Shown one piece after another: positions 1 to 64,000 of a DNA stretch of 64,000 bases. Location: NCBI RefSeq assembly GCF_001719045.1, contig NZ_CP015423.1, positions 186,001 to 250,000 of the forward strand. Reading direction: 5' to 3'. Source of the stretch: Paenibacillus polymyxa (lineage in GTDB: Bacteria > Bacillota > Bacilli > Paenibacillales > Paenibacillaceae). A program made the translations under genes and the position numbers. The first letter of the stretch is position 1; each line of letters starts with the position of its first letter. Under the pieces are notes generated by a model, which worked only from the letters and a program-made list of their open reading frames with translations, was not told the origin of the DNA and made no database searches.

Positions 1-94
1 AAAAGGCCATGTCTCTAGGGAGGCGCCAGGGAAGTTTGTTATCCCGGCCAATCACACCATTTTGTGCCATAGCCCATATCATTGAAATGCCCAT
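1..94 (-). CDS. folA: dihydrofolate reductase, N-terminal part, cut by window edge
   Basis: The minus strand from base 94 reads [18 protein letters not shown] and continues [13 protein letters not shown] to the edge. This is the classic DHFR amino terminus, with the Ala-Asn/Gly-Ile-Gly and the Leu-Pro-Trp segment that contacts NADPH and substrate. The enzyme reduces dihydrofolate to tetrahydrofolate and so recycles the folate oxidised by ThyA, whose gene lies 17 bases upstream on the same strand. A strong GGAGGTGG site precedes the ATG. Only about 31 codons are visible. Confidence 0.93.
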
Positions 95-111
95 TTTTCC
101 ACCTCCTCTAA

Positions 112-906
112 TCAGATGGCGACAGGCGCCTTAATCCCTGGATGATACTCGTAATTTTCAAAAGCAAAATCGTCATAGGTATAATCAAAAATCGAATCCG
201 GTTTGCGCAGAATTTTTAACTGAGGCAACGGATAAGGATCACGTTCCAGCTGTGTATGCACTTGTTGCATATGATTTGAATAAATATGCACATCGCCACC
301 TGACCAAATAAATTCGCCGGGCTCCAAACCACACTGCTGTGCAACCATATGCGTAAGCAATGCATAACTCGCGATATTGAACGGCAGCCCTAGAAAGGTA
401 TCCACAGAACGCATTGTTAGCATACAGGAAAGCTTTCCTCCAGCTACATAGAACTGAAATACAAAGTGACATGGCGGCAACTTCATGGATTCGATTTCTG
501 CCACATTCCAAGCACTGACGATGTGTCGACGTGAGTCCGGATTGTTTTTAATAGCCTCTATGACATTCGCAATTTGATCAATATGTTGCCCGTCTGTTGT
601 TTCCCACGAGCGCCATTGCGATCCATATACAGGCCCCAGATTCCCCTGCTCGTCCGCCCACTCATCCCAAATGGTAACTCCGTTCTCCTTGAGATAAGAA
701 ATGTTGGTATCTCCCCGCAAAAACCATAACAGCTCATGAATAACGGATTTCAAATGAACTCTTTTGGTGGTCACCAAGGGAAAGCCCTTGGCCAGATCAA
801 AACGGAGTTGTCTTCCGAAAACAGATAGTGTCCCCGTTCCTGTACGATCCTCTTTTTTTACTCCATTCTCTAAAATATCCTCCAGCAGTTCCAAATAGTT
901 GCGCAC
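112..906 (-). CDS. thyA: thymidylate synthase
   Basis: Converts dUMP to dTMP using methylene-tetrahydrofolate. The protein carries the nucleotide-binding stretch [12 protein letters not shown], the catalytic cysteine in [12 protein letters not shown], and the C-terminal KAPVAI typical of the family. The reading frame opens at 945, but the best start is GTG at 904-906: an AAAGGAGAGG site sits just upstream and the resulting protein (264 aa) has the usual family length and amino terminus ([12 protein letters not shown]). folA follows 17 bases downstream, so the two genes form the expected thyA-folA pair that couples dTMP synthesis to folate recycling. Confidence 0.97.
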
Positions 907-1071
907 GTTATTCCTCTCCTTTGAGCATGAATAAAAACCTGGCATCGCCAGATTCTAATCTTTAAAATTCTTTTTCTGCACCAATATCTATATTTAGTTT
1001 ATCATGTACGGTGCTTCGTTGACCATGTACTGTGTGAATTTTCATAGTAGTCCTGAAAATCCTAAAGTTTG

Positions 1072-1123
1072 AAAAAAAAGAGACAAAGAGCGCAGATATA
1101 GCGCTCCTTGCCTCTCTTTGTCA
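1072..1123 (-). terminator. intrinsic terminator of the pdh operon
   Basis: On the minus strand a long imperfect stem (GACAAAGAG pairs with CTCTTTGTC, with an inner GAGCGC/GCGCTC) is followed by TCTCTTTTTTTT. It lies 38 bases after the pdhD stop codon. Confidence 0.85.
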
Positions 1124-1160
1124 TGTATGAAAACCAAAAACGAGATAATGAAAAATGGTA

Positions 1161-2582
1161 TTAGCGACGTGGTGCCAATGCATGGATCGGATGACCCAGC
1201 ACGACTTCCGCTGCTTCCATAACGATTTCGCCCAATGTAGGGTGAGCATGAATAGTCAAGGAGATATCTTCGAGTGTAGCACCCATTTCAATCGCCAGAC
1301 CCAGCTCAGCAATAAGGTTGGAAGCTTCCAGACCTACGATTTGCGTACCCAGTACCAGACCTGTGTCAGCGTCAGCTACGATTTTCACAAAACCTTCAGC
1401 AGCGTTCAGGGAAACCGCACGACCGTTTGCTCCATAAGAGAACTTGCCAACTTTGACATTGTAGCCTTTTTCTTTGGCTTCTGTCTCTGTGTAGCCTACG
1501 CTGGAGCATTCTGGATCTGTGAAAACGACAGCTGGCATACATTTGTAATCTACTACAGACGGCTCGCCTGCGATTGCTTCAGCAGCCACTTTACCTTCGT
1601 AAGAAGCTTTGTGTGCCAGAGCAAGACCAGCTACGATATCGCCGATTGCAAAGATGTGAGGAATGCTAGTACGTCCTTGGTGATCAACTTTCACCATTCC
1701 GCGCTCATCCAGTTCTACGCCGATCAGATCCAGACCCAGTTCACCGTCTGTGTTTGGACGACGTCCAACAGTTACAAGCAGATAATCAGCAGTTACTTCT
1801 TTACTTTCGCCGTTAACGGAGAATTTCACCGTTACGTCTTTATCTGTTTGCTCTGCACTTTCCGCTTTAGCACCAGTGAAGATTTCGATACCAGTTTTCT
1901 TCATGCTTTTCGCAACGATCGAAGTCATATCTTTGTCGAAACCAGGAAGCACTGTATCCATACCTTCAATGATCGTTACTTTGGAACCGAATTTGGAGTA
2001 CATTTGTCCAAGCTCTGCACCAATGTATCCACCACCGATTACGATCAGGCTTTTTGGAATTTCAGGCAGGTTCAATGCTTCTGTAGAAGACAGAATGCGT
2101 CCGCCAAATGGGAATGGTTTCAGTTCGATTGGACGGGAACCTGTTGCGATAATTGCATTTTTAAAACGGTAACGTGGTGATTCATGTTCGTTGAATACAC
2201 GCGCTTCGTTTTCGTTGATGAACATGCACTCGCCATTGAAAACTTCAACTTTGTTGCCTTTGAGCAAGCCGCTTACGCCGCCTGTCATTTTTTTAACAAC
2301 GCCGTTTTTGAATTCTTGTGTTTTAGCAAAGTCTACTTTTACATTTTCAGCTGTAATACCGAAGGACTCGCCATGTTTAGCTGCTTCGTATTGGTGAGCT
2401 GCAGAGATCAAAGCTTTGGATGGAATACATCCACGGTTCAGACAGACACCGCCCAGCTCAGATTTGTCTACGATCAATACGCTTTGTCCCAATTGTGCGG
2501 CACGGATGGCAGCTACATAGCCGCCAGGACCCGCACCGATAACCAATGTGTCAATATCCAGAGAAGCGTCTCCTACTACCAT
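1161..2582 (-). CDS. pdhD: dihydrolipoyl dehydrogenase (E3 of pyruvate dehydrogenase)
   Basis: FAD enzyme that reoxidises the dihydrolipoyl groups of E2 and passes electrons to NAD+. The amino-terminal dinucleotide fold is seen as [12 protein letters not shown], the redox-active disulfide as [14 protein letters not shown], a second dinucleotide fold as [13 protein letters not shown], and the C-terminal catalytic His-Glu region as [13 protein letters not shown]. It is 473 aa, normal for the family. A GGAGGTG site overlaps the end of pdhC three bases upstream, so the two are translationally close. It is the last gene of pdhABCD and is followed by a strong terminator. The identity as the PDH rather than the branched-chain E3 rests on the operon context. 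Confidence 0.97.
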
Positions 2583-2585
2583 TGA

Positions 2586-4199
2586 TTACACCTCCATAAC
2601 AAGCAGCTCAGGGTTAGCGAGCAGCTGTTTGATATAGTTCATGAAGTTTTGAGCAGTTGCACCGTCAATAATACGGTGGTCAAAGCTCAAGGAAAGAGCC
2701 ATTACTGGAGCGGCTACAATTTCACCGTTTTTCACGACTGCTTTTTCACTGATGCGGCCAGTACCCAAAATCGCAACTTCAGGGAAGTTAATGATTGGAG
2801 TAAAGAACATACCGCCTGCAGAACCGATGTTAGTGATGGAAATTGTACTTCCTCTCATTTCGTTCGCAGCCAATTTTCCATCACGACCGCGCACAGCTAG
2901 ATCACGAATGGAATCAGCAATCATCCAGATACTCTTACGATCAGCATCTTTGATAACAGGAACGATCAAGCCGTTGTCTGTATCTGTAGCGATACCGATG
3001 TTGTAGTATTTTTTGTAGACAATTTCGTTTGCTTCTTCGTCGATTGTGGCATTCAGAGCCGGGAATTGACGAGAAGCAGCAACCAAAGCTTTTACGATGA
3101 ATGGCAGGTATGTTACTTTTGTGCCTTTCTTCTCAGCAATTGGTTTGATACGAGTACGGAAAGCAACCAGTTCAGTTACATCTACTTCATCCATAATCGT
3201 AACGTGCGGAGCCGTATAAGCCGATTTAACCATAGCATTGGAAATAGCCTTGCGGATACCTTTAAATGGTACGCGCTCTTCCTCAGCACGTGGATCTGCT
3301 GCTGGTGCGGATGCTGCTGCAGCTTTCGCTTCTTTCTTAGCAGGCTCTTGTGCTTTTGCAGCTTCTTTCGCTACTGGTGTAGCCGCTTGGCCTCCACCAT
3401 TTTTGAAAGCTTCTACATCTTCTTTGGTGATTTTACCATTTTTGCCGGAGCCACTCACTTGAGCGATGTTTACACCTTGCTCACGAGCAAATTTGCGGAC
3501 GCTAGGTGTAGCTAATACATCTTTGTTAGAAGCAGCAGGAGTTGCAGCTGGTTTAGTGTTAGCTCCGCCTTGTGCAGCATCCTGTTCTTGTTTAGCAGCA
3601 GCTGGTGCTTCTTCTTGTTCAGGAAGTTCACCCTCTGCAGCGATTACAGCTACGACTTGACCTACGTTAAAGATGTCACCGTCTTTGGCAAATACTTCTT
3701 GTACTGTACCATTAACCGGACAAGGAACTTCAACTACAGCCTTATCGTTTTGTACTTCCATGATGATATCTTCATCTGTTACTTTGTCGCCGGGCTTGAT
3801 GTGCATCTTGATGATTTCGCCTTCGTGAAGACCTTCACCCAGCTCTGGGAATTTATATTCAAATCTAGCTGTACCTGCAGCTCCGCTTTGTGCAGCAGCA
3901 CTTGGCTCAGGGCTAGCAGCTGGTGCTTCTGGTGCTTCTTCTTGTTCAGGAAGTTCACCTTCTGCATCAATTACAGCTACGACTTGACCTACGTTAAAGA
4001 TGTCACCGTCTTTGGCAAATACTTCTTGTACTGTACCATTAACCGGACAAGGAACTTCAACTACAGCCTTATCGTTTTGTACTTCCATGATGATATCTTC
4101 ATCTGTTACTTTGTCGCCGGGCTTGATGTGCATCTTGATGATTTCGCCTTCGTGAAGACCTTCACCTAGCTCCGGGAATTTATATTCAAATTTAGCCAC
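2586..4199 (-). CDS. pdhC: dihydrolipoamide acetyltransferase (E2), two lipoyl domains
   Basis: Core of the pyruvate dehydrogenase complex; transfers acetyl groups to CoA. Order of domains: two lipoyl domains (about residues 2-78 and 111-187), each with the lipoylation lysine in [11 protein letters not shown], joined by Ala/Pro/Glu-rich linkers; a peripheral-subunit-binding domain around 229-265 ([14 protein letters not shown]); and the catalytic domain with HRIIDG near the C-terminus. The length of 537 aa exceeds single-lipoyl Bacillus E2 because of the extra lipoyl domain. The two lipoyl coding units are almost identical in DNA, pointing to recent duplication or gene conversion. Confidence 0.97.
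3607..4195. repeat. tandem near-identical 262-base repeat encoding the two lipoyl domains
   Basis: Bases 3607-3868 and 3934-4195 are the same sequence with only scattered differences, offset by 327 bases. Each copy encodes one lipoyl domain plus the linker start of PdhC. Confidence 0.9.
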
Positions 4200-4233
4200 G
4201 TTTAAAACCTCCCAAATTTACGGTGTGCTTTAA

Positions 4234-5214
4234 TTAAAATTCCAATACTTTATTAACCGCATCAATGATACGTGTTGGCGTTGGCAACCAAGTATCTTCA
4301 ATTTGAGCAAAAGGATAAACGGTATCCGGGCCTGCTACACGCAGAACAGGTGCTTCCAGATGCAGGATTGCTTTTTCGTTAATTTGTGCAATAACTTCAG
4401 CAGCTACACCGGAGCTCTTTTGCGCTTCTTGAACCACGATAGCTCGGTTGGTCTTTTGAATAGAAGCAACAACGGTATCAATGTCAATCGGACTAATGGT
4501 ACGCAAATCAATGATTTCCACTTTGATACCTTTTGTTTTTTCCAGCTCATCAGCAGCTTTAACCGAAGTGTGCACCATCATACCGTAAGTAATGATCGTC
4601 ACATCGGAACCTTCACGAACTACGTTAGCTTTGCCCAGTTCAACTGTGTAATCATTCTCAGGAACTTCAGCGCGGAATGCATGATACAAGTTCAAATGCT
4701 CCATGAAAAATACTGGATCATTGTCGCGAATAGACGCGATCATAAGACCTTTTGCATCGTAAGGGTTGGAAGGAACAACAACCTTGATACCAGGTGTTTG
4801 AGCCAGAAGACCTTCCAAGGAATCTGTATGCAGCTCGGCTGCCTTAACACCGCCACCAAAAGGTGTACGGAATACGATTGGAGAATTGTAACGTCCACCG
4901 GAACGGTAGCGCATACGGGATGCTTGAATTGCCATTTGATCGAGTGCTTCAAAGATAAAGCCTACGAACTGGATTTCAGCTACAGGGCGGAAGCCTTGGA
5001 TACCCAGACCCACAGCAAGACCTCCGATTGCGGATTCCGCCAGCGGAGTATCGAATACACGTTCTTCGCCAAATTCTTTTTGCAGACCTTCTGTAGCGCG
5101 GAATACGCCACCTACATGACCTACGTCTTCACCGAAAAGCAGGACGTTAGGGTCGCGTTTCAACTCTACGCGCAGTGCGTCACGAATCGCTTCTTTCATG
5201 TTCATTTGTGCCAT
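4234..5214 (-). CDS. pdhB: pyruvate dehydrogenase E1 beta subunit
   Basis: Forms the alpha2beta2 thiamine-diphosphate-dependent E1 with PdhA and decarboxylates pyruvate. The protein shows the conserved [18 protein letters not shown] stretch and the FRTPFGGG and DLRTISPID segments of E1-beta. The frame could start at 5238, but AAGGAGG lies too close to that ATG; the ATG at 5212-5214 is 11 bases from the site and gives [14 protein letters not shown], which matches the family amino terminus. The protein is then 326 aa. It sits between pdhA and pdhC, with a hairpin in the pdhA-pdhB gap. Confidence 0.95.
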
Positions 5215-5274
5215 TTGCTTCATTTCCTCCTTAAACATTGACAGATCAATTTCAGTTCAGGTCAATCGAAAAGC

Positions 5275-5301
5275 AGACCGGATCGGGTTACCGCCCGGTC
5301 T
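5275..5301 (-). other. hairpin between pdhA and pdhB
   Basis: AGACCGG at 5275-5281 pairs with CCGGTCT at 5295-5301. There is no strong U-run after it on the minus strand, so it looks like an RNA-processing or stabilising element rather than a full terminator. Confidence 0.5.
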
Positions 5302-5314
5302 CTTTCAAGTTCAA

Positions 5315-6382
5315 TTATTTAAAATCAGCTTTTTGTTCTTCCAAGTGCTTAGGCGTTGTTTCGAACATGCTATCGATCAGGCCAGGAATTGTCATTTTCT
5401 CTGTTTTCTCGGCTTTTTTGATCTCTTCGTTCACTTTTGCCTTAGCTTCTTCTTTTACGCGAGCTGTATCTTCTTCAGTCCAAAGGCCTTTTTTCTCAAG
5501 GTATTTCGCAAAGCGGGCAATTGGATCTTTCGCATTCCATTCGCCTTCTTCTTCTTTAGAACGATATTTTGTTGCATCATCAGAAAGGGAATGCGGACGG
5601 AAACGGTACGTTACGGCTTCAATCAAAGTAGCACCTTCACCATTACGTCCACGCTCTGCAGCTTCTTGAACGGCTTTAATAACTGCAAGCACGTCCATGC
5701 CATCAATTTTCACGCCTTTAATACCAGCAGCTACTGCTTTATGAGCAATCGAAAGAGCAGCCGTTTGTTTTGAAAATGGAGTCGTGATCGCGTAACCATT
5801 GTTTTGCACAAAGAAAATAACTGGCAACTTGTATACACCAGCATAGTTCAGGCCTTCGTAGAAATCACCTTCGGAAGAACCGCCGTCACCTGTATATGTA
5901 ATGGCGACTTGTTTTTGCTTTTTCAGTTTGTAACCCATAGCAATACCCATAGCATGCAAAATTTGCGCGCCAATGATGATTTGCGGCATCAGTACATTAA
6001 CACCGTCCGGCACTTGGCCGCCGTGTTGATGACCACGGGAATACAAGAAAGCTTGGTATAATGGCAGGCCATGCCAAACGATTTGCGGAATATCGCGGTA
6101 GCCTGGAGCAATAAAGTCTTCTTTTTGGAGCGCATATTCGCTACCAATCATGGTTGCTTCTTGTCCGGATACCGGAGCGTAGAAACCGAGACGTCCTTGA
6201 CGACCTAAGTTAACGGCGCGGTCATCCCAAGTACGTGTAAATACCATTCGATACATAATTTCTTTCAATTGATCATCTGTAAGTTTAGGCAACATATCTT
6301 TATTGATAATTTCACCATCCGGAGAAAGTACGGACAGCGCCTCAACTTCCTCTGTGTAAACTTCATAAGGAACCTTGCTCAT
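5315..6382 (-). CDS. pdhA: pyruvate dehydrogenase E1 alpha subunit
   Basis: Thiamine-diphosphate-binding subunit of the pyruvate dehydrogenase E1. The cofactor motif is visible as GDGGSSEGDFYEGLNYAG followed by the NN of FFVQNNGYAI; the phosphorylation-loop-like region reads YRFRPHSLSDD. The preferred start is ATG at 6380-6382, six bases after GAGGTG; an in-frame GTG three codons upstream is part of that ribosome binding site. The protein is 355 aa. It opens the pdhABCD operon and has a well-formed promoter about 55 bases upstream. C-terminal residues are Lys/Glu-rich and predicted to be helical. Confidence 0.96.
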   Translation of the reverse strand: MSKVPYEVYTEEVEALSVLSPDGEIINKDMLPKLTDDQLKEIMYRMVFTRTWDDRAVNLGRQGRLGFYAPVSGQEATMIGSEYALQKEDFIAPGYRDIPQIVWHGLPLYQAFLYSRGHQHGGQVPDGVNVLMPQIIIGAQILHAMGIAMGYKLKKQKQVAITYTGDGGSSEGDFYEGLNYAGVYKLPVIFFVQNNGYAITTPFSKQTAALSIAHKAVAAGIKGVKIDGMDVLAVIKAVQEAAERGRNGEGATLIEAVTYRFRPHSLSDDATKYRSKEEEGEWNAKDPIARFAKYLEKKGLWTEEDTARVKEEAKAKVNEEIKKAEKTEKMTIPGLIDSMFETTPKHLEEQKADFK

Positions 6383-6422
6383 TTTCTTCACCTCAACAAA
6401 AAAATTTGAATATCAAGTTCCG

Positions 6423-6536
6423 CTGTTATAGGATTATTATACACCTGTTATATCGCTCGCGTCAAAGATTTAGTTATTTTTTTTGAGTTTACCACATTTT
6501 TGTGTGTGTAACAGGGTATGTTTTTTACTATAACAG
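6423..6536. promoter_or_regulatory. symmetric array of four TAACAG half-sites between pdhA and the esterase gene
   Basis: CTGTTA occurs at 6423-6428 and 6445-6450; its complement TAACAG occurs at 6509-6514 and 6531-6536. Both pairs are spaced 22 bases and the whole is a perfect dyad centred at 6479.5. The outer members extend to CTGTTATAG and CTATAACAG. The left pair brackets the pdhA -10 box. It looks like an operator, but no regulator can be named. Confidence 0.5.
6436..6465 (-). promoter_or_regulatory. sigma-A promoter of pdhABCD
   Basis: On the minus strand TTGACG (6460-6465) and TATAAT (6436-6441) are separated by 18 bases, leaving a leader of about 50 bases before pdhA. Confidence 0.8.
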
Positions 6537-6567
6537 CTTAGTACATGATTGAAATTTTAAACATCTA

Positions 6568-6596
6568 TTGCAATCAGGGTAATCTTAACTTATTGT
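6568..6596 (+). promoter_or_regulatory. possible promoter of the esterase gene
   Basis: TTGCAA at 6568-6573 and TATTGT at 6591-6596 have a 17-base spacer, 41 bases before the start codon. The match is moderate. Confidence 0.35.
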
Positions 6597-6637
6597 GATC
6601 CCGAATGCAAAATAATACCCAAGAAAGGTGACGAAAA

Positions 6638-7372
6638 ATGACGGATTCTCGGTATTTAAAACGAACCATCCTTAAAGACGAAGTAAACAGCCGCTTTCTT
6701 AGCGAGACCAGAACTCTCCGGATATATTTGCCGCCCGGCTATAATGAAATATTGAGCTACCCGGTCGTATACTGTCAGGACGGAGAAGAATTTTTCAATT
6801 TTGGCCGCATTGCAACTCACGCCAACCGCCTCATTCTAGATGAGGGCGTCGAACCCTTCATTATTGTAGGTGTGGAAGTGAATACCAAAATCAGAACTCA
6901 GGAGTACGCTCCCTTTGGCAATCGTTTTGAGGCGTATACCACCTGTTTTGCAGAAGAGATTATTCCCTATGTGGAGCAAAAGTATCCTATAAGAAAAGAT
7001 GCAGCGTCCCGCATTTTGGCGGGGGATTCACTGGGAGGCAGTGTGTCTCTGCATTTGGCTTTGATGTATCCTCAGCTGTTCAACCGCATTATCAGCCTCT
7101 CAGGTGCTTACTATGAAGCTTCGCAGGAAATCATCGCCCGTGAGAAAGATCTGTCTCATTTGCGGGTGTGGATGACGGTTGGCCTTCAGGAAGATGCATT
7201 TGAGAGTGATACTGGCATTTACAACTTTGTAGAACTTAACCGTCAATGTGCAGATTTGCTGCGCGAACGGAACGCTGAAGTTTCTTACCGTGAAAAGGAT
7301 GGCAAACATTTGTGGGGCTTTTGGCAAAACGAGTTGCCTGACGCGCTAATGTATTTTTTGGATCGCGCCTGA
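6638..7372 (+). CDS. alpha/beta-hydrolase esterase (Fes/BesA-like superfamily)
   Basis: The protein has the putative-esterase layout: an amino-terminal strand region (LRIYLPPGY, VVYCQDGEEF), the nucleophile elbow GDSLGGSVS around residue 130, and a late His in KDGKHLWGFWQNELP that would complete the catalytic triad. At 244 aa it matches the compact single-domain members of this family, which include carbohydrate esterases and trilactone hydrolases; the substrate cannot be told from the sequence. No signal peptide is seen, so it is probably cytoplasmic. An AAAGGTG site precedes the ATG. It is a single gene, divergent from pdhA and closed by a terminator. Confidence 0.8.
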   Translation: MTDSRYLKRTILKDEVNSRFLSETRTLRIYLPPGYNEILSYPVVYCQDGEEFFNFGRIATHANRLILDEGVEPFIIVGVEVNTKIRTQEYAPFGNRFEAYTTCFAEEIIPYVEQKYPIRKDAASRILAGDSLGGSVSLHLALMYPQLFNRIISLSGAYYEASQEIIAREKDLSHLRVWMTVGLQEDAFESDTGIYNFVELNRQCADLLRERNAEVSYREKDGKHLWGFWQNELPDALMYFLDRA

Positions 7373-7390
7373 GTAAAAATTCTTCTATAG

Positions 7391-7438
7391 GGAATGGAGC
7401 ATTGACCTACTAGGTCATAAAGCTCCTTCCTCATTTTT
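7391..7438 (+). terminator. terminator after the esterase gene
   Basis: A stem of GGAGC/GCTCC enclosing the palindrome TGACCTA-C-TAGGTCA ends in TCATTTTTC. Confidence 0.75.
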
Positions 7439-7473
7439 CAATGCAATTTGGTTGCGCTTTCAAAAAAGTATAA

Positions 7474-7497
7474 CGAAAAACGGCAATTATTGCCGTC
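7474..7497 (-). terminator. terminator after the phosphatase gene
   Basis: The minus strand reads ACGGCAAT AATTGCCGT followed by TTTTCG, a compact rho-independent terminator 15 bases after the stop codon. Confidence 0.75.
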
Positions 7498-7511
7498 ATC
7501 TGTCGTTCACA

Positions 7512-7976
7512 TTATAGCTTTTCTTCTACGATCTTGTCCAGCAAGGCGTCGCAGCCTGCGTCCATTAATCGATAGGTCTCTTCAAAATTCCCTGTAAAAT
7601 ATGGATCGGGTACTTCTCTTAATTTTTCTTGAGGAAGCAAATCCATAAATTTTAGAATATCAGCCTCCGCTCCACCTGCAATCTTTCGCATGTTTCGTTC
7701 ATTAGAGTCATCCATGCACACAATATAATCAAACGCATCAAAATCACGGCCCGTTATTTGCCGCGCCTGTATGCCTTGTTCGCTGATTCCATGCAGTTTA
7801 AGTTGCTTTAATGTTCCCTCATGCGGGGGATTTCCGATGTGCCAGTCGCCTGTCCCGGCCGAGTCCACCCCGATTTCTTCGCCCAATCCCCGTTCCTGTG
7901 CTTTATGTCTCAGTATTGCCTCCCCCATCGGAGAGCGGCAAATATTGCCCAAACACACAAACAAAACGTTAATCAT
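7512..7976 (-). CDS. low-molecular-weight protein-tyrosine phosphatase
   Basis: The P-loop VCLGNICRSPM at residues 7-17 has the CX5R signature of this class; the general-acid loop is DPYF near residue 120. Such enzymes dephosphorylate tyrosine (or arginine) phosphate on proteins; the arginine-phosphatase YwlE keeps a Thr in the loop where this protein has Ile-Cys, so tyrosine is the more likely target. AAGGAG lies seven bases before the ATG. It is 154 aa, full length, and transcribed alone, convergent with the esterase gene. Confidence 0.92.
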   Translation of the reverse strand: MINVLFVCLGNICRSPMGEAILRHKAQERGLGEEIGVDSAGTGDWHIGNPPHEGTLKQLKLHGISEQGIQARQITGRDFDAFDYIVCMDDSNERNMRKIAGGAEADILKFMDLLPQEKLREVPDPYFTGNFEETYRLMDAGCDALLDKIVEEKL

Positions 7977-8045
7977 TTCGTTCTCCTTCCTATTACACGT
8001 TACACTTCCTTTTTTTCTGTTTCATTGTAGCCATGTCCTCCAAAA

Positions 8046-8075
8046 TTGTGCAAGCCATATTTAACGCGGTATACT
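8046..8075 (+). promoter_or_regulatory. promoter of thiN
   Basis: TTGTGC (8046-8051) and TATACT (8070-8075) are separated by 18 bases and lie about 50 bases before the thiN start. Confidence 0.6.
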
Positions 8076-8125
8076 TAAAAACGATGGTATATATAGGATC
8101 GTATCAGGAAGAAAGGATGTTGATT

Positions 8126-8767
8126 ATGACAAAAAAACGAGCGATTGTATTTTCAGGCGGTCGTCTTAATGAAGAAGATTTACATCAAATACAACCCGAT
8201 GATTTTATTATAGGTGCAGATAAAGGTGCACTTTTCCTGATCGAGCACGGTATTACACCACATATCTCTGTAGGAGATTTTGATTCGATCACACCAGAGG
8301 AAAAAGAAAAGGTAGAATCAGCAAGCCAACGTATGATTGCGTGCGATCCAGTACTTAAAGACTTAACAGATACTGAGCTTGCTTTGGAAATCGCTATGGA
8401 CGAACGGGCAGATCATGTACTGCTGCTTGGTGTGACTGGCACCCGGATGGACCACACATTGGCTAATGTTCAAATATTGGTACGTGCAATGCAGCATCAT
8501 ATTAGTTGCGCTATTATGGACGCACATAATTATATTGAGCTCACCGGATCAACGCTTGAGATCCAGCCTATGGGTTATACATATACATCGCTGCTTCCTA
8601 TGACTGCCGAAGTAACAGGCATACAACTGGAAGGATTTATGTATCCGCTACATAATGCCACCCTCAAAATGGGACAATCACGTGCTGTCAGTAATAAGCT
8701 AACGGCTCCAAAAGGTACGATTTCCATCAAAAGTGGTCTACTACTCGTTATTCAAAGCAAGGATTAA
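8126..8767 (+). CDS. thiN: thiamine pyrophosphokinase
   Basis: Transfers pyrophosphate from ATP to thiamine to make thiamine diphosphate, the cofactor of PdhA/B encoded nearby. Family motifs are present: IGADKGA, VGDFDSI, the TDTE metal/ATP stretch and GVTGTRMDHT. The frame is open from 8033, but AAAGGA placed eight bases before ATG 8126 and the amino terminus MTKKRAIVFSGG favour that start, giving 213 aa. It is monocistronic, with its own promoter and terminator; no TPP riboswitch is seen here, unlike the thi operon at 10.4-14.7 kb. Confidence 0.95.
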   Translation: MTKKRAIVFSGGRLNEEDLHQIQPDDFIIGADKGALFLIEHGITPHISVGDFDSITPEEKEKVESASQRMIACDPVLKDLTDTELALEIAMDERADHVLLLGVTGTRMDHTLANVQILVRAMQHHISCAIMDAHNYIELTGSTLEIQPMGYTYTSLLPMTAEVTGIQLEGFMYPLHNATLKMGQSRAVSNKLTAPKGTISIKSGLLLVIQSKD

Positions 8768-8810
8768 TTATGACATTGTTGTAACCATTGTTTAAATTGT
8801 TTTTTCACTC

Positions 8811-8838
8811 AAAACCCTTTATTCATAAGGGTTTTTCC
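8811..8838 (+). terminator. terminator after thiN
   Basis: AAAACCCTT and AAGGGTTTTT form a stem with a seven-base loop and a T-run. Confidence 0.8.
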
Positions 8839-9047
8839 GTTTGTAGAGATCTATGAATCGATATATTTTTAACAAATTGTAATTTTTAATCGTTTTTTAA
8901 TAATCACTGTGTAAGTCTTGTCCCTCAAGCATTTGAGAGTTCTTTTCCAACTATTAGGCGGCTTCAAAACTGTTATACTCAACGCTGTCAGTTAGTTAGC
9001 AACTCAGCAAAATATTGCACAAATCAATTTCTGGAGGTATTTACAAC

Positions 9048-9545
9048 ATGAATATGCAGAAAATCATAAAAAAGGTAATTATCGCAGGAGTCGCAGCCAC
9101 TATCGGCTTTGGTACTTTTGCAATTGAGGGAACAAATACGGCACAGGCTGCCACTACTACTTCTGTTGGCCAAAAAGTAATTAACTACGGTGAAAAATAT
9201 ATGGGCACTCCCTATAAGTTTGGAGCTTCCACAAGCACGACGCGCAATTTTGACTGTTCTTCTTTCATGAAGCACATATTCAAGAAATACGGAGTGAATT
9301 TGCCGCGTACTTCTGTTCAACAGTCCAAAGTTGGACATGCTGTATCCAAGTCCAATTTGAAAAAAGGGGACTTAGTGTTCTTTTCAAGCGGTAGCCGTGC
9401 CACGGGTCGCAACATTACCCACGTAGCAGTCTATATGGGCGGGGGTAAAATTCTACACACTTACGGCGGACCTGGCGTGACTATCTCCGATTTGAACTCT
9501 AGCAACTGGAAAAGAACATACATTAAAGCACGCCGCGTGCTGTAG
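9048..9545 (+). CDS. secreted NlpC/P60 cell-wall endopeptidase
   Basis: The protein starts with a signal peptide (MNMQKIIKKVIIAGVAAT... ending near AQA-ATT) and has one NlpC/P60 domain. The catalytic Cys lies in NFDCSSF (about residue 71), the His in NITHVAVYMG (about 128), and a polar third residue in KILHTYG. Such enzymes cleave the D-Glu-meso-diaminopimelate bond of peptidoglycan stem peptides. It lacks LysM or SH3 anchor domains, so it is a minimal secreted form of 165 aa. A GGAGG site sits ten bases before the chosen ATG. Upstream 280 bases hold no gene. Confidence 0.93.
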   Translation: MNMQKIIKKVIIAGVAATIGFGTFAIEGTNTAQAATTTSVGQKVINYGEKYMGTPYKFGASTSTTRNFDCSSFMKHIFKKYGVNLPRTSVQQSKVGHAVSKSNLKKGDLVFFSSGSRATGRNITHVAVYMGGGKILHTYGGPGVTISDLNSSNWKRTYIKARRVL

Positions 9546-9570
9546 TTTGAAACTTATTATGAAATATGCG

Positions 9571-9599
9571 AGCCGGGACGAAAAGTTCCGGCTTTTTTT
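9571..9599 (+). terminator. terminator after the NlpC/P60 gene
   Basis: AGCCGGGAC-GAAAA-GTTCCGGCT is followed by seven T residues. Confidence 0.85.
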
Positions 9600-9611
9600 A
9601 TATGCCTTATG

Positions 9612-10304
9612 CTATTCTGATACGGTTGGTGTTCTGAGTGAATAGCCAATCCCTCGTTCCGTACGGATCATTTTAAACTTATATCCTTTATCTACTTTAA
9701 CCCTCAAATGTCTGATATAGACGTCTACTACGTTCGTATCAACGATATAATCATGTTTCCAAACATCCTTCAGAATTTGCTGTCTGCTACAAACTTGGTT
9801 AAGATGTATCGCCAGATGAAGCAAAAGATCAAATTCTTTCGGAGTTAATTTCAGCTTTTGTTCCCCTCTGCTCACCATTCTGCTTGCATTGTCTATATGT
9901 AAATCACCCGCCTCGATTGCCCTTTTCACATCACGTTCAATACCAAAAATCCGCAATAAATTAGCCACTCTAGCCTGAAAAACTCTAGGATAAAAGGGCA
10001 GGACGATCACATCATGTGCTCCTTGTTCAAAGCAGGAAACAATATGGTCCTCCTCATCTGATGAAGTCATAACAAATAGCGGGACATGAGGATGGTATTG
10101 CTGCAATGTGCGAAGTAAGCCATGTGAATCCGTCGGTTCATCTTCTATATTGAGTAGTAACAAATCCACAGGATTATGGGCTACATAAGAGCTTGCATCT
10201 GTCGTATTGCAAACATGAACCACCTGATAACCTGCCTGCTCCAATGGATAAACAAATACGGGAGACGCTTCATTTACATTCACGAGTAGAATTAACGGGC
10301 TCAT
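9612..10304 (-). CDS. OmpR-type regulator with degenerate receiver domain
   Basis: The C-terminal half (about 135-230) is a complete winged helix of the OmpR class (KLKLTPKEFDLLLHLAIH, then NVVDVYIRHLRVKVD and RTERGIGYSL). The amino-terminal receiver fold is recognisable, but the acidic pair is replaced (LLVNVNEAS), the phospho-acceptor Asp is Asn (LLLLNIEDE), and the invariant Lys is Leu (VIVLPF). It should therefore act without phosphorylation, like other atypical response regulators. No histidine kinase is adjacent. The frame opens at 10421, but an AGGTGGGTG site favours ATG 10302-10304 and 230 aa. Confidence 0.88.
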   Translation of the reverse strand: MSPLILLVNVNEASPVFVYPLEQAGYQVVHVCNTTDASSYVAHNPVDLLLLNIEDEPTDSHGLLRTLQQYHPHVPLFVMTSSDEEDHIVSCFEQGAHDVIVLPFYPRVFQARVANLLRIFGIERDVKRAIEAGDLHIDNASRMVSRGEQKLKLTPKEFDLLLHLAIHLNQVCSRQQILKDVWKHDYIVDTNVVDVYIRHLRVKVDKGYKFKMIRTERGIGYSLRTPTVSE

Positions 10305-10394
10305 CTTTTCACCCACCTGGTTTGGACATAGCATTACATATTGGATACGAACAAGTTTGTGTTGTAAGCCATTAAGCATATCTATATTATTGTA

Positions 10395-10437
10395 ACAAAA
10401 AAGCAGAAAATCATTCTTCAAAGAATGGTCTTCTGCT
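10395..10437 (-). terminator. terminator of the thi operon
   Basis: The minus strand forms GCAGAAGACCATTCTT paired with AAGAATGATTTTCTGC, then TTTTTTG, right after thiF. Confidence 0.8.
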
Positions 10438-10445
10438 CTTATAGT

Positions 10446-11507
10446 TTAACCCAAATAGCGATGATACAGACTTCTTGCTTTTGCCACGTCCTTTGTCCCA
10501 TGAATCAACGCTCTGCCATCTGCAAAAATAACCAAGCGATGCTCGCTTGTACTAAAGGAAACCAAAAACGGATTCCGCTCTACTTTTCCTTCTCCCAAAG
10601 AAGCAAATCTATCTGCTGTTTCTGCAAGATTCAGATGTGTCGGGTTTGCTGGTCTAATTTGAACGGTATCCCTACCGCACAAAACATCTGTCTTCTGCCG
10701 ATGAGAGGCCGATAAATAGGGATATGTCGGTTGGCTGCCGCAAGAAGGACAGTTCTCCTTTTTAACGCTATCTACCGCTATTGCTACATACTCATTTTTC
10801 CACAAATCAAACGAAAGCAGCTTTCCTCTCAAATCTTCTGGATATCCACCAAGAAGTTTGAAAGCTTCCGTAGTTTGGTTAGCCGTGACCATCTGTACGG
10901 CCTGCGGAATAATCCCGGCGGTATCACAGGTTTCTCCACCAAACGGTACAGTTTCCAGCAGACAGTGAAGACAAGGCGTTTGACCCGGTAAGATGGTATA
11001 GGTTACACCATAGCTGCCCACACATCCCCCATAAATCCAAGGTATCCGATGCTTGAGTGCCATGTCGTTCATAAGAAGTCGGGTATCGAAATTATCAGTT
11101 GCATCCATCATGAGATCTACCCCCTGGATCAACTCTTCCAGCTCTTCCACCCCAACATCCAGTACATGTGCATGTATAACCGTTTCCGAATTAATATCCT
11201 TTAATCTTCGCTGAGCAGCTACTGCTTTGGGATATCTTTGCGCAGCATCACTTTCCTGAAAAAGCTGCTGGCGCTGCAAATTGCTCCATTCCACATAATC
11301 CCGGTCTACGAGGCTCACTGTACCTACGCCCCCGCGAACGAGCGTTTCCGCAATACCTGTACCTAACGCTCCGGCACCTATGATTAGTACGTGGGAAGAA
11401 GCAAGCCGGCGTTGTCCTGTCGGTCCAAAGGGCACGAATCTTTCCTGTCTGGAATAACGGTCACTTGGATGTGTTTCTCCTGCACCGGATTTGTCAGTTA
11501 CCTTCAT
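10446..11507 (-). CDS. thiF: ThiS adenylyltransferase (ThiF/MoeB family)
   Basis: Activates the C-terminal glycine of ThiS as an acyl-adenylate before sulfur transfer. The ATP site is the [11 protein letters not shown] fold near residue 45; [12 protein letters not shown] carries the Arg/Gln contacts; two Cys pairs (PCLHC and CPSC) match the structural zinc site. It is 353 aa, longer than minimal ThiF, with a roughly 80-residue tail after the second Cys pair as in MoeB-like members. The start overlaps the thiG stop in ATGA. A role in molybdopterin synthesis is possible for this family, but the operon points to thiazole synthesis. Confidence 0.92.
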
Positions 11508-12271
11508 GCCTGAACCATACCTTCTGTCGGACTGCTTGCTGAAGCGTAACGTTTTACAGGAATCATCCCCGCCTCAAAACCATATCTTCCAGCACGAACA
11601 GCCAGTTTCATGGCCTCGGCCATTTTTACTGGGTCCTTCGCTCCTGATACGGCTGTGTTCAACAAAACAGCATCTGCCCCTAACTGCATCGCCATTGCCG
11701 CGTCACCGGGTGAGCGAATACCCGCATCGACAATAACCGGAACCTCCGCCTGTTCAATAATTAGCCCTAATGAAAACGGATTGAGCAAACCATGTCCTGT
11801 ACCAATCGGTGAAGCTCCAGGCATAACGGCGTGTACTCCAAGCTCTTGTAGCCGCTTTGCTAGAATCACATCGTCCGATATGTAGGGCAGCACGATAAAG
11901 CCTTCTTCCAACAGCTTATCACTAGCTTTCAACGTTTCAAAAGGGTCAGGGAGCAGTGTCTTGCTATCCCCAATGACTTCCACCTTAATCATATCGCACA
12001 GGCCGGAGGCTTTTGCCAATTTGGCAATACGAATCGCCTCCACTGCTGTTGTAGCCCCTGCTGTGTTGGGAAGAAGTGTATACCGGCTCAAATCCAGCAT
12101 ATCGAGAAAATGCTGCTTATCCCGTTCCTCCAAGTTCAATCTCCGTACAGCAAACGTCAATATTTCCGTCTCAGCAGCCTCTACGGCTTGGGATTGGATA
12201 TCCAGATCAGAGAATTTTCCTGTTCCCAACAACAACCTCGAGGTAAAAGATGCTTTTCCAATGGTTAACAT
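11504..12271 (-). CDS. thiG: thiazole synthase
   Basis: Condenses deoxyxylulose phosphate, dehydroglycine and ThiS-thiocarboxylate into the thiazole of thiamine. A TIM-barrel protein with the Schiff-base Lys in MIKVEVIGD, plus [14 protein letters not shown] and [26 protein letters not shown] for phosphate binding. The frame is open to 12310, but the start MLTIGKASF at 12269-12271 lies just after the thiS stop and is preceded by GGGAGGCGG, giving the usual length of 255 aa. It is coupled to thiS upstream and overlaps thiF downstream. Confidence 0.96.
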
Positions 12272-12273
12272 AA

Positions 12274-12477
12274 TCAACCGCCTCCCACAAAATGTACAAT
12301 CTCTAGGCAATCTCCATCCTTCAGTACCGCTTCATCATGATCTTCACGGCTCAGTATATGCCGGTTCAGCTCCACCACTACGGTTTTCACCTTTACATCA
12401 AGCTCATGTAGCAATTGATTCACATGAGTGATTCGATTAGAAAAGGTCATGCTCTGGCCGTTAATCGTCAGCTTCAT
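12274..12477 (-). CDS. thiS: sulfur-carrier protein ThiS
   Basis: A ubiquitin-like carrier of 67 aa. It ends in HFVGGG, the C-terminal Gly-Gly that becomes a thiocarboxylate. It starts inside the end of thiO (four-base overlap) and its stop lies two bases before the thiG ATG, so thiO, thiS and thiG are translationally linked. Confidence 0.95.
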
Positions 12478-13622
12478 AAGCTTTTCTCCTTGAGGAGCTC
12501 AGAAGAAAAACTACTTATCCCAAGTTCTGCTGCACCAGCTCCATTAAGCATAGCTGCCATCGCACGCCCGGTAGCATCACTCAGCAGGACACCGTTGCGA
12601 TAATGCCCGACCGCAGCATATACGCCCTCGACCCCAGGAACAGTACCTATAAAAGGATGACCTGATGCAGCCTGCGGCCGTAAGCCCGCCCAAGCGCGTA
12701 TAAAAGAAGCTTCACGGACGCGCGGCAGCCAGGCAGAGGCACGTGCCAGCAACCCCTCCAAGCCTCCTACGGTCACTTCTTCGTCATATTGATGCGGAAG
12801 GCTCGTTGCCCCAATCCAAAGCTCGTTATTCTGTTTAGGCACGAGGTAAATATCATCAGCATAAATGGTGTATTCTAATGGGTGATCATTCAAGGAGACC
12901 GCTACCGCTTCGCCCTTGACCGGATAAAGTGGATATTCAAACCCAACCTGCGCCAGTAATTTCATGCTATCCAAGCCTCCAGCAATAATGACCTGATCGC
13001 AGGAAAAAAAGCCACTATCTGTTCGGACACCGCAAACTCGACCATCCTGTATGACCAGTTGCTCTGCCCGTGTACCAGACGATACCGTTGCTCCCAGCAC
13101 CGCAGCAGCACCTGCATAAGCACGACAAAGCTGGACAGGAGCCACTTGTGTCTCCTTTGAACGATATATTGCTCCGATCGCTTGTTCATCCAAACCTGGA
13201 ATTCGTCGGGCCAATTCCCTCGCATCCCACCAGATAGGACAATCATCCTCTCGCGTTTTAGCAGCTTTCCAGCGTTTTTGGCCTTCAGTTTCCGTACGGA
13301 AAGGGGTCACAAATCCTTCTGTACGGAATTCCACCGAAATACCCGACAAACGCTCCAGATCACAGACAAGCTCAGGGAATGCATCTCGACTTCTGCGAGC
13401 AAATCGTGCCAGCTCAGAGTCGGTGAACTCTTCACTTTCCGCTGCCAGCATTCCAACCGCTGCTCCTGAGGCTCCCTCACCCGGGATCAATCGTTCCAGC
13501 ATGATCGTACTTCTTCCCTCCTTGGCCACATGATAAGCAATGGAACTGCCGATGACACCTCCACCTATGACCAAGCATTCAGCATGTCCTATCGCTCTTG
13601 CCTCTGTGTGTATCTTTAGCAT
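12474..13622 (-). CDS. thiO: glycine oxidase
   Basis: FAD-dependent oxidase that turns glycine into the dehydroglycine used by ThiG in aerobic bacilli. The ADP-binding motif reads LVIGGGVIGSSIAYHVAKEG, and the C-terminal FAD contact is GHYRNGVLLSDATG. Length 382 aa is normal for the DAO family. GGAGAGGAG lies rather far (about 14 bases) upstream of the ATG. It follows tenI by 64 bases and precedes thiS with a four-base overlap. The presence of ThiO rather than ThiH indicates the oxygen-dependent route. Confidence 0.95.
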   Translation of the reverse strand: MLKIHTEARAIGHAECLVIGGGVIGSSIAYHVAKEGRSTIMLERLIPGEGASGAAVGMLAAESEEFTDSELARFARRSRDAFPELVCDLERLSGISVEFRTEGFVTPFRTETEGQKRWKAAKTREDDCPIWWDARELARRIPGLDEQAIGAIYRSKETQVAPVQLCRAYAGAAAVLGATVSSGTRAEQLVIQDGRVCGVRTDSGFFSCDQVIIAGGLDSMKLLAQVGFEYPLYPVKGEAVAVSLNDHPLEYTIYADDIYLVPKQNNELWIGATSLPHQYDEEVTVGGLEGLLARASAWLPRVREASFIRAWAGLRPQAASGHPFIGTVPGVEGVYAAVGHYRNGVLLSDATGRAMAAMLNGAGAAELGISSFSSELLKEKSL

Positions 13623-13686
13623 TTGTTCCGTGTCTCCTCTCCATAAACCATTCTGCTTTCAGCTTGCCTCTACTCTCGTTTTCTCG

Positions 13687-14301
13687 CTACAAGCTATGAA
13701 CTACAAGATCTGCCATTCGCCTATATTCCATCGCAGCTGCAACGGGCGACTCAGCCTCCCATATACCAGACATCACCGCAATTCCGCTTGCTCCGGCCAT
13801 ATAAAGCTCCGGGATATGGTGCGGTTGTATGCCGCCCAGCGCGATCACCGGAATGTTCGACAGCCTGCAAATATGTTCAAGCTGAGCTAAACCCCGCGGT
13901 ACAATACCAGGCTTACAATGGGTCTCATATACATGACCATAAAGTACATAGTCTGCTCCTGCCTGCTCGGCAGTCTGCGCTTCCTCCAAGGAATGCACAG
14001 ACACTCCACAGCGTGTACTCTTTGAAAGTAGACTTTTCACATCCACAACAGGTAACCCATTAGCTGGTAGCTGGACGGTTCCAACCAAAGTAAGTAAAGC
14101 TACATCCACACGATCATTTACTACAATTTGTTGCAAAGGAACTTCCTGCTCCACCATGCTGCGAGTCAAAGAAAGCAATGCAGAGGCACCATTCTGTTTT
14201 AAACGTGCGTGTACATAATGAACATACGGACAAATCATAGCAGCCACTCGGGCGGCTTGTGCAAAAGTGCCCTTTTCCATCGAAATTGCGTGTAATTCGA
14301 T
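13687..14301 (-). CDS. tenI: thiazole tautomerase TenI, probable ATC start
   Basis: ThiE-like TIM barrel that aromatises the thiazole product of ThiG. The TenI hallmark LYGHVYETHCKPG carries the catalytic His; IVVNDRVDVA and ALGGIQPHHI bind phosphate. The first ATG is at 14278-14280, but upstream in frame the sequence encodes ELHAIS, the usual TenI amino terminus (MELHxIS/T), preceded by ATC at 14299-14301. GAGGTG lies eight bases before that ATC, and the ATG at 14280 is too far from it. Initiation at ATC is therefore likely but unproven; the conservative start is 14280. First gene of the thi operon behind the TPP riboswitch. Confidence 0.88.
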   Translation of the reverse strand: MELHAISMEKGTFAQAARVAAMICPYVHYVHARLKQNGASALLSLTRSMVEQEVPLQQIVVNDRVDVALLTLVGTVQLPANGLPVVDVKSLLSKSTRCGVSVHSLEEAQTAEQAGADYVLYGHVYETHCKPGIVPRGLAQLEHICRLSNIPVIALGGIQPHHIPELYMAGASGIAVMSGIWEAESPVAAAMEYRRMADLVVHSL

Positions 14302-14427
14302 TTTGTCTTCACCTCACATTGGATTAAAGGATCTAAGCTTAGCCAGCCACGTCTACCAGCAGTAATGAAAGGGGATTGTATGTGAATCCGTCTACGGAAG
14401 CTCGAACAACTTAAAATGAACGAAACG

Positions 14428-14459
14428 CAAAAAAACCACTTCCCCAAGGAAGTGGTTTA
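14428..14459 (-). terminator. regulated terminator of the TPP riboswitch
   Basis: The minus strand reads AAACCACTTCC-TTGG-GGAAGTGGTTT then T-run. The 5' arm CACTTCC is complementary to the GGAAGTG at the 3' end of the aptamer, giving the expected terminator/antiterminator switch. Confidence 0.88.
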
Positions 14460-14556
14460 ACGAACGTCCAATAATCGAACGGACCATGATATCCGTATAC
14501 GTGTATCGTCCCACGCACAAACAAAATAAAGATGGTGTTGCCTTGTTTGTACGGCG

Positions 14557-14650
14557 CTCACTTCCCTACGCTGGCATAACCCAGATCAGGTGCAAAGGGT
14601 CCGAAATCCATTTATTCCGTCTCAGCCGCATGGGCGGCTCCCCTAGTGTG
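14557..14650 (-). ncRNA. TPP riboswitch (thi box)
   Basis: The minus strand contains GGGGAGCC, the GCTGAGA loop, ACCCTTTGCACCTGATCTGG and GCGTAGGGAAGTG in the right order and spacing. These are the conserved pyrimidine- and pyrophosphate-sensing segments of the THI element. It controls tenI-thiO-thiS-thiG-thiF by transcription termination about 100 bases downstream. Confidence 0.96.
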
Positions 14651-14746
14651 ACTATTTTATTGTATAAGCTAAAGATAGCTTAGCATATTTTCCTAATTCT
14701 GCAAACCCCACTTCGTGTGAAATAGCAGAACTGGATTTAACTGATT

Positions 14747-16300
14747 TTAGTTAACTTTACTTGACCACTCTTCCACATTCCACGTTTTGGTTACCCAATC
14801 CTCGTAAAAGTCCGGTTCGTGAGATACAAGCAATACGGTCCCTTTGTATTCCTTTAAGGCACGTTTCAGCTCATCCTTTGCTTTAACATCCAAGTGGTTG
14901 GTAGGCTCATCGAACAATACCCAGTTGCTTTCACGCATTAACAGTTTGCAAAGACGGACTTTAGCCTGTTCTCCACCACTAAGCGCAGATAGCGGACGTG
15001 TGATATGCTCATTTTTCAAACCGCAGCGCGCCAAATGCGCTCGTACTTCATGCTGGTTCAAATGCGGAAATTCATTCCACACATCGTCAATCGGTGTAAT
15101 TTTCTCCGCCTTTACTTCCTGCTCAAAATAAGCGGGCTGCAAAAAATCACCTTGATAGGTTTTTCCACTGATTGGCGGAATTTTTCCCAATATGGTTTTG
15201 AGCAATGTCGATTTACCGACACCGTTGTAGCCAACAATTGCAATTTTTTCGCCACGTTCAATCGTCATGGACATTTTAGGCAAAAGGGCATGTGTATAAC
15301 CAATCTCAAAATCAATACCCTCAAATACCGTCTTTCCGCTTGCACGTGCCTCTTTGAATTGAAAGGTTGGTTTTGCGGCTTCTTCAGGCTTATCAATACG
15401 TTCGATCCGATCAAGCTGCTTTTCACGGCTCTTTGCTCGGCCTGAGGTAGAAGCACGCGCTTTATTACGCTGAATAAAATCTTCCTGTTTCTTAATAAAG
15501 TCCTGTTGCTTCTCATAAGCATCAATATGCTGAGCTTTGTTCAGATCCGCCATTTCAAGAAACTTTTCATAGTTAGCTGAATAACGGGTCATCTTGGCAA
15601 ATTCAAGATGGTAAATAACATTAACGACCTGGTTCATAAACTCAGTATCATGTGAAATAAGGATAAAAGCATAGGGATAATCCTTCAAATAGCGCGTAAG
15701 CCATTCAATATGCTCTACATCCAAGTAGTTGGTAGGCTCATCCAGCAGCAGGACATTCGGCTTTTCCAACAGCAATTTAGCAAGAAGCACCTTTGTCCGT
15801 TGCCCGCCGCTAAGTGCAGATACATCCCGATCCAGTCCTATGGCCGACAGACCTAGTCCATTCGCCATTTCTTCAACCTTCACATCAATGAGGTAAAAAT
15901 CCCCCATATCCAGTTGCTCCTGAATTTCACCCATCTGTTCCAGCAACACTTCCAACTCTTCAGGAGAAGCATCCCCCATTTTGTCAGTAATCTGCATCAT
16001 TTCCTTTTCCAATTCCAACAAAGGAAGAAAAGCGTCTTTTAATACATCACGTACCGTTTTGCCCGGTGTCAGCTTGGTGTGCTGATCCAGATAACCGTAA
16101 CGTACACGTGGAGTCCATTCTACTTTACCCTCATCCTTAAGCAATTTTCCAGTGAGAATGTTCATGAGTGTCGATTTACCAACACCGTTAGCTCCTACCA
16201 AACCTACACGTTCCCCCGCAAGCAATCGAAAGGAAACATTTTTAAATAATGCGCGGTCCCCAAAGTTGTGGGATACATTTTCTACAGTCAATAAACTCAT
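14747..16300 (-). CDS. ABC-F family ATPase (YfmM-like)
   Basis: Soluble protein with two ABC domains and no membrane part, as in ribosome-acting ABC-F factors. Walker A motifs GANGVGKST and GYNGVGKST, signatures LSGGQRTKVLLAK and LSGGEQAKVRLCK, and Walker B with DEPTN in both halves are present; the charged linker between the domains (about 230-310) fits the P-site tRNA interaction motif. Members either protect ribosomes from antibiotics or act in ordinary translation; this one looks like the housekeeping type. The open frame reaches 16327, but AAGGAG precedes ATG 16298-16300 (MSLLTVENVS). A possible four-codon leader (ATGCATATGAAATAA) sits upstream. Confidence 0.9.
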   Translation of the reverse strand: MSLLTVENVSHNFGDRALFKNVSFRLLAGERVGLVGANGVGKSTLMNILTGKLLKDEGKVEWTPRVRYGYLDQHTKLTPGKTVRDVLKDAFLPLLELEKEMMQITDKMGDASPEELEVLLEQMGEIQEQLDMGDFYLIDVKVEEMANGLGLSAIGLDRDVSALSGGQRTKVLLAKLLLEKPNVLLLDEPTNYLDVEHIEWLTRYLKDYPYAFILISHDTEFMNQVVNVIYHLEFAKMTRYSANYEKFLEMADLNKAQHIDAYEKQQDFIKKQEDFIQRNKARASTSGRAKSREKQLDRIERIDKPEEAAKPTFQFKEARASGKTVFEGIDFEIGYTHALLPKMSMTIERGEKIAIVGYNGVGKSTLLKTILGKIPPISGKTYQGDFLQPAYFEQEVKAEKITPIDDVWNEFPHLNQHEVRAHLARCGLKNEHITRPLSALSGGEQAKVRLCKLLMRESNWVLFDEPTNHLDVKAKDELKRALKEYKGTVLLVSHEPDFYEDWVTKTWNVEEWSSKVN

Positions 16301-16454
16301 AAGCTGTTTTTGGCTCCTTATTGTCATCGGCGCTGCCGACTGTTCTTATTTCATATGCATTTCGTTTCTTTCAAAGCCTTATTGTAGCACATTCTACAAC
16401 CATATCGGAATATTGAAAACAGTGAATTTTAAGGTTTTTTGGTATGGATCTGCC

Positions 16455-16484
16455 TAAAAAAACAAAAACCACCCATGAGGGTGA
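16455..16484 (-). terminator. terminator of the Tad-like locus
   Basis: The minus strand reads CACCC-TCAT-GGGTG then TTTTTGTTTTTTT immediately after the last gene. Confidence 0.85.
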
Positions 16485-17474
16485 TTATTTTAAGCCATTA
16501 TAACAATTGTACTCAAAGTATCCCGCAGCTGCTGCAGATTTTTCATCCGTAAAACGTTCACTCGCTTTAAAGGGAGCTGGACATGAATCTCTATAAAAAT
16601 ATTTCATTCTAGTTTCTGGTTCTATGCCACCGATAATGTCTTGCTTTCTGACGACTCTCCCACCACCAAATCCATAGTTATTGTAATACCTGTCTCCGAC
16701 CGGAATGCCTTGGATAAACGCGATCAGACCCACATCATCTATCGTGTTGTACCACTCCTCTTGCGGAATGATCGGTAGTGTGAATGTATAGGATATGCCG
16801 TTACGTGCAGCTTTTTCGTTATGGACATTAATCATTCGCGCCAGGTCCTCTTGAACGCTGCCAACAATAGTGGAACGACGTATTTGCTCAAAAGCTTCTG
16901 AATTATTCAGTAAAGATATAGGAGTCTGATCCTGAAGTTCCTTTTGAAAGCCCTCCACCCACCTGTGATTCCGCGCATCGTATGCGTGCACATAATTATC
17001 CAAGCTGAACCCCACACTGTTGCCTACTGAATCAACATAGGCATATGGCTTTTTTTCGCTCCATTTGTGGGCAATAGCAGCTTGTCCACGCTCGTCTGTA
17101 TAGGCTTCTGAAGTGAACGCATAATAACCGTCATAATCCAGAATTACAATGGCTGGTATATAATCCAATAATGCACGTTGTGCTACTATATCCTCATCAA
17201 TGCCTACATTAAGAAAAAGGGTATGCAGGAACGTGTTCAGCGCTGCTTCTTTATCTACACGAAAAAACTTATCCGATCCGTATCCGGCCTCGCGTTCCTG
17301 ACGTTCATTCTGTGAGAGCACGACCCCTGCATCCTGAACTGCGGTACGGAGAGCCGACGTATATTTCATTTCTAGCTGCTGCACTTCACGCTGATTCTGC
17401 ACCCGTAAGTCACTAACTACACCAAAGGGCAAAAACAAAAGTATAAATATGACTGCAAAATCAGTAATCTTCAT
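16485..17474 (-). CDS. membrane-anchored protein of the Tad-like locus, function unknown
   Basis: A single amino-terminal hydrophobic segment (FAVIFILLFLPFGVV) is followed by a long extracellular-type region of about 300 residues with no family that I recognise. Two Cys (DSCPAPF and FEYNCYN) near the C-terminus could form a disulfide. It overlaps the preceding gene by 14 bases, so it belongs to the same operon. By position, after the pilin-like genes, it may be a minor pseudopilin or assembly factor; this is inferred from context only. Confidence 0.7.
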   Translation of the reverse strand: MKITDFAVIFILLFLPFGVVSDLRVQNQREVQQLEMKYTSALRTAVQDAGVVLSQNERQEREAGYGSDKFFRVDKEAALNTFLHTLFLNVGIDEDIVAQRALLDYIPAIVILDYDGYYAFTSEAYTDERGQAAIAHKWSEKKPYAYVDSVGNSVGFSLDNYVHAYDARNHRWVEGFQKELQDQTPISLLNNSEAFEQIRRSTIVGSVQEDLARMINVHNEKAARNGISYTFTLPIIPQEEWYNTIDDVGLIAFIQGIPVGDRYYNNYGFGGGRVVRKQDIIGGIEPETRMKYFYRDSCPAPFKASERFTDEKSAAAAGYFEYNCYNGLK

Positions 17475-18015
17475 TCAGAACCATGCCCCCGTAAGAAGCT
17501 GTAACTGCCGGCTTGCCGCTATCTGCCCCACCGAGAAGCCATGAATTGTACAAGTTCGCAGGAGTCCGATTCGTATTATGTAACCGGACCGTAAAATAAT
17601 CCCCGGCCATCAAGGTATACCGACGTGTCTGATCTGATTTTGGCTGCTGATTGTGAGGAAACAGTACAGCCAAGATTTGCGGATTATAGTACCCATCATA
17701 TACAGTTTCATAGTTGCCCAGAAAACTGTCTGGCTTCGCGGCATCTGCATAGTCCGGTACATACTTTTTGTGCATATGCTCCAAGTCAACTTCGTACGTA
17801 TTGCCTGTCAATTCCAGATCACGCATAAAATCGTTATACATCGTCGGTGTAATGTAACCTTTGGTTCTTACCATATCAACAAAACGTACAGTTGAATGAT
17901 ATGTATTTAACCCGGATATATCATCCTGCCGGTCAGCAGCTTGAACTGCGGGTACGATGTACAAAAGCAATACAGCGAGCAGCGTCCCCAACAACTTGGA
18001 TATTGTTTGAACCAC
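17461..18015 (-). CDS. secreted or membrane protein of the Tad-like locus, function unknown
   Basis: The best start is GTG at 18013-18015, six bases after GGGGGAAG and two bases after the previous stop; the frame itself opens at 18039. An amino-terminal hydrophobic stretch (LLGTLLAVLLLYIVPAVQA) looks like a signal peptide cleaved near AVQA-AD. The rest is hydrophilic with many Tyr and Asn residues. No recognised domain. Overlaps the downstream gene by 14 bases. Confidence 0.65.
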   Translation of the reverse strand: MVQTISKLLGTLLAVLLLYIVPAVQAADRQDDISGLNTYHSTVRFVDMVRTKGYITPTMYNDFMRDLELTGNTYEVDLEHMHKKYVPDYADAAKPDSFLGNYETVYDGYYNPQILAVLFPHNQQPKSDQTRRYTLMAGDYFTVRLHNTNRTPANLYNSWLLGGADSGKPAVTASYGGMVLNEDY

Positions 18016-18016
18016 T

Positions 18017-18412
18017 TCAGTCTTCCCCCAATTTCTCAAAACGTACAGATGTTATGTCCCCATTCCCATTACGCTGTGGATACATGGAATATAAAGAGGA
18101 AGTATCCAGGGCAGATACATCAGGCTCAAATGGTTCAGAATACACATCGTACTCTGTCCCGTCGACTTGAACCGAAATCCCCTCCTGTAAGTTCATGCGA
18201 ATTGCCTGTATGACCTGTGTTCCTTTAATCCGTTCCGGCAATCCCACCCCAGCAGTACGGGCTATTCGCCCTTCAGAATGCTCCTCTTGCTGTGATCTTA
18301 ATTCCAGTGCACCATCCAGCTGGCTGGACAAGTCTGCTGCCGTTACACATGCGGTTATGAACAGAATAACTGACACACCAAGCCTCAGCATACTTGAAGC
18401 GTGATCAGACAT
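18017..18412 (-). CDS. small pseudopilin-like protein of the Tad-like locus
   Basis: A short protein of 131 aa with one amino-terminal hydrophobic helix (LRLGVSVILFITACVTAA) followed by a polar, probably helical stretch (LSSQLDGALELRSQQEE). The layout resembles pseudopilins, but no prepilin-peptidase site is clear. GGGGGATGGAGT precedes the ATG. Same operon as its neighbours. Confidence 0.65.
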   Translation of the reverse strand: MSDHASSMLRLGVSVILFITACVTAADLSSQLDGALELRSQQEEHSEGRIARTAGVGLPERIKGTQVIQAIRMNLQEGISVQVDGTEYDVYSEPFEPDVSALDTSSLYSMYPQRNGNGDITSVRFEKLGED

Positions 18413-18451
18413 ACTCCATCCCCCTTATGATTATTATCTTTGCTGTAGTGC

Positions 18452-18931
18452 TTAGGACTGGGTAAACAACAACCCACGGACAACGTTCGATTTGTCCTTT
18501 ACGATTTCAGCCTTGAATTTGCCACTTGGATTTACGTATTCATTCTCTTTCTCATTAAGCGTATTCGTGATTTTCCCAGTCTTATCACTGCCACCATTCA
18601 CTGCACCATACTGTTCACTGTCTGGGCTAATGTTCAGAGCATTACCGTACCACTGGCCTGCCATATTTTTACCGGTTTTAATCTGAATGCCGAATTGGTC
18701 CTTCCCCTGAAACTTCCGTAGCGCGTTGGTCACCTGGGAACCACTAATCGTTGTGCCGTCATATACCGTAAAAGAGGCTTGAGACAATTCGGTCTGGATA
18801 TCAGCAAAATTGTTTTGTGCCGTTTTAGTCGCCTCCTGGGCTGAAATAAACAGTATAACTACAATCGTAATTAGAGCGATGGTCAAAAATATCCCAGCGG
18901 CTACCTTTAAAGCTGTTGATGCGTTATTCAT
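18452..18931 (-). CDS. pilin-like membrane protein of the Tad-like locus
   Basis: 159 aa with an amino-terminal membrane helix (AAGIFLTIALITIVVILFISA) and a coiled region just after it (TKTAQNNFADIQTELSQA), as in type IV-like pilins, then a small Gly/Asn-rich globular part. It lacks the classical Gly-Phe-Thr-Leu-Ile-Glu site. A GAGGAGAG site precedes the ATG. It is the first gene after the TadB/C-like gene and may be the major structural subunit; that is inference from order and shape. Confidence 0.65.
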   Translation of the reverse strand: MNNASTALKVAAGIFLTIALITIVVILFISAQEATKTAQNNFADIQTELSQASFTVYDGTTISGSQVTNALRKFQGKDQFGIQIKTGKNMAGQWYGNALNISPDSEQYGAVNGGSDKTGKITNTLNEKENEYVNPSGKFKAEIVKDKSNVVRGLLFTQS

Positions 18932-18981
18932 ATTTTTCTCTCCTCAGCTTGTTATTTTGTATTAGTCATATTAGAACTTTC

Positions 18982-21066
18982 TTACTGAATTTTTTGTATT
19001 TGCTCATAATAGTTATCCATTTGAACAAAACTCATGCCGATCAACGGAATCACCAAATATAAAAAGATAAGACCATACATCGGGGCAAAACCAATCATCC
19101 TTCCCCAGATAGCCTTGCTGTCTATTATTTTTTCATACTCCTGTCTTCTTTGTTCGAAATAGTAGGACATATGGGATTCCAAATCATCAAAGGCCTCACG
19201 AATCGTAATTTTACCCAAAGATAAATGGAGCTTGTCCACTAGACGCTGAAACTCCGGCAAAGGTGCCTCTTCTTTTAACAAGTCAAGAGCTGCCTCTGGC
19301 CCATGTTCATAATGAAGCAAACATTTTTGCAGAGGTCTTTTGAATATAACTGAAAATCTGTTCAGCCACTCCAATATTTCTTCGACAGACATTCGTTCCA
19401 TAACCCGCAAAATGGAAATAACTGTTTGAAATTGATACACCTCGTGCCTCATATCCAACCGACGCATTTTTCGTTGCAAATATAATAAAAGCATAGGCAT
19501 TTGATAGGCTACATACCCAACAATCAAACTAATCAGCACTTCCCACCACTTGATGTATTCATCATTCCAATCTTTCAGCTTTTGGAGAATACGCCGAGTA
19601 TTTGTGGATAGCTGTTCAGGAGTAACAGTTCCATTGGCATTATGTTCTAAAGCAGCGTACGTTCGTTCGTATGTGCTGTCCGCTCTCATGTTCAGCAAAT
19701 GCATGATTTTGCGATCAATCCCACTCTGCTTCAAAGCTTCTTTTTGCTCCATCGGACTTAAATGTCCAAACATTTGACCCGATTGTACCGGGGCGTGAAG
19801 GATATGCGTTTTCTCAGCTTCATGTAAAAAAAATATCGTACTAATACTGAGAACCAAACCTACGATAAAAAGAGCTATTCTGCGTATGTAGAGCCACTCC
19901 AGCTTTATCTCCGCACCACTTTCTTTTAATAGACGGGTTATCTGGAAATAAGAAGATATATGCTGACGCGGAATTAAAGAATCCACCACATTACGGATGA
20001 TGGGAAAACGGTATAGCTTCTGTTCCCAAACCCTCCGTCCTCTACCCGCACGATATCCTGTTTCATCGGTCTGTTGAAGCTTCTGTAACAGAAAATAAGA
20101 TACGATTATCACAATATAAACGGACAATTTCGTGATATAACCCAATTTTCCCTGATAAAACTCATCCATGGATGGAAAGCTGGATCTCGCCCATGTCTCG
20201 ATTGGGGTGGTAAAGAAAACAGGTGCCAGTGCGATCACGTTTAGACTTTTTAATAGATAGTCCAGTTTATTTCTTCGCAGCAACTCCAACTGGATTTCGC
20301 GTGCGAGACTGCCGAGCCCCTTCAAATAAATGGAGCCCCCCTCCTCAATCCGATCACCAAACTCCATTACCATATACGAGATACCGGCAAATGCTTTTAA
20401 AAATCGATTAGGAGCCGACTCATAGTATCTTTCCAATGCTTCGTGCGGATCAACATCTGTTAGCGCCTCATGGATGAGTCGTGCGTGTCTCCCAGCCTCT
20501 GCCTCCGCCAAATCGGCCGCTTCGGATATGGCTTCCTCCACCATACCGTGCTGATGGTAATAATGACGTACATTGGCGAATAATTCGATCATCTGTGCAA
20601 GTAGCCTTTTTTCCATCCGGCTAATGGCCATATCCAAAATAAGACTGTTGATTACCACTCCGCATAAAACGGCCAATATAGCAAACTCTATTCCTGGCTT
20701 CATCATGACCAGTACAACGCCACTGCAAGCAAAAGCCCCCCAGATGAACAGTGTCATCTTCATAGTCTGTAGGCGAAGCTTGTACTCATCGTAGGCATGC
20801 TGACCAGCTAGTCGCTTACGTACACTCGTGATGTAGCCAGATAAGAAAGGGACCTTCATACATAGCGTGTACAACTTATGCAGTAAGGCTTGCAGCTCAC
20901 GTTGCAGTACCGCTTTTCCCTTACGTCCTTCCTGCACAGAATAAATTCGTCCTCTGCGAACTGCATGACTACTACGCTTATGCAACCCCCACAAAACTAT
21001 ATATAGAAGCGCAAAGCTCCCACCTGATATAAGTAAAATCCATAATGAAATTTCTTTAAGACTCAT
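18982..21066 (-). CDS. TadB-TadC fusion-like inner-membrane platform protein
   Basis: 694 aa with two type II secretion F-like regions, each followed by membrane helices: the first around residues 150-320 (MIELFANVRHYYHQHG, then LNVIALAPVFFTT and VYIVIIVSYFLLQ), the second around 540-690 ending in MIGFAPMYGLIFLYLVIPLIG. Separate TadB and TadC are the norm in Tad systems, so this looks like both in one chain. It would form the membrane platform driven by the CpaF-like ATPase. GGGAGGAAGACT precedes the ATG; it overlaps the upstream frame by 11 bases. Confidence 0.78.
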   Translation of the reverse strand: MSLKEISLWILLISGGSFALLYIVLWGLHKRSSHAVRRGRIYSVQEGRKGKAVLQRELQALLHKLYTLCMKVPFLSGYITSVRKRLAGQHAYDEYKLRLQTMKMTLFIWGAFACSGVVLVMMKPGIEFAILAVLCGVVINSLILDMAISRMEKRLLAQMIELFANVRHYYHQHGMVEEAISEAADLAEAEAGRHARLIHEALTDVDPHEALERYYESAPNRFLKAFAGISYMVMEFGDRIEEGGSIYLKGLGSLAREIQLELLRRNKLDYLLKSLNVIALAPVFFTTPIETWARSSFPSMDEFYQGKLGYITKLSVYIVIIVSYFLLQKLQQTDETGYRAGRGRRVWEQKLYRFPIIRNVVDSLIPRQHISSYFQITRLLKESGAEIKLEWLYIRRIALFIVGLVLSISTIFFLHEAEKTHILHAPVQSGQMFGHLSPMEQKEALKQSGIDRKIMHLLNMRADSTYERTYAALEHNANGTVTPEQLSTNTRRILQKLKDWNDEYIKWWEVLISLIVGYVAYQMPMLLLYLQRKMRRLDMRHEVYQFQTVISILRVMERMSVEEILEWLNRFSVIFKRPLQKCLLHYEHGPEAALDLLKEEAPLPEFQRLVDKLHLSLGKITIREAFDDLESHMSYYFEQRRQEYEKIIDSKAIWGRMIGFAPMYGLIFLYLVIPLIGMSFVQMDNYYEQIQKIQ

Positions 21067-21576
21067 AGTCTTCCTCCCAATAGCGGGTCAAAAAACTGCG
21101 GAAATCTCTGGCATCCTTTACATTCATCTGCTCACACATTTCTTTTGCACTTTTGGCTGTTAAGGGCTCCATCGGTATATAGCTTCCGTTCCGATATTCC
21201 ATAACGTGGCGATAACTGTAGCTCAATGAAGCATTGGAGCCTGCATCCGTATGATCCGGGTCACACGGCACACATTCTGTGATCCGTTCGATGTAGCGTC
21301 GCCCCTCCGCATCACGTTTGAGATGCACATCAAAGTTAATGACATGAACTACCTGTTCCTCAGCGATGCCTTCATGCTGAAATACTCCTGTTTTGAGCAA
21401 TGAATTACGAAGTGAAAACACGAGATCACGAAATGTTTTGGCATGATGAGTAAAAATGGTGAACAGACTGGCAACCTGCGACATTTGAATCATCCAAGCA
21501 GCTACTTCATCACTTGCTACTTCGCCTAGGATATTGACGGTTCCATCTGTTTTTTTCTGCAAGTCAAGCCCTTGTT
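21056..21576 (-). pseudogene. CpaF-like secretion ATPase, C-terminal fragment after a frameshift
   Basis: Reads GLDLQKKTDGTVNILGEVAS onward, which continues the ATPase domain of the frame ending at 21564 but in another frame. It includes the Walker B/Glu region (VNILGEVAS), the His box IFTHHAKT and the C-terminal part through the end. The open frame extends back to 21688, but family-like sequence begins only at about 21576. Without the upstream Walker A it cannot be functional alone. The shift is one base at a CAAACAAGG run near 21571-21580. Confidence 0.75.
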
Positions 21577-22892
21577 TGTCCTGAAATATGGTCCGTTTCT
21601 CGAAAGGTAAGAATGTTACGGCGACTGTAAATGCTGCGCAGATGCAGTTCAAAGGCCATTTCCTGAACACGAAGCGTATACGAAGCATAAATATGCTTGA
21701 CCATCGCCATTAACAACGTCGTCTTACCTGAACCCTGCGCGCCTGTAATAGCAGTAATCCGGCTGCCTTTCATTAAATAAGAAAGTAGTTGGATTGGAAA
21801 ATCAGCATTCTGTCCCTTAATTAACTGTTCCAGCGATGCGCTTTGAATATCGAATTTACGAACAAAGAAAGCCCACGATTCTGAGAAAGGAGGGCGCACC
21901 ACCACTACCCGTGACCCATCCTTCATTTCGTTGACCTTATAACCATTCGCTTCGGAAAGCTGGCCCGGGTAATTGTATTTGTAAATATTTTGGCACACCC
22001 TTTTAAGTTCACGCTCAGATCCGAAGGAAAGGAACGAAAGATGGATCGTTTTACCTTTATAAAAAATCCACACGCTCTCATAACCATTGGCAGTAGACGC
22101 AGATGTTTGTTCAAATGCATACCCATCCGAAGGCCAGTCTGATGATGCAGGAATCCCACCTTCCGGCATACCACTGACACCCCCACTTACACCGTCGATC
22201 CGCTGGTCACGAATATCATCAATGACGGAAAAGCCTTTGTAATGCTGATAAATGCGTTGGACAATAATATCCACTTTCTCCAAAAAGGAAAGAGGGCGGT
22301 ACTCACAGTCATAGATATAACGAATATCCTCTGCGGTAACGAGATAACTTCCATCTTCTTCACCTTGCTGTGAATACCTCATTTCGGCCAAGTCATAAGT
22401 ATCCAATAAACGTGATAGTGCATCAGCGCCAAACTTCTGCTGGTATTGGTAAAATATAATTTCGAATTGATCCTGTATGCTAAACAACTCAGGTCTGGAG
22501 AATGGCATAACAGTATCGACGATTTTCTCGTTCAAGCCGTAACCGTTAATCAGAAGCTCAGCCATCAGATTTTTAACAAAACGTTTATCTCCAATGCTGC
22601 CATTGGCACAGTCCTTTAACGCCCTGCGTAGTTCCGCCCTTTGATGGATACGCCGTCTATATTCCTCTTCATGCAATCCGGCATCCGCCATCTGGCTATG
22701 ACTCAGTTCATGAAGTGCATTTTTGATATACTCTATTAATGTTTCGAATGTGGCATCTTCGTTCTTTTTTTCTACCCGAAGGGTTGAATGTCGCGAGTGA
22801 AGATTCCCTCGATATTTAACAATAATCAGTACGATGCACATCAGTACTATGCAGGTAAGAATCAATCCGTTGATCATTTGAGCGGACAGCAT
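21564..22892 (-). CDS. CpaF-like secretion ATPase, N-terminal fragment before a frameshift
   Basis: Starts with a membrane helix (INGLILTCIVLMCIVLIIV), unusual for CpaF, then the amino-terminal domain and the Walker A motif AITGAQGSGKTTLL near residue 385, ending prematurely after ISGQTRA. In CpaF proteins the next residues should be Gly-Leu-Asp-Leu-Gln, which are present one base out of frame. The two pieces together would give about 610 aa. Either a real inactivating indel, a sequence error, or less likely programmed frameshifting. GAGAGGGG precedes the start. Confidence 0.78.
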   Translation of the reverse strand: MLSAQMINGLILTCIVLMCIVLIIVKYRGNLHSRHSTLRVEKKNEDATFETLIEYIKNALHELSHSQMADAGLHEEEYRRRIHQRAELRRALKDCANGSIGDKRFVKNLMAELLINGYGLNEKIVDTVMPFSRPELFSIQDQFEIIFYQYQQKFGADALSRLLDTYDLAEMRYSQQGEEDGSYLVTAEDIRYIYDCEYRPLSFLEKVDIIVQRIYQHYKGFSVIDDIRDQRIDGVSGGVSGMPEGGIPASSDWPSDGYAFEQTSASTANGYESVWIFYKGKTIHLSFLSFGSERELKRVCQNIYKYNYPGQLSEANGYKVNEMKDGSRVVVVRPPFSESWAFFVRKFDIQSASLEQLIKGQNADFPIQLLSYLMKGSRITAITGAQGSGKTTLLMAMVKHIYASYTLRVQEMAFELHLRSIYSRRNILTFRETDHISGQTRA

Positions 22893-23750
22893 TTAAGCGC
22901 CCCTCTCCAAAGCCTTGAGTCGAAGATCGGACTCTGCCGCCTCCAGAATAGCTTTGCTGATATGTCGTATACTCTGCGCCCATCCTACGGGCATAAAAAG
23001 CTTGCGATGCTGCTCTTTTCCACTTCGTACCTCACGTTGCACATGGCCGATCACATCCCTGCGGTTCCATGCGTCCATAAATCCGGTGCTATAAGGGACT
23101 GTATACAAAGCACCTTTGTAGCCATATCTCCTGCGAATATTCGTTTCATTCACTTGAGAATGCACATCATATTTCCCAAGTACTATTAATAAGGGCAATG
23201 ATGAGTAGGTAGATAACGGAGACACGGATTCAAAATAAGCATCTAATTCTCGCATATTCTGAGTGAGTGAAAGAACGGCCAGTTTGGCTCGTGCACATGC
23301 TTCATGCTGTACAGCCCCCCACCCTGCTCCACTTCCTGCATCAATCAGCGTTAAATCATAATATTGATTCGCTGTATCTATTACTGCCCGTACAAGCCCT
23401 GGAGATAGTAACGGCGGTGCAGCTCCAAAGGTGGAGGTTCCCTCAAGTACATCCAAAGTATGTTCGAGTACAGGTGTCGTATAATTACGAATATTTTCTT
23501 TAGACAGTGCCCCTCGCAGAACTAAACGTGCGGCAGCATCCCAGCCCCCTTCCTGAAGCTGTAGGGTTGGATCGTCCATACCATACTCTTGTATAGGTAA
23601 TCCTGATTCAATACCGGTATATCTACGACCTAAATGTGTCAATAATAGTCTTCCTCTATATAGATTCCCTAAGGTAATTGCTATTGCTGCCGCCAAAGAG
23701 CTACTTCCACTAGCCCCCTTAATGGGGCTCCAAAACAAAATGGTACTCAT
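22893..23750 (-). CDS. CpaE/TadZ-like MinD-family protein with degenerate P-loop
   Basis: The amino terminus FWSPIKGASGSSSLAAAIAI corresponds to the deviant Walker A of ParA/MinD ATPases (KGGxGKT), but the P-loop Lys and Thr are replaced by Ser. A later DLTLIDAGSG matches the switch region. CpaE/TadZ proteins place Tad machines at the cell pole; many have lost ATPase activity. It shares a TAAATG junction with the ATPase gene and overlaps the next gene upstream by four bases, showing tight co-expression. Confidence 0.72.
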   Translation of the reverse strand: MSTILFWSPIKGASGSSSLAAAIAITLGNLYRGRLLLTHLGRRYTGIESGLPIQEYGMDDPTLQLQEGGWDAAARLVLRGALSKENIRNYTTPVLEHTLDVLEGTSTFGAAPPLLSPGLVRAVIDTANQYYDLTLIDAGSGAGWGAVQHEACARAKLAVLSLTQNMRELDAYFESVSPLSTYSSLPLLIVLGKYDVHSQVNETNIRRRYGYKGALYTVPYSTGFMDAWNRRDVIGHVQREVRSGKEQHRKLFMPVGWAQSIRHISKAILEAAESDLRLKALERGA

Positions 23751-24460
23751 GCCCTACTCCTTTCCGCACGCTTTAGCGCACGACGACTCACTTTTAATTC
23801 CCAACTCATCCATTCCCCAATACAACGGCATAATTCTTTCTTATACATTCTGGATAGCGGTTTTAGTAGTAGCTGTTTTTTATGCTCATTTTCCAGTTTC
23901 AGAGCAAGCAGCCCCTCATCCCATGGCAGAACATATGGCTCTTGCTGCCAAGAAGCCGGGAAATGGTTCATGTATTCCCACAGATACGGCTCCTCCACAC
24001 CACAATCCACAGCCTGTAAAAATAGCTTGTGAAATACAAGATCTTTGGGGAATTCGGGTTGACTGAATAAATGCTCAAGCCAATTCTGTCCGTTGTGCAT
24101 TAGCATACGGCTATAATCACTGACCCAAACTCGCAGTTCTGCCCCTTTCCAAACAGAAATTGGACAAAAATCAGGTAACTCTACATCCAAAATAACAATG
24201 TCATAAGCCTGCTCCGCCTTTTGATCAGTCATCATAACGGTATGCAGGTCTTCCCATGCTGTAAATCCAATTGCTACATCAAAACCACTAAACTGCGTAA
24301 TGGGAAGTGGTTTGTCGAGCATCCCTATGCTATACCGATACTGTCCCCGCAGCGTAGCATCCACAAGCAGTACCTGTTGGCCGGAAGCTGCTAATATGCT
24401 GCTGATATATAACAAGGTATCGCTTTTGTCACAAAGCCCGGCAAATATCCATGTTTTCAT
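23747..24460 (-). CDS. second MinD/CpaE-like protein, strongly degenerate
   Basis: WIFAGLCDKSDTLLYISSIL occupies the P-loop position but lacks the Gly-rich Lys-Thr core. QVLLVDATLRGQYRYS and DIVILDVELP follow the ParA fold pattern. The remainder (237 aa total) has no motif I recognise. It may pair with the product of the next gene in a non-hydrolysing complex. AAGGAACGG precedes the ATG. Confidence 0.62.
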   Translation of the reverse strand: MKTWIFAGLCDKSDTLLYISSILAASGQQVLLVDATLRGQYRYSIGMLDKPLPITQFSGFDVAIGFTAWEDLHTVMMTDQKAEQAYDIVILDVELPDFCPISVWKGAELRVWVSDYSRMLMHNGQNWLEHLFSQPEFPKDLVFHKLFLQAVDCGVEEPYLWEYMNHFPASWQQEPYVLPWDEGLLALKLENEHKKQLLLKPLSRMYKKELCRCIGEWMSWELKVSRRALKRAERSRA

Positions 24461-24482
24461 ACTTCCGTTCCTTTTCTCTCAT

Positions 24483-25469
24483 TTATTTGGCATACGGAGC
24501 AGAGCTTTCGCCCTGCGTCAGAATCTTTGTTTGTTCTTGATGATCCTGCTCGTTCTCATATTCATTTCTTGTATCATCTATCCCGCTTGCTGGGTTTTCT
24601 ATAGTAGCACCCGCATGCTGGGCTACAATTTCCTCACTCAAACTTCTTTCCACGGGTGTTGAAATCACATTGTTTGACGCATTAATTGCATTTTCAAGCG
24701 AATCCCGCAGCTGCTTGGACAGCTTTTGTTCAGCCACGCGTATCAAATTCGGATCACTATTCATTAACGCTAACACCTGCGCATTAGGCGGATAGGTCGG
24801 GATTGCCTTGGGCTGAAATTGGGGATCGACATATGTCAGGGCATAGATAGATGCTTTATGCAGATAAGCATCAACAATCGCACTCGAAAGCGATAATATT
24901 TCCTGCTCATTCAAAGTGACCCAGACAATTGGACCTTCCAGTCGAGAAATCTTCTTCTTAGATAATAGAATGTAATCCTGCCCTGTTGGAAATTGAATGC
25001 GGATATCCACTTCGTCACCCGACTTGAGGCTGTTGGGCAATACTACCACCTTTAGCTCACGGTTGCGTAAATCTTTAGGTGTGGGCTCATCAGCAGTAAC
25101 CATGGCCGATGTAAGCACAGATCCCTTTTTTAGCTCAATTTTGGCTGTGGTACCAGAAACCTCACTTTTATCTGTCAGCAAATTTGATGGGGCCTGAGAA
25201 CCGGGAACTTTAATTGCCTTCAAATCATTAGTTGCAATCTGTTCACCTGGAGAAATGTCACGGACAACCGCCCAACCTTTTTTCGCGGTTCGTTGCTCCT
25301 GTTCATACACTTTCCATTTCAGTTCTGCCTCTACCTCAGCCTGTTTCCTGACCTCATTCATCTGATGGATATTAACCATAAGGTAGCCAGCAAAGATAAT
25401 GCCAACAATCCCTGCACCAATACATCCGGCGTATAGCTTTTGTTTACTACTTTTTCTTAGCTTGGACAC
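24483..25469 (-). CDS. SAF-domain protein (CpaB/RcpC-like)
   Basis: An amino-terminal membrane anchor (LYAGCIGAGIVGIIFAGYLMV) leads into a SAF domain around residues 65-130 (AVVRDISPGEQIATNDLKAI, then IELKKGSVLTSAMV), the fold seen in CpaB/RcpC pilus-assembly proteins. The C-terminal 100 residues are polar and low-complexity. Starts at GTG 25467-25469 after GGGGAGAAG. In Tad systems this protein lies with the secretin; in a Gram-positive cell it may contact the wall. Confidence 0.78.
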   Translation of the reverse strand: MSKLRKSSKQKLYAGCIGAGIVGIIFAGYLMVNIHQMNEVRKQAEVEAELKWKVYEQEQRTAKKGWAVVRDISPGEQIATNDLKAIKVPGSQAPSNLLTDKSEVSGTTAKIELKKGSVLTSAMVTADEPTPKDLRNRELKVVVLPNSLKSGDEVDIRIQFPTGQDYILLSKKKISRLEGPIVWVTLNEQEILSLSSAIVDAYLHKASIYALTYVDPQFQPKAIPTYPPNAQVLALMNSDPNLIRVAEQKLSKQLRDSLENAINASNNVISTPVERSLSEEIVAQHAGATIENPASGIDDTRNEYENEQDHQEQTKILTQGESSAPYAK

Positions 25470-25510
25470 ACAACTTCTCCCCTGCCTCTTTTTGATATAT
25501 ACCGTTCTAT

Positions 25511-27001
25511 TTAGCGCTGTCGTTTAAGGAATCCGAAACGTTTTTTTCGGGTATCTGGAATGACTCCGCGAAACAGCTCGTCCAGCACCTGATCCATCTC
25601 ATCATCTTGTTCGAAGGGGTCTGAGTGGAACGGTAGAGCAAACACTTTATCGTGATCCAGCTCCTTACGAAGCCTGCGGACCGCTTCGGAGGGTGCCAAT
25701 GGCAAGCAGTAATTCCATTTGTGCTGCGGGTGGCGCTGAAGAGATCGGGCTAGCCCTGCTATATCCTGAACTCTCCATTCGGCCCCTGAGCCAACGACAA
25801 GCGGATAATCGGCTCTCAAGAATTCTTCCAGTCGTTCATTGTCCTGCCCACTCCCCAGGTCCAATACTATAAATCTATAGGAACCACCCAACAAAGAAAT
25901 GACATCCGCACGAGATGTTTGCCGCCAGTAGTGTACTCCATCAACTTCAAAACGCCGACTTGAACTCGATTGTCCAACGGATGTGCCTTCTACGACTTCT
26001 TGAAGTCGGGCAAATGCTTTGGCTGTGCTGTGCAGCTCAACCAAAGCTACGGAGCGGGTCCTTCGAGCCAGATAGTGGCTCACCGCAATTGCTGTATGAG
26101 TAGCACCGGAGCCGGCAGAGACACCCAATACAGCCACTACCCTTGTACCTGCATAATCCATTGAGGCATCATTAACGGATATTCCTTGTTGAGCAGGCTG
26201 AAAATCCGCACTGTGCCGCAGTTCTCCAATGACCTCCCCGGCAGATTGAAATCGTTCCTCAGGATGCTGACGCAGCAGTTTTCGAATCACCGGGATCAAT
26301 TGGCGGGGCAATTCTCCGCGAATATACCCTTCTACTCCCGCAGTCCACTCGCTATATTTGCCTCCTGTACATAGATACAATAGCAGCGCTCCCAAACTGT
26401 ATAAGTCTGAACGAGCATCCGTCTGACCTGCTCCATATTGCTCCGGGGCAGCGAAGCCCACTGTGCCCAGCTTTACCGTATCTTGATCCAGTTCAGCCTT
26501 ATAGCTCCTCGCTATTCCAAAATCAATCAGTATAAATTCCATTTCCGGTGTCAGCATAATATTCGTCGGTTTCAGATCCCGGTAAATGACTGGCGGTTGA
26601 CGGGTATGCAAATAATCCAACACATCCAGTACCTGCAAAGCGAATGGGACGATTTGCTCCTGTGGAATATAGCCTTCATAGCCCTTCATGTATGCTTCCA
26701 GCGTAATTCCTTCGATGTAATCCATGACCAGGTATACCGCACCAGATCGAGGATGCTCAAAAAAATCAACAATTCTCGGTAAACGTGGATGACTTAGCGA
26801 AATCAGCATCTCTGCCTCCGTACGTACAAGCTTCATCACTTGTGGCCCGGCAACCGACTCCTTCACCGCCCATTGCTTGCCTGGCAGTTTTAAATCCTCT
26901 GCCATGAACACGCGGCTCATTCCTCCCGAACCCAATGTGCGAACAATACGGTAACGCTCACCGACAATGGATCCGAATTCCAACTGTGATGGTTGCTTCA
27001 T
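25511..27001 (-). CDS. Hanks-type Ser/Thr kinase fused to a MinD/CpaE-like domain
   Basis: Residues 10-265 are a protein kinase: Gly loop LGSGGMSRVF, Lys in WAVKES, catalytic IYRDLKPTNIML (Tyr in place of His), DFGIA, and APEQYG. Residues 290-490 resemble a ParA/MinD domain: VVAVLGVSAGSGATHTAIAV at the P-loop position (Lys lost) and FIVLDLGSGQ. No membrane helix or PASTA repeats. It heads the Tad-like operon, so it probably senses or times assembly; the fusion suggests phosphorylation control of the CpaE-like proteins. GGAGGTAGGAG precedes the ATG. Confidence 0.85.
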   Translation of the reverse strand: MKQPSQLEFGSIVGERYRIVRTLGSGGMSRVFMAEDLKLPGKQWAVKESVAGPQVMKLVRTEAEMLISLSHPRLPRIVDFFEHPRSGAVYLVMDYIEGITLEAYMKGYEGYIPQEQIVPFALQVLDVLDYLHTRQPPVIYRDLKPTNIMLTPEMEFILIDFGIARSYKAELDQDTVKLGTVGFAAPEQYGAGQTDARSDLYSLGALLLYLCTGGKYSEWTAGVEGYIRGELPRQLIPVIRKLLRQHPEERFQSAGEVIGELRHSADFQPAQQGISVNDASMDYAGTRVVAVLGVSAGSGATHTAIAVSHYLARRTRSVALVELHSTAKAFARLQEVVEGTSVGQSSSSRRFEVDGVHYWRQTSRADVISLLGGSYRFIVLDLGSGQDNERLEEFLRADYPLVVGSGAEWRVQDIAGLARSLQRHPQHKWNYCLPLAPSEAVRRLRKELDHDKVFALPFHSDPFEQDDEMDQVLDELFRGVIPDTRKKRFGFLKRQR

Positions 27002-27036
27002 TATTCTCCTACCTCCTTTCTAAAGCAGACAACGCA

Positions 27037-27114
27037 AAAAAGGGAAAGCTGCCGCAAAATCAAATTTCCATGTCGCCATGAAAACCGTTTTCGCGGGATG
27101 CTTTCCCTTGATTT
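27037..27114 (-). ncRNA. structured element ending in a U-run, upstream of the Tad-like operon
   Basis: The minus strand has an outer stem GGGAAAGC/GCTTTCCC followed by TTTTTT, enclosing a second imperfect hairpin (CCGC/GCGG, AAAA/TTTT and TTTCATG-GCGA-CATGGAAA). It lies between the methyltransferase stop and the kinase start. It may simply be a terminator, but the internal structure could also be an attenuator or riboswitch-like leader. No known class was recognised. Confidence 0.55.
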
Positions 27115-27184
27115 AAACATGATTATTATTTTTAAGGAACAATTTGGATTTATTATATAGCACACCTGTATCTATTGTAAAGTA

Positions 27185-28243
27185 TTATTTTCCATACTTG
27201 ATCATGTACAGGGTAATTTCATCTCGGTTATGGAATAGCTGCTTAGCTCGCTGAATCTGCATGCCGGACTCCTCAAATGAAGCAATTACATCATGAATGA
27301 GCGCCAAGGGCTTTTTATGCATTAGCTTGACCGTAACGATAGCAGTACCACCACTTCGCAAACTATATAGTAAATCAGTAACGAGCCTTGCCATTTGCTT
27401 AGGACTCCAGCTCATATCACAAACCAGCAGATCGAACGAATTCTCTTTAAATTTGACTTCACTTGCATTTTTACGCAAAAAAGTCAGATTGGCGTACTTC
27501 ATCAGTGATGGCTCCATCTTTGCCGGATCAACCGCTGTAACTTTCAGTCCCCGCTCCAGTAAGAAGGAAGTCCATCCACCCGGTGCTGCCCCAATATCCA
27601 GTCCCTGACGGAAAGCGCCAAAATCTATGCCGAACGTTGCTTCTGCTTCCAATAGCTTGAATTTGGCACGAGAAATTTGTCCATCTTCTTTTTGAAAACG
27701 AACCGCGCCTCCGCTCCAATCCGATAGGTTATCCTCAGGACGTGATACACCTGCATACCACGTATCTGTATCTGCAAAAACGGACACAATAAGATCGGCA
27801 CCTTGTACTGTCTGCTCCATAGGTAGATCACTTATTTGTTCACTCAAAGCCTGCTTGAGCGCACCTGCGCTTTCAGTCCAACTGCTATTAGATCCTTTGC
27901 GCACTTGTAAAGAAACACGTTGATCCATCAGTTCCTTGCGGTTACGGATGAATGCAACCAGCCGTTCCTGCACCTGAACCAGGTCCGTTCCTTCTTCCTG
28001 AAAATGAACAGGAAACAAGTGACGTAAAAACATCGGCGGCTGAGCTGTAATTGTCCTCACTGCCTCAATTTCTTCCGCAGGTAATGTAGCCAGAAAAATT
28101 TCACCAGGTAAAAGCATCGTGCTTTTTACAGAGCCAAATAATCTTCTAAGCTCCTCTTGAGCATAGGGTGCAAAACCATGATTGGCCGTACAAACAAATC
28201 TTGATGATGACAAAGTAGATTCACTTTGTTCATCTGTACTCAT
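27185..28243 (-). CDS. SAM-dependent RNA methyltransferase (FtsJ/RlmM-like)
   Basis: An amino-terminal THUMP-like/RFM-like region is followed by a Rossmann methyltransferase with the SAM motif LDIGAAPGGWTSFLLERG, then VTAVDPAKM, DLLVCDMSWSPKQM and TAIVTVKLMHKKP. The K-D-K-type catalytic layout of FtsJ 2'-O-methyltransferases fits. RlmM modifies 23S rRNA C2498 in proteobacteria; the exact base here is unknown. The frame opens at 28333 inside the ABC gene, but GGAGGAAC before ATG 28241-28243 (MSTDEQSE) marks the real start, giving 352 aa. Confidence 0.85.
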   Translation of the reverse strand: MSTDEQSESTLSSSRFVCTANHGFAPYAQEELRRLFGSVKSTMLLPGEIFLATLPAEEIEAVRTITAQPPMFLRHLFPVHFQEEGTDLVQVQERLVAFIRNRKELMDQRVSLQVRKGSNSSWTESAGALKQALSEQISDLPMEQTVQGADLIVSVFADTDTWYAGVSRPEDNLSDWSGGAVRFQKEDGQISRAKFKLLEAEATFGIDFGAFRQGLDIGAAPGGWTSFLLERGLKVTAVDPAKMEPSLMKYANLTFLRKNASEVKFKENSFDLLVCDMSWSPKQMARLVTDLLYSLRSGGTAIVTVKLMHKKPLALIHDVIASFEESGMQIQRAKQLFHNRDEITLYMIKYGK

Positions 28244-28265
28244 ATATAGTTCCTCCAAAATAACA

Positions 28266-29039
28266 TTACCCTCCAGTGCACACCCGAATCCATGGACGTT
28301 CTCCATCCCAATCCAGCTCAACCGGAACTTCATATGTGTGCATAATCAATTCTTTCGTTAAAACTTCTTTTTTCGGTCCAGCTGCTGCGACCTTACCATC
28401 ACGAATCAATGCAACATGCGTAAAGAGGGGGACAATCTCCTCAATGTGGTGAGTCACATAAACCACTGATAAGTCTAGCTTGCGGAGCCGATCAATCTCG
28501 ACCAGCATTTTTTCCCGCTCAAATAGATCCAACCCGGCACAAGGCTCATCCATAATTAGCAGACGAGGTTCTGCCATCAGTGAGCGGGCCAGCATCACCT
28601 TTTTACGTTCTCCTTGAGATAACGTCCCCAGTGGGTGATGAATCAAGTCGCCTAAATTCATACCCTCCAGCAAAGATATGGCCTTTTCTTTTGCCTCTGT
28701 CGGAATTTCCTGATAAAAGCGCAAAAAAGCATACGCACCTGTAGCGACAACTTCCCAAACGGGATCTTTTAGCGCCAGCTTTTCCAACAAGGTCTGGCTG
28801 ATATATCCGATTTGTTTGCGAACTTCCCGCACATCACATTGACCATACATTTGCCCAAGCACTTCAACCGTTCCATGACTTGGAAACATATATCCTGTCA
28901 TCATTTCCAGCAATGTTGTTTTACCGGAACCATTGCGACCCAGAATAGCCCAATGTTCACCTTCTCGTATGTCCAGGCTTACATCGTCCAAAATCCGTCT
29001 TTCTTCCCGCTGCAACGTAATGCTCTTCATGGATATCAT
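28266..29039 (-). CDS. ABC transporter ATP-binding protein (YlmA-like)
   Basis: One ABC domain: Walker A GRNGSGKTTLL, Q-loop YISQTL, signature LSQGERKKVMLARSL, Walker B RLLIMDEPCAGLD and the switch His in VYVTHHIEEI. The sequence type resembles iron-complex/YlmA ATPases. No permease or binding protein is next to it, so its partner lies elsewhere or it is an orphan. Its start overlaps the thioredoxin-like gene's stop by four bases. Confidence 0.88.
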   Translation of the reverse strand: MISMKSITLQREERRILDDVSLDIREGEHWAILGRNGSGKTTLLEMMTGYMFPSHGTVEVLGQMYGQCDVREVRKQIGYISQTLLEKLALKDPVWEVVATGAYAFLRFYQEIPTEAKEKAISLLEGMNLGDLIHHPLGTLSQGERKKVMLARSLMAEPRLLIMDEPCAGLDLFEREKMLVEIDRLRKLDLSVVYVTHHIEEIVPLFTHVALIRDGKVAAAGPKKEVLTKELIMHTYEVPVELDWDGERPWIRVCTGG

Positions 29040-29350
29040 TCCATCACGCTCCTTATTTTGCTCAGCAAGTGTTCTACAGATTCCATTTTGTAGATGATTT
29101 CAGGATTTTTGTTTTCACCATTATATATAAGAAGCGCGGGAACGCTGGATATCCGGTACTCCTGTACCAGTTCAGGAATATAGTTAATGTTGCTCTGCAC
29201 CACTGCTTCTTCAGGGAGCAAATGCTCTGCTACCTCCAGCATTTTACGGGCAGCCGCGCATGTTCCGCACATGGGAGTGTACACAAACAAAGCCAGCTTG
29301 CATCCCTCCCATATGGCACGGCGCGCCTCTTTTTGTCCGATCTCTTTCAT
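29036..29350 (-). CDS. thioredoxin-like protein
   Basis: A 104-aa thioredoxin fold with the redox pair in YTPMCGTCAAARKM and the cis-Pro region SVPALLIYNG. CGTC replaces the usual CGPC, which suggests a specialised thiol-disulfide role. No signal peptide. Overlaps both neighbours by four bases in a three-gene unit. Confidence 0.88.
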   Translation of the reverse strand: MKEIGQKEARRAIWEGCKLALFVYTPMCGTCAAARKMLEVAEHLLPEEAVVQSNINYIPELVQEYRISSVPALLIYNGENKNPEIIYKMESVEHLLSKIRSVME

Positions 29351-29685
29351 CGTTCAGACCCTTTTCTGATCTCTCGCATACGCTCTTCGGGTATGGGCCC
29401 GTTGTGTACGATGACTCCCTCTGGCTTATTCGCATAGAGTAGCTCATACATGACTCGCCGCCCCTCTGGACTGGACGAATGCAAGTAAATTTCACGTGGA
29501 TATAACCGTTTCTCTGCGATAGCAGCAGCCACATCCTTTCCCGTAGGCTGACCTGGACCCAAATCATAATCTAGCGATAGTATCGAAATAGGGTATTCAT
29601 GAAGCAGCAGCAGACACTCATCCGCATCTCTTGCCAACTTAAAACCCGGAGGACAAGGCCGATAATCGTCCATAAACAAATACAT
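29347..29685 (-). CDS. cyclic-phosphate processing receiver-like protein
   Basis: 112 aa starting MYLFMDDYRPCPPGF. The DD pair and LSLDYDLG resemble the acidic pocket of a receiver domain, and IYLHSSSPEGRRVM carries the Thr/Ser-like position; this combination fits the small single-domain family named for cyclic-phosphate processing. Function is not established. AAGGAGGAG six bases before ATG 29683-29685 decides the start over the open frame at 29730. Confidence 0.72.
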   Translation of the reverse strand: MYLFMDDYRPCPPGFKLARDADECLLLLHEYPISILSLDYDLGPGQPTGKDVAAAIAEKRLYPREIYLHSSSPEGRRVMYELLYANKPEGVIVHNGPIPEERMREIRKGSER

Positions 29686-29756
29686 CAACTTCTCCTCCTT
29701 TTTCCATATATGCAAGCTCACAAGCCTCAAAGATAGTTATTATCAATCAGACCGAT

Positions 29757-30602
29757 TTACTCCCAGCTTAGAATCATTTGAATATCCTCCTGATGTGTCC
29801 CATCAGGTCCCGTCTCACTCTCCAAAACGATAGGAATCCCTCTTACAGCCTCCTGATCTGTCATCCAATGCATGCCCTCAGTACCAATGTAGCCTTGTCC
29901 CACACGAGCATGTCTGTCTTTTTTAGAGCCATATGGGTATTTAGAATCGTTCAAATGAACTCCACACAGAGCTGACCAATAGCCGAGACGATTCCCTTTT
30001 TCGATCAAAGCCTCGTCCATTCCACCGTTCCACAATCCCGCTGCATATGCATGACAAGTGTCTAAGCAAAAGCCGATACTGTCAGGATACCGGCACAGCT
30101 GACGGATCTGCACCATTTCCTCAAGCGTGGTTCCCATGGGGCCATGATCTCCCGCCTGATTTTCGATCAATATTTTAGCATTTCCCAGCCAGCCTTCCAG
30201 CACATCATTAAAACAGTTAATGATATTACGGTAGCCCTCTAGAGGGTCTAACGAATGCATATGACCAAAATGAACGACAATCCCTTTTGACCCACAGGCT
30301 TCAGCAATATCCAGATCATTGCGTAATGAAGCAATCGTCAGCTCATAAAGTTCCTGACCACGCTCGGACCCATGAGCCGGATTAACGGGATATGGTGAAT
30401 GAGCAATGGATTGAAGCTGGTGCTCTAAACAGTAAGCGTTGCAAGCAGCAGCATCAGTAGCACTCCATTCCTTCAGCCTAAGACTACGAGGATTTTTCGG
30501 GAAATATTGAAATGAACGTCCCCCCTGCTCTCGCGCACGCATAGCGGCTTTGGAAAAGCCACCACGCGTACTCACATGGGAGCCGATGAGCAATTTAGGC
30601 AT
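29757..30602 (-). CDS. nfo: endonuclease IV (AP endonuclease)
   Basis: Cleaves DNA at abasic sites in base-excision repair. TIM-barrel with zinc ligands in GSHVSTRGG, HFGHMHS, ILIENQAGD, LDTCHAYAAG, HLNDSKY and LESETGPDG, all in family order. The start MPKLLIGSHVS overlaps the end of the Fpg/Nei gene by eight bases, so glycosylase and AP endonuclease are co-translated, which makes biological sense. A tandem ATG at 30603-30605 is an alternative start. Confidence 0.95.
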   Translation of the reverse strand: MPKLLIGSHVSTRGGFSKAAMRAREQGGRSFQYFPKNPRSLRLKEWSATDAAACNAYCLEHQLQSIAHSPYPVNPAHGSERGQELYELTIASLRNDLDIAEACGSKGIVVHFGHMHSLDPLEGYRNIINCFNDVLEGWLGNAKILIENQAGDHGPMGTTLEEMVQIRQLCRYPDSIGFCLDTCHAYAAGLWNGGMDEALIEKGNRLGYWSALCGVHLNDSKYPYGSKKDRHARVGQGYIGTEGMHWMTDQEAVRGIPIVLESETGPDGTHQEDIQMILSWE

Positions 30603-31413
30603 CATGCTGCTGTACCGGGCAATAAAATGCTTTTTTCCCCGCCAGTTCAACCCTTACAATTTTCCCGCCACTTGGAGATTCTTCTCCTTCGCGGTCATAT
30701 ACTCGGCACTGATGATCAAATCCACCTGTTAGCGTGTCCCCCTCCATTAGAGGCATTTCCATGTACCCGCCTTCCGCTGTAGCTTCACGTAGTACGGATT
30801 GAGTGGCATGATATAGCTTTTCCACTTTTTCTGGCGACTGCACAATGTTCTGTACTTTGGAACCCGGTGTAAATCCGGCGATATAAGCAATTTCGTCTGA
30901 ATAACAATTGCCAATACCCGAAAAAATCTGCTGATTCACCAGCGTTGTTTTCAAAATCCCCCGGCGTCCCTTCAGCCGTGCTGTAAACTTTTCCAACGTC
31001 ATGCGACGGTCTAACGGATCAGGTCCCAGGTCTGACAAAGCTTCTTCTGTTTCTTTAGCCGTTAGCAGGTGCAGATAACCTAAGCGCAGTCCGATAAAAT
31101 AAAGCTTTACTCCACTAAAATCTAATTCGATTTGAACTGTACGATCTGGACGCTGCTCCTCCGTTCCCAGATATAACAGTCCTCCGAGCATCAGATGAAG
31201 TACGAGCCGCCCGCCCGTGTTTAAATGAAAAATCAAATGCTTGCCTCGACGCTCTAAATATACAACGGTCGTTCCCAGCAATTGCTTCTCAAACGTTTCC
31301 ACTTCAGTATTAATGGACTTTTCACGGCTAACCGTAACTCCAGTAATCGGAATGTCCAAAATTTGTTTTGATAATAAGATTCTGTAGTTTTCCATTTCAG
31401 GAAGTTCCGGCAT
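30595..31413 (-). CDS. Fpg/Nei-family DNA glycosylase with zincless finger
   Basis: Starts MPELPEMENY, which supplies the catalytic Pro2 and Glu3; the beta-hairpin Lys is in ERRGKHLIFHL. Helix-two-turn-helix region: NQQIFSGIGNCYSDEIAYIAG. The C-terminal finger normally has Cys-X2-Cys ... Cys-X2-Cys; here the first pair is EESPSGG and the second is FYCPVQQ, so three of four zinc ligands are missing. It removes oxidised bases; substrate preference (8-oxoG or pyrimidines) is unclear. 272 aa. Coupled to nfo. Confidence 0.9.
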   Translation of the reverse strand: MPELPEMENYRILLSKQILDIPITGVTVSREKSINTEVETFEKQLLGTTVVYLERRGKHLIFHLNTGGRLVLHLMLGGLLYLGTEEQRPDRTVQIELDFSGVKLYFIGLRLGYLHLLTAKETEEALSDLGPDPLDRRMTLEKFTARLKGRRGILKTTLVNQQIFSGIGNCYSDEIAYIAGFTPGSKVQNIVQSPEKVEKLYHATQSVLREATAEGGYMEMPLMEGDTLTGGFDHQCRVYDREGEESPSGGKIVRVELAGKKAFYCPVQQHDA

Positions 31414-31482
31414 AAAACATCTTTCCTTTCGTAGCTACATAGCTTTTAATTCTCGCAAGTTTTGTAAGACATATACTTTCTA

Positions 31483-32271
31483 TTATTTCAGCTCTTCTTT
31501 CATCCAGTCCTGCAGTTCAGCGAGATTGTCAAACATCAGGTCAGGTTTCACTCCAACGGTACGCACATGCTCGTCCATATTAGCGCGGGTCGTCACGCCC
31601 GACAGGATCAGAGCTGTTTTACAACCTGCTGCTGCACCTGCCGCAATATCTGTAAGCATATTATCGCCCACAACCAGAGCTTCATCCGCCCTAATGTTTA
31701 AGCGGTTCAGCGCATAGTTCATCAATACGCTTGAAGGCTTGCCGATGACAATAGGCTTCACCTGTGAAGCCGCTTCAATTGCAGCTCCAATCGTACCTGC
31801 ACCTGGCGTTAGCCCATCATGTGAAGGCAATTGGAGATCCGGGTTTGTCAAAATAAAAGTTGCTCCTTCCCGAATCCAGCGCATGGCAGCGGCCAGCGCA
31901 TCATATGTAAATTGACGATCTATCCCCTGCACCACATAATCAGGATGGTTCTCAACAAGCTGCAAACCGGCTCCTGTGAGTGCATCGCGTAATCCTGTTT
32001 CACCAATACAAAATACACGAGCTCCAGGACTTTGCTGTGCAACATATTGTGCAGCTGCTAACGCCGAAGTATATACTTCATGGCTGGCCGCTTCAATTCC
32101 CATACCAACCAAATGCTCAGCCACCGAATCGGGTGTACGTGAAGCATTGTTTGTAACATAGGCATAAGGTATCTGGTCTGAACGCAATTGGGATATGAAC
32201 AGATCCGCACCCTTGATCATCCGATTTCCATGATAAAGTGTTCCATCCAGATCAATTAGTAACGATTTTAT
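31483..32271 (-). CDS. HAD hydrolase, NagD/YutF-like (TIGR01457-type)
   Basis: HAD phosphatase with LLIDLDGTLYHG, VTNNAS, the cap region and C-terminal GKPSS...LVVGDNMLTDIAAG. About 262 aa. The open frame reaches a GTG at 32302-32304, but the strong GGGGAGGGG site lies inside it; the family start would fall at ATT (32275-32277) or, with good spacing, ATA (32269-32271) giving MKSLLIDLDG. Start uncertain. Likely dephosphorylates small sugar or nucleotide phosphates. Confidence 0.85.
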   Translation of the reverse strand: MKSLLIDLDGTLYHGNRMIKGADLFISQLRSDQIPYAYVTNNASRTPDSVAEHLVGMGIEAASHEVYTSALAAAQYVAQQSPGARVFCIGETGLRDALTGAGLQLVENHPDYVVQGIDRQFTYDALAAAMRWIREGATFILTNPDLQLPSHDGLTPGAGTIGAAIEAASQVKPIVIGKPSSVLMNYALNRLNIRADEALVVGDNMLTDIAAGAAAGCKTALILSGVTTRANMDEHVRTVGVKPDLMFDNLAELQDWMKEELK

Positions 32272-32433
32272 CGCAATCCCCTCCCCTACTTCAAATCCAT
32301 TCACATCATAGCATTAAAAATTATAATTCATCCCATGAACGATGTTCTCCTTCTTATTTAACCACCTTAATTATTCAGGTCATAAAATAATCGGCCGTCT
32401 CTATTCATCTCATCTATCTTAAGTCAAAAATGC

Positions 32434-32666
32434 TTATGAAGTCCATGAATTGCTGGTAAAACGTCCAAAATAGTGCCATTCCTCGCTAAAAGCCGTCGCT
32501 TTCCCATGACATAAGTTCACTTCTTCGTCGAAATCCATCGAAGGCGCTATTTCCTCAAAGGAAATCTCCTGTATTTCCTGGTCATGCTCAAGAAATATAA
32601 TCCTTTAAATTCGATATATAGAAACTCGAATAGGACATGCCTCCATATGTGGTAGAACAAATTCAT
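32434..32666 (-). pseudogene. possible small gene broken by one frameshift
   Basis: From ATG 32664-32666 the minus strand reads MNLFYHIWRHVLFEFLYIEF. After a one-base shift near 32590 it continues EHDQEIQEISFEEI to TAA at 32434-32436. The joined product would be about 76 aa with natural composition, but the start lacks a clear ribosome site and no family is recognised. Confidence 0.25.
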
Positions 32667-32735
32667 CCCCCACCACCCTGCACGGGTTCTCATCTCTTGT
32701 CGCATCCTGCGCTTTCCCGGAAAATAATTTCGGTG

Positions 32736-32769
32736 AAAAACAAAGGCACCGAGGCAAGCCCCGGCACCC
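32736..32769 (-). terminator. terminator after rnz
   Basis: GGTGCCGGGG-CTTG-CCTCGGTGCC on the minus strand is followed by TTTGTTTTTC. Confidence 0.85.
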
Positions 32770-32795
32770 ATGCACATATCTTCTCCAATCGTTTA

Positions 32796-33725
32796 TTAAC
32801 CGATATCGGGTACCGGTAACAACACATGCTGCTCCGCAAGCAATGAATTAGGAAATATGCTTTGCGCTTCCTCCAGCAATGGCTGAAGCTGCTCCTGATC
32901 TTTATACCTAGAACTAAAATGCGTCATGATTAACTGACCCGCACCTGCGGCTTTTGCAGCTTCCGCTGCCTGAAGCGCTGTACTATGATGATACTCGTAA
33001 GCTGTATCTGCCAGTTCATGCAGAAAAGTGGCTTCATGAACGACGACAGTTGCATCTTGAGCCAGCACTACCGTATTCGGACAAGGTCTCGTATCCCCTA
33101 AAATCGTGATGATACGCCCTTTTTTCGGCGAACCCAGTACATCCTGCGGATGCAAAATAACTCCACCCTCTACCTCCACGCTTTCCCCACGCTTTAACTT
33201 ACCGTACACCGGGCCAGGCTTAATACCATATCGCTCCAACAGCTCTTGGTTAAGCTTACCGGGCTTATCCATCTCTACAACTCGGTAGCCATAGCTGTCA
33301 ATCCGATGAACCAGCAAAGCTGACTCTACCCGGAATTGTCCATCATCAAACAGAACCCCGCCCGTATGCTCCACAATATGTAGTTGGTAATTGATACGCG
33401 ATTGGCTGATCCCTAAAGATAGCTCGATATATTGCTGGATTCCAGGTGGCCCATATACCGTCAGTGGTGTCGTTCCCCCTTGATACGCTCTGCTCGACAG
33501 CAGTCCCGGCAGTCCAAAAAGATGATCCCCATGCAAATGGGTGATAAATATTTTTTCAAGTCTGCTTAGTTTGAGCGGCGAACGCAATACCTCTTGTTGA
33601 GTGCCTTCGCCGCAGTCGAACAGCCACATGCTTCTTCGTTCTTCCAGCAAACGAAGAGCGATGGACGTTACATTTCGCTGAATCGTAGGCACCCCTGCAT
33701 TTGTACCGAGAAAATAAAATTCCAT
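32796..33725 (-). CDS. rnz: ribonuclease Z
   Basis: Zinc endonuclease that trims 3' trailers of tRNA precursors. The metallo-beta-lactamase motif THLHGDHLFGLPG, then HRIDSYGY, GDTRPC and the late HFSSRY are present. A GAAGAAGG site eight bases before ATG 33723-33725 (MEFYFLGTNAGVP) fixes the start; the frame itself is open to 33755. 309 aa, the long bacterial form with an exosite arm. Followed by a strong terminator. Confidence 0.95.
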   Translation of the reverse strand: MEFYFLGTNAGVPTIQRNVTSIALRLLEERRSMWLFDCGEGTQQEVLRSPLKLSRLEKIFITHLHGDHLFGLPGLLSSRAYQGGTTPLTVYGPPGIQQYIELSLGISQSRINYQLHIVEHTGGVLFDDGQFRVESALLVHRIDSYGYRVVEMDKPGKLNQELLERYGIKPGPVYGKLKRGESVEVEGGVILHPQDVLGSPKKGRIITILGDTRPCPNTVVLAQDATVVVHEATFLHELADTAYEYHHSTALQAAEAAKAAGAGQLIMTHFSSRYKDQEQLQPLLEEAQSIFPNSLLAEQHVLLPVPDIG

Positions 33726-33752
33726 AACTTTAACCTTCTTCCTGCTGACCAG

Positions 33753-33777
33753 CAAAAAACCTCCGAAGCTCGGAGGG
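33753..33777 (-). terminator. terminator after metH
   Basis: The minus strand reads CCTCCGA-GCT-TCGGAGG then TTTTTTG. Confidence 0.85.
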
Positions 33778-33804
33778 TATTTGCTATCCCATCTGATAAA
33801 GGTG

Positions 33805-36800
33805 TTAAACCTTTTCGACGTTAAAATACTGCGCCTGAGGGTGGCTGAACACCATGGCTGATACTGAAGCCTCCGGTTCCATCATAAACCCTTCCGTCAG
33901 CTCAACGCCAATATCCTCAGGTTTTAACAACTGGAACAACGGCCCCTGATCCTCGAGATCTGGACATGCCGGATAGCCAAAGGATACCCGAATGCCTTGA
34001 TATCTGGCACCGTGTCGCTGTTTCATTGTCATATCGGCAGGGTCCGGGAACCCCCAGCTATCCCTGATAATATGGTGAAGCCGTTCCGCTAACCCTTCTG
34101 CTACTTCGAGTGCTACCGCTTGAAGTGCATGCGAGCGCAGATAATCTCCTTTATCTTTCCACTGGGTAGATATCTGCTGAATCCCATGACCAGCTGTAAC
34201 GACCATGAAACCTACATAGTCCATAACTCCGGATTCCACTGATTTCAAGAAATCAGCCAGACATAGATAAGGCTCTACCTGCTGGCGCGGGAATGTAAAT
34301 GTGTGCAGTACCTTGCTCACATCCGAGGGATCATAGATCAGAACTTGATCTCCTTGGGACTGCGCTGGAAAGAAACGATACATAGCATGTGCCTGGATGA
34401 TTCCGTCTGTCACAGCTTCAAACATGATGCTGTCCACGGTTTCCTTCAACTGAATCGCTTTCGGATCTTCCGAAGCCAGCAGCTGTTCAACATTGCCTTT
34501 TAAACCAAGATGATGCCCCATTAGCATCTGCATATTCACGTAAGGCAAAATATAATTCAGTGGATAGTTGCGTAGTACATGGCGATCCGTATCTGGTGGA
34601 ATATAAACGGGCAAATCCTGAGCAATATTAGAGCGCACAGCTCGAGTGAGCTTAGGGAGCGGCTTGGCTTCCACGACGATTGCCGCTTCAGCCTCCCGCT
34701 CAGCCTCCATGTCCTCAGCCATTTTTTTGCGGGACTCAGGATTCATAAGCTTATTGGCAATATCCAGACCATCCATAGCATCCTTTGCATAGGCAACCAG
34801 ACCATCATACTCAGGACGGATACGATTTTTAGTGAACTTACGTGTTAAAGCAGCTCCACCCACCATTATTGGAATATCAATATTTGCATTTTTTAAATCC
34901 TGTGCGGTCAGCACCATTTGTTGTGCCGATTTAACAAGCAGTCCGGATAAGCCAATCATATCGGCCTTTTCTTCACGGTAAGCTTCAATAATGCGTTCTG
35001 GTGGTACTTTTATACCCAGATTCACGATATGGTAACCATTGTTGGATAGAATAATCTCTACCAGATTCTTACCAATGTCATGCACATCACCTTTGACTGT
35101 AGCCAACAAAATCTTACCTTTTACTGAGGATTCATTCTTCTCCATGAACGGCTCCAAATAGGCCACGGACGCCTTCATCACTTCAGCGCTTTGCAGCACC
35201 TCTGCAACAATCAGTTCGTTATTGTTAAACAGTCGTCCTACTTCCTCCATCCCCTTCATCAGCGGGCCGTTAATAATCTCCAGCGAAGAATATTTCACGA
35301 GCGCTTGCTCCAGATCCGGAATGAGTCCCTCTTTACTTCCCTCGACTACATAGGAAGCCAGTCGTTCTTCGAGCGAAAGGTTTGATATCTTTTCTTTTTT
35401 CTCCACTTTCTTGTTACGGAAAGCTGCTACAAAAGCGGATAAAGTATCGTCATTTGTTTTATAGATCAAGTCTTCCGCAAGTTTCCGCTCATGCTCTGGA
35501 ATGGATGCATAACGTTCAAGCTTCTCAGTGTTTACAATCGCATAGTCCAGACCTGCTTTGGTGCATTCATATAAATAGACGGAATTGAGCACTTCACGAC
35601 CCGCTTCCGGCAAACCAAAAGATACGTTACTGATGCCCAGGATGGTATGTACCCCGGGAAGCGCTTCTTTAATAATGCGAATGCCCTCTATCGTTTCCTT
35701 AGCTGAACCGATATATTGCTCATCACCTGTTCCTACTGGAAATACGAGCGTATCAAAAATTAGATCCTCCGCTGCCAAACCGTAACGGTTCACCAACAGA
35801 TCATAAGAACGTTTAGCTACCTCAAGCTTATCCTCACGTGAAATAGCCTGTCCGCGTTCATCAATGGTTCCAACAACAACAGCGGCGCCGTACTTATGAA
35901 TAAGAGGAGCCATTTTCTCAAATTTCTCTTCACCATCCTCCAAATTAATGGAGTTAATAATCGCCTTACCTTGCGAATATTGAAGTGCTTTATCAATGAC
36001 TTTAATATCCGTGGTATCAATCACCAAAGGTACTTTTACCTTGTTTACAACCAGTTTCAAAAACGCTTCCATATCCGTCATTTCATCGCGATCCGGGTCC
36101 TGCACACAAATATCAATGACATGCGCTCCGCTTTTTACCTGAGCGCGGGCAATTTCAGATGCCTCTTCATATTTGCCTTCCACGATCAAACGCTTGAATT
36201 TGCGGGAGCCTAGAACATTCGTTCGCTCACCAACCATATACGGACGATTGTCCTGTTCAATATATACAGGCTCAATGCCTGATACGGCAGGAGGATGATG
36301 ACCTACCAGCGGACGTGGCTCAAACTGCGCCATACTTTCACTCATAACTCGAATATGCTCAGGCGTGGTACCACAACAACCCCCAGCAATATTCAGCCAG
36401 CCTTTTTCAGCGAAAGCAGCCATTTTACGTGCTAATGAATCAGGCGATTCATGGTATTGGCCATTTTCATCGGGCAAGCCCGCATTTGGATAACAGCTAA
36501 TAGCTGCAGAGGACATTTCAGACAGAGAGCGAATATGATCACGCATAAACTCTGGACCTGTAGCACAATTCAATCCAATCGAAATTGGATGTAAGTGTTC
36601 AAGTGATATGCAAAAGGATTCGATATTTTGTCCGGCCAACGTCGTTCCCATAGGCTCAATCGTGCCTGAAATCATTAGCGGAAGCTCGATACCTGTCTGC
36701 TCAAAAGCCTGCCGAATTCCGATGCTTCCAGCCTTGACGTTAAGCGTATCCTGTGAGGTCTCCAAAAGGAGCACATCCACGCCGCCTTCAATAAGCGCCA

Positions 36801-37245
36801 AGGCCTGCTCTTGATAGCTGTCAATCAGCTCAGCAAATGTAACACCACCTGTGACAGACAAGGTTTTCGTGGTTGGACCCATAGCTCCTACTACAAAACG
36901 AGGCTTGTCCGCAGTGCTGTATTTATCCACCGCGTTACGCGCCAGTTTGGCTGCCACCAGATTAATTTCACGGGCACGTTCTGGTATATCGTAATCCGCC
37001 AAAACGACGGATGTTGCTCCAAATGTATTCGTTTCAATTAGGTCTGCCCCAGCCTTCAAGTAAGCTTCATGAATCCCTTGAATGACATCTGGTCTCGTTA
37101 AGACCAGCATTTCATTACAGCCCTCCAGCTCTTCCCCACCAAAATCATCGGGGGAAAGGTCTTCCTGTTGAATCATGGTGCCCATGGCCCCATCAAGAAG
37201 GAGTATTCTTCGTTGTAATGCATCCTGCAAGCTAACTTTATCCAA
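33805..37245 (-). CDS. metH: cobalamin-dependent methionine synthase
   Basis: Full-length 1146-aa enzyme. Homocysteine domain (1-330) with zinc Cys in GLNCATGPEF and GGCCGTTPEHI; methyltetrahydrofolate domain (about 340-620) with VGERTNVLGSRKFKRLI; cap and B12 domain (about 640-860) with DVHDIGKNLV supplying the cobalt His; activation domain (about 900-1146) with AdoMet-binding YRFFPAQS and RYQGIRVSFGYPACPD. Start is TTG 37243-37245 with GGGGGTG seven bases away. No SAM or cobalamin riboswitch was recognised upstream. Confidence 0.97.
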   Translation of the reverse strand: MDKVSLQDALQRRILLLDGAMGTMIQQEDLSPDDFGGEELEGCNEMLVLTRPDVIQGIHEAYLKAGADLIETNTFGATSVVLADYDIPERAREINLVAAKLARNAVDKYSTADKPRFVVGAMGPTTKTLSVTGGVTFAELIDSYQEQALALIEGGVDVLLLETSQDTLNVKAGSIGIRQAFEQTGIELPLMISGTIEPMGTTLAGQNIESFCISLEHLHPISIGLNCATGPEFMRDHIRSLSEMSSAAISCYPNAGLPDENGQYHESPDSLARKMAAFAEKGWLNIAGGCCGTTPEHIRVMSESMAQFEPRPLVGHHPPAVSGIEPVYIEQDNRPYMVGERTNVLGSRKFKRLIVEGKYEEASEIARAQVKSGAHVIDICVQDPDRDEMTDMEAFLKLVVNKVKVPLVIDTTDIKVIDKALQYSQGKAIINSINLEDGEEKFEKMAPLIHKYGAAVVVGTIDERGQAISREDKLEVAKRSYDLLVNRYGLAAEDLIFDTLVFPVGTGDEQYIGSAKETIEGIRIIKEALPGVHTILGISNVSFGLPEAGREVLNSVYLYECTKAGLDYAIVNTEKLERYASIPEHERKLAEDLIYKTNDDTLSAFVAAFRNKKVEKKEKISNLSLEERLASYVVEGSKEGLIPDLEQALVKYSSLEIINGPLMKGMEEVGRLFNNNELIVAEVLQSAEVMKASVAYLEPFMEKNESSVKGKILLATVKGDVHDIGKNLVEIILSNNGYHIVNLGIKVPPERIIEAYREEKADMIGLSGLLVKSAQQMVLTAQDLKNANIDIPIMVGGAALTRKFTKNRIRPEYDGLVAYAKDAMDGLDIANKLMNPESRKKMAEDMEAEREAEAAIVVEAKPLPKLTRAVRSNIAQDLPVYIPPDTDRHVLRNYPLNYILPYVNMQMLMGHHLGLKGNVEQLLASEDPKAIQLKETVDSIMFEAVTDGIIQAHAMYRFFPAQSQGDQVLIYDPSDVSKVLHTFTFPRQQVEPYLCLADFLKSVESGVMDYVGFMVVTAGHGIQQISTQWKDKGDYLRSHALQAVALEVAEGLAERLHHIIRDSWGFPDPADMTMKQRHGARYQGIRVSFGYPACPDLEDQGPLFQLLKPEDIGVELTEGFMMEPEASVSAMVFSHPQAQYFNVEKV

Positions 37246-37526
37246 ATTTCTTCACCCCCGCAAAACGTTAAATCCTAGTTTAGCAGAAACCGTATCATTT
37301 AGATAGATTGAAGTAAAAACATACGTTTTATACAGGTTGTTCTTTGTAAAAACGACTTCTCTAATCCATTTTTATAGTTTGTAGCATTACAGAACGTACT
37401 TAACCCCTGACCCTTTAGCTATAGTCATTTGCATTATAAAATGTTGAAATCCTGTATTGTACAACGTTTCAAGACATGGTATTCTTTATACAATATTAAT
37501 CCAAGTGGAAAAGAGGGAATAAATAT

Positions 37527-38069
37527 ATGGCCGAAATCTTAATACGTAATACGAACGAACGAATTAGCGGTGAAGAACAAGTACGTGAATTTCTGGAGAG
37601 TCACGAGATATTGTATGAACATTGGGATACTTCCAAATTGTCCGGGGAGCTGCAAGAGAACTTTACCTTAACAGATGATCAAAAGGCCGCTGTTCTCCAA
37701 ACATTTGAACCCGAAATCAAGGATTTAGCCGCACGTCGCGGATATAAAATATGGGACGTTATCACTTTATCTGAAGCAACGGCGAATTTGGACGAGCTAC
37801 TGGCCAAGTTTGAGCAAATTCACACCCACACCGAGGATGAAATTCGTGCCATTGTCGCCGGTAAAGGCATCTTCATCATTAAAGGCCCTGAAGAGATCGG
37901 CTATTTTAACGTAGAGCTTTCACCGGGGGACGTTATCTCCGTACCTGAAAATATACCTCACTTCTTCACTTTAATGGAGAATCAAAAGATCGTCGCAATC
38001 CGATTGTTCATCGAAGAAAATGGCTGGATTGCCGAACCGTATGAAGACCCAACCTTCATTAAAGCATAA
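37527..38069 (+). CDS. mtnD: acireductone dioxygenase
   Basis: Methionine-salvage enzyme that oxidises acireductone to 2-keto-4-methylthiobutyrate. The cupin metal site is IHTHTEDEIR plus the downstream His of NIPHFFTL. 180 aa, normal. The other mtn genes are not in the window. It lies divergent from metH, so two methionine-related genes share this intergenic region; a candidate promoter TTTCAA-16-TACAAT ends about 35 bases upstream. AAGAGGG precedes the ATG. Confidence 0.94.
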   Translation: MAEILIRNTNERISGEEQVREFLESHEILYEHWDTSKLSGELQENFTLTDDQKAAVLQTFEPEIKDLAARRGYKIWDVITLSEATANLDELLAKFEQIHTHTEDEIRAIVAGKGIFIIKGPEEIGYFNVELSPGDVISVPENIPHFFTLMENQKIVAIRLFIEENGWIAEPYEDPTFIKA

Positions 38070-38097
38070 TTACGAATTTATCCTTGTGTGAATAAAA

Positions 38098-38142
38098 AAA
38101 CTCCCTCTGCTCTGTAACAATCGAGCGAAGGGAGTTTTTTTT
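38098..38142 (+). terminator. terminator between mtnD and the convergent HAD gene
   Basis: ACTCCCT...GCTC pairs with GAGC..AGGGAGT, then eight T; the A-run on the 5' side makes it usable from both strands. Confidence 0.85.
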
Positions 38143-38170
38143 ATACTCGTTTCTAAAGACTCTGGATTTC

Positions 38171-38965
38171 TTACTTTAACGATTGAATAATTCCGCCCAA
38201 TTCAGACAGATGCTTGATTTCGAACTTCGGCTTGATCTCTGTGGTATTGGTTTTAGCGTTCCGGTTCACCCACACCGAGTGTACACCTGCTGCCAACGCT
38301 CCTTGAATATCAGTCGTCAGCTTATCTCCTACCATTAAAGCATGTTCAGGCTCAATACCAAGAAGCCCCAAAGCATGCTGGAATATAGACGGATCAGGCT
38401 TGCCTCGACCAAATGAACCTGAAATGACAACATGATCAAAAAAAGGAGCTAATTGAGGAACTCCATCCAGTTTCTCCTGTTGTAGATCAGGGGAGCCATT
38501 TGTCAGCAATAACAGTTTGTAATGTCCCTTCAATTGTTCTAGAATCTCAAACGTTTCTTCATATACATGTGGACGCGCGCGTCTTTCCGAAGCAAATTGG
38601 GTAGCCAGCTTTTCCGCCAACTTCTCATTATCTATCCCTAGTTGCTGGAGTCCTCTGCGCCATGATTCCTTTCGATAAACAGGGGCCAACTGTTCCAATT
38701 GGCGGAATTCAGGTTGCTCACCTGCTGTAAAATTCGCCCACAATCCTTCAAACGGGTTAATGCCGATCATTTGAGTAAAACTAAAGGTTTCATAGGATTC
38801 ATACAAAGCGCGTGCTTCCTTACGTACCGCTTCCTCCAGAGTTTTCGAATCAACGCCTGCTTCACGGGAGCCTGTTTGGCATGCTGCATCAAATGCCTCT
38901 TCTACACTACGTTCATCCCATAAAAGGGTATCATCAAGATCAAACATTACCGCCTGAATCGTCAT
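38171..38965 (-). CDS. HAD superfamily hydrolase (YjjG-like)
   Basis: Motif I MFDLDDTLLWD, motif II LLLTNGSP, motif III Lys in GRGKPDPSIF and motif IV MVGDKLTTDIQGA, with a helical cap between motifs I and II. Members often act on nucleotide monophosphates. 264 aa from ATG 38963-38965, which has an AAAGAGAG site; a GTG eight codons upstream is less well placed. Confidence 0.88.
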   Translation of the reverse strand: MTIQAVMFDLDDTLLWDERSVEEAFDAACQTGSREAGVDSKTLEEAVRKEARALYESYETFSFTQMIGINPFEGLWANFTAGEQPEFRQLEQLAPVYRKESWRRGLQQLGIDNEKLAEKLATQFASERRARPHVYEETFEILEQLKGHYKLLLLTNGSPDLQQEKLDGVPQLAPFFDHVVISGSFGRGKPDPSIFQHALGLLGIEPEHALMVGDKLTTDIQGALAAGVHSVWVNRNAKTNTTEIKPKFEIKHLSELGGIIQSLK

Positions 38966-39052
38966 CTGAATTATCCACTCTCTTTCCACAGTATATGTAC
39001 ACCTATTTGCTCGGTTAAGTATTTGAATCGTTATGTGTGCCCATATTAAGCA

Positions 39053-39094
39053 AGCGGCCGCAGCATGTTATATGAAATAACATCATACGGCCTT
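39053..39094. other. long imperfect hairpin
   Basis: GGCCGCAGCATGTTAT pairs imperfectly with ATAACATCATACGGCC. T-runs are weak on both sides; possibly a weak terminator of the gene at 39121. Confidence 0.4.
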
Positions 39095-39120
39095 TGTTAA
39101 AGAGCTACAGGCTAAATCAG

Positions 39121-39630
39121 TTATTTCTTGTCCACCTGTATCTGATTGGATAGCGCAAACTTCTCAAGTCGCTCTGCAATGGCATCCGTGTCATAGCGAC
39201 CTAATGATTTTGTGAAAATGAAATTACCGCCCTTACCTTTTCTTTCAACGGTTACGTAACCCTTTTCAATCTTGATGGCTTTCATGTCCCCAGCCGTCAT
39301 TGGACGTTCTCTACCACCTTTCAGCATATAGAGAGTATCCTTTCCCACTTTCAGATAAGGACGACGGATGAAAAAGATAACAGCCAGCATCAAGTACAGG
39401 CCGAATACAAGCCAATCCATCCCTCGCATGCCAGTCTTAGTCAAAAAGTAACTCATAAGCATGTACAATACAGAAAGACCAGCCAGCATAATTGGCACAG
39501 TAATGTTACGGCCACGGAAAATATCCATTGCAGAACCTGCGCCGTTAATGGTTTGAATGCCTTGCTTTTTGCGCGATTTATTTAAATGCGCAGTGTTTTT
39601 GCGTACTTTTCTTTCAAATGATCGGGCCAT
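39121..39630 (-). CDS. conserved-type membrane protein, function unknown
   Basis: A basic amino-terminal tail of about 40 residues (ERKVRKNTAHLNKSRKKQG) is followed by two membrane helices (ITVPIMLAGLSVLYMLMSYFL and WLVFGLYLMLAVIFFI) and a cytoplasmic C-terminal domain of about 75 residues that looks PH-like. No family name can be given with confidence. Monocistronic. The basic tail could bind nucleic acid or membrane phosphate. Confidence 0.7.
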   Translation of the reverse strand: MARSFERKVRKNTAHLNKSRKKQGIQTINGAGSAMDIFRGRNITVPIMLAGLSVLYMLMSYFLTKTGMRGMDWLVFGLYLMLAVIFFIRRPYLKVGKDTLYMLKGGRERPMTAGDMKAIKIEKGYVTVERKGKGGNFIFTKSLGRYDTDAIAERLEKFALSNQIQVDKK

Positions 39631-39750
39631 CTCTCAATTCCTTCCCAGATATATTACAATAAAACAATTGCCTCAAAGCTGATCTATATAGATACCGAGA
39701 ACGGTACCTAAAACAAAAGGCAAATTGCAGGCTTGGGCGCTTTAACAACA

Positions 39751-39957
39751 TTAATGCTTCAGCCCGTCATTTCCCTTCGATGTATCATCGTCCACAAATT
39801 CAATTGTTTCAAGCTGCTGCCGAAAATTACGGCGAATGTTACCTAAATAAATTTCCCGAAGATTGGCGCGCTCTATGGCTTCCTCTTCCGTCAATCCCTC
39901 AGATTTTGCTTTACGCGCTAATTCATTGATGCGCTGTACTAAGCTGTCTATATCCAA
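39751..39957 (-). CDS. DUF896 protein (YnzC-like)
   Basis: 68 aa starting at TTG 39955-39957, seven bases after GGAGGGG; residues RINELARKAKSEGLTEEE and RREYLG-like NLREIYLGNIRRNFRQQLE match DUF896. In Bacillus ynzC lies in the SOS operon with yneA, as it does here downstream of yneA. Function is unknown. A hairpin with a short U-run separates it from yneA, so expression may be partly uncoupled. Confidence 0.88.
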   Translation of the reverse strand: MDIDSLVQRINELARKAKSEGLTEEEAIERANLREIYLGNIRRNFRQQLETIEFVDDDTSKGNDGLKH

Positions 39958-40006
39958 ATTATGTCCCCTCCATAAAAGCAAAGATATAATACACTTTGAC
40001 ATGTAG

Positions 40007-40052
40007 AAAAGAGCTTGTCAAGGCTCCCGCATTACGCTCCCTGACAAGCTCT
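40007..40052 (-). terminator. hairpin/terminator between yneA and the DUF896 gene
   Basis: AGAGCTTGTCA and TGACAAGCTCT form a perfect outer stem, then TTTTC on the minus strand. Confidence 0.65.
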
Positions 40053-40065
40053 AATTGTCTATAGA

Positions 40066-40437
40066 TCAGAAGTGCGGAAGCTTGAGTATCTGACCTGCCT
40101 GCACTCCCCGGTCCTCCAAACCGTTAATCCGCACAATTCCTTCTATATATACCCGTGTATCCATTCGTTCCGGTTTATGATTTGCGGCAATCTCCCACAA
40201 CGTATCTCCAGGTTGTACGGTCAGTTTAGTCACTTCTCCCTTGGAAACTGAGGGTGCCGCGAAAACCGTAAGTACACCTGCCCCTGCAATCCAAGCAACA
40301 ATCACTAAAATAAGAAGCTTAAGTAAAAGACTATTAGTAATAATTTGCATAAAATGCGCTCTACCCTCTTTTCGGGTCTCCTGCAAATTTTCTGAATTCA
40401 TCGGAAAAATACTTTGATAAGTGCTATATTTCATCAT
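40066..40437 (-). CDS. yneA: YneA-like cell-division suppressor with LysM
   Basis: One membrane helix (LLLKLLILVIVAWIAGAGVL) followed by an extracytoplasmic LysM domain (KLTVQPGDTLWEIAANH ... IEGIVRINGL). In Bacillus YneA halts division during the SOS response. Divergent from lexA, with LexA boxes in the shared promoter region, which supports the call. GGAGG nine bases before ATG 40435-40437 decides the start over the open frame to 40491, which would run through the promoter. Confidence 0.9.
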   Translation of the reverse strand: MMKYSTYQSIFPMNSENLQETRKEGRAHFMQIITNSLLLKLLILVIVAWIAGAGVLTVFAAPSVSKGEVTKLTVQPGDTLWEIAANHKPERMDTRVYIEGIVRINGLEDRGVQAGQILKLPHF

Positions 40438-40450
40438 TGGCTGCGACCTC

Positions 40451-40464
40451 CAAACGTTTGTTCT
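40451..40464. promoter_or_regulatory. weak LexA-like box over the yneA ribosome site
   Basis: CAAACGTTTGTTCT has two mismatches to the Bacillus box CGAACRNRYGTTYG. Confidence 0.35.
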
Positions 40465-40475
40465 TATGTTTTCAC

Positions 40476-40504
40476 AATATAACACGAACATTTGTTTTGT
40501 TCAA
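40476..40504 (-). promoter_or_regulatory. yneA promoter with LexA box in the spacer
   Basis: TTGAAC (40499-40504) and TATATT (40476-40481) flank a 17-base spacer that contains CGAACATTTGTTTT (40485-40498), a near-consensus LexA site. Confidence 0.8.
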
Positions 40505-40512
40505 TAGAAAAG

Positions 40513-40526
40513 AGAACAAAAGTTCG
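40513..40526. promoter_or_regulatory. LexA box
   Basis: AGAACAAAAGTTCG has one mismatch to the consensus, midway between the yneA and lexA promoters. Confidence 0.7.
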
Positions 40527-40548
40527 CGATTATTTTTAGGGATTATTT

Positions 40549-40588
40549 AGAACTTATGTTTGTACGAACGGAGGTTCTATGCTATAAT
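40549..40588 (+). promoter_or_regulatory. lexA promoter with overlapping LexA boxes
   Basis: TTGTAC (40560-40565) and TATAAT (40583-40588) have a 17-base spacer. AGAACTTATGTTTG (40549-40562) overlaps the -35 box and CGAACGGAGGTTCT (40565-40578) fills the spacer, consistent with autorepression. Confidence 0.8.
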
Positions 40589-40622
40589 TTTCCCAAACGT
40601 TACTAAATGGGGTTGATACGGT

Positions 40623-41249
40623 ATGTCTAAGATTTCGAGCCGCCAGCAGGCCATTCTTGAATTTATCCGCAATGAAGTGCGTCTAAAGGGATACCCCCCT
40701 TCTGTACGCGAAATAGGCGAGGCTGTCGGATTGGCCTCCAGTTCTACGGTTCACGGTCATTTGGATCGTTTAGAGAAAAAAGGACTCATTCGACGCGATC
40801 CTACAAAACCACGGGCTATTGAGTTACTCGGTCAAGACGAATCGGATAACAGCAACTTGATTAATTACTCCATTAGTCGTGTCCCCGTCGTCGGCAAAGT
40901 AACTGCTGGCCTTCCTATTACGGCGACAGAAAATATTGAAGATTACTTTCCTCTTCCCCAACACTTTGTTGGTGAGGATAAAATATTCATGTTATCTGTT
41001 GTAGGCGAAAGCATGATTGAGGCTGGGATTGCTAACGGAGACTATGTAATCGTACGTCAGCAGCAGACCGCTGATAATGGCGATATTGTTGTAGCTATGA
41101 CAGATGAAGACGAAGCTACAGTTAAAACCTTCTACAAAGAAAAAGATCATATCCGGCTTCAACCTGAAAACCCAGCCTTTGAACCGCTTCGCCTGACACA
41201 CGTCAGCATTTTGGGCAAGGTTGTAGGACTCTTCCGGGACTTCCACTGA
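40623..41249 (+). CDS. lexA: SOS repressor LexA
   Basis: Winged HTH at residues 1-65 ([20 protein letters not shown], then [16 protein letters not shown]). The self-cleavage site is Ala-Gly in KVTAGLPI; the catalytic Ser is in VGESMIEAG and the Lys in [10 protein letters not shown]. 208 aa. RecA-stimulated autocleavage relieves repression of SOS genes; boxes at its own promoter, at yneA and at the YolD-like gene (52264-52277) are the visible targets here. Confidence 0.97.
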
Positions 41250-41287
41250 TTTCTCGTTCTTTCTTCCCCGTTATTCTAACCACTAAT

Positions 41288-41322
41288 ACAAAACCGGCTG
41301 CCTAGGGCAAGCCGGTTTTGTA
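41288..41322 (+). terminator. terminator after lexA
   Basis: ACAAAACCGGCT and AGCCGGTTTTGT form a 12-base stem with a nine-base loop. Confidence 0.75.
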
Positions 41323-41524
41323 TTGTTATTATGTATCTCACAACTATTTTTTTCATTTCAGCAACCTATTCCTATTGTTTCTACTATAAAATCAGCCTCC
41401 TCATCTCAAATAATCACCGATTGATCTTGAGCAGCTATACTGTTATGGGCAAAACTAATAGATCTTTCTTTGTTTTAGATAAATATGGTATATTAATTAC
41501 TCATAGCTCTGTAGGAGGAATTAA

Positions 41525-41827
41525 ATGAAAAAAATTATAATTTCAGCGTTTGTTGTGATATTTATCGCCATAAGCTGTGTAGTACCAACAATAGATCATT
41601 TGTATGCAGAAGAGAAATCACACATAACAACCTACGATCGTATTCAGTACATACAAATACTTATCCATTTCAGGTATTTAGAAAAGCAACTCGAAGCTGT
41701 AATTTCCGAAAGAAACAATTACCCAGAAGACAGCCAAGAATATAAACTGCTCTCTGAACAACTGAATCATATTCTTGCTCAAGAGGCGTACTACGAGAAA
41801 AAACTTAACACTCTTAATAGTAAATAA
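41525..41827 (+). CDS. small secreted protein with helical C-terminal part, unknown
   Basis: Signal peptide MKKIIISAFVVIFIAISCVV with a likely cleavage near HLYA-EE. The rest (about 70 residues) is charged and probably a helical hairpin (IHFRYLEKQLEAVISERNN, then LLSEQLNHILAQEAYY). GGAGGAATTAA precedes the ATG. It is the first gene of the accessory stretch beyond lexA. Confidence 0.7.
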   Translation: MKKIIISAFVVIFIAISCVVPTIDHLYAEEKSHITTYDRIQYIQILIHFRYLEKQLEAVISERNNYPEDSQEYKLLSEQLNHILAQEAYYEKKLNTLNSK

Positions 41828-41867
41828 TTTTATACTAAACTGCATATTATTTATCTACACTATTAGA

Positions 41868-41944
41868 CTCATGCCGAGCTGCCTGTAACATTCTCCTGCA
41901 ACGTAAAGTTGAAATGGCGAAGACAGCTTCGCATGAGTTTTTTG
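41868..41944 (+). terminator. long-stem terminator
   Basis: ACTCATGC-C-GAGCTG pairs with CAGCTTCGCATGAGT around a loop of about 40 bases and ends in TTTTTTG. The large loop may hold further structure. Confidence 0.6.
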
Positions 41945-42002
41945 TTAACCATTAGGAATATAGGTACCAGCTTCTTTTTGCTTTTAATAGATTTATGCTG
42001 AT

Positions 42003-42030
42003 ACATTACTATCACAATTGACATAGTATA
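42003..42030 (+). promoter_or_regulatory. sigma-K-like promoter of the two small basic genes
   Basis: ACA at 42003-42005 and CATAGTATA at 42022-42030 with a 16-base gap match the mother-cell sigma-K pattern (AC, 16-17, CATANNNTA), 30 bases before the first start codon. Confidence 0.5.
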
Positions 42031-42059
42031 TAGCAGACCTAAGCAAAGGAGATATGCAG

Positions 42060-42224
42060 ATGATCAGAAATAGAGTTAAAACGTATAAGCATCGCATCGG
42101 GAAAAACAGATATCTGGTCGTTAAAGTCTTTCAAGCCGCAGCTGCTAAAACAGGAAGCGGAAATGCACTAGCAACCAATGCCTTGAATATCAAAATTTCC
42201 AAGCGTAAGCATAAACACCACTAA
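42060..42224 (+). CDS. 54-aa basic protein with GNALA motif
   Basis: Starts MIRNRVKTYKHRIGKNRY and ends ISKRKHKHH, with SGNALATNALN in the middle. AAAGGAGAT precedes the ATG with good spacing. Very rich in Lys, Arg and His. The next gene encodes another basic peptide with the same GNALAxN motif. The sigma-K-like promoter suggests a late sporulation or spore-surface role. No known family recognised. Confidence 0.7.
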   Translation: MIRNRVKTYKHRIGKNRYLVVKVFQAAAAKTGSGNALATNALNIKISKRKHKHH

Positions 42225-42265
42225 GATTCATCCGTACCTTCATTTCCTTGAAGGGAGGTGATCAT

Positions 42266-42406
42266 ATGAGCAGAAGACATTGCAGACGTGATTTGAGAAG
42301 AAGAAGATCAAACATCCGTTCGAATCAAAGAGCCGTTGCGCGTGCAAGAGGTAACGCACTGGCTGTTAATCTGTTTAGCGTGAATGATAGACAACGCAGA
42401 CGTTAA
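42266..42406 (+). CDS. 46-aa arginine-rich protein with GNALA motif
   Basis: Starts MSRRHCRRDLRRRRSN, includes ARGNALAVNLF and ends DRQRRR. GGGAGGTGATCAT is a near-perfect ribosome site. It follows the 54-aa gene by 41 bases and precedes a terminator, so the pair forms a small operon. Arg content is protamine-like, so spore DNA binding or binding to an acidic spore-coat or exosporium layer are possible roles; these are guesses from composition. Confidence 0.7.
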   Translation: MSRRHCRRDLRRRRSNIRSNQRAVARARGNALAVNLFSVNDRQRRR

Positions 42407-42422
42407 TAATCGTTTTCAAGCA

Positions 42423-42454
42423 AAAGCAGGAAGGATTCTTCCTGCTTTTTTTTG
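42423..42454 (+). terminator. terminator of the small basic operon
   Basis: AAAAGCAGGAAG-GATT-CTTCCTGCTTTTTTTT. Confidence 0.88.
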
Positions 42455-42637
42455 TGTTAAACGGTACACCTAACTACTGCTATGAATCGTTGAAGCAAGC
42501 GGACGAGATCGTAGAATATCAGACATAGTTGAACAGTCGCTACAATTTTGCTCTTTTTATAAATCTAACAGACAGGAAATGGTGGCTCTCTTTTAGAATA
42601 GTGTACGTAGAGAAATTAAACCAGGAGGAGACAAGCC

Positions 42638-43177
42638 ATGATAATTAAAATGTCACTTTCGAATATGGGAGATTTTAAGAAGTCAAATGAGAATAACGGC
42701 TTTATTGTGTCAGGGAGGATTATACCTAAATACGAGAACGATAATTGGACATATATAGAAGAAAGTTTCCCCGAACCATATTTTAAACAGTATGAGGATG
42801 ATGACGTTGACATCAGTTATATTGATGAACAAGGAAAATCTATTTTTTTATATTATGATGAGAACGACTGTGTTGGGCAAATTAAACTTTGTACTAATTG
42901 GAATGGCTATGCTCTAATTGAGGATATTGCCGTCGCTAAAGACTGGAGACACAAGGGAATCGGAGCAGCCTTATTGAGTAAAGCAACCGAGTGGGCTAAG
43001 CAGAATAACCTTGTTGGTCTTATGCTTGAAACACAGGATGTGAATGTTTTAGCTTGTCGATTCTATGCTAAAAATAACTTTGTAATCGGCGGAGTTGATA
43101 CTATGCTATATTCTAACTTTTCCACAGCCCATGAAAAAGCGATTTTTTGGTATTATAAGTTTAAGCATTCAAATTAG
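42638..43177 (+). CDS. GNAT acetyltransferase, streptothricin acetyltransferase-like (SatA family)
   Basis: GNAT fold with acetyl-CoA motif DWRHKGIGAALL. The region LETQDVNVLACRFYAKNNFV and GGVDTMLY, followed by IFWYYKF near the C-terminus, matches the streptothricin N-acetyltransferase family closely. Such enzymes acetylate the beta-lysine of streptothricin; close relatives are common in Bacillus chromosomes. 179 aa, full length. AGGAGGAGACAAGCC precedes the ATG. Single gene in a region of fragments. Confidence 0.82.
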   Translation: MIIKMSLSNMGDFKKSNENNGFIVSGRIIPKYENDNWTYIEESFPEPYFKQYEDDDVDISYIDEQGKSIFLYYDENDCVGQIKLCTNWNGYALIEDIAVAKDWRHKGIGAALLSKATEWAKQNNLVGLMLETQDVNVLACRFYAKNNFVIGGVDTMLYSNFSTAHEKAIFWYYKFKHSN

Positions 43178-43202
43178 CCTAAAATCAAACTGATCAGCAA
43201 AC

Positions 43203-43239
43203 AAAGCTCTGCCAACCAATTAAGGTTAGCAGAGCTTTT
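43203..43239. repeat. repeated terminator hairpin, copy 1
   Basis: AAAGCTCTGCC-AACC-AATTAA-GGTTAGCAGAGCTTTT. The same hairpin with small changes recurs at 44871 and 56238, always next to the C-terminal coding end TFEVSEYSK or its remnant. Confidence 0.85.
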
Positions 43240-43242
43240 GAT

Positions 43243-43315
43243 TTATTTAGAATATCCACTTACTTCAAACGTGAGGATGCGATCATTTTCAGCATGTAAT
43301 CCTTTTCTGCTCTTA
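43243..43315 (-). pseudogene. remnant of the shared C-terminal domain, copy 1
   Basis: The minus strand encodes NDRILTFEVSGYSK and stop, the same end as the intact proteins at 56279 and 58165. Immediately upstream the reading frame is scrambled (KSRKGLHAE versus SSRKDYMLF), so only the tail survives. Confidence 0.75.
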
Positions 43316-43633
43316 TCAGGAATCTGAAACTGAACGTCTATATACAATAACAGTTAAAATCCCGCTAATTATAATGACCACTGTAAAAATCAATAACATA
43401 TTGCTATATAAATAAGCAGATGGAAAATTAATGATTGGTATAAATTTTTGATGAATAAAACGTATTGATAATAAGCCTCCTACAACTGAAATCCCTGTTC
43501 CTTCTGATAAAAAGCTTATAAAATTAAGCAAGCTCATTCCTGCACCAGCTTCTTCTTGTCTTAAACTACTTGAAACAATAGTGGATATTTGTTTTAAATA
43601 TAAGAAACAAACCACTCCAGAAATAAGATACAT
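43316..43633 (-). pseudogene. C-terminal fragment of an MFS transporter
   Basis: About 105 residues with three hydrophobic helices and the MFS-like [21 protein letters not shown] real MFS protein is about 400 aa; the first three quarters are missing. The fragment is fused, after ATGTCTTGA, to a decayed copy of the promoter and ribosome site of the YolD-like gene found at 52.2 kb. Confidence 0.7.
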
Positions 43634-43957
43634 TCAAGACATGAGTGCAGCCTCCTGATATGTTATGCGCAAATTATATTCCGAGTACAAAAAATAAGCT
43701 CCATATCATTGGAGGTTTAATACAGCGCGTATTTCCATACGAGAAAATGTAATGATCTTTGGGGCACCATTCCAGCCCTCTATGATTACAATATAGAGCG
43801 TATATCGCTCTTGTTGTCCCCCTCTTCCAAAGCCAGCAGACGCGCCTTTATGTCCACTACACTGCTACCTGTTTTCAACTCCAGTTCCTTCATGTTGGGC
43901 CCACGTCATTGGTCAGTAGTATAACTGTAGAGTATTGGTAGTAGCGTTTTGATATCG

Positions 43958-43987
43958 GGTAACAAAGCGCTCAACTTCTTTGTTACC
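43958..43987. repeat. perfect inverted repeat, operator or terminator-like
   Basis: GGTAACAAAG (43958-43967) and CTTTGTTACC (43978-43987) with a ten-base centre. The right arm overlaps a possible -35 box TTGTTA. The half-site shares GGTAACAAA with the inverted repeat at the agr promoter (51793-51825). Confidence 0.5.
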
Positions 43988-44046
43988 TGTCGTTTTCCGT
44001 ATACTATACAGATCAGAACAATGAACGATAAAAGAGGATACAACTA

Positions 44047-44169
44047 TTGCGCAACAATAGCGGATTAGACGGTTGCCAAAGCGACACTGAACTTTTGCAG
44101 AAGTTTACGATGGTGTACGTGAAGCCATGGAAAGAATATGGGGGCGATATTCCTGAGCCAGTAGGATAA
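44047..44169 (+). CDS. possible 40-aa small protein, TTG start
   Basis: AGAGGA lies eight bases before TTG 44047-44049; the product starts MRNNSGLDGCQSDTELLQKF and ends GGDIPEPVG. No family recognised, and it lies in a scar region, so it could be a remnant of a longer gene. Confidence 0.25.
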   Translation: MRNNSGLDGCQSDTELLQKFTMVYVKPWKEYGGDIPEPVG

Positions 44170-44522
44170 GACAAGAACTAGCAGTAAACTTAATGTGTGT
44201 ATTCATAAAAGCCTGTGTCGTCCAATGTCAAAAAGGGCTGCCGCAAATGTTTCCTTGAACCAGCATTGTCTTTAAAAACTTGAGCAAATGAGAAATTTAC
44301 AATGAAATCCGGAGTTCACAACTCCGTTAACCCAGTCTAAACAGACGTATCTCAGCTAGTACCAGCCTCAAACAGCAGGTCATTCACCAGATTGATGCCA
44401 AGATGCCAAAGGCTGAGGATAGCTGCCACTTCCGTAAAACAGTTTCCAATTAAGCGTACAATCGCAGCACGTTAGATACATTTAAACTAATCAGGAAATT
44501 ATCCAAGTAGGGGGAAATAACC

Positions 44523-44855
44523 ATGGCATTTGAAGGTTATAGAGAAGACAAACGAGGACATTGGTTTGACTGGCCATTTCCCTTGTCGGTATCAATACTG
44601 TATGTAGATGCGGATGTAGACGTAGATGTAGATGAAACAGAAACGAAATGGTACCTCATTGTCGAAGAAGAAAAACATTTGATCCGAATTAGGGATGAAA
44701 AGCAAATTGAACTGCTTAATCACTGCATGTATGGAATCTTGTTAAATGACGAGAAGATCAACTGGATTATTGATAAAAATGGCGGTAGATTTACCTATCA
44801 CGACAGTGTGCAAGATTTCATCAAATTCCAGAAAGAATACCTGGATATATTCTAA
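44523..44855 (+). CDS. hypothetical acidic protein
   Basis: 110 aa, acidic, no membrane segment. A short repeat of GATGTA-type codons encodes DADVDVDVDE around residue 30. Trp and Tyr-rich throughout (GHWFDWPFPL, KWYLIVEEE), a composition common among immunity-like small proteins of Firmicutes islands, but no family is recognised. A GGGGGAAATAACC site precedes the ATG. Followed by the repeated hairpin, copy 2. Confidence 0.6.
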   Translation: MAFEGYREDKRGHWFDWPFPLSVSILYVDADVDVDVDETETKWYLIVEEEKHLIRIRDEKQIELLNHCMYGILLNDEKINWIIDKNGGRFTYHDSVQDFIKFQKEYLDIF

Positions 44856-44870
44856 AAGCCGTGAACAGTT

Positions 44871-44908
44871 AAAAGCTCTGCAGACCAATTAAGGTAACAG
44901 AGCTTTTC
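44871..44908. repeat. repeated terminator hairpin, copy 2
   Basis: AAAAGCTCTGCAGACCAATTAAGGTAACAGAGCTTTT, the same element as at 43203 and 56238 with small losses in the inner stem. Read here in spaced halves: AAAAGCTCTG and CAGAGCTTTT. Confidence 0.8.
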
Positions 44909-44911
44909 GAT

Positions 44912-44950
44912 TTATTTAAAGTATTCACTTACTTCAAACGTTAAGGATTT
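44912..44950 (-). pseudogene. remnant of the shared C-terminal domain, copy 2
   Basis: The minus strand encodes SLTFEVSEYFK and stop, only about 13 codons of the tail of the 56279/58165-type proteins. It directly follows the stop of the next pseudogene upstream. Confidence 0.7.
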
Positions 44951-44951
44951 T

Positions 44952-45398
44952 TTAATATTTAATTATAGCTGATCCTGCTTTAGTCCACTCTTTTGATTCT
45001 AATTGAATCCATCCATATACTTTTGAATCGGAGTTGATCTTTTGTTTTATCAGAGAAAGGTTCTCATAACTACTGGAACCTTAAAGACTCCCTGTTTTTG
45101 GGGCAATTTTTACTGATAACGTATTTTCTATACTCGGTGTATTTTCGTCACTTGTCCAGACCAACCGATTATAATAATTAGCATTAAAAGGATTTTCCAA
45201 ACCATTAATTTAAAATTTCACTCTTTTCACTGTAACAGATACATCTGTATATGTCGTGTCATCTTTAAATATTACTGATTGTGATAAAACTATTTCTTGA
45301 TTTGAAAAATTTTTGTAAGTGTCAAGTGTTACAGTTGCTGCATCTGCAGAAGCTGACAACGGAGCAATAACTCCTCTCCTTCTTTTAATCTTCGTCAA
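44952..45398 (-). pseudogene. secreted-type protein interrupted by two in-frame stops
   Basis: One frame carries 62 codons (TTG start, MTKIKRRRGVIAPLSASADA), TAA, then INGLENPFNANYYNRLVW on to TAA, then SSSYENLSLIKQKINSD on to IIKY and TAA at 44952. All three pieces are in the same frame with natural protein composition, so this was a protein of about 148 aa. The hydrophobic part of a signal peptide seems missing. No family recognised. Confidence 0.6.
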
Positions 45399-45450
45399 TA
45401 AACATACAGCTTAATGACTGTCAAAGTTAGGGGAGCTTTGTCTGACATGA

Positions 45451-45478
45451 AAAATACACATTTCATTATGTGTCCTTT
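45451..45478 (-). terminator. terminator after the 64-aa gene
   Basis: The minus strand reads ACACATAATGAAATGTGT then ATTTTTC; the plus strand also ends in CCTTTTT, so it may work both ways. Confidence 0.55.
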
Positions 45479-45485
45479 TTCGTGT

Positions 45486-45680
45486 CTACTCTAAATCTAA
45501 ACTAAAATAGCTTCCGTTTAACTTAATCGACTCAGGAGAAAACTTCTCCTGAGTACCACAATAGTCTATAACCGATATTAAATCCTCTTCCAATGGCTGA
45601 AATACATATACTCTTACCTGGCTTAACGCAGCTGCAAATAATTCGATATTCGACTTTAACATTTTATATGCGTGGTTCAT
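45486..45680 (-). CDS. 64-aa protein, paralogue of the 77-aa protein at 58978
   Basis: Starts MNHAYKMLKSNIELFAAALS after GAGGTGATCAGC; continues QVRVYVFQPLEEDLISVID. The first 60 residues are close to those encoded at 58978-59211, so the two are recent paralogues. No signal peptide, no motif recognised. The longer open frame to 45818 has no ribosome site. Confidence 0.65.
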   Translation of the reverse strand: MNHAYKMLKSNIELFAAALSQVRVYVFQPLEEDLISVIDYCGTQEKFSPESIKLNGSYFSLDLE

Positions 45681-45872
45681 GCTGATCACCTCGAATAAGC
45701 TAGGGCTATTCTGGCTAAATCGCAAAAAAATCCTTCTATAAATATTCATACCATTCCGTGATTCATTAAAAATAAGAATATTCGACACATAAATATGAAA
45801 TACAACAAACAAAGACAAGGAAATAGCTGTTTACTTTGCAGGGGCACTTCATGTTTGCGGATGCTTCTTAAT

Positions 45873-46333
45873 TTACTTTGCGAAGAAACCAAGATCAGAT
45901 AGCGACTTGACCTTCTTCGGCTTTTTATTTTCCACCTTACCACCGTGGAGAATGATTTCGAATTCCCGGTTTCTGTTCTTGGCCTTCATGAGCGCTCTAA
46001 TCTTTGGAATGGTCATATTAGTCCATTCTGAATCAGAAATACCATTACTCACGTATAGAGCCAAAGTTCTATCCAGTTTATTTTCCGATCATCCTCAGGA
46101 ACCTCTTGGTCTTCTTCGTCGTAGGCTCATAAACTTCATCAGGTGGAAACAACTCCTTATAGAAATCGTTCTAAGAGGCCATCCAACTCCTTAATGCCCT
46201 CTTCGTCTACATTCTTGTATTCTTCCTCCGTCAGTCCTTCTACCAACACAAGGTTAAAGGCTTCCTTATGCAATGCTCAACTTTAGGCCAATCGACCTCG
46301 GCCCGTTCTTCTGTAGCTTCCATTTTTCGCGAC
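45873..46333 (-). pseudogene. decayed phage tail assembly genes
   Basis: Three reading frames carry phage-like pieces in order: EATEERAEVDWPKVEH, EAFNLVLVEGLTEEEYKNVD and FYKELFPPDEVYEP (tail assembly chaperone-like), then a 63-codon piece from 46064 with RLALYVSNGISDSEWTNM-type sequence and KKVKSLSDLGFFAK. Several frameshifts separate them. The layout resembles the chaperone/overlap pair before the tape-measure gene of PBSX-like phages. Confidence 0.6.
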
Positions 46334-46635
46334 TAATCAAAAAAGAAAATTTATATTGATTGCCGCTCATGAGTTTGTCGTACCTGACGGATCAAAGCAA
46401 TAGTTCCGATTTGTCACAACAAAAAAGAAGGTGGGAGAAGTTTCCCGACCTTCTTAGCATTCATATTTCTATGTCTGAATAATATCATCTTTTTTACGTT
46501 CTCTTGCCATGCTACACAATCCCCTCATAAATGCGTCTGCTTACTATGAGTGTAATTAGACAAACTGACGATGGAAATCGTACAGTCTTTTCTAAGGCGG
46601 CTACATATAATGTTCTATATATCATTAAGAATGGC
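46334..46635. other. intergenic stretch with a terminator
   Basis: Apart from the terminator at 46421-46455 it holds only a 13-codon frame with a good ribosome site (MARERKKDDIIQT, about 46473-46514, minus), probably a phage gene start that has lost the rest. Confidence 0.4.
46421..46455 (-). terminator. terminator, probably of the collagen-like gene
   Basis: The minus strand reads AAGAAGGTCGGGAAACTTCTCC-type stem closing with ACCTTCTTTTTTG. It is 180 bases after the collagen-like stop codon. Confidence 0.65.
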
Positions 46636-47397
46636 TTAAACAGTCAACTTTAATATAGTAAGAGTTGTATTGGTAAAGTTATGAAGTTGGGCTGGAGTTG
46701 CATTTGCATTTACCAATTGAATAGTTGTAGGAACGACCCCTACAGTAATAATGACTTCTGCCGAAATTGGTCCGCCACCGTTACCCGTGAAGGGAACAGG
46801 GGTAACAGGGATTCCATTTACGGTAAGGTTAAAGTTAGCATCACCTTGGTTATGAATTGTAAAATCTATTAGATAGCTCCCCGTTTCGTTGATTGTTATC
46901 GTTGTAGATGGAGGAGTGAAAGTAAATGCACCACCAACATTAGCTAAAACTCCTGTAAAGGTAATTGGTGAGTTACCCGGAACTGTGTCAGTTCCCGTAC
47001 CAGGATCTGCTCGGAAAACACTTAAGAAGTCTGTTATCCCGGCGCCTGCAGGCCCTGCTACCCCCGTTGCTCCTGCTGGTCCTACCGCCCCCGCTGGACC
47101 TGCTGGACCTACCGCTCCTGCCGGTCCCACTGGTCCTGCTGGTCCTACTGCTCCTGCTGGTCCTGTTGGTCCGACAATTCCTTGAAAACCTTGTAGCCCT
47201 TGCTGGCCTTGAGCGCCTGGAACTCCCTGTGGACCCGGCAGTCCCTGCGGTCCCTGAGGTCCCTGAGGTCCTTGAGGTCCTTGAGGTCCTCGGATCCCTT
47301 TAACAATAACTTTCGGTAACACTTTGACTTTTTTAACTACACATCTTCTAAATTTTCTCCGATGCATATTCTTCTGCCAACAATAATGTCGAAACAT
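46636..47397 (-). CDS. collagen-like spore-surface protein (BclA-like)
   Basis: Three parts: a basic amino-terminal leader of 36 residues ([19 protein letters not shown] inside it), about 27 Gly-X-Y triplets rich in GPQ, GPA and GAV (about 37-117), and a 130-residue beta-rich C-terminal domain starting [13 protein letters not shown] and ending in TLTILKLTV, which resembles the trimerising domains of BclA-type exosporium proteins. No signal peptide; such proteins are made in the mother cell and assemble on the spore. GGAGGTGACC precedes the ATG. Divergent from a small exosporium-like gene. Confidence 0.85.
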
Positions 47398-47638
47398 AAT
47401 TAATGGTCACCTCCAAAGTCTAGTCAAAGTAGCTTATTGTGCAATTAACCAAAAAGATTGGGCTATTGACTTCATTTCAGGAAAATAGGCATAGGTCTGA
47501 CCCTATCGTGTTAGCATTATTACAGCTCATCCTTCTGAAGCTTAATACCCAGTTCAATCAACCGGTCCAAATCCTACACTGTCTGTATTTTTATATTTCC
47601 AGCTTGCAAATCCTTTACCCAAAAAGGGAGATGAGATA

Positions 47639-48073
47639 ATGACTAGATTGTTAGATGCTCGAACATCTCAAAACGCAAGTTACGGTAATACAATCTCTAT
47701 TCCCTTGCCAGCCAATACACCCGTTGCCATTGCTGAGCTTGGCTTAGATGTAACGGGCGCAGGGGAAAACATGCGTGTACAATTATCCGGGATAGCTGAG
47801 CTTGCATTTCCTACCCCTCCACCATTCGACTCCGTTATTTCTTTTTCCATTGTTAGAGGCAATTTCGATTCGCTTGTTGCTTACGCCCTTTACTCTGTAA
47901 GTGTCTCCGAAGCAAACCCAAACGCTGTACAGGTCGTCACCATAAATGCTTCCGATTACAACATCCCTCTACCACCTTCAAATGAATTGGTGTATACCTT
48001 ATATCTATTTTGCACAGCAGATGCTACCCGAATAGGAATAGAAAGTTTTAATGCTGTTGCCTACTCAGATTAA
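47639..48073 (+). CDS. exosporium/spore-surface-like beta-rich protein
   Basis: 144 aa without signal peptide or membrane helix, rich in beta strands (ISIPLPANTPVAIAELGLDV, then VVTINASDYNIPLPP). The composition and length resemble the C-terminal jelly-roll domains of exosporium proteins, minus the collagen part. It is divergent from the collagen-like gene with 240 bases between them, which suggests shared sporulation control. AAAGGGAGATGAGATA precedes the ATG. Confidence 0.6.
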   Translation: MTRLLDARTSQNASYGNTISIPLPANTPVAIAELGLDVTGAGENMRVQLSGIAELAFPTPPPFDSVISFSIVRGNFDSLVAYALYSVSVSEANPNAVQVVTINASDYNIPLPPSNELVYTLYLFCTADATRIGIESFNAVAYSD

Positions 48074-48090
48074 AATTGAACCATCACATG

Positions 48091-48116
48091 GAGGGCAAAG
48101 CCCTCTTATTTTTCTT
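48091..48116 (+). terminator. terminator of the exosporium-like gene
   Basis: GAGGGC-AAA-GCCCTC followed by TTATTTTTC. Confidence 0.8.
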
Positions 48117-48191
48117 ATATCTGTCCTTGAGAGACGATACTTTCCATCTGTCGTTCTTTTTTGGTATAGTTTACTTAAAGGGGCTGATCAA

Positions 48192-48413
48192 ATGGGATTC
48201 ATGCTTATTTTTATTGCGATTATTTTTTTCTCACTTGGTATTTTAAGTAAACGAAATCCCACTTGGGGATGGCGTGCAAACGAAGCCTGGAAGATCAAAG
48301 GGGACTCTGAACCAAGTGATGCTTACATTGATGACATGAAATTTAGAGGCTCTGTTTCGATACTCTTTGGGTTCTTCTTTTTAACATGTGGACTTTTAGT
48401 TATATTCCTGTAA
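48192..48413 (+). CDS. small membrane protein (DUF6199-like)
   Basis: 73 aa with two membrane helices (MLIFIAIIFFSLGILS and SILFGFFFLTCGLLVIFL) around a loop with NPTWGWRANEAWKIKGDSEP, a pattern known from DUF6199 proteins. AAAGGGGCTGATCAA before ATG 48192 fixes the start; the open frame to 48051 is spurious. Function unknown. Confidence 0.7.
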   Translation: MGFMLIFIAIIFFSLGILSKRNPTWGWRANEAWKIKGDSEPSDAYIDDMKFRGSVSILFGFFFLTCGLLVIFL

Positions 48414-48447
48414 ATTCTACTATCTGTTTTCAATCCTCAAAATACCC

Positions 48448-48603
48448 TTATCCAAAAGACACTTGCTGTTTAGCTGAAGCTCCTAAAATATCATTTAGCA
48501 TATTTTCAAAAACAGAAATCTGTCTCTTATCCATAGTTTCCAGCAATCGAACTTCCTTAATTTCAAAGACCGGCCTGCCGTTGTAATAAGTAGTAAAGAT
48601 CAT
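48448..48603 (-). CDS. possible 51-aa protein
   Basis: Reads MIFTTYYNGRPVFEIKEV to stop, with natural composition and a GGGAGAAA site slightly close to the ATG. Too short to appear by length criteria. No family recognised; it may be a phage or element remnant. Confidence 0.4.
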   Translation of the reverse strand: MIFTTYYNGRPVFEIKEVRLLETMDKRQISVFENMLNDILGASAKQQVSFG

Positions 48604-48847
48604 TTTCTCCCATTGTATTTACTCATCTAACCAGTCACCCTATAAGGAAGAACAATGCAGAAACTCGACTCGTCACTCTCGAGAGTGAATGGTTTAGAAG
48701 AGCCAGTATACCCGAGTGTAGTTACTTCGTTTTCTAAGACTTTCAAGACATCCAACACATATTTTGCAATCAACATTAGTTTAAAAATTTTCCCCTTGAA
48801 AGCGATTGGCGTTATGCTTTCTGTTCGAGCAAACGCATATATAACAT

Positions 48848-49012
48848 CATGCGCTATTGCTACTTGAAGCTAGGGCTACAATGAAGTATGTACAGGAGAG
48901 ACTTGGACATAGTAGCATCCAAATAACAGCCAACGTTTATGCACACATCTCCAAAAAAATAGAGATGAATAGCATGGAGAACTATGAGTCTGTTACTGAA
49001 AATTTATTCTGA
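48848..49012 (+). pseudogene. C-terminal remnant of a phage-type integrase
   Basis: Reads HALLLLEARATMKYVQERLG, HSSIQITANVYAHIS and a short tail to TGA. This is the end of a tyrosine recombinase: the box II region (HALLLLEA), the catalytic His in RLGHSS and the nucleophile Tyr in ANVYAHIS. The amino-terminal 300 residues are gone. Its 3' end points at the glnA-derived attachment sequence 120 bases away. Confidence 0.85.
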
Positions 49013-49022
49013 TAATAAAATT

Positions 49023-49313
49023 TTTGGGGGCAATTAGGGGGGCAATTATAAATAAACTTAATAAATTTTTTTACCTACCACAAACAAAAAAATCCCTCAA
49101 CGCTTTGAGCGCCAAGGGATTTCCCATTTTAGTAAAGAGTCAGATATTGATCGCGTTCCCATTGATGAACCTGTGTTCTGTTTATGTACGAATTTATCGT
49201 TTCATCTTCTCCTATATTAGGATAACGATTTATAGAATATTTCATCAGAAGCGTTGTTCACAATCTATCATAACTTTTCATGAGTTGGGGGACATTTGGG
49301 GGATGCTTAGGGG
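49023..49313. other. attachment-site region: duplicated glnA 3' end with flanking G-run repeats
   Basis: Minus-strand 49180-49129 encodes RTQVHQWERDQYLTLY and TAA, the C-terminal end of type I glutamine synthetase, without the rest of glnA. The normal terminator follows at 49085-49125 (AAATCCC/GGGATTT then T-run). Clusters of G-runs (TTGGGGGCAATTAGGGGGG at 49023-49041 and three GGGGGA repeats at 49283-49313) flank it and may be recombinase arm sites. Interpreted as an att scar left by integration at the glnA 3' end. Confidence 0.7.
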
Positions 49314-49375
49314 GACGACTTTAAAAGCAATGTAAGGGGCAAATGGGTGTGAACCATTCTGCCCCGTTTTGCATA

Positions 49376-49531
49376 CTACTTTACGAAAGTGAATTCATGA
49401 ATCCACGAAGGGGCTTCCACTATTACAACGACCGGCAGGGTAATCCCAAATACTTGAAGCATGGATAAGGTATAAATTTCAGCATTCTCTTTTTTTATGT
49501 CCCATTTAATCTTTAATCTGTGTATTTGCAT
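49376..49531 (-). CDS. hypothetical small protein
   Basis: 51 aa from ATG 49529-49531 (MQIHRLKIKWDIKKENAEIY), preceded by AAAGGACGTG; ends VEAPSWIHEFTFVK. Divergent from the XRE regulator gene. No family recognised. Confidence 0.45.
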   Translation of the reverse strand: MQIHRLKIKWDIKKENAEIYTLSMLQVFGITLPVVVIVEAPSWIHEFTFVK

Positions 49532-49555
49532 TGATGCACGTCCTTTGTCGTATTT

Positions 49556-49584
49556 ACTGGAGTGCCTCTCAGTGATATAATTTG
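49556..49584 (+). promoter_or_regulatory. promoter region of the XRE regulator gene
   Basis: TTTACT and TATAAT are 17 bases apart upstream of the TTG start; the spacer holds the imperfect palindrome ACTGGAG-TGC-CTCTCAGT, a possible operator. Coordinates are approximate by a few bases. Confidence 0.4.
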
Positions 49585-49615
49585 CACGAATAGACATCTA
49601 CTGGAGGATCTCTGA

Positions 49616-49828
49616 TTGAAAATCTCCCGTGGGAGATGCCGACTTAAGGAGTTACTCGAAGAACGTCGTATAAAACAAATCGATCTTGCTAGGCGCACAG
49701 GCTACAGCAGACATTTGATATCCAATTGGGCCAACAATCAGGATAAAATGTCGGCTGATGTTATGATTAACGTAGCCTATGCTCTCGATTGTAGAATAGA
49801 AGACTTATACGAACTGATCTTTGAGTGA
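49616..49828 (+). CDS. XRE-family HTH regulator (Cro/CI-like)
   Basis: 70 aa, only the helix-turn-helix domain: LKELLEERRIKQIDLARRTG, then SRHLISNWANNQDKM. TTG start eight bases after GGAGG. Typical of phage and element control regions. Confidence 0.88.
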   Translation: MKISRGRCRLKELLEERRIKQIDLARRTGYSRHLISNWANNQDKMSADVMINVAYALDCRIEDLYELIFE

Positions 49829-49850
49829 GCCTGTTGGCTCTCCCTTGGAT

Positions 49851-49878
49851 AAAAGTATGGATAAACCATACTTTTTAT
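49851..49878 (+). terminator. terminator of the XRE regulator gene
   Basis: AAAAGTATGG-ATAAA-CCATACTTTTT. Confidence 0.8.
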
Positions 49879-50053
49879 AAATAACTCTACTCCCCTTCCT
49901 TTTTTCTTTTCATTAGCAATTATGCCTATAATCGAACATATCTATTTTTGACATGCCTATACTACTATTAAATCCCAATATTAGGGTTTTGGCAACAAAA
50001 ATTCGGGCGCTGAATGTCTCTTAACATTCGACATTATAAGACACTTATTTTCG

Positions 50054-50086
50054 ACAAAAAAAGAGTCGCTATTTCGTAGCAACTCC
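50054..50086 (-). terminator. terminator of the agr-like operon
   Basis: GAGTTGCTA-CGAAA-TAGCGACTC then TTTTTTT on the minus strand; the stop codon of the LytTR gene lies in the loop. Confidence 0.8.
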
Positions 50087-50464
50087 TGTGAAGATTATTT
50101 TTGAATTTATGAAGCCCATTTCTTCAACAACCTCGTCAAATCGGTGGTAAGCGATTGGACACCTTTTTGATGTTTTTGTTATTTCATCTTCAAAGTAAGC
50201 ATCTTTGAAAATACCATTAACGATTTTCACTTTTTCTACATTAAGAGTATTACTTCTGTCCACATTCAAAAAGCGAAATCCGTTACAATTCAAAAAGTTT
50301 TCCCAATGTCTCAAGGTACCTACCATATAGTATGTTTTATCAAATGTGTGAACCAGTATCTGATCTCGCTTTCTCCCCTTAGAAATGAAAAGAACTTTGT
50401 CCACTTGAACATTTTCGCCTTTTTCTATTCCTCCGGGATCTGCTGATACGGTTAAACTTAGCAT
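50069..50464 (-). CDS. free-standing LytTR DNA-binding regulator
   Basis: 131 aa made of a short lead and one LytTR domain: VQVDKVLFISKGRKRDQILV, then YYMVGTLRHWENFL, GFRFLNVDRSNTLNVEKVK and PIAYHRFDEVVEEM follow the family pattern. AgrA-like regulators normally carry an amino-terminal receiver of about 120 residues; none is present, so phosphorelay control is excluded. It is the last gene of the operon membrane protein-agrB-agrD-lytTR. GGGGAATGTTAA precedes the ATG. Probably regulates the operon itself through the inverted repeat at 51793-51825. Confidence 0.85.
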   Translation of the reverse strand: MLSLTVSADPGGIEKGENVQVDKVLFISKGRKRDQILVHTFDKTYYMVGTLRHWENFLNCNGFRFLNVDRSNTLNVEKVKIVNGIFKDAYFEDEITKTSKRCPIAYHRFDEVVEEMGFINSKIIFTGVATK

Positions 50465-50478
50465 TTAACATTCCCCGC

Positions 50479-50625
50479 TTACTTTAACAATTCTTTTGGT
50501 GGTTCGGGACTGTGAATCCATGACAGACTTGCCGTACTCACTGATGCAACCGCAAGTGTTGTCAACATTGCAGCAACATTGTAATACATACTTGCCTTCA
50601 CTTTACTTGGTTTGGTTTTCTTCAT
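50479..50625 (-). CDS. agrD: AgrD-like autoinducer precursor with Ser in place of Cys
   Basis: 48 aa: MKKTKPSKVKASMYYNVAAM, an amphipathic middle, then STASLSWIHSPEPPKELLK. The tail PEPPKELLK matches the charged C-terminal leader of AgrD (compare PKEL in staphylococci). The residue that closes the ring in AgrD is Cys; here SLSWI aligns with it, so a lactone rather than thiolactone ring is expected. AAGGAGGTG precedes the ATG, which lies 22 bases inside the agrB end. Too short for length-based gene calling. Confidence 0.85.
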   Translation of the reverse strand: MKKTKPSKVKASMYYNVAAMLTTLAVASVSTASLSWIHSPEPPKELLK

Positions 50626-51157
50626 TTTTCACACCTCCTTCTATTAGTGTTAAACTCTGAACAAAAAAACTAGCAGCTACTACCGAATAACCCAACCACA
50701 GATTTAGAGCAACAATTGCAACTCCCGTAAACTTTAGCAACGGATAGTACTGCTTTGATATACGTGTCTTCCCCTCTATCCGCGATGGCGCGTAAACCAA
50801 GATAAGTACAATACTTATTATCGACGTAATAACGATCCAATTGTAATTAAAACTTGCGAAAGATAAAGCAGTAAGTAGAACTGTAGATACAACAATACAC
50901 ATTATATTGCTCTTTAAATGTATCCCTCCTACAATTTGACGCAACACTGAAAAAGATATCATCGCTAACAAAGTTTCCTGCATCCTGTCCGTAAAAAACG
51001 AGATACCGATAGTCAGTAAAATAATTGAAACTGTATTGATCGCAACGGATATCCCGTGTTTTAGAACATCTATAGATGAAGGATGATCAGGGACAACTGT
51101 TTTGATGTGAGTTGCAATATTAAGAGCGATAGTGTCAAGACTTTTTATAGTAATCAC
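50603..51157 (-). CDS. agrB: AgrB-like peptide-processing membrane protease
   Basis: 184 aa, multi-pass, with the conserved RQIVGGIHLKSNIMC: His and Cys seven residues apart, as in AgrB (His77/Cys84), which cleaves AgrD and forms the ring. Start is GTG 51155-51157, overlapping the membrane-protein gene by 23 bases; the ribosome site GGAGC is almost adjacent, so a slightly later near-cognate start is possible. Overlaps agrD. Acts in the membrane. Confidence 0.9.
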   Translation of the reverse strand: MITIKSLDTIALNIATHIKTVVPDHPSSIDVLKHGISVAINTVSIILLTIGISFFTDRMQETLLAMISFSVLRQIVGGIHLKSNIMCIVVSTVLLTALSFASFNYNWIVITSIISIVLILVYAPSRIEGKTRISKQYYPLLKFTGVAIVALNLWLGYSVVAASFFVQSLTLIEGGVKNEENQTK

Positions 51158-51767
51158 GCTCCGTTTTTAATGCATAATACAAAAACATGGCAGATGCTAA
51201 GGCTATAAATAGAATACTTAAAAAGAAATTATTGACGTAAAACATAAATGCACAAGCTGCCAATACTCCTATTATTAAAATAATAACGAGTACATACTCC
51301 CACTTAAAACGTAGATTCTCATAATCTGCTGTAAAGCCTATTTTAAATTTATACAGAAACCACGAAATAGCTAACACCCACGCACTGGTAACCGCTTGCG
51401 CTAACGATCCTTCTGCAGAGGTCTGCATTTCTGTTGTTAAGGTACCAAAAAGCATTAATATAATCGCTGCTTGGAATAATGTATACAAAAATGTGCCTGT
51501 AATGGATATGATGGCTGCCCAAATAATCGGCATCCTAACAACAGTGGTTATCAATAACGTGAACAATATAATGTTTATGGTTGGAGCAAAGAAAGCTAAA
51601 GAAGTTTCTTCCCTTAAAATGAAACTTTGCAAATTCATTATCAATCCAATAAACAATGCAGGCCATACATAGTCTAAAGCCCTAACTCTGAAAATAGTTA
51701 ACATTAAAACGAACGCTGCAAATGTTTCTACAATTGAGAAAAGCAAGAACCTAATAGGCTCCCACAT
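51135..51767 (-). CDS. multi-pass membrane protein, AgrC-like sensor without kinase
   Basis: 210 aa with six to seven membrane helices (for example FLLFSIVETFAAFVLMLTIF, INIILFTLLITTVV, YVLVIILIIGVLAACAFMF) and only a short polar tail (KTERDYYKKS). It resembles the amino-terminal half of AgrC receptors but has no HisKA/HATPase part. By position it should sense the AgrD product and control the LytTR regulator directly, as membrane inhibitors do in LytTR regulatory systems. AAGGGG before ATG 51765-51767 decides the start. Confidence 0.78.
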   Translation of the reverse strand: MWEPIRFLLFSIVETFAAFVLMLTIFRVRALDYVWPALFIGLIMNLQSFILREETSLAFFAPTINIILFTLLITTVVRMPIIWAAIISITGTFLYTLFQAAIILMLFGTLTTEMQTSAEGSLAQAVTSAWVLAISWFLYKFKIGFTADYENLRFKWEYVLVIILIIGVLAACAFMFYVNNFFLSILFIALASAMFLYYALKTERDYYKKS

Positions 51768-51792
51768 AACACATAACCCCTTCACATAATTG

Positions 51793-51838
51793 GTAACAAA
51801 TATGCTTTAATTCTATATTTGTTACTTGTTAGAGGCAA
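51793..51838 (-). promoter_or_regulatory. agr-like operon promoter with overlapping inverted repeat
   Basis: TTGCCT (51833-51838) and TAGAAT (51810-51815) have a 17-base spacer on the minus strand. GTAACAAATA (51793-51802) and TATTTGTTAC (51816-51825) form a perfect ten-base inverted repeat; one arm fills the spacer, the other covers the expected start site. This geometry suits an autoregulatory operator. Confidence 0.65.
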
Positions 51839-51891
51839 TCCAATTACCATGTTAAATGGAAGTATTTATGTATTATGTGAGGTAATTATTT

Positions 51892-52224
51892 TCAGCCTGC
51901 CGATATAATATCCTCCAGCTTAATCCAGCTATAATCATCTTCCCCTCGGAACAGCTTTACTTCCCTACGCGCAGTGTTAATTGATGTAACTACACCAGTC
52001 ATTTCCGTATCATCGAACGGGCTAAATACTGTCACTGTCACGGTCGTACGTGTATTGTAAGACTCTATTAAAGCCTGCTCAATCAACTGTACCTCTTGAT
52101 CGTCCAGCTCGGGTTTACCGCGCCGCTGACGGTCTTTCATTAAACGTAAGTATCCTTCTTTATGCTCTGGCAAGATAATCCGCGAACTCTCCCATAAACC
52201 ATTACCCTCAAGTTTCTTTCCCAT
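51892..52224 (-). CDS. YolD-like protein, SOS-controlled
   Basis: 110 aa with the family start KKLEGNGLWESSRIILPEHKE and a C-terminal Sm-like barrel (TVTVFSPFDDTEMTGVVTSI). YolD-like proteins usually precede a Y-family polymerase (UvrX/DinB-like) in Firmicute elements; here that partner is missing. A LexA box sits in the promoter. AGGAGGCTACATAC before ATG 52222-52224 fixes the start. Confidence 0.88.
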   Translation of the reverse strand: MGKKLEGNGLWESSRIILPEHKEGYLRLMKDRQRRGKPELDDQEVQLIEQALIESYNTRTTVTVTVFSPFDDTEMTGVVTSINTARREVKLFRGEDDYSWIKLEDIISAG

Positions 52225-52254
52225 GTATGTAGCCTCCTGATGTAATATGTTCAA

Positions 52255-52283
52255 ATTATATCCCGAACATTTGTTCCTTACAA
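52255..52283 (-). promoter_or_regulatory. YolD-like gene promoter with LexA box
   Basis: TTGTAA (52278-52283) and TATAAT (52255-52260) flank a 17-base spacer filled by CGAACATTTGTTCC (52264-52277), an excellent LexA site. Confidence 0.88.
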
Positions 52284-52385
52284 GGGCTTTTGTTTTCTAC
52301 TTCTAAGACTTTTGTGCTAGAAAATTATTCCTAGGTCATATATACTAATTTCACTATAATATTACCAATAGATAGGGGTTATGTA

Positions 52386-53276
52386 ATGACTGCAATTGCT
52401 GTGATTGCTTTGCTGGCTTTTTTTGTGTTTTTTGTTTTGTGGGCTATAGCTTTAATAAGAAAGAACGGCAAGGCTAAGAAAATGTTTCTCTTTGGTTTAG
52501 CTGCTCTCTTAGTATTTATTATTGGAATATCAGTCGCTGACACTCAGAAACCAACCGAAACTAATTCAAAATCTGTAGCTACTACGCCTGTTAAAGAGAA
52601 AGAAGTTACTACTGAATCAGTACACAAGGAACAGACTGACGCTAAAAAACCATTGATTGACACATCGCTTCCTTTTGATAAGTTTTCATCTGCACTCTTT
52701 GCATTGCCAGTATCCAAGCAAGGGGAAACATTCGACAGTGTAAGAAATCAAGTTGTTTCATGGTCAGGTGTTGTTATTGAAGCTGGATCAAGCAGCCTCT
52801 ATGTCTATGGTAAACCAGCAGATTACAACGGTGAACTATGGTCAGATATTAGCGCTGAAAAGAAAAAACTCGGGGATGTTATTGTTGTAAAAGTTTCAGA
52901 TCGTTCAGAATTGAATGGTCTTAATCCGGGGGATATAGTTACCTTTAAGGGTGAACTTGGTTCCCGTGGTGTTAAGGGAGAAGCCAATTGGAAACTATAT
53001 AACGGAAAAATAGAGGGTCGGACAGTAGCAGAATCGCCAAACCTCGGAACCATTACCAAAGCTAAATATAACAAGATTAAAAATGGAATGACTTATGAGG
53101 AAATTGCGAAAATTATCGGTGGTCCCGGTGAGGCTCTTTCAGAGGTTGGTGAAAAAGGAGACGAATTTTATACTGTAATGTATTCGTATAAAGGTGAAGT
53201 CGGACCTGGTGCAAATGCCGTTTTCACATTCCAAGGCAACAAACTACAAGCAAAAGCACAATTTGGTCTCGAATAA
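52386..53276 (+). CDS. membrane-anchored protein with C-terminal DUF3862/SmpA-like domain
   Basis: Two amino-terminal membrane helices (AVIALLAFFVFFVLWAIALI and MFLFGLAALLVFIIGISVA), a Thr/Lys-rich linker, an OB-like middle domain (KQGETFDSVRNQVVSWSGVV ... GDIVTFKGELGSRG) and a C-terminal domain (YNKIKNGMTYEEIAKIIGG ... VFTFQGNKLQAKAQFGL) of the DUF3862/OmlA-like fold. 296 aa. Function unknown; such C-terminal domains bind proteins outside the membrane. AGGGGTTATGTA precedes the ATG. Confidence 0.75.
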   Translation: MTAIAVIALLAFFVFFVLWAIALIRKNGKAKKMFLFGLAALLVFIIGISVADTQKPTETNSKSVATTPVKEKEVTTESVHKEQTDAKKPLIDTSLPFDKFSSALFALPVSKQGETFDSVRNQVVSWSGVVIEAGSSSLYVYGKPADYNGELWSDISAEKKKLGDVIVVKVSDRSELNGLNPGDIVTFKGELGSRGVKGEANWKLYNGKIEGRTVAESPNLGTITKAKYNKIKNGMTYEEIAKIIGGPGEALSEVGEKGDEFYTVMYSYKGEVGPGANAVFTFQGNKLQAKAQFGLE

Positions 53277-53280
53277 AACA

Positions 53281-53304
53281 GCCCCGGAGCAATCCGGGGT
53301 TTTA
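53281..53304 (+). terminator. terminator of the DUF3862-like gene
   Basis: CCCCGG-AGCAAT-CCGGGG followed by TTTT. Confidence 0.8.
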
Positions 53305-53394
53305 ATATTTCTATAACCATTATGACTATTGTCAACAGAGGTAATTCCATTGCCTGTATAAAATGAATATGATAACATAAGAATAGAAAAAGGG

Positions 53395-53510
53395 AACGGC
53401 TACCACCGCTCCCTTGTACGACTTACCGCTATAAGAGCGGTCAGCAATTGAGGTTTGATCCAGAAATAGACCGTATCCTCGCCAGGGCGGTCTATTTCCG
53501 TTTATGGAAA
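53395..53510 (+). ncRNA. possible antitoxin RNA of the type I module
   Basis: Plus-strand hairpins (GGGAACGG/CCGCTCCC, ACCGCT/AGCGGT) lead into AAATAGACCG/CGGTCTATTT, which is antisense to the 3' end of the toxin gene. Convergent overlap of this kind is seen in TxpA/RatA modules. A weak promoter (TTGCCT-17-TAACAT) lies near 53350. Ends are estimates. Confidence 0.4.
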
Positions 53511-53575
53511 GAAAGTATCAGAATCACCAACGTTGCGAATTGAATCATCAACATCAGCGTGTCTTTAACTTCCAT
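53492..53575 (-). CDS. type I toxin, holin-like (TxpA/BsrG-type) small membrane peptide
   Basis: 27 aa: MEVKDTLMLMIQFATLVILI then LSFHKRK, one membrane helix and a basic tail, the exact layout of putative holin-like toxins. Promoter TATAAT at 53641-53646 (minus) with an extended TGG. The ribosome site is closed in the hairpin CTCCC-GGAA-GGGAG just before the ATG, and the gene ends in a stem AAATAGACCG/CGGTCTATTT. Confidence 0.85.
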   Translation of the reverse strand: MEVKDTLMLMIQFATLVILILSFHKRK

Positions 53576-53717
53576 GGCGTCACCTCCCTTCCGGGAGATT
53601 AGCCGACCGCCCTTTATAGCCGTTTTGTCGCACAATCCAGATTATACCACAACCAAGCCCCAGGTAGGTCCCGAGCTTGTTTAATTAATAGAATTCAATT
53701 TTGAACTAGCGTTCTAG

Positions 53718-53987
53718 TTAGTTATAGGGTTCCCAGTTCGGGTCGCGTATATCTTTATCTAAGGCTTTTCTCACAAACTCTATGCATTTTTCTTCGCAAG
53801 CGCCAAATACTTTATAATTTTGCTGGCCCTGTCTTAAAGATACTATGTTTGCCCCTCCATCATAATCCGGATCTGCAAACTGAATACCATCATCTTCCCA
53901 AAAACAAATTTTACAAATATCATAGGTTCCAGGCGGTTCATCGTCTAAGGTTTTGTAACCACAGCAAGGACAAGTATATTTTCCCAC
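53718..53987 (-). CDS. CPCC-family cysteine-rich protein
   Basis: 89 aa starting MGKYTCPCCGYKTLDDEPPG with further Cys in YDICKICFWEDDG and FGACEEKCIEF. The first two Cys pairs probably bind zinc. This family is common in accessory regions and next to toxin genes; a protective role is suspected but not shown. No clear ribosome site; possibly in one transcript with the genes up to 56025. Confidence 0.78.
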   Translation of the reverse strand: MGKYTCPCCGYKTLDDEPPGTYDICKICFWEDDGIQFADPDYDGGANIVSLRQGQQNYKVFGACEEKCIEFVRKALDKDIRDPNWEPYN

Positions 53988-54110
53988 CGCTATAAGACCT
54001 CTCCTTATTATGTATCTATTTTTTTGTTCCGTTAGCTAGTTATGTGATTCCTTCATTACTTGTAATTAAAGGAGATAGGAAGATATCTTTTGGATAAACC
54101 GCTTTAAACA

Positions 54111-54347
54111 TCAATATATCGGTCTGTATATCCTGTCCGTATCTGTATCAATCACGAAACCAACCTCTGTGTCATCTTCAAAACGTAATCGATCAAAATT
54201 ATGAAGTCGACAAAATATATCAGGTAAATCTCTAATATTAAGACTCAGCATTTTTGCTTGTATATACTTTTGATATAGTTCTTCTTGTGTACATAGGGGA
54301 CCAGTAATCAAATTCTGAAAAAAGTAACCTTCAATTTTAATAATCAT
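54111..54347 (-). CDS. hypothetical protein, possible immunity protein
   Basis: 78 aa from ATG 54345-54347 (MIIKIEGYFFQNLITGPL), GGTGATATT upstream; ends TDRIYRPIY. Soluble, aromatic-rich. Position downstream of the 54883 gene suggests immunity; no family recognised. Confidence 0.55.
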   Translation of the reverse strand: MIIKIEGYFFQNLITGPLCTQEELYQKYIQAKMLSLNIRDLPDIFCRLHNFDRLRFEDDTEVGFVIDTDTDRIYRPIY

Positions 54348-54484
54348 AATATCACCACTGGTGGTAACCATTCTTTATAAATTTAGAATACTTACATAAC
54401 AATAGCTCAACTAAAGCGCATGTTAAGTTAACCTTTGTGAACAAGTTAAATCTCCCTTGCTACCACATTTGTTTATGATAGCTT

Positions 54485-54868
54485 CTATTTTTCCGTTAAT
54501 TTATTAAATATCTCTCTATCATTGGAAGTGAAGTCGGAAATCCGTTTCTTTTTCACGTATGTGTTGGTACTTGAATCCAATTTAATGAAGCTATTTTCAC
54601 CAACCACATATACGATATTTTTTTTTATCTTATATGACACAATATTATCAACAGCTTTTTCCAGTGGATCAGCAAGATGATTATAAAGTATTAAAGGGTC
54701 TTGCGGCCCCCCTCTCAAAATTTGAAAAGTCCCGTCACCAAAATATTCTACGGTATCTTTGCCTGATGGGTATTTATACTTCGTATTATCTCCAAAATTC
54801 ACCAGGAAAATTAGAGTAGTAGTTGTAACTAGTATAGCAATCAAGATAATGATGTATCTACGCTTCAT
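54485..54868 (-). CDS. membrane-anchored hypothetical protein, possible immunity protein
   Basis: 127 aa with one amino-terminal helix (YIIILIAILVTTTTLIFLV) and an extracytoplasmic part (KYPSGKDTVEYFGDGTFQIL ...). It starts within about 15 bases of the end of the 54883 gene, so the two are probably co-translated. An anchored, outward-facing partner would suit immunity to a secreted toxin. Confidence 0.55.
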   Translation of the reverse strand: MKRRYIIILIAILVTTTTLIFLVNFGDNTKYKYPSGKDTVEYFGDGTFQILRGGPQDPLILYNHLADPLEKAVDNIVSYKIKKNIVYVVGENSFIKLDSSTNTYVKKKRISDFTSNDREIFNKLTEK

Positions 54869-54882
54869 CTGCAATTCATACC

Positions 54883-56025
54883 TCACTTCCAAGCTTTTCT
54901 TATATCAGTTACTGTAACATACGATGTATACTCATTGAGCGTTCCCCATGATTCCATTAAATTTGTTAGATTGGCCGCAGCCCAACCAAGTTTGTTATCC
55001 CCAGTAAACATTTGTTTAAAATTATATTCGAAATTATATACATCATAATATATTGCAGTAATTTTCCATTGCCCGTGAACGTAATCTCCATTTATTTTAT
55101 AATACATGTTGTGAAAAGCATTATATAAATCTCTATTACTTTCTAGCCCCTCAGATCCATTATATGAAAAACTTTTAACTTTATTAGCTTTAGCTTTTTT
55201 GACTGCGGCATTAACTATGGCGATGTGCTCTTTAGATTTTTTAACTTGCTGCGCCTCGTATGACCATTCGTTAAAGTTTAAATTTCCTGGTTTGTAATCA
55301 AGTGAATGTTTAAGTAAATTGGCTGTGATGTCCCCGTACTTTTTTCGAGCTATAGGAACAGCTACTAATGTAAATGCTTTACGATCAGGATAATGTATTA
55401 CAGTGTCTGTCGAATCTTTTACCTTCTCTACGCCTCGTACCCAAGTCTTTTCTAGTTCTACCATAGGATTTTCAAACGGAAAAGTAATATTTCCTGCATA
55501 TACTAACATATTCTTACTATATGCACCTTCCAGTACTTTTTGCGAGACATCAGACTGATCCTTTTCTCTTGTTTCCTTAGGTTCTAACTGAGGACTGTAT
55601 TGAATTTTTCCCAATTGATCTTCTTTTTGTTTTAGAACAAGTTCAAACTCAAGGATCTCTTTACTGGTATCAATCTGTTCTTGATACTTAACTACATAAG
55701 CGTGTGTAAACGTAATATCTCGGATTGTGTTTTCATTTCTAACGATTTGGATATTACATTTGCGATAGTAATCCTCACTATCAGGTTTATATTCTGTGTT
55801 TGCCCATGTATACAGCATGTTGGAATTATCCGCATTGTCTATAACTGAAGGAAGCGAATGAAGCGGAATTTTGCTTCGAATATGTAGCGAATGAGCCAAG
55901 TTTGTAGACTTAGCTGAAAGGTTTATGGAACTATTATTCTTATAAGTAAAGCCAGTGATTTCACCTTTTACAAACTCAATTGGCTCACCACCGGATTTGC
56001 GTTCTATTCTTAATGAAATACTCAT
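54883..56025 (-). CDS. large protein, possible secreted effector or phage-like protein
   Basis: 380 aa from ATG 56023-56025 (MSISLRIERKSGGEPIEFVK) behind AAAGGAG. The first 150 residues resemble a beta-rich tube-like domain of proteins annotated as membrane-associated protease 1 (FVKGEITGFTYKN ... FELVLKQKEDQLG). The C-terminal 200 residues end GWAAANLTNLMESWGTLNEY then DIRKAWK and look like a separate domain. No signal peptide. The two-part layout with small genes behind it suggests a toxin/immunity unit; this is a guess. Confidence 0.5.
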   Translation of the reverse strand: MSISLRIERKSGGEPIEFVKGEITGFTYKNNSSINLSAKSTNLAHSLHIRSKIPLHSLPSVIDNADNSNMLYTWANTEYKPDSEDYYRKCNIQIVRNENTIRDITFTHAYVVKYQEQIDTSKEILEFELVLKQKEDQLGKIQYSPQLEPKETREKDQSDVSQKVLEGAYSKNMLVYAGNITFPFENPMVELEKTWVRGVEKVKDSTDTVIHYPDRKAFTLVAVPIARKKYGDITANLLKHSLDYKPGNLNFNEWSYEAQQVKKSKEHIAIVNAAVKKAKANKVKSFSYNGSEGLESNRDLYNAFHNMYYKINGDYVHGQWKITAIYYDVYNFEYNFKQMFTGDNKLGWAAANLTNLMESWGTLNEYTSYVTVTDIRKAWK

Positions 56026-56237
56026 TAAAATAATCTCCTTTGTTAATTTAATCTGGTTTTGTAGGAAAAATTTATGAAAACTAATTTCCAAATATTAATA
56101 TATACGAAAAATATTAAATAGTAAACATATTTTCAACGTGGTAAAGGACGACAATTGAGTTTCGTAACCTCGGCAAATTATATGAAGAAGCTAAAACGAA
56201 ATATAATCCAGCCTAACACAGGCCTGTTAAAAACGAT

Positions 56238-56276
56238 AAAAGCTCTGCCGACCAATTAAGGTTAGCAGAGCTTTTA
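56238..56276 (-). repeat. repeated terminator hairpin, copy 3
   Basis: On the minus strand AAAAGCTCTGCTAACC-TTAATT-GGTCGGCAGAGCTTTT, three bases after the 56279 stop; serves as its terminator. Confidence 0.85.
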
Positions 56277-56278
56277 AT

Positions 56279-57325
56279 TTATTTAGAGTATTCACTTACT
56301 TCAAATGTTAGGATACGATCAAACAGCATATAATCCTTACGGCTGCTGAATGGGCCTTTATTGTTATCGTGCTTGTTAATAGCATATGAAGCAGATCCTG
56401 AACCTGCCTGTTTGCCCTCATACCATGAAATGAAGTCATTGACCTCTTTCATGCTCAGGTCGAATTCTTTCTCCAAACCAGTTGTCATGGTGACTACCAG
56501 AATGGCACGGTTGCCTGAAGGTTGTTCAGGATCAGGTTGTTCGCCTCCACCTCCTTGTGGAGTGGCAGAAGCCTCATTTGAGTATTCAGAATCGACGCCA
56601 TTCACTTTAGCACTGACCACAAAATAATATTTTGTTCCGTTGGTCAGGCCGGGGATAACGAAGTTGCCGTATACATCTTTAGTAGCTGTGGCGGTTTCAG
56701 TGTATTTGCCTGATTCTGTTCCGTACTTGACTGTATAGCTTTCTGCGTTCTCAATTTTATCCCATTTTAAAGTAACCTGACTGTCTCCAGCTGTTGCTTT
56801 GAGATTAGTGGCAGTATTAACATCCAACAATTTTCCATTTTTATCAATATCGATTGCATCCAAATCATAGACACCGGAAAACTGTGGAACAGTAATTGTT
56901 ACATTATGCCTTCCTTCTGATAGTCCTGTTTTTTCAAATGTTAGATTTTGTCTTGAAAACGGTCCACTTTGAGAAAAAACTTCATTAACATTATCTATTG
57001 TAATCTGCACATTATTTGGCCTATCTGGATATCTTGTACCAATTAGTCTCAGTTTTGTTCCATAGAATGAGAACTTAATCTGCGCTCCTGATTGGCTCGT
57101 CCATTTTGAAGTGCTGTTGTATTCATCCCCAGAATAATCATCTACCCACGATCCAAGGTACTTAATACTCTTATTCCCATCATCATAACGTTCCCATCCT
57201 TCTTCTCGTTCAGCAAGCCTTTGTCCTACTGAAGCTGCGTAAGAACTTGAGTTAAAAAACGTGATCATTACAAACAAAAGAACTCCGAACAAAATACCAA
57301 ATTTTTTTGTAAAACGAATACTCAC
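56279..57325 (-). CDS. secreted multidomain carbohydrate-binding-like protein
   Basis: Signal peptide (FGILFGVLLFVMITFFNSSS then YAA-S), a beta-sandwich domain that looks carbohydrate-binding (WERYDDGNKSIKYLGSW ... YDLDAIDID), a fibronectin type III domain (ATNLKATAGDSQVTLKWDKI ... GTKYYFVVSAKV), a Gly/Pro linker and a 72-residue C-terminal domain from RAILVVTMTTGLEKEFDL to ILTFEVSEYSK shared with 58165. GTG start 57323-57325 behind GGGGG. 348 aa. Confidence 0.8.
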   Translation of the reverse strand: MSIRFTKKFGILFGVLLFVMITFFNSSSYAASVGQRLAEREEGWERYDDGNKSIKYLGSWVDDYSGDEYNSTSKWTSQSGAQIKFSFYGTKLRLIGTRYPDRPNNVQITIDNVNEVFSQSGPFSRQNLTFEKTGLSEGRHNVTITVPQFSGVYDLDAIDIDKNGKLLDVNTATNLKATAGDSQVTLKWDKIENAESYTVKYGTESGKYTETATATKDVYGNFVIPGLTNGTKYYFVVSAKVNGVDSEYSNEASATPQGGGGEQPDPEQPSGNRAILVVTMTTGLEKEFDLSMKEVNDFISWYEGKQAGSGSASYAINKHDNNKGPFSSRKDYMLFDRILTFEVSEYSK

Positions 57326-57454
57326 AAATATTCCCCCTAAGTAATCTCTATAACAGATACTACGGTAATATATTCCTCGAATCATGTCTAAACATAAACT
57401 TGCTAATCTATAAATATGTTCTATATTCTTGCATATTTATTTTTTATTGGATAT

Positions 57455-57493
57455 TAAAAATGACTCATGCCAGCTTCTATACTGGTTGAGTCC
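57455..57493 (-). terminator. terminator of the nuclease gene
   Basis: GACTC..CCAG and CTGG..GAGTC form the stem, then ATTTTTAAT on the minus strand. Confidence 0.65.
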
Positions 57494-57499
57494 TTATCT

Positions 57500-57928
57500 T
57501 TATTTCACTATGAATCTTACCTTAGTTCCGTCTGCATATTTATCTAACTGATGACTTACCCATGATCCTGCTCCCCGGTTATCACTAGGCGTTATGTATC
57601 GGATATCAGCACCTGCACCGCCTTCTGCACACATTGCCATCGGCCATTCATCGCGGTCATATCCTTTTTTCGTCGGATAGCCCTTGAGCGACTCCTTCCT
57701 ATTTTCCTCGGCTCCATCCCTGTCAATCGTGCATACTGCGGAATGTCCGGCTGCAATGGCATCTCTAATATGTCCCCCTGTTTCAGGGTAGCGTGAACTT
57801 GGAAACTCCAACGTATACCCAGCTACTGCTTGTTGACTGATTACTGCCGGTTCAGCATAAACACCTTGAACAGAAAAAATAGCTGCCAACAAAAATACGA
57901 TTAATCCTTTTGCGATTCCTTTTATCAT
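57500..57928 (-). CDS. secreted NucA/NucB-family DNase
   Basis: Signal peptide ([20 protein letters not shown]) and the family core: [20 protein letters not shown] and [14 protein letters not shown], with the DRDE acidic and Asn-Arg residues used for catalysis. 142 aa, normal. Extracellular NucB-type DNases act in sporulation and biofilm dispersal. GGAGGTGTCAT precedes the ATG. Confidence 0.9.
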
Positions 57929-58164
57929 ATGACACCTCCATAGTATTTAATCTTCTCAATACTATATTGGGAGAAATGTCGAAGTATCGCGTATATTGTC
58001 ACATAATAAAAAGAACTCATACCAGTTTTCGGGCAGAGCTCATTACTCCAGAAATTAAAAACCACATTTAAACTTATTTTTGTATATATAGACATTAATG
58101 TTTAGACATCCCTTTTTCAATTTTGTATGATTACTGAGCAAATAAACAAAAAGGGGACTTATAC

Positions 58165-58953
58165 ATGAAAAGAAAGCTCAATTTAATTTTATGCTTCACT
58201 TTACTTATTACTATTTTTCTCCCATTGTCATCAGTGAGTGCCTATACTGGAGGGTATGCCAACGGAAAAAATGTAGTTGCAATGGTACCTGATACTTATT
58301 TTATAGGAAGACCGCATGTAAGCAAAGCAAATACAACGCTTATAACAGATAACAATGAAGAAACAAGCTACTTACTTCCTAAAGATAAGATGATTATGAT
58401 TGATTTAGGTACAGATAGAACTATTGATTCATATAAGCTTAAAAGTGATTATAAAAGTTTAAGAATTAGTTTCTACGACCGAGACACAGGCTATATAGAC
58501 CAATTAGAAACCAACGTTGGTAATGGAGAACTGACGAAGCTTCCAAATGAAAAATTGTTAGAACGTGTTAGATTTGTCACTTTGTATACGCTTAGTGGCG
58601 AAGACATTAATATTAGCGAATTCGACTTCTTTTATAGTAAAGATCCAGGGTCAACTCCAGATCCTACACCTACACCCGACCCCACACCTACTCCGGGCCC
58701 AGAACAGCCAACCGGTGAACGCGCAATCTTAGTTGTCACTATGGATACTGGTCTTGAAAAAGAGTTTGACCTGAGTATGAAAGAAGTTAATGATTTTATT
58801 GCATGGTATGAGGCTAAACAAGCGGGTTCAGGCACAGCTTCTTATGCAATTAATAAACATAAAAATAACATAGGCCCTTTTAGCAGTCGCAATGATTACG
58901 TAATATTCAATAAAATCCTTACATTTGAAGTAAGCGAATACTCAACTAAATAA
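58165..58953 (+). CDS. secreted protein sharing the C-terminal domain of the 56279 product
   Basis: Signal peptide (NLILCFTLLITIFLPLSSVS, then AY), a 130-residue beta-rich domain (TSYLLPKDKMIMIDLGTDRT), discoidin-like in shape, a TPDPTPTPDPTPTPG linker, and the 72-residue C-terminal domain RAILVVTMDTGLEKEFDL to ILTFEVSEYSTK. Only that last domain is shared with the 56279 product. AAAGGGGACTTATAC precedes the ATG. Confidence 0.78.
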   Translation: MKRKLNLILCFTLLITIFLPLSSVSAYTGGYANGKNVVAMVPDTYFIGRPHVSKANTTLITDNNEETSYLLPKDKMIMIDLGTDRTIDSYKLKSDYKSLRISFYDRDTGYIDQLETNVGNGELTKLPNEKLLERVRFVTLYTLSGEDINISEFDFFYSKDPGSTPDPTPTPDPTPTPGPEQPTGERAILVVTMDTGLEKEFDLSMKEVNDFIAWYEAKQAGSGTASYAINKHKNNIGPFSSRNDYVIFNKILTFEVSEYSTK

Positions 58954-58961
58954 ACAGTACG

Positions 58962-59001
58962 AAGGACTCCATTCTGGCTACATACCAGTGGAGTCCTTTT
59001 T
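58962..59001 (+). terminator. terminator of the 58165 gene
   Basis: AAGGACTCCA and TGGAGTCCTT with an inner CTGG/CCAG, then TTTTT. It overlaps the 3' end of the convergent gene at 58978. Confidence 0.8.
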
Positions 59002-59211
59002 CACATCTACTCTAAATTCAAATTGATTCCGTATGTAATACACCCCAGCAATCTTAACCGAATCAGGCGAAAACTTTTCTATAGTGCCACCATAGTCTAT
59101 AACCGATATAAAATCCTCACCTAACGGCTGTACAACATATACTCTCACCTGGCTTAATGCAGCTGCAAATAGTTCGATATCCGACTTTAATACTTTATAT
59201 GTATGGTTCAT
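58978..59211 (-). CDS. 77-aa protein, paralogue of the 64-aa protein at 45486
   Basis: MNHTYKVLKSDIELFAAALS then QVRVYVVQPLGEDFISVIDY; GAGGTGATAGC upstream. Longer than its paralogue by a C-terminal tail (FRVDVKKDSTGM). Soluble, no motif recognised. Both copies lie beside members of the shared C-terminal-domain family. Confidence 0.65.
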   Translation of the reverse strand: MNHTYKVLKSDIELFAAALSQVRVYVVQPLGEDFISVIDYGGTIEKFSPDSVKIAGVYYIRNQFEFRVDVKKDSTGM

Positions 59212-59259
59212 GCTATCACCTCAGTAATTCATTCGGCGCATGGTGGTAAATTCCTGCAA

Positions 59260-59303
59260 GTAAAAAATTCCCCGCCAAGCAATTAAGGTTAGCGGGGAAT
59301 TTA
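59260..59303 (-). terminator. terminator of the AimR/AimP-like unit, same loop as the repeated hairpins
   Basis: AATTCCCCGCTAACC-TTAATTG-CTTGGCGGGGAATT then TTTTTTA on the minus strand. The loop and inner stem (AACCTTAATTG) match the repeats at 43203, 44871 and 56238 while the outer stem differs. Confidence 0.8.
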
Positions 59304-59314
59304 TTTGCTTACGC

Positions 59315-59437
59315 TTAAGCCCCTCCTTGTTGATCGAAAAGTACGATATTCTGATGGTGGCTATGAGTCTGAGCAGGTATAGTCACGATAAACAAAAAAC
59401 TAGCTGCGACAATCAATAGCGCCATTTTTCTTAACAT
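59315..59437 (-). CDS. AimP/Phr-like signalling pro-peptide
   Basis: 40 aa: MLRKMALLIVAASFLFIVTI is a signal peptide, followed by PAQTHSHHQNIVLFDQQGGA. It overlaps the end of the receptor gene by 38 bases, and AAAGGGTG is the likely ribosome site. In arbitrium and Phr systems the mature peptide is cut from the C-terminus after export; AimP peptides end in Gly-Ala, as does DQQGGA here. The mature length is unknown. Confidence 0.75.
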   Translation of the reverse strand: MLRKMALLIVAASFLFIVTIPAQTHSHHQNIVLFDQQGGA

Positions 59438-60815
59438 CAGCTATCCACACCCTTTCAATAAATTCTAAATATGCTGCCTTGGTTTCGGATACTGCATAAG
59501 CTCGATAACGCTCAAACAACACCATACATTTTATAAAATAAGTCTCATTATTTAGTGTATGATAACTTACCATTGAATACATCAAGTATTTGAAGCCATC
59601 GTCGTATGTACCTCGATATAAATGATAATAAGCTAATTCATAACTCAAACGTGCATACTGTTCTGGTATAACTTGTTTCGTATATATGTCATTAGATTGC
59701 GGAAATTGCAAAAGTGAATTAACATCCGTTTCAAAACGCTGAAGTATATCACTTACGTCTATCTGGTATCGGTTTGCCGTCATCATAATGTTCAACAGTT
59801 GGGCAACTTTATCTTGTTCAGATGTATCTGATGGTGCACCAATGTATTCAACATAATCATATAAGGCGTTTATATCTCCAGATAAAAGCTTATTTGCGAC
59901 AGCGTTAGCTTGCGCCCAACCTTTGAATAAATTAATCCAATATAGTGTATCCTCGTCCATCTCTCTAACCCACTCTAAATCCGCATAGGCGTATGTATAT
60001 TGTAGAGCTTGCTGATAATCGCCTTTGGCTTCACAGACACCTGCACACAGCAGGTCAGCATAAGAAATGTACACAAACAGAGGACGCGTTAGCTTGTTAG
60101 TAGATTCACATTCCCGACTCTTGTGTTCGTGTTTCAAATTATATTGAATTTCCGCTTTAGCTCTCATTAATTTAGCTATTTCGTCAACCTTGTCCCATTT
60201 ACGCAAAGACCTGTACACATTAGCCAAATCCTTTAACGCATCAAGTTGTTCTAAATCATCTAGGCGCTCGACATAAGGCTCAAATAGTATAGCTGCCTTG
60301 TGATTGCGGCTTTGATCGTCTCCAACTTGAATCGTAAATATACGATATTGACAGACTGCCAATCGTTCTGAATGTTGATATTTCTCCGCTTCAGCTACCC
60401 CCTCATAGAGCAGCAATGCAGCCGCATGTCGTTCCTGCGACAACAATTCTTCTGCAATGTCAAATAGTTTGGGCGAATACAGTAGATTGTCCATGATAGC
60501 TCCCACCACTCGACGGATCGCATCCAACTTGTCCAAGTCCGCACAGCGAAACAAAAATGGCTCGATTCGCCTCATATTTGGAGGATGTTCGATGATGTAA
60601 TTTTCCACGAACAAGTCGTAAAAATGGCCTTCTGGCAAACCCATAGCCTCAGTAATTCGATCCAGTTGTTTAATAGACAAAGGCTTATTTCCTGTTACAA
60701 TAGCACTTACTGCTCCCCTATTCATATCCGCAATATGACCAAATTGTGTTAAACTCAATCCTTCTTGTTGTAGGTATCTGTCTAATTCTGCTCTAATCGT
60801 AGGTGTATGCTTCAT
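59400..60815 (-). CDS. AimR-like peptide-responsive HTH-TPR regulator
   Basis: 471 aa. An amino-terminal HTH (residues 5-60: LDRYLQQEGLSLTQFGHIAD, then RGAVSAIVTGNKPLSIKQL) and about 400 residues of TPR-like helical repeats (AALLLYEGVAEAEKYQHSER, ALQYTYAYADLEWVREMDED and others). This is the AimR/Rap-Rgg type layout, with a small exported peptide gene overlapping its end. Arbitrium-like receptors of this type have been described in P. polymyxa. GGAAGGTGG before ATG 60813-60815 fixes the start. Confidence 0.82.
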   Translation of the reverse strand: MKHTPTIRAELDRYLQQEGLSLTQFGHIADMNRGAVSAIVTGNKPLSIKQLDRITEAMGLPEGHFYDLFVENYIIEHPPNMRRIEPFLFRCADLDKLDAIRRVVGAIMDNLLYSPKLFDIAEELLSQERHAAALLLYEGVAEAEKYQHSERLAVCQYRIFTIQVGDDQSRNHKAAILFEPYVERLDDLEQLDALKDLANVYRSLRKWDKVDEIAKLMRAKAEIQYNLKHEHKSRECESTNKLTRPLFVYISYADLLCAGVCEAKGDYQQALQYTYAYADLEWVREMDEDTLYWINLFKGWAQANAVANKLLSGDINALYDYVEYIGAPSDTSEQDKVAQLLNIMMTANRYQIDVSDILQRFETDVNSLLQFPQSNDIYTKQVIPEQYARLSYELAYYHLYRGTYDDGFKYLMYSMVSYHTLNNETYFIKCMVLFERYRAYAVSETKAAYLEFIERVWIADVKKNGAIDCRS

Positions 60816-60953
60816 ATCATATCCACCTTCCACACAGAAATTCCAAAACTTTTTATTATTGCATTCTATTGTTGTCCATAATTTAGCAGTTGTCAATAAG
60901 TTTTGAAATATATGTCATGCAATACTTAAATGAAATATGTATTTTCGAATATT

Positions 60954-61015
60954 AATGGTTTGTTACCATTTTGTTAATAATAATGTACATTTTATTCCTT
61001 TTTCTGTGGTATGAT
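60954..61015. promoter_or_regulatory. palindromes between the AimR-like gene and the divergent secreted-protein gene
   Basis: AATGGT-TTGTT-ACCATT (60954-60970) and AATGTACATT (60982-60991). The second overlaps the expected -35 of a plus-strand promoter with TATGAT at 61010-61015. Candidate operators for the AimR-like protein. Confidence 0.4.
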
Positions 61016-61058
61016 TGGTTAGTAGTACAAATTATACCATTCGAGAGGACGGTTTTTG

Positions 61059-61517
61059 ATGAACTTTAAAAACACAGCAATTATCCTTACAAGTGCTTTG
61101 GCTCTAATGGCAGTAGCTCCTGTAGCTGCTTCTGCCGCACCAGTTACGGGGGTTACATTCTCGAAGGATCACGGAGGTATAGTTATCCAAAAAACTGGTC
61201 CAGAGACACATGAGGTTCTTGGTGGGACAAGTCCGTTGATGGAATTTACTGTTGAAAAAGGTTATGGGCACGTAAGTATTAAAGTGAAGAATACAGGGAC
61301 ATCAACAATTACGTGGAGCTTGGTGCATAAAGATTCTGGGAGACAGTACATTACAAAGACCGTAGGCAAAAGAGACACATTACCATGGGATAGTCTCAAT
61401 TCATTCCCAAATGGAATGCCTTCAGGAAAATACGAAGTTCAATTCAGAGCCAACGGAGACAGAGTTGAAGGCGAAGCTTGGGCTATTACTGGTCAGTACC
61501 CATCAGACATTAGCTAA
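61059..61517 (+). CDS. secreted hypothetical protein
   Basis: Signal peptide MNFKNTAIILTSALALMAVA with cleavage near ASA-AP. The mature 125 residues are beta-rich (VSIKVKNTGTSTITWSLVHK, GKYEVQFRANGDRVEGEAWA), like a small immunoglobulin-type fold. Divergent from the AimR-like gene and a natural candidate for its target. GAGAGGACGG precedes ATG 61059. Confidence 0.7.
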   Translation: MNFKNTAIILTSALALMAVAPVAASAAPVTGVTFSKDHGGIVIQKTGPETHEVLGGTSPLMEFTVEKGYGHVSIKVKNTGTSTITWSLVHKDSGRQYITKTVGKRDTLPWDSLNSFPNGMPSGKYEVQFRANGDRVEGEAWAITGQYPSDIS

Positions 61518-61542
61518 CCGTTACTACAAACAGGGGAGCGTC

Positions 61543-61779
61543 TTGGAATTAAATCCAAGGCGCTTTAATACATATGTACAAAAATCAAGTTACGTTGCTG
61601 GATTTTTATCACTTCTTTTTGCCCAAATTCCGGGTGGGCAAGGTCCTGCACTTGGGGCTGCAATTATTGGATCAGGAGCAGGAGTGCTTGCACAACTCCT
61701 TAAAGCCAAAGACAAGGGAAAAGGAATTACAGTTAACCTGATGTGGACTGGTTACTCCATTTCAACTAATTACAACTAA
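61543..61779 (+). CDS. small hydrophobic peptide, bacteriocin-like
   Basis: 78 aa if TTG 61543-61545 is the start (GGGGAG four bases upstream). A polar lead (ELNPRRFNTYVQKSS) precedes a Gly/Ala-rich hydrophobic stretch (YVAGFLSLLFAQIPGGQGPA, LGAAIIGSGAGVLAQLLKA) and a tail GKGITVNLMWTGYSIS. The GxxxG pattern fits membrane-active peptides. The next gene encodes a small membrane protein that could be its immunity protein. Confidence 0.5.
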   Translation: MELNPRRFNTYVQKSSYVAGFLSLLFAQIPGGQGPALGAAIIGSGAGVLAQLLKAKDKGKGITVNLMWTGYSISTNYN

Positions 61780-61782
61780 TTA

Positions 61783-62106
61783 TTGATTGTCTTTCTTAAA
61801 CAGCCCCTTGGCGGCAAGGAAAGCTACATAATAGTAAAGGGAGCTGATATTATCTATAATTCATTTACCTCAATATTTTTTGTTGTATTGACCGCAATTT
61901 CCCTTATAACGCTTCCAAAATTGGAAGCGAGGGTAAGTAAAAGTACAATGTTAAAAGTGAGAGTTGCAATAACAGTAATAACCCTGCTTATAGGAGTCAT
62001 TCTCTATATAATTGACCCTCAGTGGTGGATCATTGTTGCTTTTGCATTGTATTTCTGTATACTTCCGATAATTTTGAAATGGCGTAGAAAATCACGTCGA
62101 CCTTAG
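61783..62106 (+). CDS. small membrane protein, possible immunity protein, start uncertain
   Basis: Three hydrophobic helices (SIFFVVLTAISLITLP, VAITVITLLIGVILYIID, IIVAFALYFCILPIIL) and a basic tail KWRRKSRRP. The frame opens at TTG 61783 without a ribosome site; AAAGGGAG lies at about 61834-61841, eight bases before ATC, or five before ATT, in frame. The real product may therefore be about 88 aa from a near-cognate start. Confidence 0.55.
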   Translation: MIVFLKQPLGGKESYIIVKGADIIYNSFTSIFFVVLTAISLITLPKLEARVSKSTMLKVRVAITVITLLIGVILYIIDPQWWIIVAFALYFCILPIILKWRRKSRRP

Positions 62107-62150
62107 TATATACCTACTATTTATTTATGAGTTGCCATACTCAGCGTCAA

Positions 62151-62182
62151 AACAAAGCCTTCCTTTAACGGAGGGCTTTTGT
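62151..62182 (+). terminator. terminator of the bacteriocin-like pair
   Basis: ACAAAGCCTTCC-TTTAAC-GGAGGGCTTTTGT. Confidence 0.7.
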
Positions 62183-62195
62183 AATACATATCAAC

Positions 62196-62236
62196 ACAAA
62201 AAATACCCTACCAGCTAAATGCCAGTAGGGTATTTG
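62196..62236 (-). terminator. terminator of the phage lysis cassette
   Basis: AATACCCTACTGGC-ATTTA-GCTGGTAGGGTATT then TTTTG on the minus strand. Confidence 0.88.
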
Positions 62237-62238
62237 CT

Positions 62239-62580
62239 TTATACAGATTTAATTTTATTTGGGTTAAATTCTTCCCATGCTTTTTGGACAGCCGCTTCGA
62301 CCTCTTCCGGCTTGATAGATACGCCGATCTGATCCATCTTGACAGTCAGGTACTTAACAGCTTCGTGAAATTTTTCTGCACCAGCTCCAGCATAATTACG
62401 CTCTACCCATGAATAGGCGTCTTGGGCCAGTTGTCCAATTCTGTTGCGCTGCTCGATGCTGAAACGTGCTTCATAAATTGGCTTAACTTTGCGATACAAG
62501 GAGGCCGCCAGTATAAGCATACCAAGCGTACCAAGTCCAATCAGTGACAGCGTAATATTTGTGATATATTGTTCGATCAT
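62239..62580 (-). CDS. phage holin, LLH family
   Basis: 113 aa: one amino-terminal membrane helix (ITLSLIGLGTLGMLILAASL) and a helical cytoplasmic part with RIGQLAQDAYSWVERNYAGA, which is the Holin_LLH pattern. Last gene of the lysis cassette, starting two bases after the lysin stop. Confidence 0.85.
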   Translation of the reverse strand: MIEQYITNITLSLIGLGTLGMLILAASLYRKVKPIYEARFSIEQRNRIGQLAQDAYSWVERNYAGAGAEKFHEAVKYLTVKMDQIGVSIKPEEVEAAVQKAWEEFNPNKIKSV

Positions 62581-62582
62581 AG

Positions 62583-63413
62583 TTATTTATCCCCCTTGAG
62601 AATGTTTTGGCGTAGACGACTTAGAGCAGCAGCCGCTTCTTCTCGTGTGATTGGAGCGCCGGGACGCGTTCCATCAAAGTAACCATTCTTGGTCATTTCC
62701 TCCCATACATCTGCTGCCCACGGGCTAACCTTGTTAATGTCTCTCTGCTTTTCTGTCACTGTATTTTCCCCCTTCTTGTTGAACCGCGTCCGCAATTCGT
62801 CCGCCGTACCGTCAAACTCATTCAGATCCACATTTCCAGCGATGCCCTTAATCTTACCGCTATCGCTGTACTGCCAAATATCCCAACGTTTCCACGTCGC
62901 TGTGTCGCTCGGGACGCGAGTATCACTGTACCGGGCTATCCAAAGCTTGTACCCACCCAATGAGGCGTTAAAGTTAGCAGCAAAGGCATTACCTGTATAG
63001 ATAATAGGCTTTCGTCCAGTGAGGCGTTCCAGCTCTAAGAGAAAGGCCAACGCTACCGCGCTAATGAGCGTTTTGGATAGATTGCCGGGATTGTTTTCAT
63101 AATCCATCACTGCTGGAAGGTCCAGCGCTTTTGCGCCGCCAATCTGCTCCAGCACTTCAGCGAAATGCCTTGCTTCCGCTTTTGCAGCTTCAACGCTGGT
63201 TGCATCGACAAAATGGTATGCTCCCAGTAACACCCCGGCAGCCCTGGCCCCTTTTGCATTCGTAATAAATGTCGGATCGACATAACGTTGCCCCTGGCTG
63301 GCCTTAATGAAGGCAAATGAAATTCCGTCCGCTTTGACCACCTTCCAATCAATATTGCCCTGATAGCGAGAGACGTCTATCCCCTGCGCGTTACCTTTTT
63401 TCCTTGTCTGCAT
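62583..63413 (-). CDS. GH25 lysozyme (endolysin)
   Basis: GH25 muramidase: GIDVSRYQGNIDWKVVKADG, FAFIKASQG, GAYHFVDAT, the catalytic DxE in PAVMDYENNPG, IIYTGNAF and WDIWQYSDSG. After residue 220 there is a short SLH-like segment (WAADVWEEMTKNGYFDGT). 276 aa from ATG 63411-63413 behind GAAGGTGACG. Cuts peptidoglycan for phage release. Overlaps the upstream holin gene by 23 bases. Confidence 0.93.
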   Translation of the reverse strand: MQTRKKGNAQGIDVSRYQGNIDWKVVKADGISFAFIKASQGQRYVDPTFITNAKGARAAGVLLGAYHFVDATSVEAAKAEARHFAEVLEQIGGAKALDLPAVMDYENNPGNLSKTLISAVALAFLLELERLTGRKPIIYTGNAFAANFNASLGGYKLWIARYSDTRVPSDTATWKRWDIWQYSDSGKIKGIAGNVDLNEFDGTADELRTRFNKKGENTVTEKQRDINKVSPWAADVWEEMTKNGYFDGTRPGAPITREEAAAALSRLRQNILKGDK

Positions 63414-63846
63414 TTTCCCCGTCACCTTCCTTTTCTCCGCTTTTACTCTTTAAAACTTCCACAGCCTGCCGAATGATCGACGGGACTGGCGCACCAAGCC
63501 TGCCGCCATTTTCAACTATCGAAAGCAGCTCATTTGCCATATAAAAATAGGCAACCGCATCCCGGAATAGGTGCGAATCGCCTAAGACTCCATCAATTAG
63601 ATGGGATACAGCAACCATTGCAAAAATAAAAACCTTTCGGGCAATACCGATCAGGCCGATCTTACTTTTCAAGCCGGGTCCGGTTCCCTTCTTACCCTCG
63701 GCTCCCGCCGCGAACAGCCCTGTCACATAATCAATAATGACCAGTGCAAGCAACACCCCCAATACTCCCGACCACCCACCGTAAAAATACGTCACAGCGC
63801 TGCTCCCTAAAGCAGTGCTGAACTTAAAAACCTCCCACTTATCCAC
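63391..63846 (-). CDS. phage holin family protein (phi29/TcdE-type)
   Basis: 151 aa from GTG 63844-63846 behind GGGGGAAG; helices VLGVLLALVIIDYVTGLFAA and GIARKVFIFAMVAVSHLIDG with the GL/KS/K motif (GPGLKSKIGLIGIARK) of holin_4 proteins. It overlaps the lysozyme gene. Confidence 0.88.
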   Translation of the reverse strand: MDKWEVFKFSTALGSSAVTYFYGGWSGVLGVLLALVIIDYVTGLFAAGAEGKKGTGPGLKSKIGLIGIARKVFIFAMVAVSHLIDGVLGDSHLFRDAVAYFYMANELLSIVENGGRLGAPVPSIIRQAVEVLKSKSGEKEGDGENADKEKR

Positions 63847-63868
63847 CTTGCTTCCCCCGTCTCTTTGT

Positions 63869-64000
63869 TCAGGAAACTTTTCCTGAGCTATCATCGTCTG
63901 TTTTCTGATCCTTTTCCTCTTGGGCCTGTATCTCTGCTAATGCATTTCCTACTGCTATATCTAATCCCTCAAGTATTTCTTTACGTTTATGTGGTTGTGA
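63869..64000 (-). CDS. phage protein, C-terminal part, cut by window edge
   Basis: Reads QPHKRKEILEGLDIAVGNAL to DDDSSGKVS and stop, 43 codons, ending 22 bases before the holin start. Hydrophilic, coiled; no family can be named from this much. Confidence 0.55.
   Translation of the reverse strand, partial: SQPHKRKEILEGLDIAVGNALAEIQAQEEKDQKTDDDSSGKVS

Follow-up and report, generated by a model that had tools for sequence, protein, structure and literature searches.

How could a peptide signal of the Agr type be read by an operon that encodes neither a histidine kinase nor a receiver domain? This question is raised by a locus in a stretch of 64,000 nucleotides of the Paenibacillus polymyxa contig NZ_CP015423.1 (the window), in which open reading frame analysis and Pfam/TIGR profile searches identified a four-gene 7TM-AgrB-AgrD-LytTR operon, without kinase and without receiver, on the minus strand at 51767-50069. 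The reading that we favor, and hold to be rather probable, is that the matured peptide switches the LytTR protein directly through the seven-helix membrane protein (7TM), without phosphotransfer, in a prophage-borne operon of Agr origin. The features of the locus, in window coordinates, are:

51135..51767, minus strand: 7TM, kinase-less seven-helix membrane protein, 210 aa; predicted peptide receptor
50603..51157, minus strand: AgrB-type peptidase/cyclase, 184 aa; PF04647 E 2.7e-18, above the Pfam cut-off
50479..50625, minus strand: AgrD precursor, 48 aa; TIGR04223 E 1e-7, above cut-off
50069..50464, minus strand: LytTR DNA-binding protein, 131 aa; PF04397 E 8.5e-6, above the Pfam cut-off; no receiver
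51853..51885, minus strand: candidate operator, a 33-bp box that precedes the operon; conserved across 12 aligned upstream regions
49129..49181, no strand: putative prophage attachment site; 53 bp repeating the 3' end of glnA at 88.7% identity, with 29 bp exact

Operon proteins and the search for a relay

The 7TM and AgrB genes overlap by 23 bp, as do the AgrB and AgrD genes, and a gap of 14 bp separates AgrD from LytTR. The 7TM start is an ATG preceded by AAGGGG; an alternative GTG upstream, at 51785, gives a protein of 216 aa. An earlier note on this DNA had described four overlapping or adjacent genes at 50054..51838, and all four were found on the minus strand. Its assignments of the individual proteins also stood. 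The seven-helix membrane protein without a kinase part has 210 aa, shows seven long helices in its AlphaFold model (mean pLDDT 90.2) and matched no Pfam family at E<=1; the AgrB with the catalytic His/Cys pair matched PF04647 and keeps both residues; the 48-aa AgrD matched TIGR04223 above cut-off; and in the 131-aa regulator, described as having no receiver, Pfam shows the LytTR domain alone.

The His of the AgrB GG-x-H motif was kept in 27 of 27 aligned copies and the Cys in 26 (counted by eye), the sole copy without the Cys being a broken one (L060). The predicted ring of the window AgrD is SLSWI, in which Ser replaces Cys, and the mature peptide would therefore be a serine lactone.

Homology links the 7TM protein to the sensor region of an AgrC-like protein, and 208 7TM frames reached at most 275 aa. 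Seven basic residues lie in its three inner loops and none in its three outer loops, a one-sided distribution that suggests an N-out, C-in topology. Conservation averaged 2.98 bits in the three inner loops, one of which is the conserved loop of residues 140-156, versus 2.07 bits in the three outer loops, while the inner C-terminal tail (204-210), which was not counted among the loops, was poorly conserved (1.76 bits). An outside that varies and an inside that is conserved is the pattern that a receptor for diverse peptides sharing an inner partner would show.

The claim that these four genes cannot by themselves form a phosphorelay was supported: they hold no kinase domain and no receiver. A genome-wide search with the GHKL family PF14501 only found no kinase gene beside the operon; of the 12 matches in the 5.76-Mb genome, the nearest was 730 kb away along the contig, or 595 kb away should the contig be circular. 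A host kinase of a non-GHKL kind may act on the operon in trans; the LytTR of the operon, however, has no receiver that such a kinase could phosphorylate. At 3.532-3.534 Mb, the genome encodes an AgrC/AgrA-like pair (L009), a GHKL kinase and a REC-LytTR regulator, with no AgrB there. By eye, this pair adjoins a beta-lactamase-like gene. The existence of such a pair without agrBD would fit an operon that interferes with a host relay, either by 7TM pairing with a host AgrC-type kinase or by LytTR competing for host REC-LytTR sites, and a similar use of host AgrA has been proposed for phage phiCDHM1 (excerpts of PMC3901668). We consider interference of this kind quite improbable, as the 3.53-Mb kinase was unmatched by the 7TM profile and lies 3.3 Mb from the operon, and the four-gene set recurs across the family as one unit.

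Recurrence in relatives and probable origin from Agr

Within the genus Paenibacillus, 23 of 75 genomes contained relatives found with the LytTR profile at E<=1e-6; within the family Paenibacillaceae, 132 of 394 did. A census was started from the LytTR profile matches listed, most of whose places were fetched, together with the LytTRs met in other fetched loci; G107:C24, G264:C20 and G257:C24 were left out. The 205 places obtained came to 164 distinct ones after removal of identical DNA. The LytTR frames at all 164 places among the matches listed were 113-185 aa long and are therefore too short to add a receiver, and one AgrC-type kinase sequence used as query found no match in the census loci among these matches.

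The earlier note had proposed looking for the four-gene order in relatives. We found 7TM, a full AgrB, AgrD and LytTR in exactly this order at 130 of the 164 distinct bare-LytTR places of Paenibacillaceae among the matches listed, a recurrence that is above chance. Other arrangements, again among the matches listed, were 7TM and LytTR at 11/164 places, AgrB being missing from 8 of these and incomplete in 3; 7TM and AgrB with no recognized AgrD at 4/164, two of which (L150 and L227) were the second LytTRs of their locus; and AgrB without a profile-recognized 7TM at 7/164. These 7 include a second, tandem LytTR (L054), two loci in which a divergent 7TM was seen on reading (L167 and L187) and four that were left unread (L151, L191, L202 and L212). 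Neither 7TM nor AgrB was present at 10/164 LytTR places among the matches listed (orphans), and 2/164 were at an edge; ten of the orphans and edge cases were read, with L144 and L138 left out. The orphan bare LytTR genes at L154, L175, L188, L218, L224, L228 and L231 were seen by eye to adjoin a phage lysis-like and/or a Cro-like HTH gene. AgrD was recognized at 139 of the 164 places among the matches listed, and 112 copies fit the ring pattern, with the ring position filled by Ser in 93 copies, by Cys in 13 and by another residue in 6.

The absence or partial state of agrB at 11 places among the matches listed could be taken as a sign that the operon is a decaying Agr remnant without function. 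We find this scarcely credible in view of the 130 complete loci among those matches, the dN/dS values well below 1 and the retention of the catalytic residues.

The small Cro-like HTH gene at 49616-49828 of the window is convergent with LytTR. A relative of this gene lies ~180-750 bp downstream of LytTR at 26 of the 132 places with enough sequence, convergent in 25 cases and on the same strand in one, and it was rejected as a component of the system since it was absent at most of the 132 places. In Paenibacillus ottowii, two copies of the cassette (L011 and L012) lie ~60 kb apart on one contig, and a second cassette type occurs twice, ~38 kb apart, in the same genome (L047 and L048). A cassette was also seen on plasmid pHD02 of Paenibacillus sp. 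IHB B 3084 (L018 3675-5396), between glnA and lexA, and the annotation of the 10 kb fetched there includes no phage structural gene.

The 7TM profile reached further, matching 219 of 388 family genomes and 32 of 398 genomes of the class, 16 of these outside the family. Among 13 loci fetched from a second family, 8 had 7TM-AgrB-AgrD without a recognized LytTR, 4 had a bare LytTR and 1 had a REC-LytTR; L084 and L235 likewise have 7TM-AgrB-AgrD and no recognized LytTR. The third gene at L106, L115 and L117, first counted as absent, resembles a divergent LytTR that falls short of the Pfam cut-off (E 0.02-0.001), and some LytTR absences may therefore be detection failures. The genome studied here has three AgrB loci, at 155.7 kb (L007), 236.7 kb (the window operon) and 4946 kb (L008). 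A kinase-less membrane protein precedes AgrB in all three, and a LytTR was recognized at the window operon only; L007 and L008 (4945.6 kb) are 7TM-AgrB loci with an AgrD-like gene and without a recognized LytTR. In other genomes, L167 and L187, whose divergent 7TM is of the L007 type, have a LytTR ~1 kb downstream of AgrB.

Among solved structures, AgrA comes closest to the LytTR profile. At L287, an Aneurinibacillus-type locus with the same gene order, an AgrC-fold domain is fused to the 7TM and the regulator carries a receiver; the model of this fusion is poor (mean pLDDT 54, with blocks of 58-81 from residue 331 on), and its C-terminal sequence showed a weak resemblance to kinases (probability 22). 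L292, again with the same gene order, has a receiver on the regulator and no kinase-fold domain. L293 (169-2411) is the one locus noticed in which genes for a REC-LytTR regulator and a GHKL kinase come after 7TM-AgrB-AgrD-LytTR.

These comparisons make an AgrC-AgrB-AgrD-AgrA operon the most likely ancestor of the system, which would then have lost kinase activity, kinase domain and receiver. The earlier note had seen in it an Agr signal grafted on a LytTR/inhibitor switch, a view that we do not retain, the 7TM being homologous to an AgrC-like sensor and the nearest solved relative of LytTR being AgrA. Loss from an Agr two-component system explains the operon better than grafting, because the 7TM resembles the sensor part of an AgrC-like protein, LytTR is nearest to AgrA, and some loci that share the gene order have a kinase-fold domain or a receiver. 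If our reading is true, the loss of the relay can be traced in living genomes, from L287 with kinase fold and receiver, through L292 with a receiver only, to the 130 places with neither and the 11 that have 7TM and LytTR without a complete agrB, both counts being among the matches listed.

Proposed coupling of the membrane protein to LytTR

At L126, L127 and L132, the clearest three of the 11 reduced places, agrB and agrD are gone, 7TM and LytTR lie 28-37 bp apart, and the flanking genes are alike, so that one loss in a common ancestor is the most economical reading. For L126 compared with L127, dN/dS was 0.11 for 7TM and 0.05 for LytTR, and comparisons against L132 gave 0.07-0.14 with dS near saturation. 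These values (0.05-0.14) indicate that purifying selection has kept both proteins in the three loci with no signal gene adjoining them. Another reduced pair, L130/L131, gave 0.21 for 7TM and 0.05 for LytTR. The proposal that the membrane protein and LytTR behave as a pair is supported by reduced loci in which only these two remain. In addition, LytTR distances at the 130 complete loci among the matches listed had a partial correlation of 0.51 with 7TM given AgrB and of 0.30 with AgrB given 7TM, though the AgrB gene is nearer; the correlation with 7TM is only supportive, because linked genes share history.

Counter to a simple pair, two of the three AgrB loci of this genome have 7TM-AgrB-AgrD without a recognized LytTR. 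Such loci imply that 7TM may have partners other than LytTR, and the model of direct 7TM-LytTR coupling leaves these two unexplained. That 7TM-AgrB-AgrD without LytTR is common, and that LytTR genes are orphans at 10/164 places among the matches listed, would both be expected if 7TM served as an exporter of the peptide, an immunity protein against it or a decoy for it, and if LytTR acted without a ligand to activate its own operon or phage genes. We judge this improbable. It is at odds with the 11 places among the matches listed that keep 7TM and LytTR despite agrB being gone or broken, with the purifying selection on both proteins in three agrB-less loci and with the homology of 7TM to a sensor domain.

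The candidate operator is the 33-bp box at 51853-51885, and one of the 12 conserved upstream regions, that of L084, belongs to a locus without a LytTR gene. The box had a single match in the genome at <=3 mismatches, and we therefore propose no wider regulon. In streptococcal LytTR regulatory systems (LRS), direct repeats of ~9 bp, 11-13 bp apart, lie just upstream of the -35 element (excerpts of PMC6193735). We scanned 53 LytTR-type promoters, with transcription starts unmapped, for 9-bp direct repeats at periods 9-44 and for inverted repeats. The z scores at periods 20, 21 and 22 were 1.6, 1.6 and -0.1, and the unrelated periods 9 and 33 scored above them. No period typical of LytTR sites was prominent among the direct repeats of these 53 promoters and LRS-like repeats were not enriched, and LRS repeats are therefore not claimed.

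In the direct coupling that we favor, AgrB would cut AgrD and close the serine lactone, and this peptide would bind 7TM outside the cell. Unliganded 7TM would hold LytTR at the membrane via its conserved inner loops, and peptide binding would make 7TM release it. Free LytTR would then activate the promoter of its own operon, perhaps via the box at 51853-51885, and possibly phage genes too. Direct coupling is better supported than the polarity of the switch. We infer the polarity, in which the resting 7TM inhibits and the peptide releases, because the membrane protein of streptococcal LRS inhibits its regulator at rest. The same pair could work with the opposite sign, peptide-bound 7TM capturing LytTR so that LytTR is active at low density and off as peptide accumulates. 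All the evidence for direct pairing fits this equally; however, in the only analogues studied, the streptococcal LRS, the membrane protein at rest inhibits the regulator (excerpts of PMC6193735), and we regard the opposite sign as unlikely.

Prophage setting and comparison with known systems

The prophage setting of the operon was absent from the earlier note. The repeat of the glnA 3' end at 49129-49181 is likely an att site, and on this basis the prophage would run for ~68 kb, from ~235.1 to 303.6 kb of the contig, with the operon ~1 kb inside one end. To the right of the operon are tail, tape-measure, portal, major head and terminase genes, and holins and an endolysin are encoded at 62239-63894. 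Just outside the putative att site, at 48857-49012, we noticed a 51-aa integrase C-terminal remnant, perhaps left by an older element. Beside glnA, L323:13069-14750 encodes an integrase (phrog_1, E 5.1e-75) and includes a repressor-like gene. Not all copies are in phages, L008 lying between an acyltransferase-like gene and rsmD.

Three of the operon proteins matched phage protein families (7TM, E 8.7e-8; AgrB, E 1.2e-31; LytTR, E 3e-5), and the family matched by 7TM carries the label moron. A scan of viral contigs with the 7TM alignment as query identified 28 contigs, of which 27 have AgrB and 24 have LytTR, the other four ending before LytTR; in 18 of the 28, counted from coordinates, 7TM is within 5 kb of a contig end. 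Against phage records, 7TM as query found no match and AgrB found 8, from which four phages were examined. Besides 7TM and AgrB, the isolated phages Abouo, Emery, Davies and Paisley each encode a product of 38-42 aa and a LytTR-like protein of 118-122 aa, close to an integrase or recombinase gene. The 7TM, AgrB and LytTR profiles matched in all four, with LytTR above the Pfam cut-off in Abouo and Paisley and below it in Emery and Davies, and the AgrD profile matched weakly (E 0.005-0.007) in three, the exception being Paisley. Emery (L326 2547-3948) and Davies (L328 2544-3948) have two tandem 7TM genes upstream of AgrB, both matching the 7TM profile. Two labels differ from the Pfam result, which is LytTR in each case: phrog_15081, the PHROGs family of phage LytTR-like proteins, is labeled 'peptidase', and Paisley_41 (L327 4645-5001) is annotated as an aminopeptidase.

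We speculate that the operon represents a new mode of reading a secreted cyclic peptide, in which a receptor gates its transcription factor by touching it directly at the membrane, and that this mode evolved when an Agr two-component system was stripped of kinase and receiver. Temperate phages would have spread it as a signal from lysogen to lysogen, carried near the integrase end of their genome, and the copies that lost agrB and agrD would be listening-only cheaters or eavesdroppers. We hold this wider proposal tentatively, as somewhat short of an even chance. Whether phage communication is open to cheating or eavesdropping could readily be tested on the agrB-less loci.

In titles and abstract starts of the open-licence literature, we found no paper on the four-gene 7TM-AgrB-AgrD-LytTR system. 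Hargreaves et al. (2014) noted agrB and agrD in phages Davies, Emery and Abouo, together with membrane proteins that have no HATPase, and the LytTR gene of these three phages is unmentioned in the excerpts of that paper (PMC3901668). Two phage genome papers (PMC4909266 and PMC4168068) list an AgrB gene, and the word LytTR is absent from their main texts. A 2025 review (PMC11945551) states, in its excerpted text, that agr-carrying phages have no AgrA, and speaks of LytTR proteins there for Pseudomonas phages only. Phage phiCDHM1 shares with the operon phage-borne agrB and agrD, but has an AgrC with an HATPase domain and no regulator (excerpts of PMC3901668).

With the Agr two-component system (AgrBDCA), the operon shares an AgrB with His/Cys, AgrD, a relative of the AgrC-like transmembrane sensor and a LytTR domain nearest to AgrA. 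It differs in having no histidine kinase domain and no receiver, in its order 7TM-B-D-LytTR, and in the Ser that replaces Cys in 93 of 112 pattern-fitting AgrD rings. If our reading is correct, quorum sensing through a membrane receptor would be possible without phosphotransfer, a shorter way to read a peptide signal.

The likeness to the layout of the streptococcal LRS (HdrRM, BrsRM) that had been pointed out holds for the bare LytTR and a membrane protein without an enzyme domain. It fails for the gene order, which is reversed: in LRS the regulator gene is upstream of the membrane gene, whose product at rest inhibits the regulator, whereas in the operon the membrane gene is upstream with agrB and agrD between (LRS order from excerpts of PMC6193735). 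Bacteroides operons with the membrane gene first have been called 'LRS-like', and some other kinds of membrane protein were counted as LRS-like (excerpts of PMC6193735). The operon also differs from HdrRM and BrsRM in that its membrane protein has no DUF3021/DUF2154 match and its peptide signal is encoded within it. We know of no defined ligand for the streptococcal LytTR/membrane-protein systems; a switch of this type would gain one if our reading is true.

Lastly, the operon is like arbitrium (AimR-AimP) in that temperate phages of Bacilli encode the peptide signal. A comparison of the AimR model with the four operon proteins and the neighboring HTH matched only the HTH, at 24.4 bits, below the cut-off of 70. 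Arbitrium has a cytoplasmic receptor and an imported linear peptide, whereas the operon is predicted to have a membrane receptor and a cyclic peptide, and, if our reading is true, a cyclic-peptide phage signal would join arbitrium.
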